Source: Cronobacter universalis NCTC 9529 (GTDB lineage: Bacteria; Pseudomonadota; Gammaproteobacteria; Enterobacterales; Enterobacteriaceae). From it: a DNA stretch of 64,000 nt. The stretch is from positions 1,302,001 to 1,366,000 of the forward strand of contig NZ_CP012257.1 in NCBI RefSeq assembly GCF_001277175.1. Reading direction: 5' to 3'. A model generated the notes under the pieces. It did not search any database. It had not been told where the DNA came from and saw nothing but the letters and a program-made list of their open reading frames with translations. The position numbers were made by a program, and so were the translations under genes. Shown in pieces: positions 1 through 64,000 of this stretch (the first letter of the stretch is position 1; each line of letters begins with the position of its first letter).

Positions 1-319
1 TGGCCGCAAGGTCAAAGGCGTTATCCACTGGGTCAGCGCGGCGCATGCGCTGCCGGTTGAGATCCGTCTCTATGACCGTCTGTTCAGCGTGCCGAACCCG
101 GGCGCAGCGGAAGATTTCCTCGCGACCATCAACAAAGAATCGCTGGTCATTAAGCAGGGTTATGCTGAGCCGGGCCTGAAAAATGCTGAAGCAGGCAAAG
201 CCTGGCAGTTTGAGCGTGAAGGTTATTTTTGCCTCGACAGCCGCCATGCAAACGGTGACAAACTGGTGTTCAACCGCACCGTGGGACTGCGCGATACCTG
301 GGCTAAAACCGGCGAATAA
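1..319 (+). CDS. glnS: Glutaminyl-tRNA synthetase, C-terminal part (5' end outside window)
   Basis: About 105 codons of the 3' end, read in the frame starting at base 2, ending in TAA. The residues ([22 protein letters not shown] and onward to the C-terminal TWAKTGE) are the distal anticodon-binding beta-barrel of GlnRS, the class I enzyme that charges tRNA-Gln with glutamine in the cytoplasm. The catalytic Rossmann domain lies upstream of the window. A strong terminator follows directly, so the gene ends its own transcription unit. Identity rests on strong recall of the E. coli protein and on glnS being the neighbour of chiP in enterobacteria. Confidence 0.95.
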
Positions 320-337
320 TACTTTGCCTGTAACAAG

Positions 338-363
338 ACGCCGCCGCTGTGCGGCGTTTTTTT
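338..363 (+). terminator. Rho-independent terminator of glnS
   Basis: A 7-bp GC-rich stem (ACGCCGC / GCGGCGT) with a 6-base loop is followed by a run of seven T. It begins 18 bases after the glnS stop. Confidence 0.9.
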
Positions 364-397
364 ATCTTTTTATTCAAACAGTTAATCGTGACATAAT

Positions 398-412
398 ATT
401 CGCGACGCGAAT
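398..412. promoter_or_regulatory. NagC-like operator, distal
   Basis: Perfect 7-1-7 palindrome (ATTCGCG, A, CGCGAAT) in an AT-rich context. NagC operators in enterobacteria are AT-flanked palindromes with a TTCG/CGAA core, and NagC is known to repress chiP in E. coli. Assignment to NagC is inference from the motif and the gene. Confidence 0.55.
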
Positions 413-582
413 TAATTCATGGGATCATAATAAATCCCGCACCCGCCATAAAAACCTTTCTCGATATTTTTATCTGCATTTTCTCATGAAATCGCTTTCA
501 TTTTATCAATCGGTCTAAATAAGTGCGCTTTTGTAGTATTAAAAACCTGTCTCATGAAAATGTTACAAAATGAAAATTATTT

Positions 583-598
583 TGTGCACTGCGTCATA
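583..598. promoter_or_regulatory. CRP-like site upstream of chiP
   Basis: TGTGC-N6-TCATA matches 8 of 10 consensus half-site bases (TGTGA-N6-TCACA). It fits catabolite control of chitosugar uptake. It overlaps the right arm of the 21-bp inverted repeat 565-585. Confidence 0.4.
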
Positions 599-632
599 AA
601 GCCACGAAAATTCAGGGGATTAAGATTGATAA

Positions 633-645
633 TTCGCGCCGCGAA
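633..645. promoter_or_regulatory. NagC-like operator, proximal
   Basis: Perfect 6-1-6 palindrome (TTCGCG, C, CGCGAA) sharing its core with the site at 398-412, about 235 bp away. Paired NagC sites that loop DNA are known at nag and chi genes, so a pair here is plausible. Confidence 0.55.
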
Positions 646-742
646 AAATAGTCTTGAGGGGCTGTTTCGGGGGTTCTCCTTCGACACGTTTACTTTTTGA
701 GTTTTCATTTTTTCAGGCGCTACTGGCGCCGCGAATTTTTTA

Positions 743-760
743 CGTCAAAGAGGAATTTCA
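743..760 (+). promoter_or_regulatory. ChiX small-RNA pairing site over the chiP ribosome-binding site
   Basis: The 18 bases ending just before the chiP start, including the AAAGAGGAA ribosome-binding site, are an uninterrupted complement of the ChiX seed (TGAAATTCC...TTTGACG) as I remember it from E. coli. ChiX is the Hfq-dependent sRNA that silences chiP unless chitobiose-induced transcripts titrate it. The chiX gene itself is not in this window. Confidence 0.75.
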
Positions 761-761
761 C

Positions 762-2156
762 ATGCGTTCGTTGAGATACAAACGTAGCGGCGTCGCGCTG
801 GCTGTCGCCAGCGTCACCGCGCTGGGCTGCTTATGCAGCCCGCCCGCTCACGCCGCGGGGTTTATAGATGACTCCACGTTAACCGGCGGCATCTATTACT
901 GGCAGCGCGAGCGCGACCGTAAAGATGTCGCGGAAGATAAATACAAAACTAACCTGTCGCATTCCACCTGGAACGCAAACCTCGATTTCCAGTCAGGGTT
1001 TGCCGCCGATATGTTCGGGCTTGACCTCGCCGCGTTCACGGCCATCGAAATGGCGGAAAACGGCGACAGCGGACACCCCAATGAAATCGCGTTCTCTTCC
1101 AGCAATAAAGCCTACGACGAAGACTGGTCCGGCGATAAAAGCGGTATCAGCCTCTATAAAGCAGCCGGTAAATTTAAATATGGCCCGCTCTGGGCCCGGG
1201 CTGGCTGGCTGCAGCCTACCGGCCAGACACTGCTGGCGCCGCACTGGAGCTTTATGCCCGGCACCTATCAGGGCGCGGAAGCGGGCGCGAATTTTGACTA
1301 CGGCGAGGCGGGCGCGTTGAGCTTTTCGTACATGTGGACCAACGAATATAAATCGCCGTGGCATCTGGAGATGGACAAGTTTTACCAGAACGACAGAACC
1401 ACCCGCGTGGATTATCTCCACTCCATCGGCGCGAAATACGATTTTAAAAACTCGCTGGTGCTCGAAGCGGCTTTTGGTCAGGCGGAAGGTTATATCGATC
1501 AATACTTTGCGAAAGCGAGCTACAACTTTTCCCTTGCGGGTAGCGCGCTCTCTACCAGTTATCAATTTTACGGCGCGCGCGATAAAGCCAGTAACGGCAG
1601 TATCAATGATATCTACGACGGCACCGCCTGGCTTCAGGCGCTGACGTTTGGCTATAAAATAGGCCAGGTCGATCTGCGTCTGGAAGGCACCTGGGTGAGC
1701 GCCGAAGGGCAGCAGGGCTATTTTCTGCAGCGCATGACGCCCACTTACGCCTCTTCCAACGGGCGGCTGGATATCTGGTGGGATAACCGCTCCGATTTTA
1801 ACGCCGATGACGAAAAAGCCGTGTTCTTCGGCGCGATGTATGATCTCAAAAACTGGAACCTGCCTGGTTTTGCGCTCGGCGCGTCATACGTTTACGCCTG
1901 GGATGCGAAACCCTCCACACTCCCGACCACCGATGGCTACTACGATCCCAACTATCGCCTGAAAGAGTCCGCTTACAGTCTGGATGCGGTTTACACCCTG
2001 CAGGACGGCCGCGCCAAAGGCACGATGTTCAAACTGCATTTCACCCAGTACGACAACCATTCCGACATCCCGAGCTACGGCGGCGGTTACGGCAACATCT
2101 TCCAGGATGAACGCGACGTGAAATTTATCGTCACGGCGCCGTTCACGATTTTCTGA
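762..2156 (+). CDS. chiP: Chitoporin, OprD-family outer-membrane channel
   Basis: 464 residues, matching ChiP (YbfM), the porin that admits chito-oligosaccharides. The start at 762 is preceded by AAAGAGGAA and opens a signal peptide (basic MRSLRYKR, hydrophobic stretch, cleavage near AHA-A at about residue 31). The mature chain is rich in aromatic, alternating beta-strand sequence and ends in Phe, as outer-membrane barrels do. It lies 51 bases upstream of the chitobiase gene with no terminator between, so the two probably form one operon: entry of the sugar, then hydrolysis. In E. coli the partner gene is the lipoprotein chiQ instead. Regulation is expected through NagC, CRP and ChiX. Confidence 0.92.
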
Positions 2157-2207
2157 TTGCGCAGGGGCGCGCAGGCGCCTTCCATCAAGGGCAGTGAAAA
2201 GGACACG

Positions 2208-4862
2208 ATGATGAAAAAATTACAGGTCAGTCTGTTAGCGGGTGCGGTGATGGGGCTTTTCAGCGGAGCCAACGCACAGGCGTCAACGGCAGAGAGCATC
2301 AGCCAGTTTGGGCTTAATTACACGATTACCGACAACCAGGCCGCGCAACTCGGCACAGATTGCGCGGCGCTCGGCGCCGACTGGGCGTCATGCAATAAAG
2401 CGGTTATCACGCTCACCAATCCAGGCGATGCGGTGACGGACAAAAACTGGACTATCTGGTTTCACAGTATTCGCCAGATCCTGAAAGTCGATAACGATCA
2501 GTTTAAAGTGACTCATGTGATGGGCGATCTCCACAAGCTTGAGCCGACGGATAAGTTCACCGGCTTCCCCGCGAAAGCTTCGGTGGAAATCCCGATTATC
2601 AATGAATACTGGCAACTGTTTATTACCGACGTGCTGCCGCGCTGGTATGTCACGGCGGACGACGGCGCGCCTAAGGTTATCGCCAGTACCGATACCGAAA
2701 CGCTGACCGACTTTGTCAGCCCGCTGAAAGATCAGTGGAAACGCACGCCTGACGATAAAAATATCCTGATGACCGCCGAAGCGCGGTTTGACAAAAACAG
2801 CGATGTTAAAACGCTGAACGCAGAGCGGCTGCGCGGGCAGATCGTGCCCACGCCGCGGCACGTCAAGGTTCACGGGCAAAATGTTTCTCTCGATAAAGGC
2901 GTCCAGCTCGATCTCTCCGCGCTGGATAAGCCTGCCCAGGAGGCGATTACCGCCCGTTTCGCGCTGCTCGGCGTGAAAACCGACGCGGGGTATCCGGTGC
3001 GTACGGGCATCGACAGCAAGGCGTTTACCGGCAAAGAGGCGGTCTCCGGCGCGTATCAGCTGCATATCGGGCCACAAGAGACGACGATTACCGGCTATGA
3101 CCGCGCCGGCGTTTTTTATGGTCTGCAATCGCTGCTCTCGCTGATCCCGGATGAGGGCGCGAAGCAAATCGCCACACTTGAAGCCAGCGACGCGCCGCGT
3201 TTTGACTATCGCGGCATTCAACTCGATGTGGGACGCAACTTTCACACCAAAGCCGCTGTGCTACGCCTGCTTGACCAGATGGCGGCCTATAAGCTCAATA
3301 AATTCCATTTCCATCTGAGCGATGACGAAGGCTGGCGTATCGAGATTCCGGGCTTGCCGGAGCTCACTGAAGTGGGCGCGAAGCGCTGTCACGATCTCAG
3401 CGAAAAAACCTGCCTGCTGCCGCAGCTCGGCTCCGGGCCCGATACGAATAACAACGGCAGCGGGTATTTCACCCGCGCGGATTATATTAAGATTGTGAAA
3501 TATGCCGCCGCGCGCCAGATAGAGGTGATTCCGGAAATCGACATGCCCGCGCACGCCCGCGCGGCGACGATCGCGATGGAAGCGCGTTACGACAGGCTGC
3601 AAAAAGCCGGTAAAACCGAAGAGGCGAATCAGTATCGTCTGCTCGATCCTAACGATACGTCGGTCACCACCGGCGTGCAGTACTACAACCGCACCGGCTA
3701 CCTCAACCCGTGCCTCGACTCGTCGCGCCGCTTCGTGGATAAAGTAATTGGCGAGATCCAGCAGATGCACAAAGAGGCCGGGCAGCCGCTCACTACCTGG
3801 CATTTCGGCGGCGATGAGGCGAAAAATATCTACCTCGGGGCGGGTTATACGGACAAAGCGAAACCAGAGGCCGGGAAGGGAATTATCGATCAGCGCCGTC
3901 AGGACAAGCCCTGGGCGCGCTCGCCGGTGTGTCAGAAGATGGTGCAGGACGGCGTGGTGGCTGATGTCGAGCATCTCTCCAGCTACTTTGGCGCGGAAGT
4001 GAGCAAGCTTGTCAAAGCCCACGGCATCGACACCATGCAGGCGTGGCAGGACGGGCTTAAGGACGCGAAAGACGCCAGCGCGTTCGCGACCCCGCATGTT
4101 AACGTCAACTTCTGGGACTCGCTCTACTGGGGTGGTTTCGATACGGCGAACGACTGGGCAAATAAAGGTTTCCGCGTGGTGGTCTCTAACCCGGATTATG
4201 TTTATCTCGATTTCCCGAACGAAGTAAACCCGGCGGAGAGCGGTTACTACTGGGGTACGCGATTCAGCGACGAGCGCAAGATTTTCAGCTTCGCGCCGGA
4301 TAACCTGCCGCAAAACGCCGAGACCTCCGTCGATCGCGACGGCAATCCGTTCAGCGCCAAATCCGACAAGCCGTGGCCGGGCGCGTATGGCCTCTCGGCG
4401 CAGCTCTGGAGCGAAGTCGTGCGCACCGATAAACAAATGGAGTACATGATGTACCCGCGTCTGCTGGCCGTTGCGGAGCGCGCCTGGCATCGCGCCGCCT
4501 GGGAGCAGGATTATCAGGCAGGACGCGAATATAAAGGCGGCGAAACGCATCAGGTGGATGTGAAAGCGCTGCATGAGGACTGGACGCGCTTTGCGAACCT
4601 GGCGGGCAGCCGCGAACTGCCGAAGCTTGAAAAAGCGGGCGTGCAGTTCCGTTTACCGGTGCCCGGCGCGCGCGTTAGCGAGGGCGTGTTGCAGATGAAC
4701 AGCAGCCTGCCTGGCGTTGCGATGGAGTATTCCACCGACGATGGCGCGCGCTGGCTGCGTTATGACGCCGCGAAGCCGCCACGCGTCACAGGCGCGGTGC
4801 AGGTGCGCAGCGTCAGCAGCGACGGTAAGCGCTACAGCCGTGTGGATAGCGTACAGCCATAA
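2208..4862 (+). CDS. chb: Periplasmic beta-N-acetylhexosaminidase (chitobiase, GH20)
   Basis: 884 residues, close to the 885-residue Serratia chitobiase. The start at 2208 (a second ATG follows at 2211) lies behind AAAAGGA and opens a signal peptide (MMKK, hydrophobic core, ANAQA). Domains run in order: N-terminal carbohydrate-binding-like domain (about 30-190), GH20b (about 200-340), TIM-barrel GH20 catalytic domain (about 345-790) and a C-terminal Ig-like domain. The motif HFGGDE holds the catalytic pair Asp536-Glu537 of substrate-assisted catalysis. It cleaves chitobiose and longer GlcNAc oligomers to GlcNAc after ChiP import. E. coli K-12 lacks it at this locus, so it replaces chiQ here. 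Confidence 0.92.
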   Translation: MMKKLQVSLLAGAVMGLFSGANAQASTAESISQFGLNYTITDNQAAQLGTDCAALGADWASCNKAVITLTNPGDAVTDKNWTIWFHSIRQILKVDNDQFKVTHVMGDLHKLEPTDKFTGFPAKASVEIPIINEYWQLFITDVLPRWYVTADDGAPKVIASTDTETLTDFVSPLKDQWKRTPDDKNILMTAEARFDKNSDVKTLNAERLRGQIVPTPRHVKVHGQNVSLDKGVQLDLSALDKPAQEAITARFALLGVKTDAGYPVRTGIDSKAFTGKEAVSGAYQLHIGPQETTITGYDRAGVFYGLQSLLSLIPDEGAKQIATLEASDAPRFDYRGIQLDVGRNFHTKAAVLRLLDQMAAYKLNKFHFHLSDDEGWRIEIPGLPELTEVGAKRCHDLSEKTCLLPQLGSGPDTNNNGSGYFTRADYIKIVKYAAARQIEVIPEIDMPAHARAATIAMEARYDRLQKAGKTEEANQYRLLDPNDTSVTTGVQYYNRTGYLNPCLDSSRRFVDKVIGEIQQMHKEAGQPLTTWHFGGDEAKNIYLGAGYTDKAKPEAGKGIIDQRRQDKPWARSPVCQKMVQDGVVADVEHLSSYFGAEVSKLVKAHGIDTMQAWQDGLKDAKDASAFATPHVNVNFWDSLYWGGFDTANDWANKGFRVVVSNPDYVYLDFPNEVNPAESGYYWGTRFSDERKIFSFAPDNLPQNAETSVDRDGNPFSAKSDKPWPGAYGLSAQLWSEVVRTDKQMEYMMYPRLLAVAERAWHRAAWEQDYQAGREYKGGETHQVDVKALHEDWTRFANLAGSRELPKLEKAGVQFRLPVPGARVSEGVLQMNSSLPGVAMEYSTDDGARWLRYDAAKPPRVTGAVQVRSVSSDGKRYSRVDSVQP

Positions 4863-4874
4863 CGCAGCGTAATT

Positions 4875-4903
4875 AAAAAGCCAGCCTCCGGGCTGGCTTT
4901 TTC
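4875..4903 (+). terminator. Terminator after chb, probably bidirectional
   Basis: AAAAAGCCAGCC / GGCTGGCTTTTT stem with a four-base loop. The A and T runs on the two sides allow it to work for chb and for the converging iprA-like gene. Confidence 0.9.
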
Positions 4904-4919
4904 GTGAGGGACGCAAGGC

Positions 4920-5531
4920 TTACAGCGCGTCAGGCAGATGGTAAACCGCGACCAGCTTGCCTTTGCTTATCTCAATATTCTTCGCGCTGCGCAGTTGAGA
5001 AAGGGTTTTCATCACCATGCTACGGGAAAGATTAGTTTTTTTAACAATATAATCCGCCACGTTAATGCGGTTGCGCATGAACTCATCCATCGCCGCCAGG
5101 CAATCAATATTGGCTTTAATCATACTGAAGCTGTTTCTGCCGATCATAATTTCTTCGCGATAGCAAAGCGTATTAATAATCCATGAAGACAAAATAAGCA
5201 GATGTAACTGACAGTGATTTTTCTCAATTTCCTGCATGAAATAATCAAAAGGAATTAACTGATAATGACATTCAGAATCAGCCTGTAATTTTGCGAATTG
5301 GGATTTACCTAAATTCCTGGCGAGACCAAGGACGGAGGGCGCGCTGCTTTTTTCCAGAAGCAGCCGGTCGCTCTGGCGCATCAGAGAGAACTGACCGCCG
5401 CGAATGATGCAGATCTCCCCGTCCCGCAGGGGGATGAGCGTATTTTTTTCCGCACGAGACCAGCTACCATAGCTATTGAAAATATCCGCGATACGGTAAA
5501 TCTCAGCAAGCGGTTTAGGGGGTAAGACCAT
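4920..5531 (-). CDS. IprA/YaiV-type transcriptional regulator (Crp-like fold)
   Basis: 203 residues. The sequence resembles IprA (YaiV), a regulator linked to hydrogen-peroxide resistance in Salmonella and E. coli. A Crp-like beta-roll spans about 20-110 with no obvious cyclic-nucleotide or Fe-S ligands. A C-terminal winged helix-turn-helix lies at about 152-198 (VADYIVKKTNLSRSMV and LRSAKNIEISKGKLVAV). Its codons and flanks are markedly AT-richer than the neighbours, and E. coli has no such gene between chiP and fur. This suggests a paralogue or acquired gene. Targets are unknown. Confidence 0.7.
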   Translation of the reverse strand: MVLPPKPLAEIYRIADIFNSYGSWSRAEKNTLIPLRDGEICIIRGGQFSLMRQSDRLLLEKSSAPSVLGLARNLGKSQFAKLQADSECHYQLIPFDYFMQEIEKNHCQLHLLILSSWIINTLCYREEIMIGRNSFSMIKANIDCLAAMDEFMRNRINVADYIVKKTNLSRSMVMKTLSQLRSAKNIEISKGKLVAVYHLPDAL

Positions 5532-5805
5532 ATGGGTTACCTTATATAAAATAAAATTAAATCGTTGCTGTATCTTAATGGATGGATTTTTATTGCTGCA
5601 ATAAGGCGCAGGAGAGATAAAAGAACAAACAGGGATAATCTGATGCCTAAGCGATTGAGCGGCAAAGATATTTATCTTTTCTGAATTTCAATTTAATAAA
5701 ATATATGTGGTTTAATTAAGCATTGTGCGCTGTATTAAAACACTATCACTATTTAACTCTATCTAAAAAAATACATTTCTATTTTCGGAGCAGCGTTTTC
5801 AGGCA
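5532..5805. other. AT-rich intergenic region upstream of the iprA-like gene
   Basis: Together with the fur terminator this makes a 321-base gap. It is strongly AT-rich, with no convincing ORF. It should hold the promoter of the minus-strand regulator. No specific operator was recognised. Confidence 0.5.
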
Positions 5806-5806
5806 A

Positions 5807-5829
5807 TAAAAAAGCCGACAGATGTCGGC
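5807..5829 (-). terminator. Terminator of fur
   Basis: GCCGACA-GA-TGTCGGC hairpin followed on the minus strand by a run of at least six T, starting about 24 bases past the fur stop. Confidence 0.85.
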
Positions 5830-5852
5830 CTGGATGATGCAGTGTGCGAGTG

Positions 5853-6305
5853 TTATTTCCCGCCAGCCTCGTGGGCGTGTTCGTTTTCGCGGCAGTCGCC
5901 GTCCGCGCAGTGACCATACAGATAGAGACTGTGGTTGGTCAGGCGGATGCCGTGACGCGTGGCGATCTCACGCTGACGGGCTTCAATGGAGTCATCGCTG
6001 AACTCGATCACTTTGCCGCAATCGAGGCAAATCAGATGATCGTGATGATGCTGTTGCGTCAGCTCGAAAACGGATTTGCCGCCTTCGAAGTTGTGGCGAG
6101 TGACGATGCCGGCATCATCGAACTGGTTAAGTACGCGATAGACCGTGGCAAGGCCAATCTCTTCACCCATGTCAATCAGACGCTTATAGAGGTCTTCCGC
6201 ACTGACATGATGATTGACCGGTTCCTGCAGCACTTCGAGGATTTTTAATCGAGGAAGCGTGACTTTCAGGCCGGCCTTCTTTAATGCGGTATTGTTGTCA
6301 GTCAT
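5853..6305 (-). CDS. fur: Ferric uptake regulator Fur
   Basis: 150 residues (E. coli Fur 148). The start is MTDNNTALKKAGLKVTLPR, and the in-frame ATG 51 bases upstream is not the family start. An N-terminal winged helix (about 1-82) is followed by the metal-binding dimerisation domain, with HHHDH at 86-90, the structural zinc pair Cys93/Cys96 and a Cys/His-rich tail. Fe2+-Fur represses iron uptake genes by binding 19-bp Fur boxes. The start codon overlaps the stop of the upstream leader ORF uof, and read-through from fldA is expected as in E. coli. Confidence 0.97.
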   Translation of the reverse strand: MTDNNTALKKAGLKVTLPRLKILEVLQEPVNHHVSAEDLYKRLIDMGEEIGLATVYRVLNQFDDAGIVTRHNFEGGKSVFELTQQHHHDHLICLDCGKVIEFSDDSIEARQREIATRHGIRLTNHSLYLYGHCADGDCRENEHAHEAGGK

Positions 6306-6385
6306 GCGGAATCTGTCCTGTTGCTTAACGACTCGCTCCGGAAGGGAGCGATACATCGGATACGCCGAAGATGAATGCGTCTCAT
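6302..6385 (-). CDS. uof: Uof leader peptide upstream of fur (27 aa)
   Basis: An ATG at 6385 opens MRRIHLRRIRCIAPFRSES and ends in TGA within the ATGA overlap with the fur start, giving 28 codons including stop. In E. coli uof is a short ORF translated just before fur; the RyhB sRNA represses fur through it by translational coupling. The start lies at the same place as in E. coli (right after a TATAAT), but the peptide sequence and the reading frame at the junction differ. Transcripts starting from that TATAAT would lack the uof start, so only longer fldA-side transcripts would be coupled. Coding status is inferred from position and overlap. Confidence 0.55.
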   Translation of the reverse strand: MRRIHLRRIRCIAPFRSESLSNRTDSA

Positions 6386-6595
6386 TATAGAACTGACATG
6401 CCTAAATGAAAACCGCAAGCGTCCGGCAAAAAAGAGCTTAAAAATCGTGGGCCAGCCAGCGTTTTTTACGTGGAGGGCCTGATAATTAAGGAAGCTATTG
6501 TACAGCGTAGTGAGGGAAAGTTAAAAATTTGTAGCAATTATTTTCATTGCTTTTATCTATCAAACGGCGCGGAACGGTGCCCGCGCCGCTTATCA

Positions 6596-7126
6596 TCAGG
6601 CGTTGATGATTTCCTGCAGATGTAGCTCTTCGGAAACCTGTTTGACCCATTTTTCAACGCGTTCCGCGGTCAGCTCCGGCTGGCGGTCTTCGTCAATCGC
6701 GAGACCGACGAAGTGATCGTCGTCCGCCAGGCCCTTGGAGGCTTCAAAGTGGTAGCCTTCGGTCGGCCAGTGGCCAACGATGGTCGCGCCGCGCGGCTCG
6801 ATAATGTCGCGAATGGTGCCCAGCGCGTCGCAGAAGTATTCTGCGTAATCTTCCTGGTCGCCACAGCCGAAGAGAGCTACCAGCTTGCCGTTGAAGTCAA
6901 TTTCTTCGAGCGTCGGGAAGAAATCATCCCAGTCGCACTGCGCTTCGCCGTAATACCAGGTCGGGATGCCAAGCAGAAGAATATCGAATGCTTCCAGATC
7001 TTCTTTGCTGCTTTTGGCAATGTCATGCACTTCAGCAACGTCTTTCCCGAGCTGTTTCTGGATAATTTTTGCGATATTTTCGGTATTGCCGGTGTCGCTG
7101 CCGAAAAAGATGCCTACGATTGCCAT
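6596..7126 (-). CDS. fldA: Flavodoxin 1
   Basis: 176 residues, the same length as E. coli FldA. FMN phosphate loop SDTGNTE at residues 10-16, and flavin-stacking segments [12 protein letters not shown] (about 56-66) and DYAEYF (about 93-98). It is the essential low-potential electron carrier for IspG/IspH, biotin synthesis, and activation of ribonucleotide reductase and pyruvate formate-lyase. It lies upstream of uof-fur on the same strand, so a fldA-uof-fur transcript is likely, as described in E. coli. Confidence 0.97.
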
Positions 7127-7287
7127 AAGAAGAATAACCTCTTGAATCTAAATGTGATGGTGCTGGCATAACGCCCACAGATAGGGCAATCATAGCAGAA
7201 CAAAAGAGGGTGCGGAAACGGTATCAGGCGCCGGGTGCACTCTCTGCTACATTGCCCCGTCCTTTTGGGTAAAATTCAGACCAGACC

Positions 7288-7569
7288 TTACTCCTGCAAG
7301 GCTTTCAGCTGCGCGAGCAGCATCGCTTCTATCAGCTCGCTGCGGCTGATATTGCGCGCCTGCGCGAGATGGTTCAGCGCGTCTACCGCGTCGGCGTTCA
7401 GCTTCAGCTCCACGCGCTTAAGCCCGCGAACTTTGTCACGTTTAAGCTGGTTGCGCTTATTGATGCGCAGCTGTTCGTCGCGCGACAGCGGATTGGTTTT
7501 CGGTCTGCCCGGACGGCGTTCATCCGCGAAGAGATCGAGCGTTGTGCGGTCCGTTTGTTCTTTTGCCAT
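7288..7569 (-). CDS. ybfE: YbfE, ribbon-helix-helix-like protein
   Basis: 93 residues. The start at 7569 gives MAKEQTDRTTLDLFADERR, as in the family; the longer ORF to 7641 lacks support. The N-terminal half is polar and basic. The C-terminal half (RVELKLNADAVDALNHLAQ and the following helix SRSELIEAML) has the strand-helix-helix pattern of Arc/MetJ-type DNA-binding proteins. E. coli ybfE is reported as LexA-regulated, but I found no clear CTGT-N8-ACAG box just upstream here. It lies about 130 bases downstream of ybfF, probably in one unit. Function is unknown. Confidence 0.85.
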   Translation of the reverse strand: MAKEQTDRTTLDLFADERRPGRPKTNPLSRDEQLRINKRNQLKRDKVRGLKRVELKLNADAVDALNHLAQARNISRSELIEAMLLAQLKALQE

Positions 7570-7697
7570 GGTATGAGTATAGACAGGGGAAACAGGCTGC
7601 CGTGGCGGAGCCCGGCGGTATTTCAGCGCGCCATCATACATGAGGCAGCGAAGCGCGCCAACGCATCCGGCGCGCGAGGGCGCCGGTCGGTCTGTTT

Positions 7698-8465
7698 TTA
7701 ATCAGTTTCCAGAAAACGACGGATCGCGCGCAGCACCGCCTGCGGTTTTTCGGCATGCACCCAGTGACCGGCGCCCGCAATCACATGCGCGCGGGCCTGC
7801 GGGAACTGCGCGAGCAACGCCTCGCGGTGCGCTTCTTCCACATAAGGCGACGCGCCGCCGCGAATAAACAGCGCGGGGCCGTGCCAGGCGGGCACCGTTT
7901 CCCAGCCGACGATACGCGAATACTGGTTCCACAGCACCGGCACGTTAAAGCGCCACTCGCCCTCGACAAACGATTTCAGCAGAAACTGCACCACGCCTTC
8001 CTCAGCAATCTGCTGACGCATAATCTCCGCCGCCTGCTGGCGCGACGTGGCGCCCGCGTCGCTCACCGCGTTCACCGCGTTAAAAATTTCATCGTGACGG
8101 CGCACCTGGTAATCCACCGGCGCGATATCAATCGCCACCAGCTTTTCTATGCGCTCCGGCGCGAGGGCGGTCACCGCCATCGCCGCTTTGCCGCCCATCG
8201 AATGGCCGATGAGAATCACCTTATTCAGCCCCAGCGCGTCGAGGGTTTCGAGAATATCCTGCGCCATCGCCGGGTAATCCATCGTCTCGCTACGCCCGGA
8301 AAGCCCGTGGTTTCGCAAATCAACCTGCACAACGTCATGATCCGCCACCAGCTCACGCGCCAGCACGCCCAGGTTATCCAGGCTGCCAAACAGCCCGTGA
8401 ATGAACACAATCGGTGTATTTTGAGTCGGTTGTTGCGCAGATTGCGTGCGGGTATTTAATTTCAT
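7698..8465 (-). CDS. ybfF: YbfF esterase (alpha/beta hydrolase)
   Basis: 255 residues. Classic alpha/beta-hydrolase features are visible: oxyanion motif HGLFGS (23-28), nucleophile elbow GHSMGG with Ser89, and the catalytic His in GAGHWVHAEKP near residue 234. Ser89 is the known nucleophile of E. coli YbfF, an acyl-CoA/ester hydrolase. It is divergent from seqA, as in E. coli. The physiological substrate is uncertain. Confidence 0.92.
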   Translation of the reverse strand: MKLNTRTQSAQQPTQNTPIVFIHGLFGSLDNLGVLARELVADHDVVQVDLRNHGLSGRSETMDYPAMAQDILETLDALGLNKVILIGHSMGGKAAMAVTALAPERIEKLVAIDIAPVDYQVRRHDEIFNAVNAVSDAGATSRQQAAEIMRQQIAEEGVVQFLLKSFVEGEWRFNVPVLWNQYSRIVGWETVPAWHGPALFIRGGASPYVEEAHREALLAQFPQARAHVIAGAGHWVHAEKPQAVLRAIRRFLETD

Positions 8466-8648
8466 GGCAAAGTTCTTTTTTGGCGACTGACAGGTTAGGT
8501 TATCATGTTGACCATTCTGCCGCCCGGCTGCAAGGTTCCAGTTAATTCCGACTTTTGCGGCCTTCCTGGTTTGACGCTATCCGCTGTTGGGTTTTAACTC
8601 TATAATCCCAACGACTTGTATTCAGAAAAGATATCGCACTGGATTAAG

Positions 8649-9200
8649 ATGAAAACGATTGAAGTTGATGACGAGCTGTATCGCTACATTGCCAGCCACA
8701 CCCTGCATATTGGCGAAAGCGCGTCCGACATTTTACGGCGTATGTTGAAATTTTCCGCCTCCTCGCAGTTAGCCGCTACCCCAGCCAAAACAGAGACTTC
8801 CGCCACTGTCGCGCCCGTCGCTGAGCCTGAAAAACCGGTAAACCCGGCGCGCGATCGCGTGCGCGCCATGCGTGAGTTACTGCTGTCGGATGAATACGCC
8901 GAACAAAAACGCGCGGTCAATCGTTTTATGCTGGTGCTGTCTACACTCTATTCACTGGATGCAAACGCGTTTGCCGAAGCAACCGAGTCGTTACATGGCC
9001 GTACCCGCGTCTATTTCGCCGGTGACGAGCAAACGCTGCTGCAAAGTGGCAACCAGACGAAGCCCCGCCATGTGCCGGGCACGCCGTACTGGGTGATCAC
9101 GAATACGAATACAGGCCGCAAATGCAGCATGATCGAACACATCATGCAGACCATGCAGTTCCCGGCGGAATTGATTGAGAAGGTTTGCGGCACCATTTAA
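8649..9200 (+). CDS. seqA: Replication initiation negative regulator SeqA
   Basis: 183 residues (E. coli 181). The start at 8649 gives MKTIEVDDELYRYIASHTL, the conserved N-terminal filament-forming domain (about 1-35). An Ala/Pro/Thr-rich linker (about 38-70) leads to the C-terminal domain that binds hemimethylated GATC pairs (TNTNTGRKCSMIEHIM near residues 152-167). It sequesters oriC and newly replicated DNA. pgm begins 24 bases after its stop, so the two are probably co-transcribed, as in E. coli. Confidence 0.96.
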   Translation: MKTIEVDDELYRYIASHTLHIGESASDILRRMLKFSASSQLAATPAKTETSATVAPVAEPEKPVNPARDRVRAMRELLLSDEYAEQKRAVNRFMLVLSTLYSLDANAFAEATESLHGRTRVYFAGDEQTLLQSGNQTKPRHVPGTPYWVITNTNTGRKCSMIEHIMQTMQFPAELIEKVCGTI

Positions 9201-9224
9201 CTCTTGCGTCAGAAGGACCAGGCC

Positions 9225-10865
9225 ATGGCAGTCGATAACCGTGCGGGACAGCCTGCACAACAGAGTGATTTAATCAACGTCGCCCAGCTGACCGCGCAGT
9301 ACTACGTGCTGAAGCCGGAAGCGGGCAATGCGGAACACGCGGTGAAGTTCGGTACCTCGGGCCACCGCGGCAGCGCCGCGCGCCACAGCTTTAACGAGCC
9401 GCACATTCTGGCGATAGCCCAGGCGATTGCCGAAGACCGTGCGAAAAACGGCATCACCGGGCCGTGCTACGTCGGCAAAGATACGCATGCGCTCTCCGAG
9501 CCCGCGTTTATCTCCGTACTGGAAGTGCTGGCCGCTAACGGCGTCGATATCATCGTGCAGGAGAACAACGGTTATACGCCGACGCCTGCGGTCTCGAATG
9601 CGATCCTTGAGCACAACAAACGCGGCGGCGCGCAGGCGGACGGCATCGTCATCACCCCGTCGCACAACCCGCCGGACGATGGCGGCATCAAATACAACCC
9701 GCCTAACGGCGGCCCGGCGGACACCAACGTCACCAAAGTGGTCGAAAACCGCGCCAACGCGCTGCTGGCGGACGGCCTGAAAGGGGTGAAACGCCTCTCT
9801 CTGGATGACGCCTGGGCGAGCGGCCGCATTCAGGAAAAAGACCTGGTGCAGCCGTTTATCGAGGGGCTTACGGAAATCGTCGACATGGCCGCTATCCAGA
9901 AAGCCGGCCTGAAACTTGGCGTCGACCCGCTCGGCGGCTCCGGTATCGAATACTGGAAGCGCATCGCGGAGCACTACAAGCTTGATCTCACCCTCGTTAA
10001 CGATCAGGTGGATCAGACCTTCCGCTTTATGCACCTCGATAAAGACGGCGCGATCCGCATGGACTGCTCGTCGGAATCGGCGATGGCCGGTCTGTTGGCG
10101 CTGCGCGATAAGTTCGATCTGGCGTTCGCCAACGACCCGGACTACGACCGCCACGGTATCGTCACGCCTGCGGGCCTGATGAACCCGAACCACTATCTGG
10201 CGGTGGCTATCAACTACCTGTTCCAGCATCGTCCGCAGTGGGGCCAGGATGTCGCCGTCGGCAAAACGCTGGTCTCTTCCGCGATGATCGACCGCGTGGT
10301 AGACGCGCTGGGCCGTAAGCTGGTGGAAGTGCCGGTCGGCTTTAAATGGTTTGTTGACGGTCTCTACGACGGCAGCTTCGGCTTCGGCGGCGAAGAGAGC
10401 GCGGGCGCGTCCTTCCTGCGCTTTGACGGCACGCCGTGGTCCACCGATAAAGACGGCATCATCATGTGCCTGCTGGCGGCGGAAATCACCGCAGTAACCG
10501 GTAAAAATCCGCAGCAGCACTATGACGAGCTGGCCGCGCGTTTCGGCGCGCCAAGCTACAACCGTCTCCAGGCTTCCGCGACCTCCGCGCAGAAAGCGGC
10601 GCTCTCTAAGCTCTCTCCGGAAATGGTCAGCGCCAGCACGCTGGCGGGCGACCCGATCACCGCGCGTCTGACGGCCGCGCCGGGCAACGGCGCTGCCATC
10701 GGCGGCCTGAAAGTGATGACCGAGAACGGCTGGTTCGCGGCGCGTCCTTCCGGCACCGAAGACGCGTACAAGATCTACTGCGAAAGCTTCCTCGGTGAAG
10801 AACATCGCAAGCAGATTGAGAAAGAAGCGGTGGAAATCGTCAGCGAAGTGCTGAAAAACGCCTGA
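9225..10865 (+). CDS. pgm: Phosphoglucomutase
   Basis: 546 residues, the E. coli length. The start at 9225 follows AGAAGGA and gives [18 protein letters not shown]; the upstream in-frame ATG at 9204 is not conserved. The phosphoserine motif TPSHNPP has Ser146, the metal loop is DPDYDRHG, the sugar-binding segment is [11 protein letters not shown], and the phosphate-binding motif [10 protein letters not shown] is near the C-terminus. It interconverts glucose-1-phosphate and glucose-6-phosphate for glycogen, galactose and UDP-glucose metabolism. It functionally complements the galactose genes at the other end of the window. Confidence 0.97.
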
Positions 10866-10890
10866 GTGAACTCCTGAACGGGAGACACAA

Positions 10891-10918
10891 AAAACGGCAA
10901 CCTTCGGGTTGCCGTTTT
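10891..10918. terminator. Bidirectional terminator between pgm and potE
   Basis: A 12-bp stem (AAAACGGCAACC / GGTTGCCGTTTT) with a TTCG tetraloop lies between the converging genes, with A and T tracts on both sides. Confidence 0.92.
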
Positions 10919-10940
10919 GCTTTCATCGTTATGTCGCTTA

Positions 10941-12257
10941 TCAACCGTGCTTATTAGTCAGCTCAAAGCGCGGCGACACCAGCCCGTACAGCGTCCAGCC
11001 CATAAACGTCACTATCGCGCCATACAGCATCGCCTCCTCGCCTGACGAGTAGAGCGCGTAGAAGCTGTAAATCGCCCCGAGCAGCGCCACCAGATTCGCC
11101 TGTTTCGCCTTACGCGGCGGCACCTTCGCCACCTGCTGAATAATCACCAGCGCCGCCATCGACAGAATATACGGGATGATATTGGTCACCACCGCCAGGT
11201 TCACCAGCACGTTAAACTGCTTGTTGAGGGAAGGGCTGATGGTCATCAGCGACAGGCCGCTCTGGATAATCACAATCGTCAGCATCCCTTTCACCGGCGC
11301 TTCCGCCCGGCTCAGGCGGGAAAAGACTTTCGGGAAATAGCCCTCATCGGCGGAAGAGCGGAACACCTGCGCGATGGTGAACTGCCAGCCGAGCAGCGAG
11401 CCGCAGCAGGACATCACCATCAGCGCCATAATGATTTTCCCGACGCCCGGCGTAAACATCTGCGCGAACGCCAGCCCGAACGGCGCGGTGGAGCGGGCCA
11501 GATCCAGGTTTGGCACGATACCCGCTATCACATTGGTGGAGACGATATAAATCACCGCCGCGCCCAGCGTGCCGCCGAGCACCGCGATCGGCACGTTGCG
11601 CTCCGGGTTTTCCACCACCTCGGTATTGGCGCAGGCCGATTCGAGGCCCAGGAAGGCCCACAGCGTCATGGCGATGGACGATCCCACGGCGTCGAAAAAC
11701 GGCACATGATGCGGGTTCCACGAGGCGGCATACAGCGACGGGCTGAACCAGAACCAGCCGATGACCGACAGCCCGACCACCGGAATGATCACCCCCCAGA
11801 CGGTGATGCCGCTGAGTTTGCCGGTCAGACGCGCGCCGCCGAAATTGGCGACGGTGCAGATCCACAACACCCCAATGGTGGCGATCCCGGTCTGCACCGG
11901 CGTTAAGGTCGCGCCGAACAGCTCGCTGCCATAGCCGACCGCCGAAATGGCGATAGCCACGTTGGCGATAAGCAGCGACACCCCATAGGTGTAGTTCGCC
12001 ATAAAATTGCCGGATTTACCGAAGGCATACTCCGCGTAGCCGCCCATACCGCCCGGTTTGCGGCTGAACATCCCGCATTTGGCGAATGCCCAGGCGAGCG
12101 CCATCGAGCCCACCGCGGTGACCAGCCAGGAGATAATCGAAATCGTGCCCACTTCGGCGAGTTTGGTCGGCAGCATAATAATGCCGGAGCCCATCATGTT
12201 GACCATCGTCAGGATGGTCAGCGGCACGACGCCCATTTTGTTGGATTTGCTCATCAT
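10941..12257 (-). CDS. potE: Putrescine-ornithine antiporter PotE
   Basis: 438 residues (E. coli 439). APC-superfamily protein with about 12 membrane helices and the early motif GSGIIMLPT (about residues 23-31). It exchanges external ornithine for cytoplasmic putrescine and works with SpeF in acid survival. The start codon overlaps the speF stop as ATGA (12254-12257), a sign of translational coupling. The gene looks intact although speF upstream is frameshifted, so its own translation may suffer if coupling is strict. Confidence 0.95.
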   Translation of the reverse strand: MMSKSNKMGVVPLTILTMVNMMGSGIIMLPTKLAEVGTISIISWLVTAVGSMALAWAFAKCGMFSRKPGGMGGYAEYAFGKSGNFMANYTYGVSLLIANVAIAISAVGYGSELFGATLTPVQTGIATIGVLWICTVANFGGARLTGKLSGITVWGVIIPVVGLSVIGWFWFSPSLYAASWNPHHVPFFDAVGSSIAMTLWAFLGLESACANTEVVENPERNVPIAVLGGTLGAAVIYIVSTNVIAGIVPNLDLARSTAPFGLAFAQMFTPGVGKIIMALMVMSCCGSLLGWQFTIAQVFRSSADEGYFPKVFSRLSRAEAPVKGMLTIVIIQSGLSLMTISPSLNKQFNVLVNLAVVTNIIPYILSMAALVIIQQVAKVPPRKAKQANLVALLGAIYSFYALYSSGEEAMLYGAIVTFMGWTLYGLVSPRFELTNKHG

Positions 12258-14448
12258 AACGCTCCTTCTGCGCGCGGTTGCGGCACAGGTTTTTCACTGA
12301 CCACGTAACACCAGACCTGATGGCGACCGTCGCAGGCTTCGACATAGACGCCCTGCAACTCCGGCGCGAAGCCCGGCAGCAGGTTGATCCCTTCTTCCAG
12401 CGCCCGGAAGTAATGCAGCGCCGCGCCGCCCCAGATTTCGCCAGGCACCACGCACAGCACGCCAGGCGGGTAGGGGAGCGCGCCCTCCGCCGCGATGAGG
12501 CCTTCGGCCTGTTCCAGACGCACCAGCTCGATATTGCCGCGAATAAACGCCTGGTTAGCCGCCTGCGGGCTCATGGCGACGCGCGGGAAATGCGCTTTGC
12601 GGAACATCTCTTTTTGCAGCTGTTTGACGTTACGGCTGGCGTAAAAGTCGTGCATCTCCTGGCAGAGCTGGCGCAGCGTATAGCCTTCGTAGCGCGCCTG
12701 ATGCTGTTTAAAGAGCGACGGCAGCACGTCGGCGAGCGGCGCGTCGCGCTCCAGCAGCGTTTCAAAGCGCGCCAGCTGCGCTACCAGCTGTTGCAGCTTG
12801 CTCATCTCTTCGGCGGGCGTCAGCAGGAACAGAATGGAGTTAAGATCGCATTTCTCCGGGATGATATGGTTTTCGCGCAGGTAGCTTGCGAGCACCGCGG
12901 CGGGCACGCCGAAAGCCTCATACTCGCCGGTTTCGGTATTAATACCCGGCGTGGTGAGCAGCAGCTTGCACGGATCGACGAAATACTGGTCCGGCGCGTA
13001 GCCTTCAAAGGCGTGCCAGCGCTCGCCGGGTACGAACTGGAAAAACCGTAAATCAGAGGCGATCTGCGCGGTTTCATAACTCTGCCACGGTCGGCCGTCG
13101 ACCATGGCCGGGACAAAGGGCCGGATGGCGCGGCAGTTGTCGAAAATCATCTTGCGGGCGTCAATGCCATACTCCACGCAGCGCATCCACATGCGGCGTC
13201 CGGCGTCGCCCTCATGCATCCGCGCGTTAATGTCCAGGGCCGCGAAAAGCGGGTAAAACGGGCTGGTGGAGGCGTGCATCATGAAGGCGTTATTCATCCG
13301 CTTGTGCGGCACGTAACGCGGCTGGCCTTTGATATGGCTGTCTTTTTTATGGATTTGCGAGGTTTGCGAAAATCCGGCCTGCTGTTTATGCACCGACTGC
13401 GTGACGAGAATGCCAGGATCGTTTTCGTTAAGCGTCAGCAGCAGCGGCGAGCAGGGCGCCATCATCGGGATAAACTGCTCATAGCCGACCCACGCGGAGT
13501 CAAAGAGCAGGTAGTCGCACAGCGGCCCGAGCGTGTCCACAATCTGGCGGGCGTTATAGACAGGCCGTCATAGGTGCCGAGCTGGATAACCGCCAGACGG
13601 AACGGGCGCTGTTCTGCGGCACGCGCTGGCGCTACCTCACGCACCAAATCGCGCAGGTAACGCTCGTCGAAACAGTGCGCGTCGATCCCGCCGATAAACC
13701 CGTACGGGTTACGCGCGGTTTCCAGATAGACCGGCGTCGCGCCCGCCTGCAACAGCGCGCCGTGGTGGTTCGACTTATGGTTATTGCGGTCAAACAGCAC
13801 CAGATCGCCCGGCGCCAGCAGCGCGTTGAGCACCACTTTATTGGCCGAAGAGGTGCCATTTAACACAAAGTAAGTTTTATCAGCGTTAAACACCGCTGCG
13901 GCGTGCTGCTGCGCAAGGCAGGGCGCGCCTTCATGGATCAGTAAATCGCCCATCGCCACGTCGGCGTTGCAGAGATCGGCGCGAAACAGCGTATCGCCGA
14001 AGAAACTGACGAACTGGTTGCCCGCCGGGTGACGGCGGAAAAACTCGCCGCCCTGGTGACCGGGGCAGTCAAAGGCGCTGTTGCCCTGATTGACGTAATC
14101 CACCAGCGCGCGAAAGAACGGCGGACGCAGCGCGGTTTCATATTTCTGTGCGGCGGCCTCAAGCTGGCGGCCATAGTAGTCGCGGTGCGATTCATTATAT
14201 TCAAACACGCCCGCAATCCGCGGCAGATACTCTGCCGGCACCCGCTCTTCGGGCTGGCACACCACAAAAATCGGAATGCCAAACCCGGTCATTTCAATCT
14301 CATCAATAATGCCCTGGAGAATATCGCTGACGGCCATTACCGCCGCGGCAATATCAATATAATCGGTGTCGTGAATATTAATAATCTCGCGGTCGGTAGA
14401 AAAACAGTCCGGACATAAACGGCTGACGCCAATTTTTAACGCTTGCAT
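12254..14448 (-). pseudogene. speF: Inducible ornithine decarboxylase, broken by a one-base deletion
   Basis: N-terminal codons 1 to about 296 (MQALKIGVSRLCPDCFSTD to AVIQLGTYDG) run in one frame. The rest (IYNARQ-equivalent onward, including VDTLGPLCDYLLFDSAWVGY, the PLP-lysine motif SVHKQQAGFSQTS and the C-terminal domain) continues in another. Comparison with SpeF places a missing base at 13559-13564: only five bases lie between the Gly codon and the Tyr-Asn-Ala codons where six are needed. Adding one base restores 731 residues (E. coli 732). As written, translation would stop at 13462 after 328 residues. SpeF decarboxylates ornithine to putrescine. The break may be real or a sequencing error; the rest shows no decay. 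Confidence 0.85.
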
Positions 14449-14715
14449 GAGAGTTCCTTATTTCAGGCAAAATCATCCCGCCAATTTTCTTTACGGAAAA
14501 TTGCTCAATATAAATGTCGGGCAAAACGCTCCCGCTGCCGTTAAAAGGCAGAACAGAAGAGTCGCTCTTTTTTAGCCAGACAGGCCCCTGCCAGCAACGT
14601 GCTGGTATTACAAAGGACTGTGACGAAAATGCGCGTACATTCCCAGGCAATCACCTGTTAACGAATAACATCAGATGTGCTCTGAAGAATGACCGGCGCG
14701 CAGTAGCGCAATACG
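14449..14715 (-). promoter_or_regulatory. speFL-speF intercistronic leader
   Basis: About 270 bases between the speFL stop and the speF start. In E. coli and Salmonella this segment carries Rho-loading sequence and alternative hairpins whose folding depends on ribosome stalling on speFL in high ornithine. I did not resolve individual stems here. Confidence 0.5.
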
Positions 14716-14820
14716 CTAGCGGGAGTTGAAAAGGTGAAAGTCAAAACAGTTGCGGTGGGCGAACATCATAATATGGGTTGTCCGCCTGATATGTGGCATA
14801 AACCGATTATTATTTTCCAT
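14716..14820 (-). CDS. speFL: SpeFL ornithine-sensing arrest peptide (34 aa)
   Basis: A 34-codon ORF below usual length cut-offs. It begins MENNNRFMPHIRRTTHIM and ends FDFHLFNSR, closely matching E. coli SpeFL. A ribosome-binding site (AAAGGAA) lies about 10 bases before the ATG. In E. coli the nascent peptide plus free ornithine stalls the ribosome near the stop codon, which prevents Rho termination and turns on speF-potE. The conserved HIRRTTHIM and HRNxFDFH core is intact, so the sensing leader is kept even though speF itself is broken. Confidence 0.92.
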   Translation of the reverse strand: MENNNRFMPHIRRTTHIMMFAHRNCFDFHLFNSR

Positions 14821-15142
14821 GTGATTATTTCCTTTCAGTAATTGAAAGCATGGATATTTTATCCAGGATGTCAGGCTGATCTGTGAATAAGATCAACAAA
14901 AAAGACCTGAGCCAGAAATAATTAGTCGCCGTTTATGCATAATGCAGAGCAGACCGCTGTTTGTTGTTTAAATGTAAATGCTCGGTTAATAAAGGGTGTT
15001 ATTTTATTTTGATGAAGTAATGGCTTTATTGTCGACAGACGGGAAATAACAAATGAATAAATAACGGAAAGTGCTGAAAGGCTATTCAAAATAAAAGAGA
15101 GGGGATATTTAAAGCCGCGCCAGGCGTGACGCGGCGTTAGCG
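14821..15142. promoter_or_regulatory. Intergenic region upstream of speFL
   Basis: About 320 AT-rich bases between speFL (leftward) and the end of kdpE. It must contain the acid-inducible speFL-speF-potE promoter. Near kdpE a hairpin GCCGCG/CGCGGC (about 15114-15135) could act as a weak terminator for kdpE, with only a short, interrupted T tract. No coding signal was seen. Confidence 0.5.
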
Positions 15143-15820
15143 TTAAAGCATAAAGCGGTAGCCGATGCCGGTTTCAGTCAGCAGGTGGCGCGGGCGCGCT
15201 GGATCGCTTTCCAGCTTCTGGCGCAGATGGCCCATATAGATACGCAGATAGTGGCTATGCTCGACCGCGTTCGGCCCCCACACCTGGCTTAACAGCTGGC
15301 GCTGGGTCAGCACTTTGCCGGGGTTATTCAGCAGCACGCCCAGCAGGCGGAACTCAATCGGCGTCAGGTGGATCTCCTCCGCGCCGCGCGTGATGCGTCT
15401 TGCGGCCAGATCGACCGTAATATCGGAAAAGCTTACCACCGGATCGCTCTGGCTCGCGCTGCCGTGGCGGCGCAGGGCGACGCGCAGCCGCGCCTGCAAT
15501 TCGCCGATGCCGAACGGCTTCGCGAGAAAATCATCGGCGCCGGCATCCAGCGCCGCGATTTTGTCCTGCTCGTCGCTGCGTGCCGACAGGACAATCACTG
15601 GCGTCTGGCTCCACTGGCGATAGTCGCGGATAAAATCGATGCCGTCGCCATCCGGCAGGCCGAGATCGAGGATCACCAGATCGGGCTTGCGGGTGGCGGC
15701 TTCAATCAGCCCGCGCTGGAGGGTTTCGGCGTCATAGACGCGCAGCCCTTCGCTCTCCAGCGCCGTGCGCAGAAAGCGGCGGATCTCTTTTTCATCTTCG
15801 ACTATCAGAACGCTAATCAC
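15143..15820 (-). CDS. kdpE: KdpE response regulator (OmpR family)
   Basis: 225 residues, the E. coli length. Receiver domain with the phosphoacceptor Asp52 (VILDLGLPDGDG) and switch Lys in LAKPFG. C-terminal OmpR-type winged helix (about 130-225; TPIEFRLLGVLLNNPGKVLT and HYLRIYMGHLRQKLE). It is phosphorylated by KdpD under K+ limitation and activates kdpFABC. Its start overlaps the kdpD stop as ATGA, so the two are translationally coupled. Confidence 0.97.
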   Translation of the reverse strand: MISVLIVEDEKEIRRFLRTALESEGLRVYDAETLQRGLIEAATRKPDLVILDLGLPDGDGIDFIRDYRQWSQTPVIVLSARSDEQDKIAALDAGADDFLAKPFGIGELQARLRVALRRHGSASQSDPVVSFSDITVDLAARRITRGAEEIHLTPIEFRLLGVLLNNPGKVLTQRQLLSQVWGPNAVEHSHYLRIYMGHLRQKLESDPARPRHLLTETGIGYRFML

Positions 15821-18501
15821 ATGACCTCGTGGATATCCAGTTCCGGGGGCGTTTCTTTGGGCAGCAGCACATGAAAACTGGCGCCGCCTTCCGGGCGGTT
15901 ACGGGCGTAAATCTCGCCGCCGTGCACCTCGACAATCGCCTGACAAATCGCCAGCCCCAGACCGACGCCGGGAATAGCGGATTCTTTATTGCCGCGAGCG
16001 AATTTAGCAAAGATAGCCTGTTCCTGACCAGCCGGAATGCCGGGGCCGTTGTCCCAGACTTCCAGATCGAGCCGGTCGTCGCGCCAGCCCGCGCGCACGC
16101 CTATCTGCGCCCGGGCGCCTGCGTATTTGGCGGCGTTCTCCAGAAGGTTAATCAGCACCCGTTCAAAGAGCGGGCCGTCGACATGAATCAGTGTGAGCGG
16201 ATCGCTAAGGTTGAGGTCGATGTGCCGCCCGCCGAGACCCGGCTCCAGCATCTTGAGCGCGCTGCCCACCACTTCTTCAAGCGTCAGCCACTCTTTGCGC
16301 AGGTTAAAACCGCCGGACTGAATGCGCGCCATATCCAGCAGATTATTCACCAGCCGTGCGGTGTTCAGCACATGCTGGCGGATTTCGCTCGCCTGCGGCG
16401 CGTGTTTCGAGCCTTCGGACGCCAGATCGAGCGTCAGGATCTCCGCCTGGCCGAACAGCACCGTCAGCGGCGTGCGCAGGTCGTGAGAGAGTGCGGCCAG
16501 CAAAGAGTTGCGAAGCTGTTCGCGTTCGCTGGCGAGCCGCGCTTGTTCTTCGCTCTCGGTGAGAAAGAGCCGCTCCAGGGCGCTCGCCACCAGTAACGTA
16601 AAGGTCTCCAGCAGCCGCTGCTGTTCGGGGATCATCAGCTGGCGCAGGTTGCCCGGCTCGACAATCACCAGCCCGAGCGTTTTCCCGGCGGTGCGCAGCG
16701 GCAAAATCTGATACGGCACGCCGGGCAGGGTGTCGGTGCCCGCGCCGGCAGGCAAGCCTTTATCGAAGCTCCAGCGGGCGATGGCTTCATCCCACGGGGT
16801 GATTTCCGAGAGCGGCTGCGGCGGTTGCAGCTTGCCGTGGTCATCCGGCAGCAGCAGCAGGCCGCGCGCGTGAAAGGTAGAGGCGATAAACTGCTGGCTG
16901 GTGATCGCGATATCGCGCGCGCTGCGGCCCACCGCCAGCGCTTTGGACATCTCGTAAAGGTGGCGGGTGCGCTGCTCGCGATAGCGCGCGATACGCGCCT
17001 GGTAGCGCACCCCTGCGGTCAGGTTGCCGATAATCAGCCCGACGCTCAGCATCACCGCGAAAGTAAGCAGATACTGCACGTCCGAGACTGCCAGCGTGCC
17101 GCGCGGCGCGATAAAAAAGAGATCGAAGCTCACCACGTTGATGACGGTCGCCACCACCGACGGCCAGCGGCCATAAAACAGCGCCACCAGCACCACGCCC
17201 AGCAGATAGACCATCACCAGGTTGGCGGCGTCAAACGCGATAAGCCACTGGTGCGCCACCAGCGTAATCAACGCGCAGAGCGCCGCCGCCACCGCGCAGC
17301 CGCGCAGCTGTACCCGCCATTTCTCCATAAACGGGCGGTTATCGGCGGCTTTGGCGCTGGCAGGCGCCGGTTTGTCATCCAGCGCCACAATCAGCAAATC
17401 GAGATCCGGCGCGTGGCGCGCGAGCCGTTCGGCGAACGTATCCTGACTCCACCAGCGGCGTTTATTGCGCCGCCCGATGACGATTTTGCCGAGGTTATGC
17501 TCGCGGGCGTAGCGCAGGACGGCTTTCTCCTCGACCGGGTCGGCGAGGGTGGCGGTCTCCGCGCCCAGCTCCTGGGCGAGATGCAGGGCGCTCAGAATAG
17601 CGCGCCGCGCGGTTTCCGGTAGCTGGTGCAGACGCGGCGTCTCCACATAAACCGCGTGCCAGACGCTCCCAAGCCGCGCCGCCAGGCGCGCGGCGGTGCG
17701 CACCAGCTTTTCGTTGCCTGCGCCCTGGCCGACGCACAGCAGAATGGCGTCGCGCGTGTGCCAGACTTTCTCCTGGCCCTGGCGGTCGCGCCAGGCGCGC
17801 ATCTGGTCGTCCACCCGGTCGGCGGTACGGCGCAGCGCCAGCTCGCGCAGCGCGATAAGATTGCCTTTGCGAAAGAAATGCTCGATGGCGCGCTCCGCCT
17901 GGCCTGCGATATAGACTTTGCCTTCATGCAACCGCTGGCGCAGATCGTCCGGCGGCAGATCCACCAGCACGATTTCATCCGCCGCATCGAAAATCGGGTC
18001 GGGCACGGTTTCGCGCACCTGAATGCCGGTGACGCCGCCCACCACATCGTTAAGGCTCTCGAGGTGCTGGACGTTAACGGTGGTAAAGACGTCAATGCCC
18101 GCGTCGAGCAGCTCATCGACATCCTGCCAGCGCTTCGGGTGGCGAGAGCCGGGCGCGTTGCTGTGCGCCAGCTCGTCCATCAGGATCAGCGCCGGGTTAC
18201 GCGCAAGCGCCGCGTCGAGATCGAACTCCTGCACCACGCGGCCCCGGTGATGAATACGCTTAAGGGGCTGGATAGCCAGCCCCTTGAGTAACGCCGCGGT
18301 CTCCTGGCGGCCGTGCGTTTCCACCACGCCGACCAGGATATCGAGCCCCTGCGCCCGAAGACGCTGGGCCTCCTGCAACATGGCGTAGGTTTTTCCTACG
18401 CCTGCGCAGGCGCCGAAGAAGATTTTGAGTTTTCCGCGCGTCCGGCCCTGCGTCTGCACCAGCAGGCGGTCCGGGTCGGGGCGCATCGGCTCTTCGGTCA
18501 T
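15817..18501 (-). CDS. kdpD: KdpD sensor histidine kinase
   Basis: 894 residues, the E. coli length. N-terminal KdpD domain with Walker A GACAGVGKT (residues 30-38), a universal-stress-protein-like domain (about 250-370), four membrane helices (about 400-500), a GAF-like region (about 520-650), and HisKA with the phosphoacceptor His in ALSHDLRTPL (near 672). The ATPase domain carries ENAAKYA, DNGPGIP and GVGLGLAI. It senses K+ limitation and controls KdpE. Ribosome-binding site AAGGA sits 7 bases before the chosen start; MRPDPDRLL five codons later is a weaker alternative. Confidence 0.97.
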   Translation of the reverse strand: MTEEPMRPDPDRLLVQTQGRTRGKLKIFFGACAGVGKTYAMLQEAQRLRAQGLDILVGVVETHGRQETAALLKGLAIQPLKRIHHRGRVVQEFDLDAALARNPALILMDELAHSNAPGSRHPKRWQDVDELLDAGIDVFTTVNVQHLESLNDVVGGVTGIQVRETVPDPIFDAADEIVLVDLPPDDLRQRLHEGKVYIAGQAERAIEHFFRKGNLIALRELALRRTADRVDDQMRAWRDRQGQEKVWHTRDAILLCVGQGAGNEKLVRTAARLAARLGSVWHAVYVETPRLHQLPETARRAILSALHLAQELGAETATLADPVEEKAVLRYAREHNLGKIVIGRRNKRRWWSQDTFAERLARHAPDLDLLIVALDDKPAPASAKAADNRPFMEKWRVQLRGCAVAAALCALITLVAHQWLIAFDAANLVMVYLLGVVLVALFYGRWPSVVATVINVVSFDLFFIAPRGTLAVSDVQYLLTFAVMLSVGLIIGNLTAGVRYQARIARYREQRTRHLYEMSKALAVGRSARDIAITSQQFIASTFHARGLLLLPDDHGKLQPPQPLSEITPWDEAIARWSFDKGLPAGAGTDTLPGVPYQILPLRTAGKTLGLVIVEPGNLRQLMIPEQQRLLETFTLLVASALERLFLTESEEQARLASEREQLRNSLLAALSHDLRTPLTVLFGQAEILTLDLASEGSKHAPQASEIRQHVLNTARLVNNLLDMARIQSGGFNLRKEWLTLEEVVGSALKMLEPGLGGRHIDLNLSDPLTLIHVDGPLFERVLINLLENAAKYAGARAQIGVRAGWRDDRLDLEVWDNGPGIPAGQEQAIFAKFARGNKESAIPGVGLGLAICQAIVEVHGGEIYARNRPEGGASFHVLLPKETPPELDIHEVM

Positions 18502-18510
18502 GATGGTTCC

Positions 18511-19083
18511 TTACGGTTGCAGGGCGTCCAGCGCCAGGTTCAGTTGCAGTACATTGACCACCGGCTGGCCGAGAAAGCCCGCGATCGGCGCGTCGGTGTT
18601 CTCACGGATAAGGCGTCCCACTTCCGCTTCAGAGATGCCGCGAGCCTGCGCCACGCGCGGCGCCTGCCAGAAGGCGGCGTCCGGCGTAATGCCGTAATCA
18701 AGACCGCTCGCGGAGGCCGTCACCAACTCCACCGGCACCGCCGCACGGGCGTCGGGGTTGGAGGCGCGCAGCGCCTGTACGCGGGCCTGAACCTCTTTAT
18801 CCAGCGCCGGGTTGCTGGCGGCGAGGTTACTCCCGCCGGAAGCCATTGGATTATAAGGCGCTTCGGCCGTCGCGGAAGGGCGGCCCTGGAAATATTTCGC
18901 GTCGCTGAACGCCTGGCCAATCAGGCGCGAGCCGCGCACTTCATCATGCTGGCGGATAAGCGAGCCTTCCGCCTGGTCTTTAAACCACCACTGGCCGAGC
19001 ACCGTGGTCGCCAGCGGATAGACGCCGCCGGTGAGGATCGTCAGGAAAACCAGCAGGGTGAGGGCGGGACGTAACATAGCCAT
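18511..19083 (-). CDS. kdpC: K+-transporting ATPase subunit KdpC
   Basis: 190 residues, exactly the E. coli length. A single N-terminal membrane helix ([20 protein letters not shown]) is followed by a periplasmic domain with conserved [25 protein letters not shown] and [17 protein letters not shown]. It stabilises the KdpFABC complex. It begins 12 bases after the kdpB stop. Confidence 0.97.
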
Positions 19084-19095
19084 AATGATTCCTTT

Positions 19096-21144
19096 TTAAA
19101 CCAGACCAGACAGCGTTAACAGCAGGTCGATAAGCTTGATGCCGATAAACGGCACCACCAGCCCGCCCAGACCGTAAATCCACAGGTTGCGGCGCAGCAT
19201 CGCCGCCGCCGCGAGCGGCTTGTAGCTCACGCCTTTCAGCGCCAGCGGGATGAGAAAGACGATAATCAGCGCATTAAAAATAACGGCGCTGAGAATGGCC
19301 GAGGCCGGCGAGTGCAGATGCATCACGTTCAGCGCGTTCAGTTGCGGATAGGTCGCCGCGAACGCCGCCGGGATAATGGCGAAATATTTCGCCACGTCGT
19401 TGGCGATGCTGAACGTCGTCAGCGAGCCGCGCGTCATCAGCATCTGTTTGCCGATGTGCACCACTTCGATGAGCTTGGTGGGGTTAGAGTCGAGATCCAC
19501 CATGTTGCCCGCTTCTTTCGCCGCCTGGGTGCCAGAGTTCATCGCCACCGCCACATCGGCCTGGGCCAGCGCCGGGGCGTCGTTGGTGCCGTCGCCGGTC
19601 ATCGCCACCAGCCGTCCTTCGGCCTGGTACTGGCGGATCAGCGCCAGTTTCGCCTCGGGCGTGGCTTCGGAGAGAAAATCGTCCACGCCCGCTTCAGCGG
19701 CGATGGCGGCGGCGGTCAGCCGGTTATCGCCGGTAATCATCACCGTCTTGATACCCATTTTGCGCAGCTGCGCGAAGCGCTCTTTAATGCCGCCTTTGAC
19801 GATATCTTTCAGCGCGATAACGCCGAGCACCTGCGCGCCTTCGGCCACCACCAGCGGCGTACCGCCGGTGCGCGCCACGCCTTCCACGAGTGTGTCGACC
19901 TGCGCCGGGAACTGGCCGCCGTTGGCTTCCACATGGCGGCGAATGGCGTCCACCGAGCCTTTACGGATCATGCGGTCCTGCACGTTGATGCCGCTCATGC
20001 GCGTCTGGGCGGTGAAGGGCACAAAAGTGGCCTGAAGATGCTGAACGTCGCGCTCGCGCAGGTTAAAGCGCTGCTTAGCCAGCACCACGATGCTGCGGCC
20101 TTCCGGCGTTTCATCGGCAAGCGAGGCCAGCTGGGCGGCGTCAGCCAGCGTTTTTTCATCCACGCCGGGGGCGGGCAGGAAGTCAGACGCCTGGCGGTTG
20201 CCGAGCGTGATGGTGCCGGTTTTATCGAGCAGCAGCACGTCCACATCGCCTGCGGCTTCCACCGCGCGGCCGCTGGTGGCGATAACGTTCGCGCCAAGCA
20301 TCCGGCTCATGCCCGCCACGCCGATGGCGGAGAGCAGCCCGCCGATAGTGGTCGGGATCAGGCACACCAGCAGCGCCACCAGCACCGTCACGCTGACCGC
20401 CGTACCGCCGTATTGCGAGAACGGGTAGAGCGTGGCGGTCGCCAGCAGAAAGACAATCGTCAGCGCCACCAGCAGAATGGTCAGCGCGATTTCGTTCGGC
20501 GTTTTGCGGCGCTCGGCGCTCTCGACCATCGCAATCATACGGTCAAGGAACGTCTCGCCGGGGTTGACGCTGCACTGGATAACCAGCCAGTCGGAGAGAA
20601 TACGCGTGCCGCCGGTCACCGAGGCGAAATCGCCGCCCGATTCTCGGATAACCGGCGCGGATTCGCCGGTAATGGCGCTCTCATCCACCGACGCGCCGCC
20701 TTCGATCACCTCGCCGTCGCACGGGATAATATCGCCCGCTTCCACCAGCACGATATCGCCTTTGCGCAGGTCAGCGGCGGGGATGTGATCCATCTGGGCG
20801 TCGTGATGCGGCGCGCGCAGCTTGCGGGCGAACGCGGTCTTTTTCACACCCTTCAGGCTGTTGGCCTGGGCTTTGCTGCGGCCTTCGGCCAGCGCTTCGG
20901 CGAAATTGGCGAACAGCACCGTAAACCACAGCCACAGGCTGATGGCGCCGGTAAATAGCGCCTCGCCGGGCAGTTTGCCGGCGGCAATCGCCACGGCGAT
21001 CAGCGTGGTCAGCAGGCTGCCGACCCAGACGATAAACATGACCGGGTTGCGCCACTGGGCGCGCGGACTCAGTTTTTTAAGAGCATCGAAAAGCGCCTGA
21101 CGAACCAGCGAGGATTCAAACAGGGCCATTTGCTTGCGACTCAT
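19096..21144 (-). CDS. kdpB: K+-transporting P-type ATPase catalytic subunit KdpB
   Basis: 682 residues, the E. coli length, using the ATG at 21144 ([10 protein letters not shown]) behind GGAG. The ORF is open further upstream into kdpA, but that extension is not homologous. The phosphorylation motif DKTGT has Asp307, the actuator motif is TGES, and the hinge is [26 protein letters not shown]. Membrane helices sit at both ends. It hydrolyses ATP to drive K+ uptake through KdpA. Confidence 0.97.
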
Positions 21145-21164
21145 GGATAGCGACTCCGCAATGG

Positions 21165-22847
21165 TCATTTCACAAAAGAGAGGTGTTCCGCGACCGGGCC
21201 TAAGGCGAGGGCGGGGATAAACGTCAGGGCGCCGACCAGCAGCACTGTGCCCGTCAGCAGGCCGATAAACAGCGCGCCGTGGGTGGGCAGCGTGCCGGTG
21301 CTCGCGGGCTGCGCTTTTTTGGCGGCGAGCGAGCCGGCTATCGCCATCACCGGGATAATCACCAGGAAGCGGCCAAACCACATGCAGAACGCCAGCAGCA
21401 GGTTCCAGAACGGCGTGTTGGCGCTGAGGCCGCCGAAGGCGCTGCCGTTGTTATTGGCGGCGGACGACACCGCGTAGAGCACTTCGCTGAAGCCGTGAAT
21501 GCCGGGGTTGAAGATGCCCGCCCGACCCGCGTCGGTCATCATCGCCAGCGCCGTGCCGAGCAGCACCAGCGCAGGGGTGACCAGAATCGCCAGCGCGGTC
21601 ATTTTCATTTCACGCACGTCGATTTTCTTGCCGAGGTATTCCGGCGTGCGGCCAATCATCAGGCCCGCGATAAACACGCCCAGCAGCACGAACAGCAGCA
21701 TCCCGTACAGTCCGGAGCCGACGCCGCCGAAGACCACTTCGCCAATCTGCATCAGCCACATCGGGATCATGCCGCCGAGCGCGGTAAAGGAGTCATGCAT
21801 GGCGTTTACCGCGCCGCAGGAAGCCGCCGTGGTGACGACCGCAAACAGGCTGCTCGCGAGAATGCCAAAGCGGCTCTCTTTGCCTTCCATATTGGCGGCG
21901 CTGTCGGCGCCGAGCGTGAGGAAGTGCGGGTTGCCGGTGGTTTCGGCCCACATCACCAGCGCCACGCAGACCACGAAAATCACCGTCATGGTCCAGAGAA
22001 TGGCGCGGCCCTGGCGCGCGTCGCCCACCGCATCGCCAAAGGCGAAGCAGAGCGCCGCCGGGATCAGAAAGATAGCCAGCATCTGTACGAAATTGGTCAG
22101 CGCGGTCGGGTTCTCAAACGGATGCGAGGAGTTGGCGTTAAAGAAGCCGCCGCCGTTGGTGCCGAGCATTTTGATCGCCTCCTGCGACGCCACCGGCCCC
22201 ATCGGCAGCATCTGCCGCGCGCCTTCCAGCGTGGTGAACGGCTGGTAGGCCGAGAAGTTCTGAATCGCGCCTTGCTGAATAAAAAACAGGGCGATAATCA
22301 GCGAAATGGGCATCAGCACCCACAGCGTGACGCGGGTGAGATCCTGCCAGGCGTTGCCAAGTGTCGTCGCCGACTGGCGCGCAAAGGCGCGGATCAGCGC
22401 AAACGCCACCGCAATGCCGGTCGCCGCCGAGAGGAAGTTCTGCACCGCGAGGCCCGCCATCTGGCTGAAATAGCTGACGGTGCTTTCACCCGCGTACGAC
22501 TGCCAGTTGGTATTGGCGACGAAACTCACCGCCGTGTTGAGCGCCAGATGCCAGGAGAGCCCCGGCAGGTTCTGCGGGTTCAGCGGCAGCACGCCCTGGC
22601 ACATCAGAATGGCGAACAGTAGCGCCAGACCGAGCGTGTTAAACACCAGAATAGCCAGCAGGTAGCGTTTCCAGTCCATCTCTTCCTGACGAATGCCGAG
22701 CACGGCCCAGAGCGCGCGCTCCACGCCGCCCACGCCCGGCAAAGGGTCGCCGTTAATCAGCCGGGCCAGCAGGCTGCCCAGCGGTTTCGCCAGCGCCATC
22801 AGCACCAGCAGGAAACTGGCGATAAGTAAAAATGCGGACGCCGCCAT
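21165..22847 (-). CDS. kdpA: K+-channel-like subunit KdpA
   Basis: 560 residues (E. coli 557). Ten membrane helices with the four pore-loop filters of the K+-transporter superfamily, for example [15 protein letters not shown] and [11 protein letters not shown]. It binds and translocates K+. Its start overlaps the last base of the kdpF stop (TGATG). Confidence 0.97.
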
Positions 22848-22936
22848 CAGAACGCCTCCGCATTAATCAGGGCGTATACCAGATAGCCCAGCAACAGGAA
22901 AACCAGCACGATGCCGGTTATCAGGCCTGCACTCAC
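22847..22936 (-). CDS. kdpF: KdpF small membrane subunit (29 aa)
   Basis: A 29-codon ORF with a GTG start behind GGAGGTG. It reads [19 protein letters not shown] and ends in ALINAEAF, differing from E. coli KdpF at only a few positions. A single hydrophobic helix that stabilises the Kdp complex. It is the first cistron of the operon. Confidence 0.95.
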
Positions 22937-23251
22937 AATCCACCTCCAGTGGGGTTTTTTGAATATGTGCAGAGGGTAGGGATTCAGGCGTAAAGGTTTC
23001 GCAAAAATCGCGAAGCGGGGTGTAAAAAAAATATAAAAATGGCAAAAGCCATGATTTAACTGCGGGTTAGTATTTATTTAACCGTTTTGTAACTTATTTA
23101 CGATATCAATTGTAAAGATGGTAAGAATTCGCCCTAAAAGCTGGTCGGATGAGTAGTAAAATTACAGGCAAAGCGATACAATTTTAACCAGCTCACAGAA
23201 TCCGGTTTCCGGCCTTGATTGCCGGGCAGTTAAGTTAAGGGGGAAAAACCT
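22937..23251. promoter_or_regulatory. kdpF-ybfA divergent promoter region with KdpE-like box
   Basis: On the minus strand the T-rich element complementary to 23014-23040 (a T run followed by TACACCCCGC) matches the known KdpE-binding region upstream of E. coli kdpF in content and order. It is followed by the conserved TTTTTGCGAAA segment. The right half serves ybfA on the plus strand, whose ribosome-binding site AAGGGGG precedes 23252. No gene is seen. Confidence 0.65.
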
Positions 23252-23458
23252 ATGTCTTTATATAAAAAATATCCTGCGCATCAGGTCTTCCTGCGTCGCG
23301 CGGTAGTGCTCCTGGTCGGCATTGCGGCCCTGCCGGTGATGCTGTTCTGGAAAGACCGTTCGCGTTTTTACAGCTATCTGCATCGCGTGTGGTCGAAAAC
23401 CAGCGATCAGCCGGTCTGGATGGCGCAGGCTGAACAAACCGCCAGCTATTTCTACTGA
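23252..23458 (+). CDS. ybfA: YbfA, small DUF2517 membrane protein
   Basis: 68 residues. One predicted membrane helix ([17 protein letters not shown], about 17-33), then the highly conserved stretch [19 protein letters not shown], which matches E. coli YbfA. Function is not established; the position divergent from kdp is conserved in E. coli. A terminator follows 16 bases after the stop. Confidence 0.9.
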
Positions 23459-23474
23459 TTCGCGCGACTCCCTG

Positions 23475-23503
23475 AAAAACCGCTCATAAAGAGCGGTTTT
23501 TTT
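23475..23503 (+). terminator. Terminator of ybfA
   Basis: AAAACCGCTC / GAGCGGTTTT stem with a five-base loop, followed by a continued T run. Confidence 0.92.
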
Positions 23504-23607
23504 ATGCCTGCGATACGCCGCGCCGCTGCGTTTTTCGCAGTCATCAGACTGGTGTTAACAGGCCGCCTCTGGCTACACTGAGAGTGTATAAAAATGAGGA
23601 TGGCCGA

Positions 23608-24561
23608 ATGAGTATAAAAATCCCTGTTGGCATTAGCGCCTGTCTTTTAGGGGAAAATGTGCGTTTTGACGGCGGCCATAAACGGCTCGCCTTTGCGGTG
23701 GAAGAGCTGGCGCCCTGGGTGAAGTATGAGCCCGTCTGCCCGGAGATGGCCGTCGGCCTGCCGGTGCCGCGCCCGGCGTTGCGTCTGGTGAAAACCGACG
23801 AGGGCCTGGCGCTGCGTTTTAGCGATAAGCGCGAAGGGGATTTAACCGCTGAGATGGAAACCTTTTCGCGCGAGCGCGTCAGCCGTCTGGATCACCTGTG
23901 CGGCTATATCGTCTGCGCGAAATCGCCAAGCTGCGGCATGGAGCGCGTGCGCGTCTACGATGCGGATGGCAAAAACAACCGTAAAGCCGGTCGCGGCATC
24001 TACACGGATATTCTGATGAACGCGCTGCCGTGGCTGCCGGTGGAAGAGGACGGGCGCCTGCACGATCCGGCCATTCGCGAAAACTTCGTCGAGCGCATCT
24101 ATACGCTGCATGAACTTCACGCGCTGCGCGCCGAAGGGCTGACGCGCGGCAATCTCATCGCCTTCCACAGCCGCTACAAACTGCTGCTGCTGGCGCATTC
24201 GCAGCCGCTCTACCGCGAACTGGGGCGCTTTGTGGCCGCTATCGACCAGTGGGATTCGCTGGAGGCGTTTTTCGACGAGTACCGCCTGCGCCTGATGACG
24301 CTGCTCTCCATCCAGGCGACCCGCCGCAATCACACCAACGTGCTGATGCATGTGCAGGGCTATTTCCGCAACCAGCTTAACGGGCGTCAGCGTCAGGAGC
24401 TCTCCACGCTTATCGACCGTTACCGTCAGGGCACGCAGCCGCTGCTGGCGCCGGTGACGCTGCTTAAGCACTACATGGCGGAATTCCCCGACCCTTACCT
24501 TGATCAACAACGCTACTTCGAGCCGTACCCGGAATCGCTTCGCCTGCGCTACGGCCGTTAA
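23608..24561 (+). CDS. ybgA: YbgA long form: DUF523-DUF1722 protein
   Basis: 317 residues, with the start at 23608 behind GAGGA. The N-terminal half (about 4-150) is a DUF523 domain with several conserved Cys (GISACLLGENVRFDGGHK, VCPEM, CGYIVCAKSPSCG). The C-terminal half (about 185-310) is DUF1722 (FHSRYKLLLLAHSQPLYREL, MHVQGYFRNQL). E. coli K-12 YbgA is about half this length and consists of DUF1722 only. The biochemical role is unknown; the DUF523 cysteines suggest metal or sulfur chemistry. phr follows after 12 bases, so the two form an operon. Confidence 0.88.
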   Translation: MSIKIPVGISACLLGENVRFDGGHKRLAFAVEELAPWVKYEPVCPEMAVGLPVPRPALRLVKTDEGLALRFSDKREGDLTAEMETFSRERVSRLDHLCGYIVCAKSPSCGMERVRVYDADGKNNRKAGRGIYTDILMNALPWLPVEEDGRLHDPAIRENFVERIYTLHELHALRAEGLTRGNLIAFHSRYKLLLLAHSQPLYRELGRFVAAIDQWDSLEAFFDEYRLRLMTLLSIQATRRNHTNVLMHVQGYFRNQLNGRQRQELSTLIDRYRQGTQPLLAPVTLLKHYMAEFPDPYLDQQRYFEPYPESLRLRYGR

Positions 24562-24573
24562 ACAAGGAGTGTT

Positions 24574-25995
24574 ATGACCACGCATCTGGTCTGGTTTCGC
24601 GCGGATCTGCGCGTTAACGACAATCTGGCGCTCGCCGCCGCCTGCCGGGACCCCGACGCGCGGGTGATCGGCCTGTTTATCGCGACCCCGCAGCAGTGGC
24701 GCGATCACACCCTCGCGCCGCGTCAGGCGGCATTTATTCACCAGAATCTGGAAGCCCTGCAACAGGCGCTGGCAGCGCGTGGCATTGCGCTGTTTACGCG
24801 CGAGGCGCCCGATTTCGCCGCCGCCGTGGACGCGCTGGCCGCATTTTGCGACGAACAGCAGGTTTCCACGCTCTTTTACAACTATCAGTATGAGCTGAAT
24901 GAAGCCCGGCGCGATGCGGCGGTTGAGCACAGGCTGGAAGGCCGCGTCGCCTGTCAGGGCTTTGACGACAGCGTAATGCTGCCGCCCGGAAGCGTCGTGA
25001 CCGGCAACGGCGAGATGTATAAAGTGTTCACGCCTTACAGCCGGGCGTTTATACACCGTCTCGGCGAAGGATTACCGCCCTGCGTCAGCGCGCCGAAGCC
25101 GCGTAACGGCGGCGCGATAACCGACCTGCCTGCGCTTGCGCCGTTCGATTATCCGTGTGAGACGCCGGACGCGCTGCTGTTCCCGGCGGGCGAAGAGGCG
25201 GCGCTTAAACGCCTGCGTGAGTTTTGCCAGACGGCCGCGGGCGATTATCCGGAAAAGCGCGATTTCCCGGCGATTCGCGGCACCAGTTTGCTGTCGCCGT
25301 ATCTCGCCATCGGCGTGCTCTCGCCGCGCCAGTGCCTGCATCGTCTTTTAACCGAACACCCACGCGCGCTGGAAGGCGGCAGCGGGGCGGTGTGGCTGAA
25401 CGAGCTTATCTGGCGCGAATTTTATCGACATCTTATCGTCGCCTGGCCGCACCTGTGCCGCCATCAGCCGTTTATCGACTGGACGGCGCGGGTGGCGTGG
25501 CAGCGCAACGACGCGCATTTTCAGGCGTGGTGCGAAGGCAGGACGGGGTATCCGATTGTCGACGCCGCCATGCGCCAGATGAACGCCACGGGCTGGATGC
25601 ACAACCGGCTGCGGATGATCGCCGCAAGCTTTCTGGTCAAAGACTTACTGGTCGACTGGCGGCGCGGCGAACGCTATTTTATGTCGCAGCTAATCGACGG
25701 CGACTTTGCCGCCAATAACGGCGGCTGGCAGTGGGCCGCCTCCACCGGCACCGACGCCGCGCCCTATTTCCGTATCTTCAACCCCACCACGCAGGGGCAG
25801 CGGTTTGACGCCGAGGGCGACTTTATCCGCCGCTGGGTGCCGGAACTGAGCCATATTCCCGGCAAGGCGGTGCACGAGCCGCACGCCTGGGCGAAGAAAA
25901 ACGGCAAGGCGCTGCGTTACCCGCAGCCTATCGTCGATCACAAACAGGCGCGCGTCGCGACGCTCGCGGCGTATGAAGCGGCCCGCAAGGAATAA
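24574..25995 (+). CDS. phr: Deoxyribodipyrimidine photolyase
   Basis: 473 residues (E. coli 472). N-terminal Rossmann-like antenna domain (MTTHLVWFRADLRVNDNLAL) and C-terminal FAD-binding helical domain with GRTGYPIVDAAMRQM, GWMHNRLRM and the Trp-rich WQWAASTGTDAAPYFRIFNP. It repairs cyclobutane pyrimidine dimers using blue light, FADH- and a folate antenna. Ribosome-binding site AAGGAG sits 7 bases upstream. Confidence 0.96.
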   Translation: MTTHLVWFRADLRVNDNLALAAACRDPDARVIGLFIATPQQWRDHTLAPRQAAFIHQNLEALQQALAARGIALFTREAPDFAAAVDALAAFCDEQQVSTLFYNYQYELNEARRDAAVEHRLEGRVACQGFDDSVMLPPGSVVTGNGEMYKVFTPYSRAFIHRLGEGLPPCVSAPKPRNGGAITDLPALAPFDYPCETPDALLFPAGEEAALKRLREFCQTAAGDYPEKRDFPAIRGTSLLSPYLAIGVLSPRQCLHRLLTEHPRALEGGSGAVWLNELIWREFYRHLIVAWPHLCRHQPFIDWTARVAWQRNDAHFQAWCEGRTGYPIVDAAMRQMNATGWMHNRLRMIAASFLVKDLLVDWRRGERYFMSQLIDGDFAANNGGWQWAASTGTDAAPYFRIFNPTTQGQRFDAEGDFIRRWVPELSHIPGKAVHEPHAWAKKNGKALRYPQPIVDHKQARVATLAAYEAARKE

Positions 25996-26005
25996 GAGAG
26001 AGACC

Positions 26006-26749
26006 ATGAAAAACAGCGAACTGGAACAACTGATCAACGACAAGCTCAACAGCGCGACGTTCAGCGACTACGCCCCGAACGGCTTGCAGGTTGAGGGCCG
26101 CGATGAGGTGCGCAAAATCGTCACCGGCGTCACCGCAAGCCAGGCGCTGCTCGACGAAGCGGTGCGCCTGGAGGCCGACGCGGTGATTGTGCATCACGGC
26201 TATTTCTGGAAAGGCGAATCGCCGGTAGTGCGCGGCATGAAGCGCAACCGCCTGAAGACGCTGCTCACTAACGATATTAACCTCTACGGCTGGCATCTGC
26301 CGCTCGATGCGCATCCGCAGCTTGGCAATAACGTCCAGCTGGCGCAGCTGCTCGGCATTGAAGTGAAGGGCGAGATCGAGCCGCTGGTGCCGTGGGGCGA
26401 GCTGTCGATGGCGGTATCGGGCCCGGAGTTCGCCTCCTGGCTTGAAGCGCGTCTGGGCCGCCGCCCGCTGTGGTGCGGCGATACCGGGCCGGACCTGATT
26501 AAGCGCGTCGCCTGGTGCACCGGCGGCGGGCAGGGCTTTATCGACAGCGCGGCGCGTTTCGGCGTCGACGCCTTTATCACCGGCGAAGTGTCTGAGCAGA
26601 CCATCCACTCGGCGCGCGAGCAGTCGCTGCACTTCTACGCGGCAGGCCACCACGCCACCGAGCGCGGCGGCATTCGCGCGCTCAGCGAGTGGCTGAACGA
26701 AACCACCGATCTGGACGTGACCTTTATCGATATCCCGAACCCGGCTTAA
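26006..26749 (+). CDS. ybgI: YbgI, NIF3-family dinuclear-metal protein
   Basis: 247 residues, with the start at 26006 ([19 protein letters not shown]), 10 bases after the phr stop. NIF3/DUF34 fold: metal ligands in VIVHHGYFW (about 60-68), HLPLDAHP (about 94-101) and GHHATERGG near the C-terminus. E. coli YbgI forms a hexameric toroid with a dinuclear metal site. It is annotated as GTP cyclohydrolase I type 2-like or radiation-resistance protein, but the true reaction is not settled. It precedes the 5-oxoprolinase genes in one operon. Confidence 0.93.
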
Positions 26750-26769
26750 CCAACACAAGAGAGGAAAAC

Positions 26770-27426
26770 GTGCAGCGAGCCCGTTGTTATCTGTTAGGCG
26801 AAAGCGCCGTGGTACTGGAGCTGGAGCCGCCCGTCACGCTTGCCAGCCAGCAGCGCATCTGGGGGCTGGTGCAGCGTCTCGCGGACGTGCCCGCCGTGGT
26901 GGAAGTCATTCCCGGCATGAATAACATTACCGTGATGCTGCGCGAGCCGGGCACGATGGCGCTGGACGCTATCGAGCGGCTGCAACGCTGGTGGGAGGAG
27001 AGCGAGGCGATCGTTCCCGACGCGCGGCGCATCGAGATCCCGGTGGTGTACGGCGGAGAAGGCGGGCCGGATCTCGGGGTGGTGGCGAACCATGCCGAAC
27101 TCAGTGAAAAGCAGGTGGTGGAGATGCACGCGCAGGTCGATTACGTGGTCTATTTCATCGGCTTTCAGCCGGGCTTTCCGTATCTCGGCGGGCTCGCGCC
27201 TGAGCTTGCCACGCCGCGCCGCGCGGAGCCGCGTCTTCAGGTGTCCGCAGGATCGGTCGGCATCGGCGGCAGCCAGACCGGCATCTATCCGCTGCCCACG
27301 CCCGGCGGCTGGCAGATTATCGGCCATACGCCGCTTGCGCTGTTTGATCCGCGCAATAACCCGCCGGGCCTGCTCGCGCCGGGCGACACCGTGCGCTTTG
27401 TGCCGCAAAAGGAGGGCGTATGCTGA
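26770..27426 (+). CDS. pxpB: 5-oxoprolinase subunit PxpB (YbgJ, KipI family)
   Basis: 218 residues, the E. coli length, starting at GTG 26770 behind GAGGAAA. KipI/AHS1 features: [26 protein letters not shown] and a [21 protein letters not shown] segment. PxpA, PxpB and PxpC together form the widespread prokaryotic ATP-dependent 5-oxoprolinase, which opens 5-oxo-L-proline to L-glutamate. It overlaps pxpC by 7 bases. Confidence 0.95.
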
Positions 27427-28352
27427 AGATCATTCGCGCGGGCATCCACGCCACCATTCAGGATGGCGGCCGTTTCGGACTACGCCAGTACGGTGTGAGC
27501 CAGTGCGGCGCGCTGGATGGCCCGTCGCTGCACATCGCCAACCTGCTGGTGGGCAACGACCCTGATGCGGCGGCGCTGGAGATAACGCTCGGCCAGTGCG
27601 TGGTGGAGTTCACCGAAGACACCTGGTTTGCGCTCACCGGCGCGGGCTGCGATGCGACGCTTGATGAGCGCGCCGTCTGGACCGGCTGGCGTCTGCTCGC
27701 CCGCGCGGGCCAGCGCCTGAGCCTGAAGCTGCCGCGCCGCGGTATGCGCAGCTACCTGGCGCTGGCGGGCGGTTTCGACGTGCCGGAAGTGATGGGCTCG
27801 CGCAGTACCGATGTGAAAGCGGGCGTCGGCGGTTTTGAAGGGCGGCTCCTGCGCGACGGCGATGAACTGCCCGTCAATCCGCCCACGCGTCATTTCCGCG
27901 AGGCGCGCGGCGTGAAGCAACTGCTGTGGGGCAACCGCATTCGCGCGCTGCCGGGACCGGAATATCACGAATTCAGCCACGCGGCGAAAGAAGCCTTCTG
28001 GCGCACGCCGTGGCAGTTGAGCCCGCAGAGTAACCGCATGGGCTACCGGCTGCACGGCCACATGCTGGAGCGCACCACCGAACGCGATTTACTCTCCCAC
28101 GGCCTGCTGCCGGGCGTGGTGCAGGTGCCGCACGGCGGACAGCCTATCGTGCTGATGAATGACGCCCAGACCACCGGCGGCTATCCGCGCATCGCGTGCG
28201 TGATCGACGCCGATCGCTACAACCTCGCGCAGCTGCGCCTGGGCGAGCCGATTCACTTCGTGCAGTGCTCCATCGAAGAGGCGCTGCAGGCGCGCAGCGA
28301 CCGGGCGCGTTACCTTCAACAACTGGCATGGCGGCTTAACGATGAAGATTGA
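27420..28352 (+). CDS. pxpC: 5-oxoprolinase subunit PxpC (YbgK, KipA family)
   Basis: 310 residues, the E. coli length. AHS2/KipA domain related to carboxyltransferase regions of urea amidolyase: [20 protein letters not shown] near the N-terminus and [30 protein letters not shown] in the second half. Overlaps with pxpB (7 bases) and pxpA (11 bases) indicate tight translational coupling of the enzyme complex. Confidence 0.95.
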
Positions 28353-29076
28353 TCTTAACGCCGATCTCGGCGAAGGCTGCGGCAACGACGCGCAACTGAT
28401 GCCGCTGATTAGCTCCGCCAACATCGCCTGCGGCTTCCATGCGGGCGATGCCCGGACGATGCGCGAGAGCGTGCGGCTGGCGCTGGCGCACGGCGTGGCG
28501 ATTGGCGCGCATCCGGGGTTCGCGGATCGTGAAAACTTCGGGCGCACGGCGATGCAGCTGCCGCCGGAGACGATTTACGCCGAGACGCTCTATCAGATCG
28601 GCGCGCTCGCCGCTATCGCACAGGCCGAGGGCGGCAGGCTGGCGCATGTGAAACCGCACGGCATGCTCTATAACCAGGCGGCGAGAGACGCGGCGCTCGC
28701 CGACGCTATCGCGCAGGCGGTAAAGGATGTTGACGCGTCGCTGATCCTGGTGGGGCTGGCGGGCAGCGAACTGATTCGCGCGGGCGCGCGTTATCAGCTC
28801 GCCACGCGCGAAGAGGTCTTCGCCGATCGCGGTTATCTGGCCGACGGCGCGCTGGTGCCGCGCAGCGAGCCGGGCGCGTTGATTGAAGACGACGACGAAG
28901 CGGTCTCGCGCACGCTGATGATGGTGCAGGAAGGGCGGGTGCGCAGCCGCGACGGCGCGTGGGCGGCGGTGAATGCCCAGACGGTCTGCCTGCATGGCGA
29001 CGGCGCGCACGCGCTGGCGTTCGCGCGCCGGTTACGCGAGGCGTTCGACGCGCGCCAGATTCAGGTCAGCGCGTAA
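28342..29076 (+). CDS. pxpA: 5-oxoprolinase subunit PxpA (YbgL, LamB/YcsF family)
   Basis: 244 residues, the E. coli length. [43 protein letters not shown] and VKPHGMLYN are the LamB/YcsF signature blocks that line the active site. It is the third subunit of the 5-oxoprolinase and the last gene of the plus-strand operon here. The next gene converges with only one base between the stops. In E. coli nei follows directly; here a four-gene block intervenes. Confidence 0.95.
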
Positions 29077-29077
29077 C

Positions 29078-29626
29078 TCAGAGCGATGCCGCCGCCCGCG
29101 CGGCGGTGTCGTAAAGCGAGGCGATGGTGCGCAGCAGTTGCGCCGTTTCGCCAATCGCCGCGCCCGGTATGCCGCTCTCGACCTGAATCGCGATAAGACA
29201 CGCTTCGCGCACGTCGCGGTATTTCATACACAGCGCTTTGCCTTCATCCGTCGTCGAGAAATAGAGCTCTTTACCCACCTTTTCACTGGTCACATAGCCC
29301 GCTTTCACCAGCTTTTTCAGCGCGTAGGTCACGATGTGCGTATCTTCCACGTTAAGCACAAAGCAGATATCCGCGAGTTTTTTCTTGCGGTTGCGGTGGT
29401 TAACGTGATGCAACAGCGAGACGTCAAACGCGCCCATATCCGGCTCGCCCGCCGCCGTCATGCAGCGCACCATCCATTTGTTAAACGCGTTGCCGGTCAT
29501 AATAAGCGCGTACTCCAGCTCCGAGAGTTCCGCGCAACGCTCCGACACCAGATGACGGGACGACACAATGCGCCCGTCAGCAATATCGTCGTTATCACTT
29601 GATACAACAGCTTTTTTACGGCTCAT
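29078..29626 (-). CDS. MarR-like winged-helix transcriptional regulator
   Basis: 182 residues. The central part (about 75-140) has a winged helix: LADICFVLNVEDTHIVTYAL as the helix-turn-helix, LKKLVKAGYVTSEKVGKELY as recognition helix end plus wing, and FSTTDEGKALCMKYRDVRE as the final dimerisation helix. The N-terminal helix carries SELEYALIMTGNAFNKWMVRC. The gene is divergent from the DUF969-DUF979-DUF2891 operon, the classic arrangement for a local regulator. It is absent from E. coli K-12 at this locus. Ligand unknown; a metabolite of the adjacent pathway is a reasonable guess. Confidence 0.75.
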   Translation of the reverse strand: MSRKKAVVSSDNDDIADGRIVSSRHLVSERCAELSELEYALIMTGNAFNKWMVRCMTAAGEPDMGAFDVSLLHHVNHRNRKKKLADICFVLNVEDTHIVTYALKKLVKAGYVTSEKVGKELYFSTTDEGKALCMKYRDVREACLIAIQVESGIPGAAIGETAQLLRTIASLYDTAARAAASL

Positions 29627-29871
29627 GGCGTCCCTTACTCTCCTGTGGGTATTGGTAAAAACTATAAAACGTCACCGACAAAATAAAAACATTTTATTGA
29701 TAAATTGTTTACATACTATGACTGTTCAGATATAGCTTTTTGGTCAGGTTCTGCACGTTCACAGCGCCTCTCACACAACAACGTTCGCCGCAATGCCCAC
29801 GCTTCGCCACCCGGCGAAGGAGCAGAATAGCCTTCGGCGTGCAACGCTCACTTTGGAAAGGGTAACAATGT
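29627..29871. promoter_or_regulatory. Divergent promoter region of the regulator and the DUF969 operon
   Basis: A 245-base gap. The left part is strongly AT-rich and contains a perfect inverted repeat (29682-29698). The right part is GC-richer leader sequence, with the ribosome-binding site GGAAAGGG at 29855-29862 before the DUF969 start. Confidence 0.55.
29682..29698. promoter_or_regulatory. Candidate operator of the local regulator
   Basis: Perfect 7-3-7 inverted repeat (AATAAAA, ACA, TTTTATT) placed between the divergent genes, the size expected for a MarR-type dimer. Identity as the binding site is inference. Confidence 0.4.
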
Positions 29872-30594
29872 ATGGACGGTTCCTCTCTGTTGCCGCTCAT
29901 CGGTATTCCGGTGGTGGTTATCGGTTTCGCGCTGCGCTTTAACCCGCTGCTGGTGGTGGTGGTTGCCGGGCTGACGACCGGGCTCACGGTCGGCATGGAT
30001 TTCGGCATGCTGCTGGAAACCTTCGGCGAAAAGTTCGTTAACAGCCGCTCGCTCGCGACTTTCATTCTGATCCTGCCGGTCATTGGCCTGCTGGAGTATT
30101 ACGGCCTGAAAGAGCGCGCCCAGGCGTGGGTGGCGAAAATCGCCAGCGCCACCTCGGCGCGTATTCTGATGCTCTATTTCGTGGTGCGCGAAGGCACCGC
30201 GGCGCTCGGGCTGATGTCGCTTGGCGGCCACGCCCAGACCGTGCGCCCGCTGCTCGCGCCGATGGCTGAAGGCGCGGCGCTCAATGAATATGGCGAGCTG
30301 CCTGCGCACATCCGCGACAAAATCAAAGCCCACGCCGCCGCCTGCGACAATATCGCGGTGTTTTTTGGCGAAGATATTTTCATCGCTTTCGGCGCGGTGC
30401 TGCTGATTGACGCGTTCCTGAAAGAGAACGGCATTCCCGGCATCGAGCCGCTGCATATCGGCCTGTGGGCCATTCCGACCGCGATTGCGGCGCTGATTAT
30501 TCATATGGCGCGCTTGCTGCGCTTAGACGCCAGCATTCGCCGCGAGGTGCTGGCCTGGCGCGCGGAGCAGGGCAACCAGGAGGCCGTGCAATGA
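29872..30594 (+). CDS. DUF969 membrane protein, candidate permease subunit
   Basis: 240 residues with about six or seven hydrophobic helices (LLPLIGIPVVVIGFALRF, NPLLVVVVAGLTTGLTVGMD, LATFILILPVIGLLEYY and others). Recognised as DUF969, which in many bacteria is paired with DUF979 and has an ion-transporter-like layout. It is followed by DUF979 with an ATGA overlap, so the two proteins are made together and probably form one transporter. The cluster lies next to 5-oxoprolinase, which suggests 5-oxoproline or a related acid as substrate (inference). Confidence 0.78.
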   Translation: MDGSSLLPLIGIPVVVIGFALRFNPLLVVVVAGLTTGLTVGMDFGMLLETFGEKFVNSRSLATFILILPVIGLLEYYGLKERAQAWVAKIASATSARILMLYFVVREGTAALGLMSLGGHAQTVRPLLAPMAEGAALNEYGELPAHIRDKIKAHAAACDNIAVFFGEDIFIAFGAVLLIDAFLKENGIPGIEPLHIGLWAIPTAIAALIIHMARLLRLDASIRREVLAWRAEQGNQEAVQ

Positions 30595-31577
30595 GTACGT
30601 TGCTGACCATCAACCGCGTCTACTACCTGATCGGCTTTATCGTCATGCTGCTGGTGGTGATGACGCTTCGCGATCGCGGTAATCCGAAACGCTTCACTAC
30701 CGCGCTGTTCTGGTTCCTGTTCGGCGGGATTTTTCTCTTCGGCGATCTGCTGGTGCAGGAGCTGGGCCGTTCGCTGGCCTACCGCATTATCGGCGGCGCG
30801 GTGATTGTCATCGCCCTGCTGGCGGGCTTCGGGCTGGTCGGGAAGGGGCACTATAAAATGTCCACCGAGGAGGAGCGCGAGGCGTCGTCCCGGCGTCTGG
30901 GCAACTGGCTGTTTCTGCCGGCGCTGCTGATCCCGGTGGTGACGGTGATTGGCACGCTGTTTTTAAAAGGCGTCTCGTTGGGCGGCGTGTTCCTGCTGGA
31001 TCAAAAACAGCTGACGCTCGCGGCGCTGTGCGTGGCGTGTATCGCGGCGCTGCTGGTGGGCTGGTGGCTCACGCGCGGCACGCCGCTGCATGCGATTCGC
31101 CAGTCGCGCCGCCTGGTGGATACCATCGGCTGGGCGGTGATTTTGCCGCAGATGCTGGCGATGCTCGGCGGGGTGTTTGTCGCCGCCGATACCGGCACGG
31201 CGGTGCAGCGCGTGGTGAGCCTGTTTGTCGACCCGGAAAACCGCTTCATGCTGGTGGTTATCTACTGCATCGGCATGGCGCTGTTCACGATGATTATGGG
31301 TAACGCGTTTGCGGCGTTCCCGGTGCTGAGCGCGGGCATCGCGCTGCCGCTGCTGATTAATCATCACCACGGCGACCCGGCGCCGCTGCTGGCCATCGGC
31401 ATGTACGCGGGCTACTGCGGCACGCTGATGACGCCGATGGCGGCGAATTTTAATATCGTTCCCGCCGCCCTGCTGGAGCTGAAAGACAAATATCAGGTGA
31501 TAAAAATTCAGATCCCGACGGCGCTGACGCTGCTGGTGGTGAACGTTTTCCTGATGTATTTCATCGTATTCCGCTAA
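30591..31577 (+). CDS. DUF979 membrane protein, candidate permease subunit
   Basis: 328 residues, using the ATG at 30591 that overlaps the DUF969 stop (ATGA). About nine or ten membrane helices. Conserved-looking loops include TIGWAVILPQMLAMLGGVF, MIMGNAFAAFPVLSAGI and YAGYCGTLMTPMAANFNIVP, the last resembling re-entrant substrate-binding loops of ion-transporter-type carriers. Always seen with DUF969 in my recall. Likely the core translocation subunit of the pair. Confidence 0.78.
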   Translation: MSTLLTINRVYYLIGFIVMLLVVMTLRDRGNPKRFTTALFWFLFGGIFLFGDLLVQELGRSLAYRIIGGAVIVIALLAGFGLVGKGHYKMSTEEEREASSRRLGNWLFLPALLIPVVTVIGTLFLKGVSLGGVFLLDQKQLTLAALCVACIAALLVGWWLTRGTPLHAIRQSRRLVDTIGWAVILPQMLAMLGGVFVAADTGTAVQRVVSLFVDPENRFMLVVIYCIGMALFTMIMGNAFAAFPVLSAGIALPLLINHHHGDPAPLLAIGMYAGYCGTLMTPMAANFNIVPAALLELKDKYQVIKIQIPTALTLLVVNVFLMYFIVFR

Positions 31578-31596
31578 GGCCCACTAAGGAGCTGTT

Positions 31597-32592
31597 ATGA
31601 CGTTGACACAACCCCAGGCCGACGCCTTTGCCCGGATGCCCCTGACCTATCTGCGCCAGGAGTATCCGAACCATATCATGCATCTGATGAATGATGACGC
31701 CGACGCGCTGCCGCCGCGCGAACTGCACCCGATTTTCTACGGCTGCTTTGACTGGCATTCGGCGGTGCACGGTTACTGGCTGCTGCTGCGCTGCTTGCGC
31801 CGCTACCCGACGCTGTCGTGCCGCGAAGAGATCATCGCGCTGTTCGATGAACACATCACGCCTGCGAATGTGGCGCGTGAAGTGGATTACTTTACCGCGC
31901 CGTTCCGCGCCTCGTTCGAGCGCCCGTATGGCTACGGCTGGCTGCTGGCGCTCGCCCAGGAGCTGAAAGCGTCAGACCTGCCGCAGGCTGCGCGCTGGCA
32001 CGAGACGCTGGCGCCGCTGACCCAGGATATCCGCGCGCGCCTTATCGATTACCTCTGCAAGCTGACCTACCCGATTCGCGTCGGCACCCATTACAACACG
32101 GCGTTTGCGCTCGCCCTCGGTCTGGATTACGCCCGCGCGCTTGGTGATGAGACGCTTGAGCGCGCCATCACTGACGCGACGACGCGCTTTTATCAGGCCG
32201 ACACCGACTACCCGGCGCACTACGAGCCGGGCGGCGATGAGTATCTCTCCGGCGCGCTCACCGAAGCGCTGCTGATGAGTAAAACGGCGGCGCATTTCCC
32301 GGCGTGGTTTGACGCGTATCTGCCGGATATCAACGACGTGGCGGCGCTGATGCACCCGGCGGTAGTGAGCGATCGCGCCGACCCGAAAATCGCCCACCTC
32401 GACGGGCTTAACTTAAGCCGCGCCTGGTGTATGAAGCATATCGCCGCGGCGCTCCCTGAAGATCACCGCGCGCAGCCAGCGCTGCAGGAGGCGGTGCAAC
32501 GTCATCTTGCGGCAAGCGTTGAGCATGTGGTCGGCAGCCACTACAGCGGCGGCCACTGGCTGGCGAGCTTCGCGCTGCTGGCGCTGGAGTAA
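31597..32592 (+). CDS. DUF2891 protein, putative cytoplasmic enzyme
   Basis: 331 residues, no signal peptide or membrane helix. It starts 19 bases after DUF979 behind AAGGAG. The sequence has an all-helical look with conserved polar blocks HPIFYGCFDWHSAVHGYW, RVGTHYNTAFALALGLDYA, EPGGDEYLSG and GSHYSGGHWLASFALLAL. The paired His/Trp/Asp blocks resemble an alpha/alpha-barrel active site. I recognise it as DUF2891, which has no assigned reaction. Its operon position suggests it acts on the compound imported by DUF969/DUF979. Confidence 0.75.
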   Translation: MTLTQPQADAFARMPLTYLRQEYPNHIMHLMNDDADALPPRELHPIFYGCFDWHSAVHGYWLLLRCLRRYPTLSCREEIIALFDEHITPANVAREVDYFTAPFRASFERPYGYGWLLALAQELKASDLPQAARWHETLAPLTQDIRARLIDYLCKLTYPIRVGTHYNTAFALALGLDYARALGDETLERAITDATTRFYQADTDYPAHYEPGGDEYLSGALTEALLMSKTAAHFPAWFDAYLPDINDVAALMHPAVVSDRADPKIAHLDGLNLSRAWCMKHIAAALPEDHRAQPALQEAVQRHLAASVEHVVGSHYSGGHWLASFALLALE

Positions 32593-32598
32593 ACCGTT

Positions 32599-32630
32599 AA
32601 CCGCCGCTTTTTTGCGGCGGTTGTCTTTTT
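32599..32630 (+). terminator. Terminator of the DUF969-DUF979-DUF2891 operon
   Basis: AACCGCCGC / GCGGCGGTT stem with a T-rich loop, followed by GTCTTTTT. Confidence 0.8.
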
Positions 32631-32698
32631 CTCCCGGCGCCTGCTGCTACAGTTTATCCTGATGTTTTAATGCGTAAGTAACCTGAAAAGGATGAACG

Positions 32699-33490
32699 AT
32701 GCCGGAAGGACCGGAGATCCGCCGCGCGGCGGACAAGCTTGAAGCGGCGGTGGCGGGCAAACCGCTGACCCACGTCTGGTTTGCGTTTCCTGAATTAAAA
32801 CCGTTTGAAGCGCAGCTGACCGGCGCGCGGGTGGAGCGATTCGAAACCCGCGGCAAAGCGCTGTTGACGCATTTTTCCTGTGGGCTGACGCTCTACAGCC
32901 ACAATCAGCTGTATGGCGTCTGGCGCGTGGTGAAAGCGGGTGAAACGCCGCAGACCACGCGAAGCCTGCGCGTGCGGCTCGAAACCGAAGACGCCGCGGT
33001 GCTGCTTTACAGCGCCTCGGAAATCGAGATGCTGGATGCAGACGGCATGGCGGCGCACGCGTTTTTGCAGCGCGTCGGGCCGGACGTGCTGGATATGTCG
33101 CTGACGGTGGAGCAGGTGAAGGAGCGTCTGTTAAGCCCGCGCTTTCATCGCCGTCAGTTCAGCGGGCTGCTGCTGGACCAGGCGTTTCTCGCGGGGCTTG
33201 GCAATTATTTGCGTGTGGAGATCCTCTGGCAGGCGCAGCTTGCGCCGCGCCACAAGGCAATAGAGCTGAATAATACGCAGCTTGATGCGCTGGCCCGCGC
33301 ATGTCTTGAGATCCCGCGGCTCTCATACCAGACGCGCGGGACGGTGGATGAGAATAAGCATCACGGCGCGCTGTTTCGCTTCGAGGTGTTTCACCGCGCC
33401 GGGAAGAAATGCCGCCGCTGCGGGGGAATTATCGAGAAGACGACGCTGTCGTCGCGGCCATTTTACTGGTGTCCGGGGTGTCAGGCGTAG
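32699..33490 (+). CDS. nei: Endonuclease VIII (Nei)
   Basis: 263 residues, the E. coli length. It starts [14 protein letters not shown]: after Met removal the Pro is the catalytic nucleophile and the Glu pair follows. A helix-two-turn-helix lies near [20 protein letters not shown], and the C-terminal zinc finger has four Cys (CRRCGG and CPGC). It is a DNA glycosylase/AP lyase for oxidised pyrimidines. Own promoter likely; the ribosome-binding site AAAAGGA is 8 bases upstream. Confidence 0.96.
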
Positions 33491-33503
33491 TTTTAGGGTG
33501 AAT

Positions 33504-33636
33504 GGCGGGTGCGCGTTGCTTACCCGCCCTACATGAAATATAGATGGGTTGTGGCGGGTGCGCTGCGCTTACCCGCCCTACGTTAAATACAAAAACGGTG
33601 GTTCGGTGTAGGGCGGGTAAGCGCAGCGCACCCGCC
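33504..33636. repeat. Three copies of a REP-like palindromic element
   Basis: Copies at 33504-33532, 33553-33581 (same orientation) and 33608-33636 (inverted). Each is about 29 bases, built as GGCGGGT, G/C-rich centre, ACCCGCC plus CTAC. The set can fold as single hairpins or as one large structure between nei and gltA. The same element occurs at 38885 and three times at 61348-61477. Confidence 0.88.
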
Positions 33637-33652
33637 GCTAAAACGCCCATAA

Positions 33653-33678
33653 AAAAACGCGCCCAAAGGCGCGTTTTT
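33653..33678 (-). terminator. Terminator of gltA
   Basis: Stem AAACGCGCC / GGCGCGTTT with a short loop between gltA and the repeat cluster. On the minus strand it is followed by at least seven T. Confidence 0.85.
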
Positions 33679-33698
33679 CAGATTAACCGCAGCGTGGA

Positions 33699-34985
33699 TT
33701 AACGCTTGGTCAGATCGGATTTGAAATCACGCTGCTCGTAGCCGGTGTACAGCTGACGCGGACGCGCGATCTTCATGCCTTCGCTGTGCATCTCGTTCCA
33801 GTGCGCAATCCAGCCCACGGTACGCGCCATCGCGAAGATAACGGTAAACATGGAAGACGGAATGCCCATCGCTTTCAGGATGATGCCGGAGTAGAAATCC
33901 ACGTTCGGGTAGAGTTTCTTCTCGATGAAATACGGGTCGTTCAGCGCGATGTTTTCCAGCTCCATCGCCACTTCCAGCAGATCGTCTTTGGTGCCCAGCT
34001 CTTTCAGCACTTCGTGGCAGGTTTCGCGCATTACGGTGGCGCGCGGGTCATAGTTTTTGTAAACGCGATGACCGAAGCCCATCAGGCGGAAAGAGTCGTT
34101 TTTGTCTTTCGCGCGACGCACGAATTCCGGAATGTGCTCAACGGTGCTGATCTCTTCCAGCATCTTGAGTGCGGCTTCGTTAGCGCCACCGTGCGCCGGT
34201 CCCCACAGGGAGGCGATGCCCGCGGCGATACACGCGAACGGGTTCGCGCCGGAGGAGCCTGCGGTACGTACGGTAGAGGTTGACGCGTTCTGCTCATGAT
34301 CCGCGTGCAGGATCAGAATGCGATCCATCGCGCGCTCCAGCACCGGGTTCACCTCGTAAGGCTCGCATGGTGTGGAGAACATCATATTCAGGAAGTTGCC
34401 GGAGTAGGAGAGATCGTTACGCGGATACACAAACGGCTGGCCGATCGAATATTTGTAACACATCGCCGCCACGGTCGGCATTTTAGAGAGCAGACGGAAG
34501 GCCGCAATCTCACGGTGACGCGGGTTATTGACGTCCAGCGAGTCGTGATAGAACGCCGCCAGCGCGCCGGTCACGCCGCACAGCACCGCCATCGGGTGAG
34601 AATCGCGACGGAAACCGTGGAACAGACGCGTGATCTGCTCATGGATCATGGTGTGGCGGGTGACGGTGGTTCTGAATTCGTCGTACTGCTCCTGGGTCGG
34701 CTTTTCGCCGTAGAGCAGGATGTAGCACACTTCAAGATAGTTGGACTCAGTGGCTAACTGATCGATAGGGAAACCGCGGTGCAGCAGGATACCTTCGTCA
34801 CCATCAATAAAGGTGATTTTGGACTCGCAGGATGCGGTGGAAGTAAAGCCGGGGTCGAACGTGAAAACACCTTTTGAACCAAGACTACGGATATCGATTA
34901 CATCCTGACCGAGCGTGCCTTTTAGCACATCCAGTTCGATAGCACCATCACCGTTATAGGTTAGGTTTGCTTTAATATCAGCCAT
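33699..34985 (-). CDS. gltA: Citrate synthase (type II, NADH-sensitive)
   Basis: 428 residues (E. coli 427), nearly identical in recalled sequence. Catalytic motifs [23 protein letters not shown] and VDFYSG hold the His, His and Asp at about 265, 306 and 363. It condenses oxaloacetate and acetyl-CoA, the entry step of the TCA cycle. It is divergent from sdhCDAB across a 652-base regulatory region. Confidence 0.98.
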
Positions 34986-35381
34986 TTACGGTCTCCTTAG
35001 CGCCTGTTGCTTGCGACGGTTAACCGCCGATTTACCTCCAGCCAGCAGGGGACAGTTGCCAGTTTGTTGTGTGGCGCGCAGCTCTGTTTCAGAGGGGAAA
35101 CCAGGGTACAGAGCGATGGGCGGCTTGCAGGCAACCATTCAAACCTGGGTGAAACAACAGTAAATCAGGGTGTTAGCCGTCAGTATTTGTCAAACCTGTT
35201 TATCACTAATACCTGGCTAAATTACTGCGGTCAATACTGGCACACTGTTACATAACTTATTCTCAGGTGAAAGCATGACCCCATAACTTTTGCGAATTAT
35301 ATGCGTTTCTGGGTGATGTTTGTAACTAATTTGTTTAACATTTGTCAAATCAGATGATTAAAAATTAAAATAATGTTGTTA

Positions 35382-35399
35382 TCGTGATCCTGGTCACTG
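35382..35399. promoter_or_regulatory. CRP site upstream of sdhC
   Basis: GTGA-N6-TCAC (35384-35397), perfect inner half-sites, about 70 to 80 bases upstream of the predicted start point, as in E. coli. Confidence 0.75.
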
Positions 35400-35435
35400 T
35401 TCCGACCAAAACCGGCCAAAGAATTTGTAGGTTAA

Positions 35436-35464
35436 TTGTAATGATATTGTGAACATCCTATACT
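35436..35464 (+). promoter_or_regulatory. sdhC sigma-70 promoter
   Basis: TTGTAA, 17-base spacer, TATACT, at the position of the known E. coli sdh promoter. Confidence 0.75.
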
Positions 35465-35637
35465 GCCGCCAGGTCTCCGGAACACCTTGCAACCGCGAGC
35501 CACCCAGCGTAGTAACGTGTCATGCAGCCTTTGGAAGCGGTGATTTTGCATGACGCGGAGTTATAGAAAAATGACGCTGCTTGACCCGCCTGCAGACCGG
35601 AGGAAGGACACAATAAGAACAGCATGTGGGCGCATTC

Positions 35638-36027
35638 ATGATAAAAAAGGTGAATAAACAACGACCTGTCAACCTGGATCTGACAACGATCCGGTTTCCT
35701 GTCACCGCGATTGCTTCTATCCTCCACCGCGTTTCCGGCGTGATTACCTTTGTCGCCGTCGGCATTCTGCTGTGGTTGTTAGGACTCTCTCTCTCGTCTC
35801 AAGAAGGCTTTCTGACTGCGTCCAACATCATGGACAGCTTCTTCGTTAAATTCATTATGTGGGGCATTCTGACAGCGCTGGCTTACCACGTTGTTGGCGG
35901 CGTTCGCCACATGCTGATGGATTTCGGCTATCTTGAAGAAACCTTCGCAGCAGGCCAACGCTCCGCTAAGTTCGCTTTTATTATCACTGTCGTGCTTTCA
36001 ATTCTCGCAGGAGTCCTCGTATGGTAA
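35638..36027 (+). CDS. sdhC: Succinate dehydrogenase cytochrome b556 subunit
   Basis: 129 residues from the ATG at 35638 ([15 protein letters not shown]); an in-frame GTG at 35626 would add four residues. Three membrane helices; heme-ligand His in [16 protein letters not shown] near residue 84, and quinone-site segment SILHRVSG. It anchors SdhAB and passes electrons to ubiquinone. It overlaps sdhD by 7 bases. Confidence 0.96.
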
Positions 36028-36368
36028 GCAACGCCTCCGCATTAGGACGCAACGGCGTACATGACTTCATCCTGGTTCGCGCCACCTCCATCGTAATGAC
36101 GCTGTATATCATTTATATGATTGGCTTCTTCGCGATGAACGGCGATCTGACTTATGAAGTCTGGACTGGTTTCTTCTCATCCACCTTCACCAAAGTGTTC
36201 ACCCTGCTGACCCTGGTTTCGATTCTCGTCCATACCTGGATTGGGATGTGGCAGGTGCTGACCGACTACGTAAAACATCTGGCGCTGCGCCTCTTTTTGC
36301 AGCTGGCGATTGTCGTCGCTCTGGTGGTTTACGTGATTTATGGCTTTGTTGTGGTGTGGGGTGTGTAA
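36021..36368 (+). CDS. sdhD: Succinate dehydrogenase membrane anchor subunit
   Basis: 115 residues, the E. coli length. Three membrane helices; heme-ligand His in [19 protein letters not shown] near residue 71, and a nearby quinone-site Tyr/Asp. sdhA starts directly after its stop. Confidence 0.97.
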
Positions 36369-38135
36369 ATGAATTTGCCAGTCAGAGAATTTGATGCCGT
36401 TGTTATTGGCGCAGGCGGCGCAGGTATGCGCGCGGCGCTGCAGATTTCCCAGAGCGGCCAGACCTGTGCGCTGCTTTCCAAGGTGTTCCCGACCCGTTCT
36501 CACACCGTCTCCGCCCAGGGCGGCATTACCGTTGCGCTTGGCAATTCCCATGAAGATAACTGGGAATGGCACATGTATGACACGGTAAAAGGTTCCGACT
36601 ATATCGGCGACCAGGACGCGATTGAATATATGTGTAAAACCGGCCCGGAAGCGATTCTGGAGCTTGAGCACATGGGGCTGCCGTTCTCCCGTCTTGATGA
36701 CGGCCGTATTTATCAGCGCCCGTTCGGCGGCCAGTCGAAAAACTTCGGCGGCGAGCAGGCGGCGCGCACCGCGGCGGCGGCGGACCGTACCGGCCACGCG
36801 CTGCTGCATACGCTCTATCAGCAGAACCTGAAAAACCACACCACCATTTTTTCTGAGTGGTATGCGCTGGATCTGGTGAAAAACCAGGATGGCGCGGTGG
36901 TGGGTTGCACCGCGCTGTGCATCGAAACCGGCGAAGTGGTCTACTTCAAAGCCCGCGCGACCGTGCTGGCGACCGGCGGCGCAGGCCGTATTTACCAGTC
37001 CACCACCAACGCCCACATTAACACTGGCGACGGCGTCGGCATGGCGCTGCGCGCCGGCGTACCGGTGCAGGACATGGAAATGTGGCAGTTCCACCCGACC
37101 GGCATCGCCGGCGCGGGCGTACTCGTCACCGAAGGGTGCCGCGGCGAAGGCGGGTACCTGCTGAACAAACACGGCGAGCGCTTTATGGAGCGTTACGCGC
37201 CGAACGCGAAAGATCTGGCGGGCCGCGATGTCGTTGCGCGCTCTATCATGATTGAAATCCGCGAAGGCCGCGGCTGCGACGGCCCGTGGGGCCCGCACGC
37301 CAAGCTGAAACTCGACCATCTGGGTAAAGAAGTGCTGGAATCCCGTCTGCCGGGCATTCTGGAACTCTCCCGCACCTTTGCTCACGTTGACCCGGTCAAA
37401 GAGCCGATCCCGGTTATCCCGACCTGCCACTACATGATGGGCGGTATTCCGACCAAAGTGACCGGCCAGGCGCTGACCGTGAACGAGAAGGGCGAAGACG
37501 TAGTGATCCCGGGCCTGTTCGCGGTGGGCGAAATCGCCTGCGTATCCGTACACGGCGCCAACCGTCTGGGCGGCAACTCGCTGCTTGACCTGGTGGTGTT
37601 CGGCCGCGCGGCGGGCCTGCATTTGCAGGAGTCCATCGCCGAGCAGGGTCAGCTTCGCGACGCCAGCGACTCCGACGTGGAGTTCTCGCTGGAGCGCCTC
37701 AACCGCTGGAACAACAACCGCGACGGCGAAGATCCGGTCGAAATCCGCAAAGCGCTGCAGGAATGTATGCAGCATAACTTCTCGGTATTCCGCGAAGGCG
37801 ACGCGATGGCCAAAGGGCTTGAGCAGCTGAAAGCCATCCGCGAGCGCCTGAAAAACGCCCGCCTGGACGACACCTCCAGCGAGTTCAACACCCAGCGCGT
37901 CGAATGCCTGGAGCTGGATAACCTGATGGAAACCGCTTACGCCACCGCCGTATCGGCGAACTTCCGTACCGAGAGCCGTGGCGCGCACAGCCGCTTCGAC
38001 TACCCGGACCGCGACGACGAAAACTGGCTGTGCCACAGCCTCTATTTGCCGCAAACCGAGAGCATGACGCGTCGCGAAGTGAATATGCAGCCTAAGCTGC
38101 GCCCGGCTTTCCCGCCGAAAGTGCGTACTTATTAA
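36369..38135 (+). CDS. sdhA: Succinate dehydrogenase flavoprotein subunit
   Basis: 588 residues, the E. coli length. FAD dinucleotide fold [14 protein letters not shown]; covalent flavin on His45 in SHTVSAQGG. Substrate and catalytic segments include [19 protein letters not shown] and a [19 protein letters not shown] block. It oxidises succinate to fumarate on the cytoplasmic face. The start abuts the sdhD stop. Confidence 0.98.
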
Positions 38136-38150
38136 GAGCGGAGCAATGTG

Positions 38151-38867
38151 ATGAAACTCGAGTTTTCCATTTATCGCTATAACCCGGATGTCGACGACGC
38201 GCCGCGCATGCAGGATTACACCCTGGAGCAGGAAGAAGGGCGCGACATGATGCTGCTCGACGCCCTGATGCTGCTGAAAGAGAAGGACCCGAGCCTCTCT
38301 TTCCGCCGCTCCTGCCGCGAAGGCGTCTGCGGCTCCGACGGTCTGAACATGAACGGCAAGAACGGCCTGGCGTGTATTACGCCTGTGTCTAACCTGGGCG
38401 CCGGTAAGCAGAAAATCGTTATCCGTCCGTTGCCCGGTCTGCCGGTTATCCGCGACCTCGTAGTGGACATGGGGCAGTTCTACGCCCAATATGAGAAGAT
38501 TAAACCTTACTTGTTGAATAATGGGCACAATCCGCCGGCGCGCGAACATTTGCAGATGCCGGAGCAGCGCGAGAAGCTCGACGGGCTGTATGAGTGCATT
38601 CTGTGCGCCTGCTGCTCCACGTCGTGCCCGTCGTTCTGGTGGAACCCGGACAAGTTCATCGGCCCGGCAGGTCTGCTGGCAGCGTACCGTTTCCTTATCG
38701 ACAGCCGCGATACCGAAACCAACGAGCGCCTGGATGGCCTGAGCGATGCGTTCAGCGTGTTCCGTTGCCATAGCATCATGAACTGCGTGAGCGTTTGTCC
38801 GAAAGGGTTAAACCCGACGCGCGCCATCGGCCATATTAAGTCGATGTTGTTGCAGCGCAGCGCGTAA
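38151..38867 (+). CDS. sdhB: Succinate dehydrogenase iron-sulfur subunit
   Basis: 238 residues with the ATG at 38151 (an in-frame GTG at 38148 precedes it). [2Fe-2S] cysteines in SCREGVCGSDG, and [4Fe-4S] and [3Fe-4S] cysteines in CILCACCSTSCPSFWW, CHSIMNCVSVCPKG. It relays electrons from FAD to quinone. Last gene of sdhCDAB; a 365-base gap separates it from sucA, but co-transcription is known in E. coli. Confidence 0.98.
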   Translation: MKLEFSIYRYNPDVDDAPRMQDYTLEQEEGRDMMLLDALMLLKEKDPSLSFRRSCREGVCGSDGLNMNGKNGLACITPVSNLGAGKQKIVIRPLPGLPVIRDLVVDMGQFYAQYEKIKPYLLNNGHNPPAREHLQMPEQREKLDGLYECILCACCSTSCPSFWWNPDKFIGPAGLLAAYRFLIDSRDTETNERLDGLSDAFSVFRCHSIMNCVSVCPKGLNPTRAIGHIKSMLLQRSA

Positions 38868-38884
38868 GTAAGCGTTGCGGTAGT

Positions 38885-38908
38885 GGCGGGTGCGCTTACC
38901 CGCCCTAC
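38885..38908. repeat. REP-like palindromic element
   Basis: Shorter copy (about 24 bases) of the GGCGGGT/ACCCGCC-CTAC family seen after nei and aroG, here 17 bases after sdhB. Confidence 0.8.
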
Positions 38909-38918
38909 ATATAAGTGT

Positions 38919-38940
38919 CCCTCTCCCTGAGGGGAGAGGG
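38919..38940. repeat. CCCTCTCCC/GGGAGAGGG hairpin
   Basis: A perfect 9-bp stem with a four-base loop, no T tract on the plus strand. Likely a transcript-stabilising or processing hairpin downstream of sdhB rather than a terminator. Confidence 0.65.
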
Positions 38941-38946
38941 AAAAGC

Positions 38947-39126
38947 AGGAAACCTTTAAAAACCGCTACAGAGTAGTACCAGTAATCGAGGCGTTCAGTG
39001 CGAGACAAGGCGGCAACTGAGCGCATCCCCAGGAGCATAGTGACCTATGTGACTGGGGTAAGCGAAGGCAGCCAACGATGTCGCAGCCTGAACGAAGAAG
39101 ATTAATGGCAGTTTTTAAAGGTTCCT
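38947..39126. repeat. ERIC-like repeat between sdhB and sucA
   Basis: About 180 bases bounded by an inverted repeat (AGGAAACCTTTAAAAACCGC at 38947-38966, matched by its complement at 39108-39126). The core holds the ERIC signature segments ATCCCCAGGAGC and GTGACTGGGGTAAGCG with the central palindrome, and GCCAACGATGTCGCAGC. It lies inside the sdh-suc superoperon and will be transcribed into it, forming a long hairpin. Confidence 0.85.
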
Positions 39127-39232
39127 TCGCGGGCCCGCACTAAACAAGAGCTCGCAGGTGAACCCCGGCACGTACAACACTGTACGTGGTAGTTTCTACG
39201 GCGAAATAAGCAGACATGCTTAAGGGATCACG

Positions 39233-42040
39233 ATGCAGAACGGCGCAATGAAAGCCTGGCTGGACTCTTCTTACCTCTCTGGCTCTAACCAGAGCTGGAT
39301 AGAACAGCTCTATGAAGACTTCTTAACCGATCCTGATTCAGTGGACGCCCACTGGCGCTCTATGTTCCAGCAACTGCCTGGCACCGGCGCGAAACCGGAT
39401 CAATTCCATTCAACAACGCGTGATTATTTCCGTCGTCTGGCGAAGGATGCCTCACGTTACTCTTCCTCGATTTCCGACCCTGACACGAATGCGAAGCAGG
39501 TTAAAGTCCTGCAGCTTATTAACGCCTATCGCTTCCGTGGCCACCAGCACGCGAATCTCGATCCGCTGGGCCTGTGGCAACAGGAGCACGTCGCGGATCT
39601 GGACCCTGCGTTCCACGATCTGACCGAAGCCGACTTCCAGGAAACCTTTAACGTAGGCTCTTTTGCGCTTGGCAAAGAGACCATGAAGCTCGGCGACCTC
39701 ATCGAGGCGCTTAAGCAGACCTACTGCGGCTCCATCGGCGCGGAATACATGCATATCACCTCGACGGAAGAGAAACGCTGGATCCAGCAGCGTATCGAAT
39801 CGGTCGCGGGCCACGCGGGCTTTAGCGCGGACGAGAAAAAACGCTTCTTAAGCGAACTGACCGCCGCCGAAGGACTTGAGCGTTATCTGGGCGCGAAATT
39901 CCCTGGCGCGAAACGCTTCTCGCTGGAAGGCGGCGACGCGTTAATCCCGATGCTCAAAGAGATGATCCGCCACGCCGGTAAGAGCGGCACGCGCGAAGTG
40001 GTGCTGGGTATGGCGCACCGCGGTCGTCTGAACGTGCTTATCAACGTGCTTGGTAAAAAACCGCAGGATCTGTTTGACGAATTCGCCGGCAAACATAAAG
40101 AACACCTCGGCACCGGCGACGTGAAATATCACATGGGCTTCTCGTCGGATATCGAAACCGAAGGCGGCCTGGTGCACCTGGCGCTGGCGTTTAACCCGTC
40201 GCACCTGGAGATTGTCAGCCCGGTGGTGATGGGCTCGGTGCGCGCGCGTCTCGACCGCCTAGACGAGCCGAGCAGCAACAAAGTGCTGCCGATCACCATT
40301 CACGGCGACGCGGCAGTCGCCGGGCAGGGCGTGGTTCAGGAAACCCTGAACATGTCCAAAGCGCGCGGTTACGAAGTGGGCGGCACGGTCCGTATCGTTA
40401 TCAACAACCAGGTGGGCTTCACCACCTCCAACCCGCTTGACGCCCGTTCCACCCCGTACTGCACCGACATCGGCAAAATGGTGATGGCGCCGATTTTCCA
40501 CGTCAACGCGGACGACCCGGAAGCGGTCGCGTTTGTGACCCGCCTGGCGCTGGATTTCCGTAACACCTTTAAGCGCGACGTGTTTATTGACCTGGTATGC
40601 TACCGCCGTCACGGCCATAACGAAGCCGACGAGCCGAGCGCTACCCAGCCGCTGATGTACCAGAAAATCAAAAAACACCCGACCCCGCGCAAAATCTACG
40701 CCGACAAGCTGGAGCAGGAAGGCGTGGCGAAACTCGAAGACGCGACCGAAATGGTCAATCTCTACCGCGACGCGCTGGATGCCGGCGAGTGCGTGGTGAA
40801 AGAGTGGCGTCCGATGAATATGCACTCCTTTACCTGGTCGCCGTATCTCAACCACGAATGGGACGAAAGCTACCCGAACAAAGTGGAGATGAAGCGCTTA
40901 CAGGAACTGGCGAAGCGCATCAGCAGCGTGCCGGACGGCATCGAGATGCAGTCGCGCGTGGCGAAAATCTACGGCGACCGTCAGCTGATGGCGAACGGCG
41001 AGAAACCGTTCGACTGGGGCGGGGCGGAAACGCTGGCCTATGCGACGCTGGTCGATGAAGGTATTCCGGTGCGCCTGTCCGGCGAAGACTCCGGCCGCGG
41101 CACCTTCTTCCACCGTCACGCCGTGGTGCATAACCAGGCTAACGGTTCTACCTGGGTGCCGCTGCAACACATCCATAACGGCCAGGGCCAGTTCAAAGTC
41201 TGGGACTCCGTGCTGTCTGAAGAAGCGGTGCTGGCGTTTGAATATGGCTATGCGACCGCAGAGCCGCGCACGCTGACTATCTGGGAAGCGCAGTTCGGCG
41301 ACTTCGCCAACGGCGCGCAGGTGGTTATCGATCAGTTCATCAGCTCCGGCGAGCAGAAATGGGGCCGTATGTGCGGTCTGGTAATGCTGCTGCCGCACGG
41401 CTACGAAGGCCAGGGGCCGGAGCACTCCTCCGCGCGTCTGGAGCGTTATCTGCAACTCTGCGCCGAGCAGAACATGCAGGTGTGCGTGCCATCGACCCCG
41501 GCGCAGGTTTACCACATGCTGCGTCGTCAGGCGCTGCGCGGTATGCGCCGTCCGCTGGTGGTCATGTCGCCGAAATCGCTGCTGCGTCACCCGCTGGCGG
41601 TATCGAGCCTTGAAGAACTGGCCAACGGCGCCTTCCAGCCGGCCATCGGCGAAGTCGATGAACTCGATCCGCAGGGCGTGAAACGCGTCGTGCTCTGTTC
41701 TGGTAAGGTTTATTACGACCTGCTGGAACAGCGTCGTAAGAATGATCAGAAGGATGTGGCGATTGTCCGTATCGAACAGCTCTACCCGTTCCCGCATCAC
41801 GCGGTGCAGGAAGCGCTGAAGCCGTTCGCGCACGTGCATGATTTCGTCTGGTGCCAGGAAGAGCCGCTCAACCAGGGCGCCTGGTATTGCAGCCAGCACC
41901 ACCTTCGTGAAGTGATTCCGTTTGGATCTGCATTACGTTATGCAGGCCGCCCGGCCTCCGCCTCGCCGGCGGTAGGGTATATGTCCGTTCACCAGAAACA
42001 GCAACAAGATCTGGTTAATGACGCGCTGAACGTCAATTAA
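39233..42040 (+). CDS. sucA: 2-oxoglutarate dehydrogenase E1 component
   Basis: 935 residues (E. coli 933). Thiamine-diphosphate enzyme: N-terminal WLDSSYLSGSNQSWIEQLYEDF, active-site blocks GMAHRGRLNVL, HGDAAVAGQGVVQET and RRHGHNEADEP, and C-terminal pyrimidine-domain blocks EDSGRGTFFHRHAV and LPHGYEGQGPEHSS. It decarboxylates 2-oxoglutarate and passes succinyl to SucB. The spacing to sucB is 14 bases. Confidence 0.98.
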   Translation: MQNGAMKAWLDSSYLSGSNQSWIEQLYEDFLTDPDSVDAHWRSMFQQLPGTGAKPDQFHSTTRDYFRRLAKDASRYSSSISDPDTNAKQVKVLQLINAYRFRGHQHANLDPLGLWQQEHVADLDPAFHDLTEADFQETFNVGSFALGKETMKLGDLIEALKQTYCGSIGAEYMHITSTEEKRWIQQRIESVAGHAGFSADEKKRFLSELTAAEGLERYLGAKFPGAKRFSLEGGDALIPMLKEMIRHAGKSGTREVVLGMAHRGRLNVLINVLGKKPQDLFDEFAGKHKEHLGTGDVKYHMGFSSDIETEGGLVHLALAFNPSHLEIVSPVVMGSVRARLDRLDEPSSNKVLPITIHGDAAVAGQGVVQETLNMSKARGYEVGGTVRIVINNQVGFTTSNPLDARSTPYCTDIGKMVMAPIFHVNADDPEAVAFVTRLALDFRNTFKRDVFIDLVCYRRHGHNEADEPSATQPLMYQKIKKHPTPRKIYADKLEQEGVAKLEDATEMVNLYRDALDAGECVVKEWRPMNMHSFTWSPYLNHEWDESYPNKVEMKRLQELAKRISSVPDGIEMQSRVAKIYGDRQLMANGEKPFDWGGAETLAYATLVDEGIPVRLSGEDSGRGTFFHRHAVVHNQANGSTWVPLQHIHNGQGQFKVWDSVLSEEAVLAFEYGYATAEPRTLTIWEAQFGDFANGAQVVIDQFISSGEQKWGRMCGLVMLLPHGYEGQGPEHSSARLERYLQLCAEQNMQVCVPSTPAQVYHMLRRQALRGMRRPLVVMSPKSLLRHPLAVSSLEELANGAFQPAIGEVDELDPQGVKRVVLCSGKVYYDLLEQRRKNDQKDVAIVRIEQLYPFPHHAVQEALKPFAHVHDFVWCQEEPLNQGAWYCSQHHLREVIPFGSALRYAGRPASASPAVGYMSVHQKQQQDLVNDALNVN

Positions 42041-42054
42041 TTAAAGGATAAATA

Positions 42055-43278
42055 ATGAGTAGCGTAGATATTCTTGTTCCCGACCTGCCTGAATCCGTTG
42101 CTGACGCAACCGTCGCCACCTGGCACAAAAAGCCGGGCGACGCGGTAAAACGCGATGAAGTGCTGGTAGAAATCGAAACTGACAAAGTGGTACTGGAAGT
42201 ACCGGCGTCGGCTGACGGCGTTCTGGATGCGGTACTGGAAGACGAAGGCAGCACCGTCACGTCTCGCCAGATCCTGGGCCGTCTGCGCGAAGGCAACAGC
42301 GCGGGCAAAGAGAGCAGCGCCAAACCGGAAGCGAAAGAATCTACCCCGGCGCAGCGCCAGCAGGCGTCTCTGGAAGAACAAAATAACGACGCGCTGAGCC
42401 CGGCTATCCGCCGTCTGCTCGCCGAACACAACCTGGACGCGGCCGCCATCAAAGGCACCGGCGTTGGCGGCCGTCTGACCCGTGAAGATGTGGAAAAACA
42501 TCTGGCGAAAGCGAACGGCGGCGAATCTGCCAAAGCCCCGGAACAAGCCGCCGCCGCGCCGCAGCCGCAGCTCGGCGCCCGCAGCGAAAAACGCGTGCCG
42601 ATGACCCGTCTGCGCAAACGCGTGGCCGAGCGTCTGCTGGAAGCGAAAAACTCCACCGCGATGCTGACCACGTTCAACGAAGTGAACATGAAGCCGATCA
42701 TGGATCTGCGTAAGCAGTACGGCGACGCCTTCGAAAAACGTCACGGCATCCGTCTGGGCTTTATGTCCTTCTACGTGAAAGCGGTCGTTGAAGCGCTCAA
42801 ACGCTTCCCGGAAGTGAACGCGTCCATTGATGGCGACGACGTGGTATATCACAACTATTTCGACGTCAGCATGGCGGTCTCCACGCCGCGCGGCCTGGTG
42901 ACCCCGGTTCTGCGTGATGTCGACGTGCTGGGCATGGCGGATATCGAGAAGAAAATCAAAGAGCTGGCAGTCAAAGGCCGCGACGGCAAACTGACCGTGG
43001 AAGACCTGACCGGCGGCAACTTCACCATTACCAACGGCGGCGTTTTCGGCTCGCTGATGTCCACGCCTATCATCAACCCGCCGCAGAGCGCGATCCTCGG
43101 CATGCACGCCATTAAAGATCGTCCGATGGCGGTGGATGGCAAGGTTGAGATCCTGCCGATGATGTACCTGGCGCTCTCTTACGATCACCGTCTGATCGAC
43201 GGCCGTGAATCGGTAGGTTTCCTGGTGACCATTAAAGAGTTGCTGGAAGATCCGACTCGTCTGCTGCTGGACGTGTAG
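42055..43278 (+). CDS. sucB: 2-oxoglutarate dehydrogenase E2, dihydrolipoyl succinyltransferase
   Basis: 407 residues (E. coli 405). Lipoyl domain with Lys44 in ETDKVVLEV, a linker rich in Ala/Glu, a peripheral-subunit-binding domain ([20 protein letters not shown], about 110-150), and a catalytic domain with the active His in [10 protein letters not shown] near the C-terminus. It is the core of the 24-mer complex. Ribosome-binding site AAAGGA precedes the start. Confidence 0.98.
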
Positions 43279-43388
43279 TTTCACAAGGGCGGCCCGACCG
43301 CCCTCAGGTAGTGTTTATGGTCGCGCCGCGAGGCGCGGCAATTTCGAACTCCGAGCGTGAATGCGCTTTTTCTTGATGGACTGAAGAG

Positions 43389-44555
43389 ATGAACTTACAC
43401 GAATATCAGGCGAAACAGCTGTTTGCCAGATCAGGCCTGCCGACGCCGGTAGGTTATGCCTGCTCGACTCCGCGTGAAGCAGAAGAAGCCGCCTCTAAAA
43501 TCGGCTCCGGCCCGTGGGTAGTGAAATGCCAGGTGCACGCAGGCGGCCGCGGTAAAGCGGGCGGTGTAAAAGTCGTTAAGAGCAAAGAAGAGATTCGCGC
43601 CTTTGCCGAGCACTGGCTGGGCAAACGCCTGGTGACGTACCAAACGGACGCCAACGGCCAGCCGGTTAACCAGATTCTGGTGGAAGCCGCGACCGATATC
43701 GCGAAAGAACTCTATCTCGGCGCGGTGGTTGACCGTGGCTCCCGTCGCGTGGTGTTCATGGCCTCTACCGAAGGCGGCGTGGAAATTGAAAAAGTGGCGG
43801 AAGAAACCCCGCACCTGATCCACAAAGTCGCTATCGATCCGCTGACCGGCCCGATGCCGTATCAGGGACGCGAGCTGGCCTTTAAACTGGGCCTCGAAGG
43901 GAAACTGGTTCAGCAGTTCACCAAAGTCTTTATGGGCCTGGCGAACATTTTCCTGGAGCGCGATCTGGCGCTTATCGAAATCAACCCGCTGGTGATCACC
44001 TCGCAGGGCGACCTGATCTGCCTCGACGGCAAGCTGGGCGCTGACGGCAACGCGCTGTTCCGCCAGCCGGATCTGCGTGAAATGCGCGACCAGTCTCAGG
44101 AAGATCCGCGCGAAGCGCAGGCGGCGCAGTGGGAGCTGAACTACGTAGCGCTGGACGGCAACATCGGTTGCATGGTGAACGGCGCGGGCCTCGCGATGGG
44201 CACCATGGATATCGTTAAGCTGCACGGCGGCGAACCGGCGAACTTCCTGGACGTGGGCGGCGGCGCGACCAAAGAGCGCGTGACCGAAGCGTTTAAAATC
44301 ATTCTGTCTGATGACAAAGTGAAAGCCGTACTGGTTAACATCTTCGGCGGCATCGTGCGCTGCGACCTGATCGCGGACGGCATCATCGGCGCGGTGGCGG
44401 AAGTGGGCGTGAACGTACCGGTTGTCGTACGTCTGGAAGGCAACAACGCCGAGCTGGGCGCGAAGAAACTGGCCGACAGCGGCCTGAATATTATTGCAGC
44501 GAAAAGTCTGACGGATGCAGCTCAGCAGGTTGTTGCTGCTGTGGAGGGGAAATAA
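43389..44555 (+). CDS. sucC: Succinyl-CoA synthetase beta subunit
   Basis: 388 residues, the E. coli length. ATP-grasp domain ([31 protein letters not shown]) and C-terminal CoA-ligase domain ([29 protein letters not shown]). It produces ATP or GTP from succinyl-CoA with SucD. The last base of its stop is the first base of sucD. Confidence 0.98.
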
Positions 44556-45424
44556 TGTCCATTCTGATCGATAAAAACACCAAAGTTATCTGCCAGGGCT
44601 TTACCGGCAGCCAGGGGACATTCCACTCCGAACAGGCTATCGCCTACGGCACCCAGATGGTTGGCGGCGTAACGCCAGGCAAAGGCGGCACCACGCACCT
44701 GGGACTGCCGGTGTTTAACACCGTGCGCGAAGCGGTAGATGCGACCGGCGCGACCGCGTCCGTTATCTACGTTCCGGCGCCGTTCTGCAAAGACTCTATT
44801 CTGGAAGCCATCGACGCAGGCATTAAGCTCATCATCACCATTACTGAAGGCATCCCGACGCTGGATATGCTGACGGTGAAAGTGAAGCTGGATGAAGCGG
44901 GCGTGCGCATGATTGGCCCGAACTGCCCGGGCGTTATCACCCCTGGCGAGTGCAAAATCGGCATCATGCCGGGCCACATCCACCAGCCTGGCCGCGTGGG
45001 CATCGTTTCCCGCTCCGGCACCCTGACCTACGAAGCGGTTAAACAGACCACCGATTACGGTTTTGGTCAGTCGACCTGCGTGGGTATCGGCGGCGACCCG
45101 ATCCCGGGCTCTAACTTCATCGATATCCTGAAGCTGTTCCAGGAAGATCCGCAGACCGAAGCGATCGTAATGATCGGCGAGATCGGCGGCAGCGCGGAAG
45201 AAGAAGCGGCGGCGTATATTAAAGATCACGTCACCAAACCTGTCGTGGGCTACATCGCGGGCGTGACCGCGCCGAAAGGCAAGCGTATGGGCCACGCGGG
45301 CGCGATCATCGCGGGCGGCAAAGGCACGGCGGATGAGAAATTCGCGGCGCTGGAAGCGGCAGGCGTGAAAACCGTGCGCAGCCTGGCGGACATCGGCGAC
45401 GCGCTGAAAACCATCCTGAAGTAA
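44555..45424 (+). CDS. sucD: Succinyl-CoA synthetase alpha subunit
   Basis: 289 residues, the E. coli length. CoA-binding Rossmann domain ([16 protein letters not shown]) and the phosphohistidine in [11 protein letters not shown] (residue 247 counting Met, the known His246 of the mature chain). Last coding gene of the superoperon; its 3' UTR holds the SdhX candidate and the terminator. Confidence 0.98.
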
Positions 45425-45508
45425 ACGTCTTACCTCGTGGGTGGGAGGTTAAACCACCCGATAATAAGATTCGACATGGTTGGCTACTCGTGAGGGTAGC
45501 CTTTTTTA
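45425..45508 (+). ncRNA. Candidate SdhX (RybD) sRNA in the sucD 3' UTR
   Basis: In E. coli the 3' UTR of the sdh-suc mRNA is processed into the Hfq-dependent sRNA SdhX, which couples TCA flux to acetate metabolism. Here the 84 bases after sucD contain a stem GGGTGG/CCACCC (about 45440-45459), an unpaired AU-rich segment, and a terminator hairpin with a T run, the layout of a 3'-UTR sRNA. Identity is inferred from position and shape, not from base-by-base comparison. Confidence 0.5.
45482..45508 (+). terminator. Terminator of the sdh-suc operon
   Basis: Eight-pair stem GGCTACTC / GGGTAGCC (one G-U) with a GTGA loop, followed by TTTTTTA. Confidence 0.88.
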
Positions 45509-45597
45509 TTGCCCGCGGCGCGCCACCAGCGTGAACGGGTAATCGTCGCTTTTAAAGACGTTGCGGCGGAATTCAAACTTACGTTTCTCACCGTTGT
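45506..45597 (-). pseudogene. mngR: Remnant of the mngR (GntR-UTRA regulator) 3' end
   Basis: On the minus strand, in frame to a TAA stop, the residues EKRKFEFRRNVFKSDDYPF then TLVARRGQ align well with the C-terminus of E. coli MngR (FEYSRNAFNTDDYKFTLIAQR), which ends its UTRA domain. Homology stops upstream of this, and no DNA-binding domain is present. In E. coli, mngR, mngA and mngB lie exactly here between sucD and cydA, with mngR on this strand. This is the scar left by loss of the 2-O-alpha-mannosyl-D-glycerate system. Confidence 0.78.
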
Positions 45598-46038
45598 GCA
45601 ACGCGCGCTGACACGCGCTTTTTAGCGTGCAGGAGGGCGTTATACCATCGTACCGTGTGGGTCTTCATGACAGTCGCTCTGTGCAGCAAAGCGGGCAGGA
45701 GAGGGGATTTATCCGTTATCTCGGTGAGTATGCGTTATGAATGTGTAACGTCGCTTCTGCGACACGGCACGTTTTGACTGCGTCTTTATTACCTTTTGTT
45801 ATGCCGCCACCTGAAGATTGTCGGTGAGTGGCATTTTTATTCTCTAAAGAGCAATGTCATTGGCACCCCGTAAAACGGCTAATTAGTAAAATAATTGTGA
45901 AATAAAATTGTCATTCCTGATCTAATAAATTGTTTTGGACTGCCGATATTAACAGGGAGGTGTGATTAATATCTCGTATTGTGGTTAGCTAAAATAACAT
46001 GGATTAATTATTTGTATCTCTTTCATAACCCGCCCTGC

Positions 46039-46084
46039 GTTAAAAAAATACTTATCGTTAACATTATTTTTACTTAACCCGTTA
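46039..46084. promoter_or_regulatory. ArcA-like binding region upstream of cydA
   Basis: GTTAA elements at 46039 and 46057, an inverted TTAAC near 46074 and GTTA at 46081 give the spaced repeats typical of ArcA sites. cydAB is a classic ArcA-activated operon at low oxygen. Confidence 0.45.
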
Positions 46085-46117
46085 GGGGTGAAACATAATT
46101 AACAATGGGTACAAAAA

Positions 46118-46131
46118 CTGATTTTAATCAA
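46118..46131. promoter_or_regulatory. FNR box upstream of cydA
   Basis: CTGAT-TTTA-ATCAA, one mismatch from TTGAT-N4-ATCAA. FNR represses cydAB under full anaerobiosis in E. coli. Confidence 0.65.
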
Positions 46132-46472
46132 AGTTTTTAGCTTGAAAAAAAGCGTGAGAAAGCGCTAAATTGCGGTCGATCAATCTGGCGTCCAGGCGGC
46201 GATTTGGGTATAAATTGATCGCCGTCGTAAAACGCAAATAAAGGGATGTGTAAATCTATTTATTATCCCTGGATTGCAGCGTAAAATATTCGCCGAATCA
46301 ATTTGGAATTCTTTTAACTTATTTGTAACCTTTCGCCATTACTTTTTCACAAATACACGCAGTGATTTAAGCAAGGCTGACGGGAGCAAATGTCATTGGT
46401 ATTGGGGCATGCGTTGTGGCGCTTTAAAAAGGGCCACGCTCGAAGTCTTCATGCGAGGAGCAAGGAGTCAAG

Positions 46473-48041
46473 ATGTTAGATATAGTCGAACTGTCGCGCT
46501 TACAGTTTGCCTTGACCGCGATGTACCACTTCCTTTTTGTGCCGCTGACGCTTGGTATGGCGTTCCTGCTGGCCATTATGGAAACGGTCTACGTCCTCTC
46601 TGGTAAACAAATCTATAAAGACATGACCAAGTTCTGGGGCAAGTTGTTTGGTATCAACTTCGCACTGGGCGTGGCGACCGGCTTGACCATGGAGTTCCAG
46701 TTCGGGACTAACTGGTCTTACTATTCACACTATGTAGGCGATATCTTCGGTGCCCCGCTGGCTATCGAAGGCCTGATGGCATTCTTCCTTGAATCGACCT
46801 TCGTCGGCCTGTTTTTCTTCGGCTGGGATCGTCTGAGCAAAGTGCAGCACATGGCCGTCACCTGGCTGGTGGCGCTGGGCTCCAACCTCTCCGCACTGTG
46901 GATCCTGGTGGCGAACGGCTGGATGCAGAACCCGATCGCGTCTGATTTCAACTTCGAAACCATGCGCATGGAGATGGTGAGCTTCTCCGAGCTGGTGCTG
47001 AACCCGGTCGCGCAGGTGAAATTCGTTCACACCGTGGCCGCAGGCTACTGCACCGGCGCGATGTTCATTCTGGGCATCAGCGCGTGGTACATGCTCAAAG
47101 GCCGCGACTTCGCTTTCGCCAAACGCTCTTTCGCTATCGCGGCGAGCTTCGGCATGGCGGCGGTGCTTTCCGTTATCGTGCTGGGTGATGAATCCGGTTA
47201 CGAAATGGGCGACGTACAGAAAACCAAACTGGCCGCTATCGAAGCCGAGTGGGAAACCCAGCCGGCGCCGGCCGCGTTTACGCTGTTTGGTATCCCGGAT
47301 CAGAAAACCCAGGAAAACCGCTTCGCGATTCAGATCCCTTACGCGCTTGGCATTATCGCCACCCGCTCTGTGGATACGCCGGTGATTGGTCTTAAAGATC
47401 TGCTGGTGCAGCATGAAGCGCGCATCCGTAACGGGATGAAAGCCTACGCGCTGCTGGAGCAACTGCGTTCAGGCTCGAACGACCAGGCGCTTCGCGACGA
47501 ATTTAACAGCGTGAAGAAAGACCTCGGCTACGGCCTGCTGCTGAAGCGTTATACCGATAACGTGGCTCAAGCGACCGAAGCGCAGATCCAGAAAGCGACG
47601 CAGGATTCTATTCCGAGCGTGGCGCCGCTGTACTTCTCCTTCCGTATCATGGTGCTGTGCGGCATCCTGATGCTGCTGATTATCGGCGCGTCGTTCTGGT
47701 CGGTTATCCGTAACCGTATCGGCGATAAAAAATGGCTCCTGCGAGCGGCGTTTTACGGCATTCCGCTGCCGTGGATCGCGGTGGAATCGGGCTGGTTTGT
47801 GGCCGAATATGGCCGTCAGCCGTGGGCTATCGGCGAAGTGCTGCCGACCGCGGTCGCGCACTCTAACCTGTCTGCGGGCGACATCCTCTTCTCTATGGTG
47901 CTGATCTGCGGCCTGTACACGCTCTTCCTGGTGGCGGAACTGTTCCTGATGTTCAAATTCGCCCGCCTGGGGCCGAGCAGCCTGAAAACGGGTCGCTACC
48001 ACTTCGAGCAGTCCACTGTGGCTTCTCAGCCGGCACGCTAA
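46473..48041 (+). CDS. cydA: Cytochrome bd-I ubiquinol oxidase subunit I
   Basis: 522 residues, the E. coli length. Nine membrane helices; heme ligands His19 ([13 protein letters not shown]), a second His in [13 protein letters not shown] near 186, and a Met near 393. The quinol Q-loop lies between helices 6 and 7 (about 250-380). It is the high-affinity terminal oxidase used at low oxygen. Ribosome-binding site AAGGAG lies 8 bases upstream. Confidence 0.98.
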
Positions 48042-48056
48042 TCGAGGAGACGTAAA

Positions 48057-49196
48057 ATGATCGATTATGAAGTACTGCGTTTGGTCTGGTGGCTGCTGGT
48101 CGGCATTCTGCTGATTGGTTTTGCGGTCACCGATGGTTTTGATATGGGGGTCGGCATGCTGACCCGCATCCTGGGACGCACCGACACCGAGCGCCGCGTG
48201 ATGATTAACTCCATCGCGCCGCACTGGGACGGCAACCAGGTATGGCTTATCACCGCAGGCGGCGCGCTGTTCGCGGCCTGGCCGCTGGTGTATGCCGCCG
48301 CGTTCTCCGGTTTTTATGTCGCGATGATCCTGGTGCTCGCTTCGCTGTTCTTCCGTCCGGTCGGTTTTGACTACCGTTCGAAAATTGAAGATATGCGCTG
48401 GCGCAACATGTGGGACTGGGGCGTGTTTGCCGGTAGCTTCGTGCCGCCACTGGTGATTGGCGTGGCGTTCGGCAACCTGCTGCAGGGCGTGCCGTTCCAC
48501 TTCGATAAATATCAGGGCATGTTCTACACCGGCAACTTCTTCCAGCTGCTGAACCCGTTTGGCCTGCTGGCAGGTGTTGTGAGCGTGGCGATGATCCTGA
48601 CCCAGGGCGCGACTTATCTGCAAATGCGTACCACCGGCGAGCTGCATCTGCGCTCCCGCGCCACCGCGCAGATCTCAGCCCTGGTGATGATGGTCTGCTT
48701 TGTACTGGCGGGCGTCTGGGTGATGTACGGGATTGACGGTTATGTGGTGACCTCTGCCATCGATCCGCGTGCGGCCTCTAACCCGATGAATAAAGAAGTG
48801 GTTCGTCAGGCGGGCGCCTGGTTTGCTAACTTTAATAAGATGCCGGCGCTGTGGGCGATCCCTGCGCTGGGCGTGGTGCTGCCGCTGCTGACCGTGCTGG
48901 CGTCGCGTCTGGAGAAAGGCGCCTGGGCGTTTGTATTCTCTTCTCTGACGCTGGCCTGCGTTATCCTGACTGCCGGTATCGCGATGTTCCCGTTCATCAT
49001 GCCGTCCAGCACCATGCTGAACGCCAGCCTGACGATGTGGGACGCGACCTCCAGCCAGCTGACGCTGACCGTGATGACCTATGTCGCCGCGGTGTTCGTA
49101 CCGATTATTTTGCTCTACACCACCTGGTGTTACTGGAAAATGTTTGGTCGTATCACCAAAGAGCATATCGAAAGCAACACGCATTCTCTGTACTAA
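48057..49196 (+). CDS. cydB: Cytochrome bd-I ubiquinol oxidase subunit II
   Basis: 379 residues, the E. coli length. Hydrophobic throughout; N-terminal MIDYEVLRLVWWLLVGILLIGF followed by the conserved GFDMGVG and WDGNQVWLITAGGALFAAWP. Partner of CydA; 15-base spacing. Confidence 0.98.
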   Translation: MIDYEVLRLVWWLLVGILLIGFAVTDGFDMGVGMLTRILGRTDTERRVMINSIAPHWDGNQVWLITAGGALFAAWPLVYAAAFSGFYVAMILVLASLFFRPVGFDYRSKIEDMRWRNMWDWGVFAGSFVPPLVIGVAFGNLLQGVPFHFDKYQGMFYTGNFFQLLNPFGLLAGVVSVAMILTQGATYLQMRTTGELHLRSRATAQISALVMMVCFVLAGVWVMYGIDGYVVTSAIDPRAASNPMNKEVVRQAGAWFANFNKMPALWAIPALGVVLPLLTVLASRLEKGAWAFVFSSLTLACVILTAGIAMFPFIMPSSTMLNASLTMWDATSSQLTLTVMTYVAAVFVPIILLYTTWCYWKMFGRITKEHIESNTHSLY

Positions 49197-49209
49197 TAAG
49201 GAGCTGACT

Positions 49210-49323
49210 ATGTGGTATTTCGCCTGGATTCTCGGAACGCTTCTTGCCTGTGCTTTCGGGGTCATTACCGCGCTGGCGCTTGAGCATGTCGAAGCGACCA
49301 AAGCTGGTAAAGTCGAGTCGTGA
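49210..49323 (+). CDS. cydX: Cytochrome bd-I accessory subunit CydX (37 aa)
   Basis: 37 codons: MWYFAWILGTLLACAFGVI then TALALEHVEATKAGKVES. One membrane helix, with strong identity to E. coli CydX (YbgT). It stabilises the heme arrangement in CydAB. Ribosome-binding site AAGGAG is 6 to 9 bases upstream; its stop overlaps the ybgE start. Confidence 0.95.
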   Translation: MWYFAWILGTLLACAFGVITALALEHVEATKAGKVES

Positions 49324-49616
49324 TGAAACGCCTCATCACCGCGCTTTACGCGCTGATGGATAAGAGCCCGCTAAGGGCTCTTTCCTTAATCATGGCGCTG
49401 GTGCTGGCCGGTTGCATATTCTGGGACCCGTCGCGCTTCGCGGCGAAGACCAGCGGCCTTGCAATCTGGCAGGGCTTGTTCCTGATGTGGGCCGTCTGCG
49501 CGGGTGTGATTCACGGCGTGGGTTTTCGTCTTCGCGCCGTACACTGGCAGGGAATTTTCTGTCCGCCGATCGCCTTTCTGGTGATGCTGGCGGGGCTGAT
49601 TTTTTTCTTCGGCTGA
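49323..49616 (+). CDS. ybgE: YbgE, cyd-operon membrane protein
   Basis: 97 residues, the E. coli length, with the ATG overlapping the cydX stop (TGATG). Three hydrophobic segments; conserved MDKSPLRALSLIMALVLAG and CIFWDPSRFAAKTS, then WAVCAGVIHGVGFR. Genetic position implies a role with cytochrome bd, but no function is proven. Confidence 0.93.
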   Translation: MKRLITALYALMDKSPLRALSLIMALVLAGCIFWDPSRFAAKTSGLAIWQGLFLMWAVCAGVIHGVGFRLRAVHWQGIFCPPIAFLVMLAGLIFFFG

Positions 49617-49749
49617 ACGCGCCAACGCCTCTGTTTCTGTGGGCTTTCCGGAGCCCATAAATATTTACTCTCCGTTTACTTCTCCCCATTCCCAACCCAC
49701 ATTCACTTGCGTATAGTAGCAGCGTTTATTTGCATTACCGGGATGTAGA

Positions 49750-50852
<1,103 letters not shown>

Positions 50853-50855
50853 GTC

Positions 50856-51284
50856 ATGGCCAGAACACGTGGACGTGGTCGTCGTGATCTGAAATCTGAA
50901 ATCAACATCGTCCCGTTACTGGACGTGCTGCTGGTGCTGCTGCTGATTTTTATGGCGACGGCCCCCATCATCACCCAGAGCGTGGAAGTGGATTTGCCGG
51001 ACGCCACGGATTCCCAGACCGTCAGCAGCAATGACAACCCGCCGGTGATTATTGAAGTCTCCGGCGTGGGCCAGTACAGCGTGGTGGTGGAAAAAGACCG
51101 TATGGATCAGCTGCCTGCTGAGCAGATTGTTGCCGAGGCGCAGCGTCGTCTGCAGGAGAATCCGAAGACCGTCTTTTTAATCGGTGGCGCCAAAGAGGTT
51201 CCTTACGACGAGATTATTAAAGCGCTGAACCTGTTACATCAGGCGGGCGTAAAATCTGTCGGCTTAATGACGCAGCCTATCTGA
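50856..51284 (+). CDS. tolR: Tol-Pal motor subunit TolR
   Basis: 142 residues, the E. coli length. A single membrane helix with the proton-path Asp23 (PLLDVLLVLLLIFM), then a periplasmic ExbD-like domain. It starts 3 bases after tolQ. Confidence 0.97.
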   Translation: MARTRGRGRRDLKSEINIVPLLDVLLVLLLIFMATAPIITQSVEVDLPDATDSQTVSSNDNPPVIIEVSGVGQYSVVVEKDRMDQLPAEQIVAEAQRRLQENPKTVFLIGGAKEVPYDEIIKALNLLHQAGVKSVGLMTQPI

Positions 51285-51323
51285 TCCACTGCCTGACAGG
51301 GCTACAAGTTTTGGAAACCGAGA

Positions 51324-52613
51324 GTGGCAAAGGCAACCGAACAAAACGATAAGCTGAAACGCGCGATCATCATTTCCGTCGTGCTGCATGTGTTGCTGAT
51401 TGCGCTGCTGATCTGGAGCTCGTTCGATGAGCATATCAGTGAAGACGCAGCGGGCGGCGGCGGCGGATCGGCTATCGACGCCGTGATGGTCGATCCCGGC
51501 GCGGTAGTGCAGCAGTACAACCGCCAGCAGCAACAGCAGGCAAGCGCTAAACAAGCCGCCGAGCAGCGCGAGAAACAGGCGCAGCAGCAGGCGGAAGAAC
51601 TGCGCGAGAAACAGGCCGCCGAACAGGAGCGCCTGAAAAAGCTTGAGCAGGAGCGCCTTGAGGCGCAGGAGAAAGCGCAGCAGCAGGCTGAACAGCAGAA
51701 ACAGGCTGAAGAAGCCGCGAAGCGCGCGCAGGAGCAGCAGAAACAGGCGGAAGAGGCGGCAGCCAAAGCCGCAGCAGACGCCAAAGCGAAAGCTGACGCC
51801 CAGGCGAAAGCCGCTGAAGAAGCCGCGAAGAAAGCCGCTGCCGACGCGCAGAAAAAAGCGCAGGCAGAGGCCGCTAAAGCCGCTGCCGCCGCGAAGAAAG
51901 CGCAGGAAGAGGCAGAGAAAAAAGCGGCCGCTGATGCGGCGAAAAAAGCGCAGCAGGACGCCGAGAAGAAAGCGGCAGCCGAGGCTGCGAAGAAAGCCGC
52001 AGCCGAAAAAGCCGCCGCTGAAAAAGCCGCGGCGGCTGAGAAAGCGGCAGCGGAAAAAGCGGCGGCCGAGAAGAAAGCCGCCGCAGCGGAAAAAGCGGCC
52101 GCGGAAAAAGCAGCGGCCGCAGAGAAAGCCGCTGCCGACAAGAAAGCGGCGGCAGAAAAAGCCGCGGCGAAGAAAGCCGCAGCCGCGAAAGCCGCTGCAG
52201 AAAAAGCGGCCGCAGCGGAAGGCGTCGACGATCTGCTTGGCGATCTCAGCTCAGGTAAGAATGCGCCGAAAACCGGCGGCGGGGCGAAAGGCAGTAATGC
52301 AGCGCCGGCGGGGAGCGGTAATAGTAAGAACAACGGTGCCAGCGGCGCTGAAATCAATGGCTACGCCTCGCAGATAAAGTCCGCCATTGAAAGCAAGTTC
52401 TATGATGCGTCGTCGTATTCAGGAAAAACCTGTACGCTGCGTATTAAGCTTGCACCGGACGGCTTACTGCTGGATATCCAGTCGGAAGGGGGCGATCCTG
52501 CGCTTTGCCAGGCAGCCATTTCCGCCGCCCGACAGGCTAAGATTCCTAAACCGCCAAGCCAGGCTGTTTATGAAGTCTTTAAAAACGCGCCATTGCTTTT
52601 CAAACCGCAGTGA
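51324..52613 (+). CDS. tolA: Tol-Pal envelope-spanning protein TolA
   Basis: 429 residues (E. coli 421), GTG start. N-terminal membrane helix with the Ser18-His22 motif (SVVLH) that contacts TolQR. A long helical domain II (about 60-310) is made almost entirely of Ala/Lys/Glu/Gln repeats. The C-terminal domain III (about 330-429) contains YDASSYSGKTCTLRIKL and binds TolB, Pal and colicins. The repetitive DNA leaves long open frames in all six frames over domain II; those are artefacts. Confidence 0.97.
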   Translation: MAKATEQNDKLKRAIIISVVLHVLLIALLIWSSFDEHISEDAAGGGGGSAIDAVMVDPGAVVQQYNRQQQQQASAKQAAEQREKQAQQQAEELREKQAAEQERLKKLEQERLEAQEKAQQQAEQQKQAEEAAKRAQEQQKQAEEAAAKAAADAKAKADAQAKAAEEAAKKAAADAQKKAQAEAAKAAAAAKKAQEEAEKKAAADAAKKAQQDAEKKAAAEAAKKAAAEKAAAEKAAAAEKAAAEKAAAEKKAAAAEKAAAEKAAAAEKAAADKKAAAEKAAAKKAAAAKAAAEKAAAAEGVDDLLGDLSSGKNAPKTGGGAKGSNAAPAGSGNSKNNGASGAEINGYASQIKSAIESKFYDASSYSGKTCTLRIKLAPDGLLLDIQSEGGDPALCQAAISAARQAKIPKPPSQAVYEVFKNAPLLFKPQ

Positions 52614-52737
52614 TTTCCGGTAAAACCGGGCTTCACTGTCCGGTTTAAGCCGGCGTGCGATGTGGTTGTCTATCTTTGAGTTTGTTAACATTCTGCTAAA
52701 TTATCGTGGGCTTTGACGTCCAGATAAGGGAGATATG

Positions 52738-54030
52738 ATGAAGCAGGCATTACGTTTAGCATTTAGTTTTCTGATGCTGTGGGCAGCCGTGCTGCACGCA
52801 GAAGTACGCATCGAGATAACCCAGGGGGTTGACTCGGCGCGTCCGATTGGGGTGGTGCCGTTCAAGTGGGCAGGCCCGGGCGCCGCGCCTGAAGATATCG
52901 GCGGCATCGTGGCGGCGGATCTGCGCAACAGCGGTAAATTCAACCCGCTCGATCGCTCCCGTCTGCCGCAGCAGCCCGCTTCCGCGCAGGAAGTTCAGCC
53001 GGCGGCATGGTCTGCGCTCGGTATTGACGCGGTCGTGGTAGGGCAGGTGACGCCGAACGGCGACGGCAGCTATACCGTGGCGTATCAGCTGGTCGACACT
53101 GGCGGCGCGCCGGGCACCGTGCTCGCGCAGAACTCCTACAAAGTGAACAAGCAGTGGCTGCGTTACGCAGGCCATACCGCAAGCGACGAAGTGTTTGAGA
53201 AGCTGACCGGCATCAAAGGCGCTTTCCGCACCCGTATCGCTTACGTGGTTCAGACCAACGGCGGCCAGTTCCCGTACGAACTGCGCGTCTCTGACTACGA
53301 CGGCTACAACCAGTTTGTGGTTCACCGCTCACCGCAGCCGCTGATGTCTCCGGCCTGGTCGCCGGATGGCAGCAAGGTCGCTTACGTGACCTTTGAAAGC
53401 GGTCGTTCTGCGCTGGTTATCCAGACGTTGTCTAACGGCGCCGTGCGTCAGGTGGCCTCGTTCCCGCGTCACAACGGTGCGCCGGCCTTCTCGCCGGACG
53501 GCAGCAAACTGGCCTTCGCGCTCTCTAAAACCGGCAGCCTGAACCTGTACGTGATGGATATCGGCTCCGGCCAGATCCGCCAGGTAACTGACGGTCGCAG
53601 CAACAACACCGAACCGACCTGGTATCCGGACAGCCAGACGCTGGCCTATACCTCTGACCAGGCCGGTCGTCCGCAGGTTTATAAAGTCAACATCAACGGC
53701 GGTGCGCCGCAGCGCGTGACCTGGGAAGGTTCTCAGAACCAGGATGCTGACGTAAGCTCTGACGGTAAATTTATGGTGATGGTGAGCTCCAATGGCGGCG
53801 CTCAGAACATCGCTAAACTGGATCTGGTAACGGGTGGCGTGCAGACTCTGTCGTCAACGTTCCTGGATGAAACGCCAAGTCTGGCACCTAACGGCACTAT
53901 GGTTATCTACAGCTCTTCTCAGGGGATGGGATCCGTGCTGAACCTGGTTTCTACAGATGGGCGTTTCAAAGCGCGTCTTCCGGCAACTGATGGACAGGTT
54001 AAATTCCCTGCCTGGTCGCCGTATCTGTAA
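52738..54030 (+). CDS. tolB: Tol-Pal periplasmic protein TolB
   Basis: 430 residues, the E. coli length, from the ATG at 52738. The ATG at 52735 is too close to GGAG (2 bases). Signal peptide ([21 protein letters not shown]), N-terminal alpha/beta domain, then a six-bladed beta-propeller with repeated [30 protein letters not shown] motifs. It binds Pal and TolA. The 124-base gap before it contains a hairpin AAACCGG/CCGGTTT without a T tract and may hold a secondary promoter. Confidence 0.97.
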
Positions 54031-54040
54031 TAATAATTAA

Positions 54041-54583
<543 letters not shown>

Positions 54584-54592
54584 GAGAATTGC

Positions 54593-55390
54593 ATGATCAG
54601 TAACTTCAGACATCACCTGTTGGGTCTGTCGTTACTGGTTGGCGTAGCGGCCCCCTGGGCCGCTAATGCCCAGGCGCCAATCAGTGATGTCGGCTCAGGC
54701 TCGGTCGAAGACCGTGTCGTTCAACTCGAGCGTATTTCCAACGCTCACAGTCAGCTTTTAACCCAGCTTCAGCAGCAGCTCTCCGATAACCAGTCCGATA
54801 TTGATGCCCTGCGCGGTCAGATTCAGGAAAATCAGTATCAGCTTAACCAGATTGTGGAACGTCAAAAGCAGATTTTGCTGCAGATGGACAGTCTGACTAA
54901 TGGCAATGGCGGAGCGGCCGCGGCGCAGAGCGGCGATCAGGCGCAAAACGGCGCGGCGCAAGCCACACCGGACGCCGGGGCCTCCGCGCCCGCAGCCAGC
55001 GCGCCGACGCAAAGCGGGGATGCCAATACCGATTACAACGCAGCTATCGCGCTGGTGCAGGATAAATCCCGTCAGGATGAAGCCATCACCGCGTTTTCCA
55101 ATTTCATTAAGCAATACCCGGATTCCACTTACCAGCCGAATGCCCATTACTGGCTCGGCCAGCTGAATTACAACAAAGGTAAGAAGGATGACGCGGCGTA
55201 TTACTTCGCTTCGGTGGTGAAGAACTATCCCAAATCACCAAAAGCGGCGGATGCGATGTTTAAGGTTGGCGTAATCATGCAGGATAAAGGCGACACCGCG
55301 AAAGCGAAGGCCGTTTATCAGCAGGTTATCTCCAAATATCCTGGCTCCGAAGGCGCAAAGCAGGCGCAAAAACGTCTGAATGCGATGTAA
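54593..55390 (+). CDS. cpoB: Cell division coordinator CpoB (YbgF)
   Basis: 265 residues (E. coli 263). Signal peptide ending ANA-QA, an N-terminal coiled coil (about 40-105, Gln-rich, trimerising), a low-complexity Ala/Gln/Gly/Pro linker, and C-terminal tetratricopeptide repeats (YNAAIALVQDKSRQDEAITAF, AHYWLGQLNYNKGKKDDAAYYF, KYPGSEGAKQAQKRL). It coordinates PBP1B and Tol during septation. Last gene of the tol-pal operon; a large imperfect hairpin (55393-55438) follows. Confidence 0.96.
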   Translation: MISNFRHHLLGLSLLVGVAAPWAANAQAPISDVGSGSVEDRVVQLERISNAHSQLLTQLQQQLSDNQSDIDALRGQIQENQYQLNQIVERQKQILLQMDSLTNGNGGAAAAQSGDQAQNGAAQATPDAGASAPAASAPTQSGDANTDYNAAIALVQDKSRQDEAITAFSNFIKQYPDSTYQPNAHYWLGQLNYNKGKKDDAAYYFASVVKNYPKSPKAADAMFKVGVIMQDKGDTAKAKAVYQQVISKYPGSEGAKQAQKRLNAM

Positions 55391-55392
55391 TG

Positions 55393-55438
55393 CATGCGGC
55401 TTGACCAGATAACGTATTATTTCTGGTCTTGCCGCATG
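55393..55438 (+). other. Imperfect long hairpin after cpoB
   Basis: CATGCGGC / GCCGCATG closes a second stem (TGACCAGA / TCTGGTCT, one mismatch) around an AT-rich loop. There is no T tract, so it may be a processing or 3'-end stabilising structure. Confidence 0.5.
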
Positions 55439-55476
55439 AAACGTAAGCAGTTAAGTGATCTGCCTCGAAATTTTTG

Positions 55477-55504
55477 TTGCGTCAGAATCTTAAATCAGTA
55501 ATAT
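55477..55504 (+). promoter_or_regulatory. Promoter of the Lys/Val tRNA operon
   Basis: TTGCGT, 16-base spacer, TAATAT, followed by a GC-rich discriminator (GCCGCC), a hallmark of growth-rate and stringently controlled stable-RNA promoters. The first tRNA starts about 50 bases downstream. Confidence 0.6.
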
Positions 55505-55554
55505 ATGCCGCCGTTGCCACGGGATACGAAACAAACCCGCGGTGGCGAAAATGT

Positions 55555-55630
55555 GGGTCGTTAGCTCAGTTGGTAGAGCAGTTGACTTTTAATCAATTGG
55601 TCGCAGGTTCGAATCCTGCACGACCCACCA
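55555..55630 (+). tRNA. tRNA-Lys (anticodon TTT), copy 1
   Basis: 76 bases with CCA encoded. Acceptor GGGTCGT pairs with ACGACCC, anticodon loop CTTTTAA, and T-arm GGTTCGAATCC. Identical to copies 2 to 4. Confidence 0.97.
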
Positions 55631-55741
55631 CTCGCTCAGGTGGTTTCAATGAGCGATATCGTGAAGGCAACGTGGCAACACGCTTCGTTAAGATTTTATC
55701 CCCTCCACGACTGACCACACGCAGTAAACCAGCGTAGTATC

Positions 55742-55817
55742 GGGTGATTAGCTCAGCTGGGAGAGCACCTCCCTTACAAGGAGGGGGTCGGCGGTTCGAT
55801 CCCGTCATCACCCACCA
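55742..55817 (+). tRNA. tRNA-Val (anticodon TAC)
   Basis: 76 bases with CCA encoded. Acceptor GGGTGAT pairs with ATCACCC, anticodon loop CTTACAA, and T-arm GGTTCGATCCC. Confidence 0.97.
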
Positions 55818-55820
55818 CTC

Positions 55821-55896
55821 GGGTCGTTAGCTCAGTTGGTAGAGCAGTTGACTTTTAATCAATTGGTCGCAGGTTCGAATCCTGCACGACCCACCA
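55821..55896 (+). tRNA. tRNA-Lys (TTT), copy 2
   Basis: Same 76 bases as copy 1; only 3 bases after the Val tRNA. Confidence 0.97.
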
Positions 55897-55919
55897 ACGC
55901 TTCATGTGAAAACATGTGC

Positions 55920-56002
55920 GATATCGTGAAGGATAACGTTGCGAAGCAACGGCCCGAAGGGCGAGGCGAAGCCGAGTCATCCTGCACGACCCACCAACGC
56001 TT
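55920..56002 (+). repeat. Structured spacer with duplicated tRNA-Lys 3' end, copy 1
   Basis: After GTGAAGGATAACG come three short hairpins (GTTGC-GAA-GCAAC, GGCCC-GAA-GGGC, and a GCGAGGCGAAGCCGAG segment). A 24-base exact copy of the tRNA-Lys 3' end plus its downstream bases follows (55979-56002 repeats 55879-55902, exactly 100 bases apart). Confidence 0.8.
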
Positions 56003-56042
56003 TTGTTGGTAAAGCAGTAAATCTTTCAGATAACACCCGTAT

Positions 56043-56118
56043 GGGTCGTTAGCTCAGTTGGTAGAGCAGTTGACTTTTAATCAATTGGTCGCAGGTTCGA
56101 ATCCTGCACGACCCACCA
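56043..56118 (+). tRNA. tRNA-Lys (TTT), copy 3
   Basis: Same 76 bases as copy 1. Confidence 0.97.
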
Positions 56119-56216
56119 CTGAAAGCGTGGGTGTTAACAGAAGGTGTGAAGGATAACGTTGTACAACAGCATTTATCTTCCACGGCCTCACTCTGAAAGA
56201 AAGCCGTTCCCGAAAG

Positions 56217-56292
56217 GGGTCGTTAGCTCAGTTGGTAGAGCAGTTGACTTTTAATCAATTGGTCGCAGGTTCGAATCCTGCACGACCCACCA
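56217..56292 (+). tRNA. tRNA-Lys (TTT), copy 4
   Basis: Same 76 bases as copy 1. The preceding spacer also carries the GTGAAGGATAACGTTG motif (from about 56146). Confidence 0.97.
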
Positions 56293-56313
56293 TCGCCTGA
56301 TGTAGAAACAGAG

Positions 56314-56389
56314 GCGATATGTGAAGGATAACGTTGCGAAGCAACGGCCCGAAGGGCGAGCGAAGCGAGTCATCCTGCACGACACACCA
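56314..56389 (+). repeat. Structured spacer with tRNA-Lys 3' end remnant, copy 2
   Basis: The same hairpin series as at 55920, ending in a tRNA-Lys 3' tail with one substitution (GACACACCA for GACCCACCA, 56372-56389). Lies just before the operon terminator. Confidence 0.78.
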
Positions 56390-56393
56390 GTGT

Positions 56394-56420
56394 AAAAAGG
56401 CGCCCTAAAGGCGCCTTTTT
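56394..56420 (+). terminator. Terminator of the tRNA operon
   Basis: AAAAAGGCGCC / GGCGCCTTTTT stem with a five-base loop. Confidence 0.93.
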
Positions 56421-56659
56421 GCTTTTCAGACGTAACCTCATCCACACTCATCCGCACGCTGCAAAATGCTTCCCGCCATACGCTTGCTCACCTCTTTCAT
56501 CCGATGATGCGCCATGCGCATCCCACGCCACCTTTTCCTGTGACTTTTCCCGAGCAATCCGCTATCTTGTTTAGCATATAAAACAAATGAAGCTGCCAGG
56601 TGGCTTTCAACGGCTCAGTAACGCGGCTTTAGTTAAGTGCAAAAAACGAGATGGTGCAA
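56421..56659 (+). promoter_or_regulatory. nadA upstream region
   Basis: No gene. Carries the NadR-type operator at 56568-56585 about 75 bases before the nadA start; otherwise nothing recognised. Confidence 0.55.
56568..56585. promoter_or_regulatory. NadR box upstream of nadA
   Basis: TGTTTA-N6-AAAACA, one mismatch from the TGTTTA-N6-TAAACA consensus. NadR represses nadA-pnuC and nadB when NAD is plentiful. Confidence 0.75.
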
Positions 56660-57721
56660 ATGAGTGTAATGTTCGATCCCGAAGCCGCAATTTATCCATT
56701 CCCGCCAAAGCCCGCGCCGCTGAGTGCGGACGAGAAAGCCGTTTACCGCGAAAAAATTAAGCGTCTCCTTAAAGAACGCAATGCGGTCATTGTGGCGCAC
56801 TACTACACCGACCCGGAGATCCAGGCGCTGGCCGAAGAGACGGGCGGCTGCATTTCTGACTCGCTCGAGATGGCGCGTTTTGGCGCGAATCACCCCGCCA
56901 CCACGCTGCTGGTCGCGGGCGTGCGCTTTATGGGCGAGACCGCCAAAATCTTAAGTCCTGAAAAAACCATTCTGATGCCGACGCTACAGGCGGAGTGCTC
57001 GCTGGATCTCGGCTGCCCGGAAGAAGAGTTCGCCGCATTTTGCGACAGCCATCCGGATCGCACCGTGGTGGTGTACGCCAATACCTCGGCGGCGGTAAAA
57101 GCCCGCGCCGACTGGGTGGTGACATCCAGCATCGCCGTTGAGCTGATTGAACATCTCGACAGTCTCGGTGAGAAAATCATCTGGGCGCCGGACCGCCACC
57201 TGGGCCGCTATGTGCAAAAGCAGACCGGCGCAGATGTGCTCTGCTGGCAGGGCGCGTGCATCGTGCATGATGAGTTCAAAACGCAGGCGCTGGCGCGTAT
57301 GAAGGCGCTCTACCCGGACGCCGCCGTGCTGGTGCACCCTGAGTCGCCGCAGGCGATTGTCGATATGGCCGATGCCGTTGGCTCCACGAGCCAGCTCATT
57401 AACGCCGCCAGAACGCTGCCGCACCCGCAGCTGATTGTGGCGACCGATCGCGGCATCTTTTACAAAATGCAGCAGGCCTGCCCGGAAAAAACGCTGCTTG
57501 AGGCGCCGACCGCAGGCGAGGGCGCGACCTGCCGCAGCTGCGCGCACTGTCCGTGGATGGCGATGAATGGCCTTCAGGCCATCGCAGAGGCGCTGGAGCA
57601 TGGCGGCGCGGCTCATGAGATTCATGTCGACGCAGGCCTGCGAGAAGCCGCGTTAACGCCGCTTAACCGCATGCTGGATTTTGCGGCTACACTTCGTCTT
57701 TCGGTTAAAGGAAACGCGTAA
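56660..57721 (+). CDS. nadA: Quinolinate synthase NadA
   Basis: 353 residues (E. coli 347). The start at 56660 gives [18 protein letters not shown]; an ATG three codons upstream is possible. The three [4Fe-4S] Cys regions are visible as [18 protein letters not shown] and [10 protein letters not shown]. It condenses iminoaspartate with dihydroxyacetone phosphate to quinolinate for NAD synthesis. pnuC follows 23 bases later. The C-terminus LRLSVKGNA is slightly longer than in E. coli. Confidence 0.96.
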
Positions 57722-57744
57722 GGATTTTACGCTTCGGGGATAAT

Positions 57745-58464
57745 ATGGATTTTTTTAGCGTACAAAACATTCTGGTGCATATTCCGCTTGGCGAGGGCGG
57801 GTATTCGTTATCATGGATCGAAGCCATCGGCACGCTCGCGGGACTGCTGTGCATCTGGCTGGCGAGCCTTGAGAAAATCGTTAACTACGTGTTCGGCTTA
57901 ATCAACGTCACGCTGTTTGCGATTATTTTCTTCCAGATCCAGCTCTATGCGAGCCTGCTCTTACAGGTCTTTTTCTTTGTGGCGAATATTTACGGCTGGT
58001 ACGCGTGGTCGCGCCAGAGCAGCGATAACCAGGCGGCGTTGCACATCCGCTGGCTGCCGCGCCCGAAAGCCTTCGGCTGGCTGGCGGTCTGCGTGGTGGC
58101 GATTGGGTTAATGACGCTCTGGATCGATCCCGTGTTTGCCTTCCTGACCCGCATTGCGGTGCAGGGAATGCACGCAGTCGGGCTTAACGTGACGGCGCCG
58201 CAGCTTCAGCCGGACGCTTTCCCGTTCTGGGATTCCTGCATGACGGTCTTGTCCGTAGTGGCGATGATCCTGATGACCCGTAAATATGTCGAAAACTGGC
58301 TGCTGTGGGTCATCATTAACGTGATTAGCGTGGTGATTTTCGCCCGCCAGGGCGTCTATGCGATGTCGCTGGAGTATCTGATCCTGACGTTTATCGCGCT
58401 CAACGGCAGCCGGATGTGGATCAAAGCGGCGTACGAGCGGGGCTCGCGCGCGCTGTCTCACTAA
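57745..58464 (+). CDS. pnuC: Nicotinamide riboside transporter PnuC
   Basis: 239 residues, the E. coli length. About seven membrane helices with the conserved [21 protein letters not shown] and [10 protein letters not shown] motifs. Facilitated diffusion of nicotinamide riboside, trapped by NadR kinase. Its last 4 bases overlap the convergent zitB gene. Confidence 0.96.
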
Positions 58465-59420
58465 TGTGAATGGCCGTGGGCGTGCGGTGTGGCGTCCCCG
58501 GCATTCAAATCGCAGTCTTTAACGCTGCAAGACTGGTATTCAAGCTGTACCGTCGCGTGGGCTATCTGGTAGTGATGGCGCAGATAATCGTGAATGCTCG
58601 CCATCAGGGCGTCATGATCGTGCGGCGGGATCACCTGCACATGCAGCGTCATCACCGGTTTTTCTCCTACCAGCCACAGATGCACATGATGTACGTCGCG
58701 CGCTTCCGGGATTTCGCGTACCAGCCTGCGGCGCAGTTGATCCACATCCACCGCCCGGGGCGCGCCTTCCAGCAGTTCATTCATGCTCTCCTGAAGCAGC
58801 CGCCAGGCGCTACGCAGCACGAGGCATGAGACCAGAATCGAGAGAATAGGGTCGATCGGCGTCCAGCCCGTCCAGAGAATAATCACCGCCGCCGCAATCG
58901 CGCCGACGGACCCCAGCAGATCGCCTAGCACATGCAGCGCCGCGGCGCGCACGTTCATGTTTTTCTCATCGCTGCCGCGGTGCAGGATCCAGAATGACAG
59001 CAGATTCGCCACCAGCCCCGCCACGGCGATACCGAGCATCGGCGCGCCCGCCACGGGTTGCGGCGTAATAAAGCGCGCGACAGCCTCCCAGACGATAATC
59101 GCGGTAATCACCAGCAGCGCCAGCGCATTCACGAAAGCGGCAAGCGTGGTTAAACGCAGTAACCCAAAAGTATGGCGCGCGTTCGGGCTGCGGCGTGCGA
59201 AGCGCACGGCCATCAGCGCCACCAGCAGCGCGGCGGCGTCGGTAAACATATGGCCGGCGTCGGCCAGCAGCGCCAGCGAGCCGGAAAGCAGGCCGCCGGC
59301 AATCTCCAGCACCATAAACGTGGCGGTCACCAGGAAGGCGATCAGCAGACGTTTGCTGTTACTGTTGGAGGAATGAGAATGCTCGTGGGGATCGTGCGTA
59401 TGAGAATGGGAATGGGCCAT
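58461..59420 (-). CDS. zitB: Zinc efflux transporter ZitB (CDF family)
   Basis: 319 residues (E. coli 313). Six membrane helices between a His-rich N-terminus ([16 protein letters not shown]) and a C-terminus ending HAHGHSH. The metal site is in [20 protein letters not shown] and a later [12 protein letters not shown]. It is a cation-diffusion facilitator exporting Zn2+ in exchange for protons. It converges with pnuC with overlapping stops. Confidence 0.95.
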
Positions 59421-59504
59421 AGCGTGTGTCGCTCAACATTTTTGTTGTGATTATCAATATCAGTTATTTGCGCGGCAACCGCGCGCTACCACAATAGCAA
59501 AAAT

Positions 59505-59530
59505 AAAGGAGAGCCGAAGCTCTCCTTTTG
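59505..59530. terminator. Terminator of ybgS
   Basis: AAAGGAGAGC / GCTCTCCTTT stem with a CGAA loop and A/T tracts on both sides; on the minus strand it follows ybgS. Confidence 0.82.
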
Positions 59531-59550
59531 TATTCAGGCGTTAAACGCGA

Positions 59551-59943
59551 TTACTGGGAGGTACTGCCAGAGGTGCTCGGGCAGGCGTCGCCAGTACACT
59601 GTACGCTACCGGTCGTACCGGACGTGCTGCTGCCGGTGGCGCCCGCTTCACCGCTGGTGCTGTGCGCGGTGCCGGAAGAGGTGCCAGTCGCGGTACCGGT
59701 GCCGGTATTCACGCCGCTGTTTGCGGAGTTGGTGCCGGAGGTATTGATATTGCTGTTATCCACGCCGTTCGGAGCGACATTCTGTTTCGCGTCAGGCGCT
59801 ACCTGGCCTGCGTTAGCGGCTGCGTTTGCAGAGCCGGTGTCGCTGCCGCCGGTTGAAGAACCGGAATCGGCGGCAAGCGCCGCGCCGCTGGCCAGAGTCA
59901 GAGTGGCGGTCAGAAAGAGTGAAGTCAGTTTATTCAGTTTCAT
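59551..59943 (-). CDS. ybgS: YbgS, secreted low-complexity protein
   Basis: 130 residues from the ATG at 59943; the ATG two codons upstream is only one base from AGGAG. Signal peptide [19 protein letters not shown] ending AALA-A, then a conserved stretch [20 protein letters not shown] shared with E. coli YbgS. After that comes a very Ser/Thr/Gly/Asn-rich tail ending with two Cys (CTGDAC). Periplasmic or exported. The tail differs strongly from the E. coli protein, as expected for a fast-evolving disordered region. Function unknown. Confidence 0.85.
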
Positions 59944-60180
59944 AGTCATGCTCCTGTTCTGGTCGTTATTGCTGGATAACTTCTTCCAACAGTGCACTGC
60001 GAAAAAGTTGATCAGCGTGTGTGTTGCGGTCGAAAAAACCACACCATCGCCGAAAGGCAGTAGGTGATTCGGTAAAATGTATAAAACAGAGTGCTAACAA
60101 TTAAAAAGTGTAGACTGGATCTCCCTTTACGCTACTTTCTGGCGTTTTTAAGTTAACTTCCAGGAATTTTCCGTGCGAAG

Positions 60181-60198
60181 TGTAAATGCGTGTTTACA
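60181..60198. promoter_or_regulatory. TyrR box of aroG
   Basis: Perfect strong-box match TGTAAA-N6-TTTACA overlapping the aroG -35 element. TyrR with phenylalanine represses aroG in E. coli. Confidence 0.9.
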
Positions 60199-60221
60199 CT
60201 ACTAACATGACAAGATAGATT
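60193..60221 (+). promoter_or_regulatory. aroG sigma-70 promoter
   Basis: TTTACA, 17-base spacer, TAGATT, arranged as in the E. coli aroG promoter. Confidence 0.7.
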
Positions 60222-60267
60222 GAGGGTATTGCATTACCACCAAACTGTAGGGCCTCCTGGAACCATC

Positions 60268-61320
60268 ATGACTTATCAGAACGACGACTTACGTATTGAA
60301 GGTATTAACGAATTACTCCCGCCTGTCGCACTCCTGGAAAAATTTCCCGCTACTGAAAACGCTGCCGAAACCGTCTCAGCCGCGCGCCAGGCGATTCATC
60401 AGATCCTGCATGGCGACGACGATCGTCTGCTGGTGGTGATAGGTCCGTGCTCTATTCACGATCCGATGGCGGCCAAAGAGTATGCCTCGCGTCTGCTGCC
60501 GCTGCGTAAGGCGCTGAAGAACGAGTTGGAAATCGTCATGCGCGTCTATTTTGAAAAGCCGCGCACCACGGTGGGCTGGAAGGGGCTTATCAACGATCCG
60601 CATATGGACAACAGTTTCCAGATCAACGAGGGACTGAAGATTGCGCGTAAATTGCTGCTGGATATCAACGACACCGGCCTGCCGGCGGCGGGTGAGTTCC
60701 TGGATATGATTACGCCGCAATATATGGCGGATTTAATGAGCTGGGGCGCTATCGGCGCGCGTACCACCGAATCGCAGGTGCACCGCGAGCTGGCGTCCGG
60801 GCTTTCCTGTCCGGTTGGTTTTAAAAATGGCACCGACGGCACCATTAAAGTGGCGATTGACGCCATCAACGCCGCCAGCGCGCCGCACTGTTTCCTGTCG
60901 GTCACCAAGTGGGGCCACTCGGCTATCGTTAACACCAGCGGCAATAGCGACTGCCATATTATCCTGCGCGGCGGTAAAGCGCCGAACTACAGCGCGGCGC
61001 ACGTCGCTGAGGTGAAAACCGGTCTTGAGAAAGCGGGTCTGAAGCCGCAGGTGATGATCGATTTCAGCCATGCCAACTCCAGCAAGCAGTTTAAGAAGCA
61101 GATGGACGTCGGCGCGGATGTCTGCGCGCAAATCGCCGGCGGCGAGAGCGCCATTATGGGCGTCATGATTGAAAGCCATCTGGTGGAAGGCAACCAGAGC
61201 CTGGAGAGCGGCGAGCCGCTGGTGTATGGCAAGAGCGTGACCGATGCCTGCATCGGCTGGGAAGACACCGACGCGATCCTGCGCCAGCTCGCCGACGCCG
61301 TGAAAGCGCGCCGCGGTTAA
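60268..61320 (+). CDS. aroG: DAHP synthase, Phe-sensitive (AroG)
   Basis: 350 residues, the E. coli length, with the start at 60268 (MTYQNDDLRIEGINELLPP). The catalytic Cys and metal site are in VVIGPCSIHDP; further blocks are PRTTVGWKGLINDP, GARTTESQVHRELASGL, FLSVTKWGHSAI and DFSHANSSKQ. It condenses PEP and erythrose-4-phosphate, the first step of aromatic synthesis, and is feedback-inhibited by Phe. Confidence 0.98.
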   Translation: MTYQNDDLRIEGINELLPPVALLEKFPATENAAETVSAARQAIHQILHGDDDRLLVVIGPCSIHDPMAAKEYASRLLPLRKALKNELEIVMRVYFEKPRTTVGWKGLINDPHMDNSFQINEGLKIARKLLLDINDTGLPAAGEFLDMITPQYMADLMSWGAIGARTTESQVHRELASGLSCPVGFKNGTDGTIKVAIDAINAASAPHCFLSVTKWGHSAIVNTSGNSDCHIILRGGKAPNYSAAHVAEVKTGLEKAGLKPQVMIDFSHANSSKQFKKQMDVGADVCAQIAGGESAIMGVMIESHLVEGNQSLESGEPLVYGKSVTDACIGWEDTDAILRQLADAVKARRG

Positions 61321-61347
61321 GTCGCTGTCTGAGAAGCTGCAAGAAAA

Positions 61348-61477
61348 GGTGGGTGCGCTAACGCTTACCCACCCTACATACCTCTCGCACCGTTGTAGGG
61401 CGGGTAAGCAAAGCGCACCCGCCGTCCCACGCGAAACGGCAGGGTCCTGTAGGGCGGGTAAGCACAGCGCACCCGCC
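61348..61477. repeat. Three REP-like palindromic elements after aroG
   Basis: Copies at 61348-61377 (variant GGTGGGT/ACCCACC), 61395-61423 and 61449-61477 (both inverted relative to the first). Same family and same one-versus-two orientation mixture as at 33504-33636. Confidence 0.88.
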
Positions 61478-61502
61478 ATATCTGGCCACGGCACCCGCCA
61501 AT

Positions 61503-61532
61503 AAAAAAGGCGTGATTTTCACCACGCCTTTT
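61503..61532. terminator. Terminator between aroG and gpmA
   Basis: AAAAGGCGTG / CACGCCTTTT stem with an 8-base loop, with A and T tracts, serving gpmA on the minus strand and possibly aroG. Confidence 0.85.
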
Positions 61533-61552
61533 GCACACCTTACGGTTGCGAA

Positions 61553-62305
61553 TTACTTCGCTTTACCCTGGTTCGCGACAGCGGCCGCTTTCGCTGCGAT
61601 CTCGTCAGCATTGCCCAGGTAGTAGTGTTTAATCGGCTTGAAGTTCTCGTCGAACTCATACACCAGCGGCACGCCGGTCGGGATGTTCAGCTCAAGAATC
61701 TCTTCTTCGCTCATATTATCCAGGTATTTTACCAGCGCGCGCAGGGAGTTGCCGTGAGCGGCGATAATCACGCGCTCACCGCTTTTCAGGCGCGGCAGAA
61801 TGGTTTCATTCCAGTAAGGGATAACGCGATCGATGGTCAGCGCCAGGCTTTCGGTCAGCGGCAGTTCCTGCTCGCTCAGTTTCGCGTAGCGCGGATCGTG
61901 GCCCGGGAAACGCTCGTCATCTTTGGTCAGCGCCGGCGGAGTCACCGCGAAGCCGCGACGCCACTGTTTCACCTGCTCGTCACCGTATTTTTCAGCGGTT
62001 TCGGCTTTGTTCAGACCCTGCAGGGCGCCGTAGTGACGCTCGTTCAGTTTCCAGGATTTTTCAACCGGCAGCCAGGCCTGATCCAGCCCGTCCAGGATGT
62101 TCCACAGCGTATGGATGGCACGTTTCAGCACGGAGGTATAAGCAAAGTCAAAGCTATAGCCTTCGTCTTTCAGCAGCTTGCCCGCGGCTTTCGCTTCGCT
62201 GACGCCTTTTTCAGACAGGTCAACGTCGTACCAACCGGTAAAGCGGTTTTCGTTGTTCCACTGGCTTTCGCCGTGACGAACCAGAACCAGCTTAGTAACA
62301 GCCAT
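61553..62305 (-). CDS. gpmA: Phosphoglycerate mutase, cofactor-dependent
   Basis: 250 residues, the E. coli length. Catalytic His11 in [11 protein letters not shown]; other blocks are [20 protein letters not shown] and the second His in [16 protein letters not shown]. It interconverts 3- and 2-phosphoglycerate. The promoter carries a Fur-type palindrome, in line with Fur control reported for E. coli gpmA. Confidence 0.98.
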
Positions 62306-62481
62306 AGTATTACTCCTTCATAAGCCTGATTGAATGATAACAGTTATCATTATATTGCCGTGTTGAAGTTAGCGGCAACGTAAACCTTTAACATAGCGAA
62401 AATAGCGGTGTAGTGTAAGGCACATGTGAATCGGCGGTGATGTTTTTGTCAGTAACTGGCGGTAATAACAGCAACATGGCG
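62306..62481. promoter_or_regulatory. gpmA promoter region
   Basis: Holds the gpmA ribosome-binding site (AAGGAG), a TATAAT at 62349-62354 on the minus strand and the Fur-type palindrome. Nothing else seen. Confidence 0.6.
62333..62351. promoter_or_regulatory. Fur box in the gpmA promoter
   Basis: Perfect 9-1-9 palindrome (AATGATAAC, A, GTTATCATT) that matches the 7-1-7 Fur consensus TGATAAT-N-ATTATCA with one change per half. It overlaps the -10 element. Confidence 0.75.
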
Positions 62482-62509
62482 AAAAAAAAGCCCTCTTTTA
62501 AAGAGGGCT
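62482..62509 (-). terminator. Terminator of the gal operon (after galM)
   Basis: AGCCCTCTTT / AAAGAGGGCT stem; on the minus strand followed by eight T. Located a few bases past the galM stop. Confidence 0.9.
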
Positions 62510-62514
62510 GAGAT

Positions 62515-63555
62515 TTACTGAGGAATAAAGTGATAGTGCGTGATGCTCTGGTATTCCTGATCCGGACGCAAAACGCAGTCCGGCTGCGGCCACTCCGGGT
62601 GGTTGGGGCTGTCCGGCAGGAATTCACTCTCCAGCGCCAGCCCTTGCCAGGCGCTGTAAGTGCCCTGTTCGCGGGCGGGCGTGCCTTCCAGATAGTTGCC
62701 TGAGTAGAACTGCAACGCCGGCGCGGTGGTGTAGACCGTCATTTTGAGCTTTTCATCGCTCGACCAGACGTGCGCCGCAGGCTGTTCCAGATCGCCTTTC
62801 GCGTCCAGCAGCCAGGCGTGGTCATAGCCTTTTACGCGCTGCTGGCCTTCGTCTTTCAGGAAATCCTGCGCGATTTTTTTCGGCTCGCGGAAATCAAAAC
62901 CGGTTCCCGCGACGTCCGCCAGACCCTCGCGCGGAATGCCCTGCTCGTCAACCGGCAGATAGCGCCCTGCGAAGAGTTGCAGGCGATGGCCGCGCACGTC
63001 GTTCTGCTCGCCGTCCAGGTTGAAATAGGCGTGATTCGTAAGGTTGACCGGACACAGTTTATCCACGCGGGCGCGATATTCAATGCTGATGCGGTTATCG
63101 TCGGTCAGGCGGAAATGCGCGGTGGCGCGCAGCTCGCCGGGATAACCCTGGTCGCCATCCTGCGAATCCAGCGTATAAAGCACTTCCTGCCCGTTCTGGC
63201 GCACAATGCGCCAGCGGCGTTTGTCGAACCCTTCCGGGCCGCCATGCAGCTGGTTTTCACCCTGGCTCGGCGTCAGGGAATATGTCTTGCCATCCAGCGT
63301 AAATCGCGACTGCGCGATGCGGTTGGCGTAACGGCCCACCGACGCGCCGAGAAACGCGGTCTGCTCAAGCCAGACTTCCGGGCTCGGACAGCCCAGCAGC
63401 GTTTCGCGCACGCTGGCGTCTTTCATCGGGACGCGGGCCGACAGCAGCGTCGCGCCCCAGTCCATCACGGTCACGACCATCCCTGCGGCGTTGCGCAGGG
63501 TGGAGATACGATACGGCTGGCCATCCGGGGCCAGTTGTGGCGTCTCTTTTAGCAC
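62515..63555 (-). CDS. galM: Aldose 1-epimerase (mutarotase) GalM
   Basis: 346 residues, the E. coli length, with a GTG start at 63555 behind AAGGAG (spacing about 7). The longer frame to 63582 is not conserved. Active-site blocks: [37 protein letters not shown] and [15 protein letters not shown]. It interconverts alpha and beta anomers of galactose and feeds GalK. It overlaps the galK stop by 7 bases, so the two are coupled. Confidence 0.95.
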
Positions 63556-64000
63556 AGACCTGCTCCTTCTGAAGGTTTGCACACGTAAAACGTTTCTTTA
63601 ATACCGGTGCGCGCTTCGTACTGCGCCTCCACGGCAGCCTGCACTTCCGGCACGATAGCTTCCGGCACCAGCGCCACGACGCAGCCGCCGAAGCCGCCGC
63701 CCGTCATGCGCACGCCGCCCTGGTCACCGATTACCGATTTCACAATCTCCACCAGAGTATCGATCTGCGGAACGGTAATTTCAAAGTCGTCGCGCATCGA
63801 GGCGTGAGATTCCGCCATCAGTTTGCCCATCCGGCTCAGGTCGCCTTTCGCCAGCGCGTCAGCCGCTTCCACGGTGCGGGCGTTTTCAGTCAGGACATGG
63901 CGCACGCGTTTAGCCACAATCGGGTCAAGCTCATGCGCCACGGCGTTAAATTGATCCAGGCTCACGTCGCGCAGCGCTTTTTGCGTGAAGAAACGCGCGC
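63549..64000 (-). CDS. galK: Galactokinase, C-terminal part (5' end outside window)
   Basis: About 150 codons of the 3' end, open to the window edge. GHMP-kinase motif [17 protein letters not shown] and the preceding [15 protein letters not shown] are typical of GalK. An internal ATG at 63965 is not the start; the full protein is about 382 residues. It phosphorylates galactose in the Leloir pathway. Confidence 0.95.

Follow-up and report, generated by a model that had tools for sequence, protein, structure and literature searches.

A candidate 5-oxoproline uptake and utilization locus with a proposed DUF969-DUF979 carrier, a DUF2891 protein and a divergent winged-helix regulator

Overview

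The locus between pxpBCA and nei in the window, which is the whole stretch of 64,000 nucleotides that was analysed, is most likely a gene set for the uptake and use of 5-oxoproline (pyroglutamate), made up of a regulatory switch, a membrane carrier in two parts and an accessory enzyme. Glutamine and glutamate give rise to 5-oxoproline spontaneously; it can serve as a source of carbon and nitrogen, and PxpABC opens its ring to glutamate, using ATP. To our knowledge, bacterial 5-oxoproline uptake and its control have been little studied.

The components can be joined in one scheme, an inducible 5-oxoproline acquisition operon with a DUF969-DUF979 carrier, PxpABC, a palindrome-binding repressor and a DUF2891 supplying enzyme, to which a probability of about 0.7 is assigned. 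DUF969 and DUF979 would form one secondary carrier that imports 5-oxoproline or a small pyroglutamyl compound, as genetics in C. jejuni suggest, and PxpABC would convert the imported 5-oxoproline to glutamate with ATP. The divergent winged-helix regulator is proposed to bind a palindrome at 29693-29704, a site found by comparison, and to repress the operon until 5-oxoproline or a close derivative releases it. DUF2891 would be an (alpha/alpha)6 enzyme that works without a cofactor and provides or prepares 5-oxoproline for 5-oxoprolinase, filling the operon place that is taken elsewhere by pyroglutamyl peptidase (Pcp). In the weakest step of the scheme, which is a guess, DUF2891 would free 5-oxoproline that is bound in a conjugate, within the cell in the DUF969/DUF979 sets and outside it in sets with an Nramp-type carrier.

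The analysis ties DUF969-DUF979 to 5-oxoproline metabolism through two unrelated 5-oxoprolinase types. For DUF2891, a family with a crystal structure and no assigned function, it points to a small class of substrates that can be tested, and for the control of the system it offers a candidate 5-oxoproline-responsive regulator and its defined putative site.

Organization of the locus

The three 5-oxoprolinase subunits are encoded on the forward strand by pxpB (about 26770-27426, start inferred; TIGR00370, 306.7 bits), pxpC (27420-28352; NF045499, 574.3 bits) and pxpA (28342-29076; NF003812, 441 bits), all with scores above the cut-offs. The regulator gene lies on the reverse strand at 29078-29626, and the divergent promoter region contains the operator-like palindrome TTTATTGATAAA (29693-29704) inside ACATTTTATTGATAAATTGT (29689-29708). 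The forward-strand genes that follow encode the membrane proteins DUF969 (29872-30594; PF06149, 290.8 bits, cut-off 32) and DUF979 (30591-31577; PF06166, 411.2 bits, cut-off 26), the two proposed halves of the carrier, whose coding ends overlap as ATGA at 30591-30594. The soluble DUF2891 protein is encoded at 31597-32592 on the same strand (PF11199, 448.6 bits, above cut-off), and its ATG is preceded by AAGGAG. A terminator-like hairpin with a 10-pair stem and a T tail (32598-32623, forward strand) stands after DUF2891 and before nei (32699-33490; NCBIfam equivalog match above cut-off). It has the longest stem of the six terminator-like hairpins seen in the region, where shuffling predicts 3.8, and a scan of the region for sigma-70 promoters gave no hit.

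This layout bears out the first-pass annotation, which had described a divergent MarR-like regulator facing a DUF969-DUF979 pair with an ATGA overlap and a DUF2891 gene, with coordinates that are all correct. It had also set the block between pxpA and nei, as genes that adjoin in E. coli, in agreement with the one E. coli genome examined, where pxpA and nei are neighbours with a 35-base gap. The block has no blastn match among 5,426 E. coli genomes. The closest protein matches of the window (96%, C. turicensis) place it in the genus Cronobacter.

Related systems

The idea that DUF969 and DUF979 form a 5-oxoproline carrier is already in print; Niehaus reportedly suggested it in 2017 and may already have included some of the neighbourhoods considered here. 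The accessible part of a structural study describes DUF979/DUF969 as a heteromeric carrier of the ion-transporter superfamily (CL0182), with a confident two-protein model of the C. difficile proteins, and suggests that they act in the transport of 5-oxoproline, with reference to Niehaus 2017 (PMC11467057). That part of the study treats the same two families and mentions no regulator, DUF2891, Pcp or OPLAH-type enzyme (PMC11467057).

The closest counterpart of the block is cj0552-cj0554 of C. jejuni, which encode these three families in an identical order. According to the accessible part of a report of January 2026, these genes are needed, in a preliminary test, for the use of 5-oxoproline as a nitrogen source, and a mutant in which DUF969, DUF979 and DUF2891 are all removed together lost growth on 5-oxoproline (PMC12795558). 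The C. jejuni operon is described as glutamine-responsive and that part of the report names no dedicated regulator, whereas in the window a divergent regulator and pxpBCA adjoin (PMC12795558). The first-pass annotation had known of no proven function for the three families, and this is nearly right, given the carrier suggestions of 2017 and 2024 and the preliminary genetics of January 2026. The C. glutamicum genes pxpTABC and pxpR share with the window a carrier, PxpABC and a divergent regulator as one system, and in the accessible part of that study PxpR is a repressor that binds 5-oxoproline (PMC13274462). However, C. glutamicum features an APC/Nramp-type PxpT and a GntR-type regulator, and the window features DUF969-DUF979, an HTH_27 winged-helix regulator and a different site (PMC13274462).

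The proposed DUF969-DUF979 carrier

The AF2 model of DUF979 has a pLDDT of 84.1, and nine of its ten best VIA-align rows are TRAP, Pho90, ArsB or DASS-type carriers. Homology between DUF969 and DUF979 was not detected by hhalign (probability 0.4%) with shallow alignments (Neff about 2.5-3); the published claim that the two are related rests on structures (PMC11467057).

The genome survey covered 299 Pseudomonadota, of which 206 have PxpA or Hydantoinase_B (PF02538, OPLAH-type). At least one of the two is present in 35 of the 36 genomes with DUF979 and, likewise, in 35 of the 36 with DUF2891. Among the 13 DUF979 genomes without PxpA, 12 have PF02538, each time in an ORF of about 1,190-1,255 aa (12/12); such fused ORFs of about 1,200 aa are taken here to be OPLAH-type 5-oxoprolinases. 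Caulobacter vibrioides, used as a control, gives family matches for DUF969, DUF979, DUF2891 and PF02538 and none for PxpA or Pcp. Of the 37 DUF979 loci, 13 have PxpA and 6 have PF02538 at a distance of up to 8 kb. Three weak DUF979 matches, seven weak Pcp matches (E 8.7e-6 or more) and two PxpA fragment rows are left out of these counts. The first-pass annotation had proposed a neighbourhood survey for pxpABC or pyroglutamyl peptidase and had made its reading depend on co-occurrence with such genes. The survey finds it: at some loci these genes are adjacent, and the alternative third gene is a pyroglutamyl peptidase. The proposal of a two-part carrier for 5-oxoproline is thus supported by co-occurrence, by adjacency at some loci and by the C. 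jejuni mutant.

The same data bear on the direction of transport. DUF969-DUF979 could instead export or exchange 5-oxoproline that Pcp releases or that forms spontaneously, as a means of disposal, and one genome (G011) fits such a role in having DUF969-DUF979-Pcp with neither PxpA nor PF02538. However, by family, a gene whose product would consume 5-oxoproline is present in 35 of the 36 DUF979 genomes, and the C. jejuni mutant cannot grow on this compound (PMC12795558), so that disposal is very unlikely. The G011 gene set does mean that import for 5-oxoprolinase is not the sole role of DUF969-DUF979.

At the 37 DUF979 loci, the place of the third gene is taken by DUF2891 in 17 cases and by Pcp in another 17; one locus has both and two have neither. 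The alternation has a Fisher p of 2e-7, a value that, like the other co-occurrence p values, ignores kinship. On a quick DUF979 tree with long branches two changes suffice to explain the Pcp/DUF2891 label, and the exchange is therefore given less weight and is rejected as strong independent evidence. Alternatively, DUF969-DUF979 may carry pyroglutamyl conjugates or small pyroglutamyl peptides in place of free 5-oxoproline, which Pcp or DUF2891 would then free in the cytoplasm. At 35 of the 37 loci Pcp or DUF2891 is encoded no more than 3 kb from DUF979, and DUF2891 is without an export signal beside DUF969/DUF979 and with one beside an Nramp-type carrier, as such a route would have it. However, neither gene adjoins at the remaining two loci, and it is growth on free 5-oxoproline that the C. 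jejuni mutant lost, according to the accessible part of the report (PMC12795558). A conjugate carrier thus keeps a real, if minor, chance of being right, and import of 5-oxoproline is the preferred reading.

The regulator and its putative operator

The regulator scores 77.5 bits with HTH_27 (PF13463; cut-off 22.2) and 19.9 bits with MarR_2, below the cut-off of 27. The earlier label of MarR-like therefore stands in its loose sense, and membership of the MarR family proper is rejected. A GntR-type protein like PxpR, a winged helix with a ligand-binding domain, was rejected as well, since at E 0.001 the matches are HTH_27, DUF6293_C and MarR_2 only.

Strong regulator matches occur in 29 of the 299 Pseudomonadota genomes, and PxpA or a fused PF02538 ORF is present in 29 of these 29; nine weak rows (E 7e-13 to 4e-18; 27-31% identity) are left out. 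At no fewer than 20 of the 29 strong loci, a DUF979, PxpA or PF02538 gene is found no more than 8 kb from the regulator; the count is a lower bound for the regulator-PF02538 distances, and the genome table behind it is complete (127 genomes). At many loci it is divergent to DUF969, pxpB, pxpA or OPLAH.

TTTATTGATAAA occurs as a single exact copy in the window, and this AT-rich palindrome is also found at some 5-oxoproline promoters of other families, with the regulator sometimes encoded far off. The operator motif was derived from 18 divergent regions; a Poisson enrichment value built on the same regions is circular and was discarded, and the weight was moved to OPLAH promoters outside the motif set and to whole-genome exact scans. 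Where the regulator is present, 7 of 11 loci have an operator copy with up to two mismatches upstream of OPLAH, vs 0 of 12 where it is absent; other genes of the regulator loci have one in 11 of 325 cases. For OPLAH promoters outside the motif-building set the count is 5 of 8 vs the same 11 of 325 (p 7e-6), in a test picked after the hit positions were known. Of the loci outside Enterobacteriaceae, 9 of the 18 that include a 5-oxoproline gene have a copy with up to two mismatches at the regulator's own start (vs 16 of 243 other starts), as do 2 of the 9 that lack such a gene (vs 2 of 118).

In the exact scans, the one copy in genome G244 lies between the regulator and pxpA. The one copy in G270 precedes DUF969-DUF979-DUF2891 with the regulator on a different contig, and pxpA of G270, where the regulator lies, has no exact copy. 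Of the 29 regulator genomes, only 6 have an exact operator at a 5-oxoproline or regulator promoter, vs 0 of 19 genomes without the regulator (p 0.07). Two loci with the regulator and pxpBCA (L081 and L128) have no copy with up to two mismatches. Where the regulator is missing from the locus, a site with up to two mismatches precedes DUF969 in 7 of 36 cases, and at least two of the genomes concerned (G268 and G270) encode the regulator elsewhere.

From these sequence comparisons the protein is a candidate 5-oxoproline-responsive repressor. The earlier view that the regulator senses the substrate gains a tie to 5-oxoproline genes through co-occurrence and the operator-like site at some promoters, and the ligand is still putative. 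A 5-oxoprolinase-linked MarR-type or HTH_27 regulator and its site were not found in the literature among the matches listed, and the regulator with its DNA site looks new.

The DUF2891 protein

The DUF2891 protein has an enzyme-like fold, an (alpha/alpha)6 toroid, and the family alignment shows a set of invariant His, Glu, Arg and Trp residues that includes His54, His58, His267 and His320. The AF2 model has a pLDDT of 91.9 and the PDB relative is Cj0554 (8ieu/8iev, E 5e-73), so that profile score and Cj0554 fold both support the assignment. The entry titles of 8ieu/8iev give no function, and searches by entry code or gene name found no paper on the structure among the matches listed. The GH88 unsaturated glucuronyl hydrolases and the AGE/YihS superfamily are counted among the closest known systems.

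DUF2891 also adjoins 5-oxoproline genes of other kinds. It stands with an Nramp-type carrier and pxpABC at four loci (L068, L147, L180 and L183), with an Nramp-type carrier only at L190, where the contig ends, and with OPLAH and no DUF979 at L069 and L187. These links of DUF2891 to 5-oxoproline gene sets look new. A signal-like N-terminus is present in 5 of 5 DUF2891 proteins beside an Nramp-type carrier, which amount to about three independent cases (L180 and L190 are near-identical), and in 2 of 29 beside DUF969/DUF979, both overlong ORF calls; export was judged simply by a hydrophobic stretch or a lipobox, and the L068 carrier label was assigned by hand. No signal peptide was seen in the window's DUF2891.

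This pattern admits a more far-reaching version of the scheme, in which DUF2891 would be a new cofactor-free (alpha/alpha)6 class that releases or makes 5-oxoproline from an environmental conjugate. It would act in the cytoplasm with a conjugate-accepting DUF969-DUF979 and outside with a 5-oxoproline-only Nramp-type carrier, and an undescribed HTH_27 regulator with a TTTATYRATAAA-like operator would exert control across both unrelated 5-oxoprolinase types. Put together in this way, the scheme is tentative and somewhat unlikely.

Two other roles for DUF2891 were weighed. A two-base racemase or epimerase that converts 5-oxo-D-proline, or a D-conjugate, to the L form for 5-oxoprolinase is unlikely: fold similarity says nothing of chemistry, and DUF2891 shows no positive association with D-glutamate cyclase, the two occurring together in 4 of 124 PxpA genomes vs 6.9 expected. 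By the same count, a racemase for the product of D-glutamate cyclase was rejected. There is likewise a small chance that DUF2891 is a general (alpha/alpha)6-fold enzyme, perhaps acting on sugars, that is in these operons by chance. Counting against the overall scheme, DUF2891 is often solitary, with no recognised 5-oxoproline gene nearby, at 16 of 36 genome-survey loci, and no such gene lies in the stretch at 59 of 80 named loci, which are the best-scoring of 583 confirmed stretches and not a random sample, some of them short. Against a general enzyme, the partners that recur across distant groups in operon-like runs are DUF969/DUF979, OPLAH, PxpT and PxpABC, and in the Pfam-scanned part the others are limited to close relatives or single cases. 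No second pathway recurs in operon-like runs among the 50 neighbour proteins, a subset, that were scanned by Pfam. A supplying enzyme for 5-oxoproline is preferred over both roles.

Genes in the fetched loci were called by codon usage, with some ORFs missed or overlong in GC-rich DNA. Partners confined to close relatives are a TetR-type gene (L135; L146 has a gene of equal length) and an unassigned ORF of 314-324 aa in two Bradyrhizobium (L162 and L178). MFS carriers (L071, L077, L148 and L151), TctC receptors (L150 and L192) and TetR genes (L135 and L137) recur near DUF2891, and single neighbours include an Asp/Glu/hydantoin racemase (L181), a peptidase S58 (L192), an amidohydrolase (L186) and AcnX (L138).

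Gene organization and published counterparts

By its nearest proteins the window (G000:C1:1302001-1366000) belongs to the genus Cronobacter. It features the gene order pxpB-pxpC-pxpA, a divergent regulator (29078-29626, minus strand), DUF969, DUF979, DUF2891 and nei. With a probability of roughly 70%, this arrangement is an inducible 5-oxoproline acquisition operon beside 5-oxoprolinase genes. The profile scores of the locus families far exceed the curated cut-offs, with the exception of MarR_2 for the regulator. The first-pass annotation described a divergent, MarR-like regulator; the divergent orientation holds and an HTH_27 profile fits the protein, however, the MarR_2 profile does not. DUF969 and DUF979 share an ATGA overlap, DUF2891 follows DUF979 after 19 bases with its own ribosome site, and a terminator-like hairpin closes the operon after DUF2891. 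In the one E. coli genome examined nei lies directly after pxpA, and blastn against 5,426 E. coli genomes found no sequence similar to the block, which was therefore either gained in the window's lineage or lost in E. coli. In two genomes of the window's family the slot after pxpA is occupied by DUF969-DUF979-Pcp (L109, G161) or by the pyroglutamyl peptidase Pcp alone (L117, G188), and in both a nei-length ORF comes next.

The same three families were reported in C. jejuni, where, according to a 2026 paper, a preliminary experiment found cj0552-4 to be required for growth on 5-oxoproline as a nitrogen source (PMC12795558). A 2024 study places DUF979 as a single repeat within an ion-transporter clan and reports a confident model of the DUF969-DUF979 complex (PMC11467057). 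Because this mutant phenotype and complex model are already published, the carrier reading is not new; the first-pass annotation was right in substance, and what it described is thus a well-supported case of a system that others had already proposed. The C. glutamicum 5-oxoproline system differs in that its carrier is not DUF969-DUF979 and its regulator, PxpR, is of the GntR type rather than HTH_27; its authors knew of no earlier study of the bacterial control of 5-oxoproline metabolism (PMC13274462). Leaving aside Niehaus 2017, which both PMC12795558 and PMC11467057 cite, no published account of the HTH_27 regulator and its operator was found among the matches listed, nor, in the literature searched, of the OPLAH link of the block, and none was found of the DUF2891/Pcp alternation and two-sided placement of DUF2891 described below.

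Co-occurrence with 5-oxoprolinases

All families were searched for in one and the same sample of 299 Pseudomonadota genomes, among them the genome of the window. DUF2891 is found in 36 genomes, DUF979 over its cut-off in 36, PxpA in 124, Pcp in 52 (46 kept), Hydantoinase_B (PF02538, threshold E 1e-100) in 127, and the regulator at 29 strong loci in 29 genomes. PxpA or PF02538 is present in 35/36 DUF979, 35/36 DUF2891 and 29/29 regulator genomes versus 206/299 overall (p about 1e-5 to 2e-5, kinship ignored). The association of DUF969/DUF979 with pxpABC or pyroglutamyl peptidase suggested for survey was thus found, Pcp being a common neighbour. Where PxpA is absent from these three genome sets, the PF02538 match sits in an ORF of about 1,190-1,335 residues, which we take to be a fused OPLAH-type 5-oxoprolinase. 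DUF969-DUF979-DUF2891 or a lone DUF2891 adjoins the OPLAH-type gene in eight loci (L069, L087, L088, L089, L090, L094, L187, L191), and a partner common to two unrelated 5-oxoprolinases points to the substrate class more strongly than co-occurrence with PxpABC would by itself.

The third gene

Within 3 kb of DUF979, 17 of 37 loci have Pcp, 17 have DUF2891, one has both and two have neither. On a tree of 52 DUF979 proteins this label tracks carrier clades with two state changes, so Pcp and DUF2891 are a conserved alternative and not many independent swaps. Family searches of G011, a 2.0-Mb genome, found DUF969-DUF979-Pcp (L105) and neither PxpA nor PF02538, and the carrier's direction or role may therefore differ in places; the gene content of L105 hints at export or another substrate.

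It is possible, if rather unlikely, that DUF2891 is a new enzyme class freeing or forming 5-oxoproline, cytoplasmic or exported according to the carrier, with the HTH_27 regulator controlling both 5-oxoprolinase types. Confidence in this proposal and in the acquisition operon is tempered because the export pattern (DUF2891 signal-less beside DUF969/DUF979, exported beside an Nramp-type carrier) has few independent cases and the operator-like site is absent from some regulator loci.

Elsewhere, DUF2891 shares a 4-base overlap with an Asp/Glu/hydantoin racemase gene in a Natronospirales MAG (L181, 7156-9047), and with two possible amide-cleaving partners, a peptidase S58 gene (L192, 6982-8978) and an amidohydrolase gene (L186, 6580-8990). 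In G161, which keeps pxpBCA-DUF969-DUF979-Pcp elsewhere, a DUF2891 at a second place has a PmbA/TldD-type peptidase gene and a thioredoxin-like one in its vicinity (L082, G161:C6).

The regulator and its candidate operator

DUF979, PxpA or PF02538 lies within 8 kb of the regulator at at least 20 of the 29 strong loci. The palindrome TTTATYRATAAA (29693-29704 in the window) is common to the divergent regions at the regulator. Counting copies with at most 2 mismatches, it lies upstream of OPLAH in 7/11 loci with the regulator and 0/12 without, before the first pxp gene in 5/7, and upstream of other genes in regulator loci in 11/325. OPLAH loci outside the motif derivation have a copy in 5/8 (p 7e-6, for a test chosen after seeing where copies fell). 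Outside Enterobacteriaceae, the regulator's own start has a copy in 9/18 loci with a 5-oxoproline gene (16/243 other starts) and in 2/9 loci without one (2/118 other starts). The regulator loci L081 and L128 have no copy at this tolerance.

Whole-genome scans of the full set of 29 regulator genomes and of 19 genomes lacking the regulator found the exact palindrome at a 5-oxoproline or regulator promoter in 6/29 (G000, the window's genome, G226, G244, G209, G210 and G270) and 0/19, respectively (p 0.07). The sole exact copy in G270 (6.9 Mb) lies just before DUF969-DUF979-DUF2891, with the regulator on another contig beside a pxpA that has no exact copy. The sole copy in G244 lies between the regulator and pxpA, and one of two in G210 precedes pxpB, the regulator being elsewhere. 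Three Burkholderia loci (L132, L133, L140) also have an exact copy before DUF969. These sequence patterns support one regulon that would span carrier and enzyme types, with a candidate site that is far from universal.

In G244 the regulator is divergent to a run of pxpA-pxpB, a D-glutamate cyclase gene (PF07286; L221, G244:C1:1577000-1595000, 11962-12870) and an Nramp-type carrier. Of the 124 PxpA genomes 45 have the cyclase, and counted from match positions it is no more than 8 kb from PxpA in 18 of these. Additionally, Pfam matches to DctP, DctQ and DctM in L206, and to DctP in L207 and L208, lie between a regulator homologue and an OPLAH-type gene; this TRAP carrier may be a third type of carrier for 5-oxoproline.
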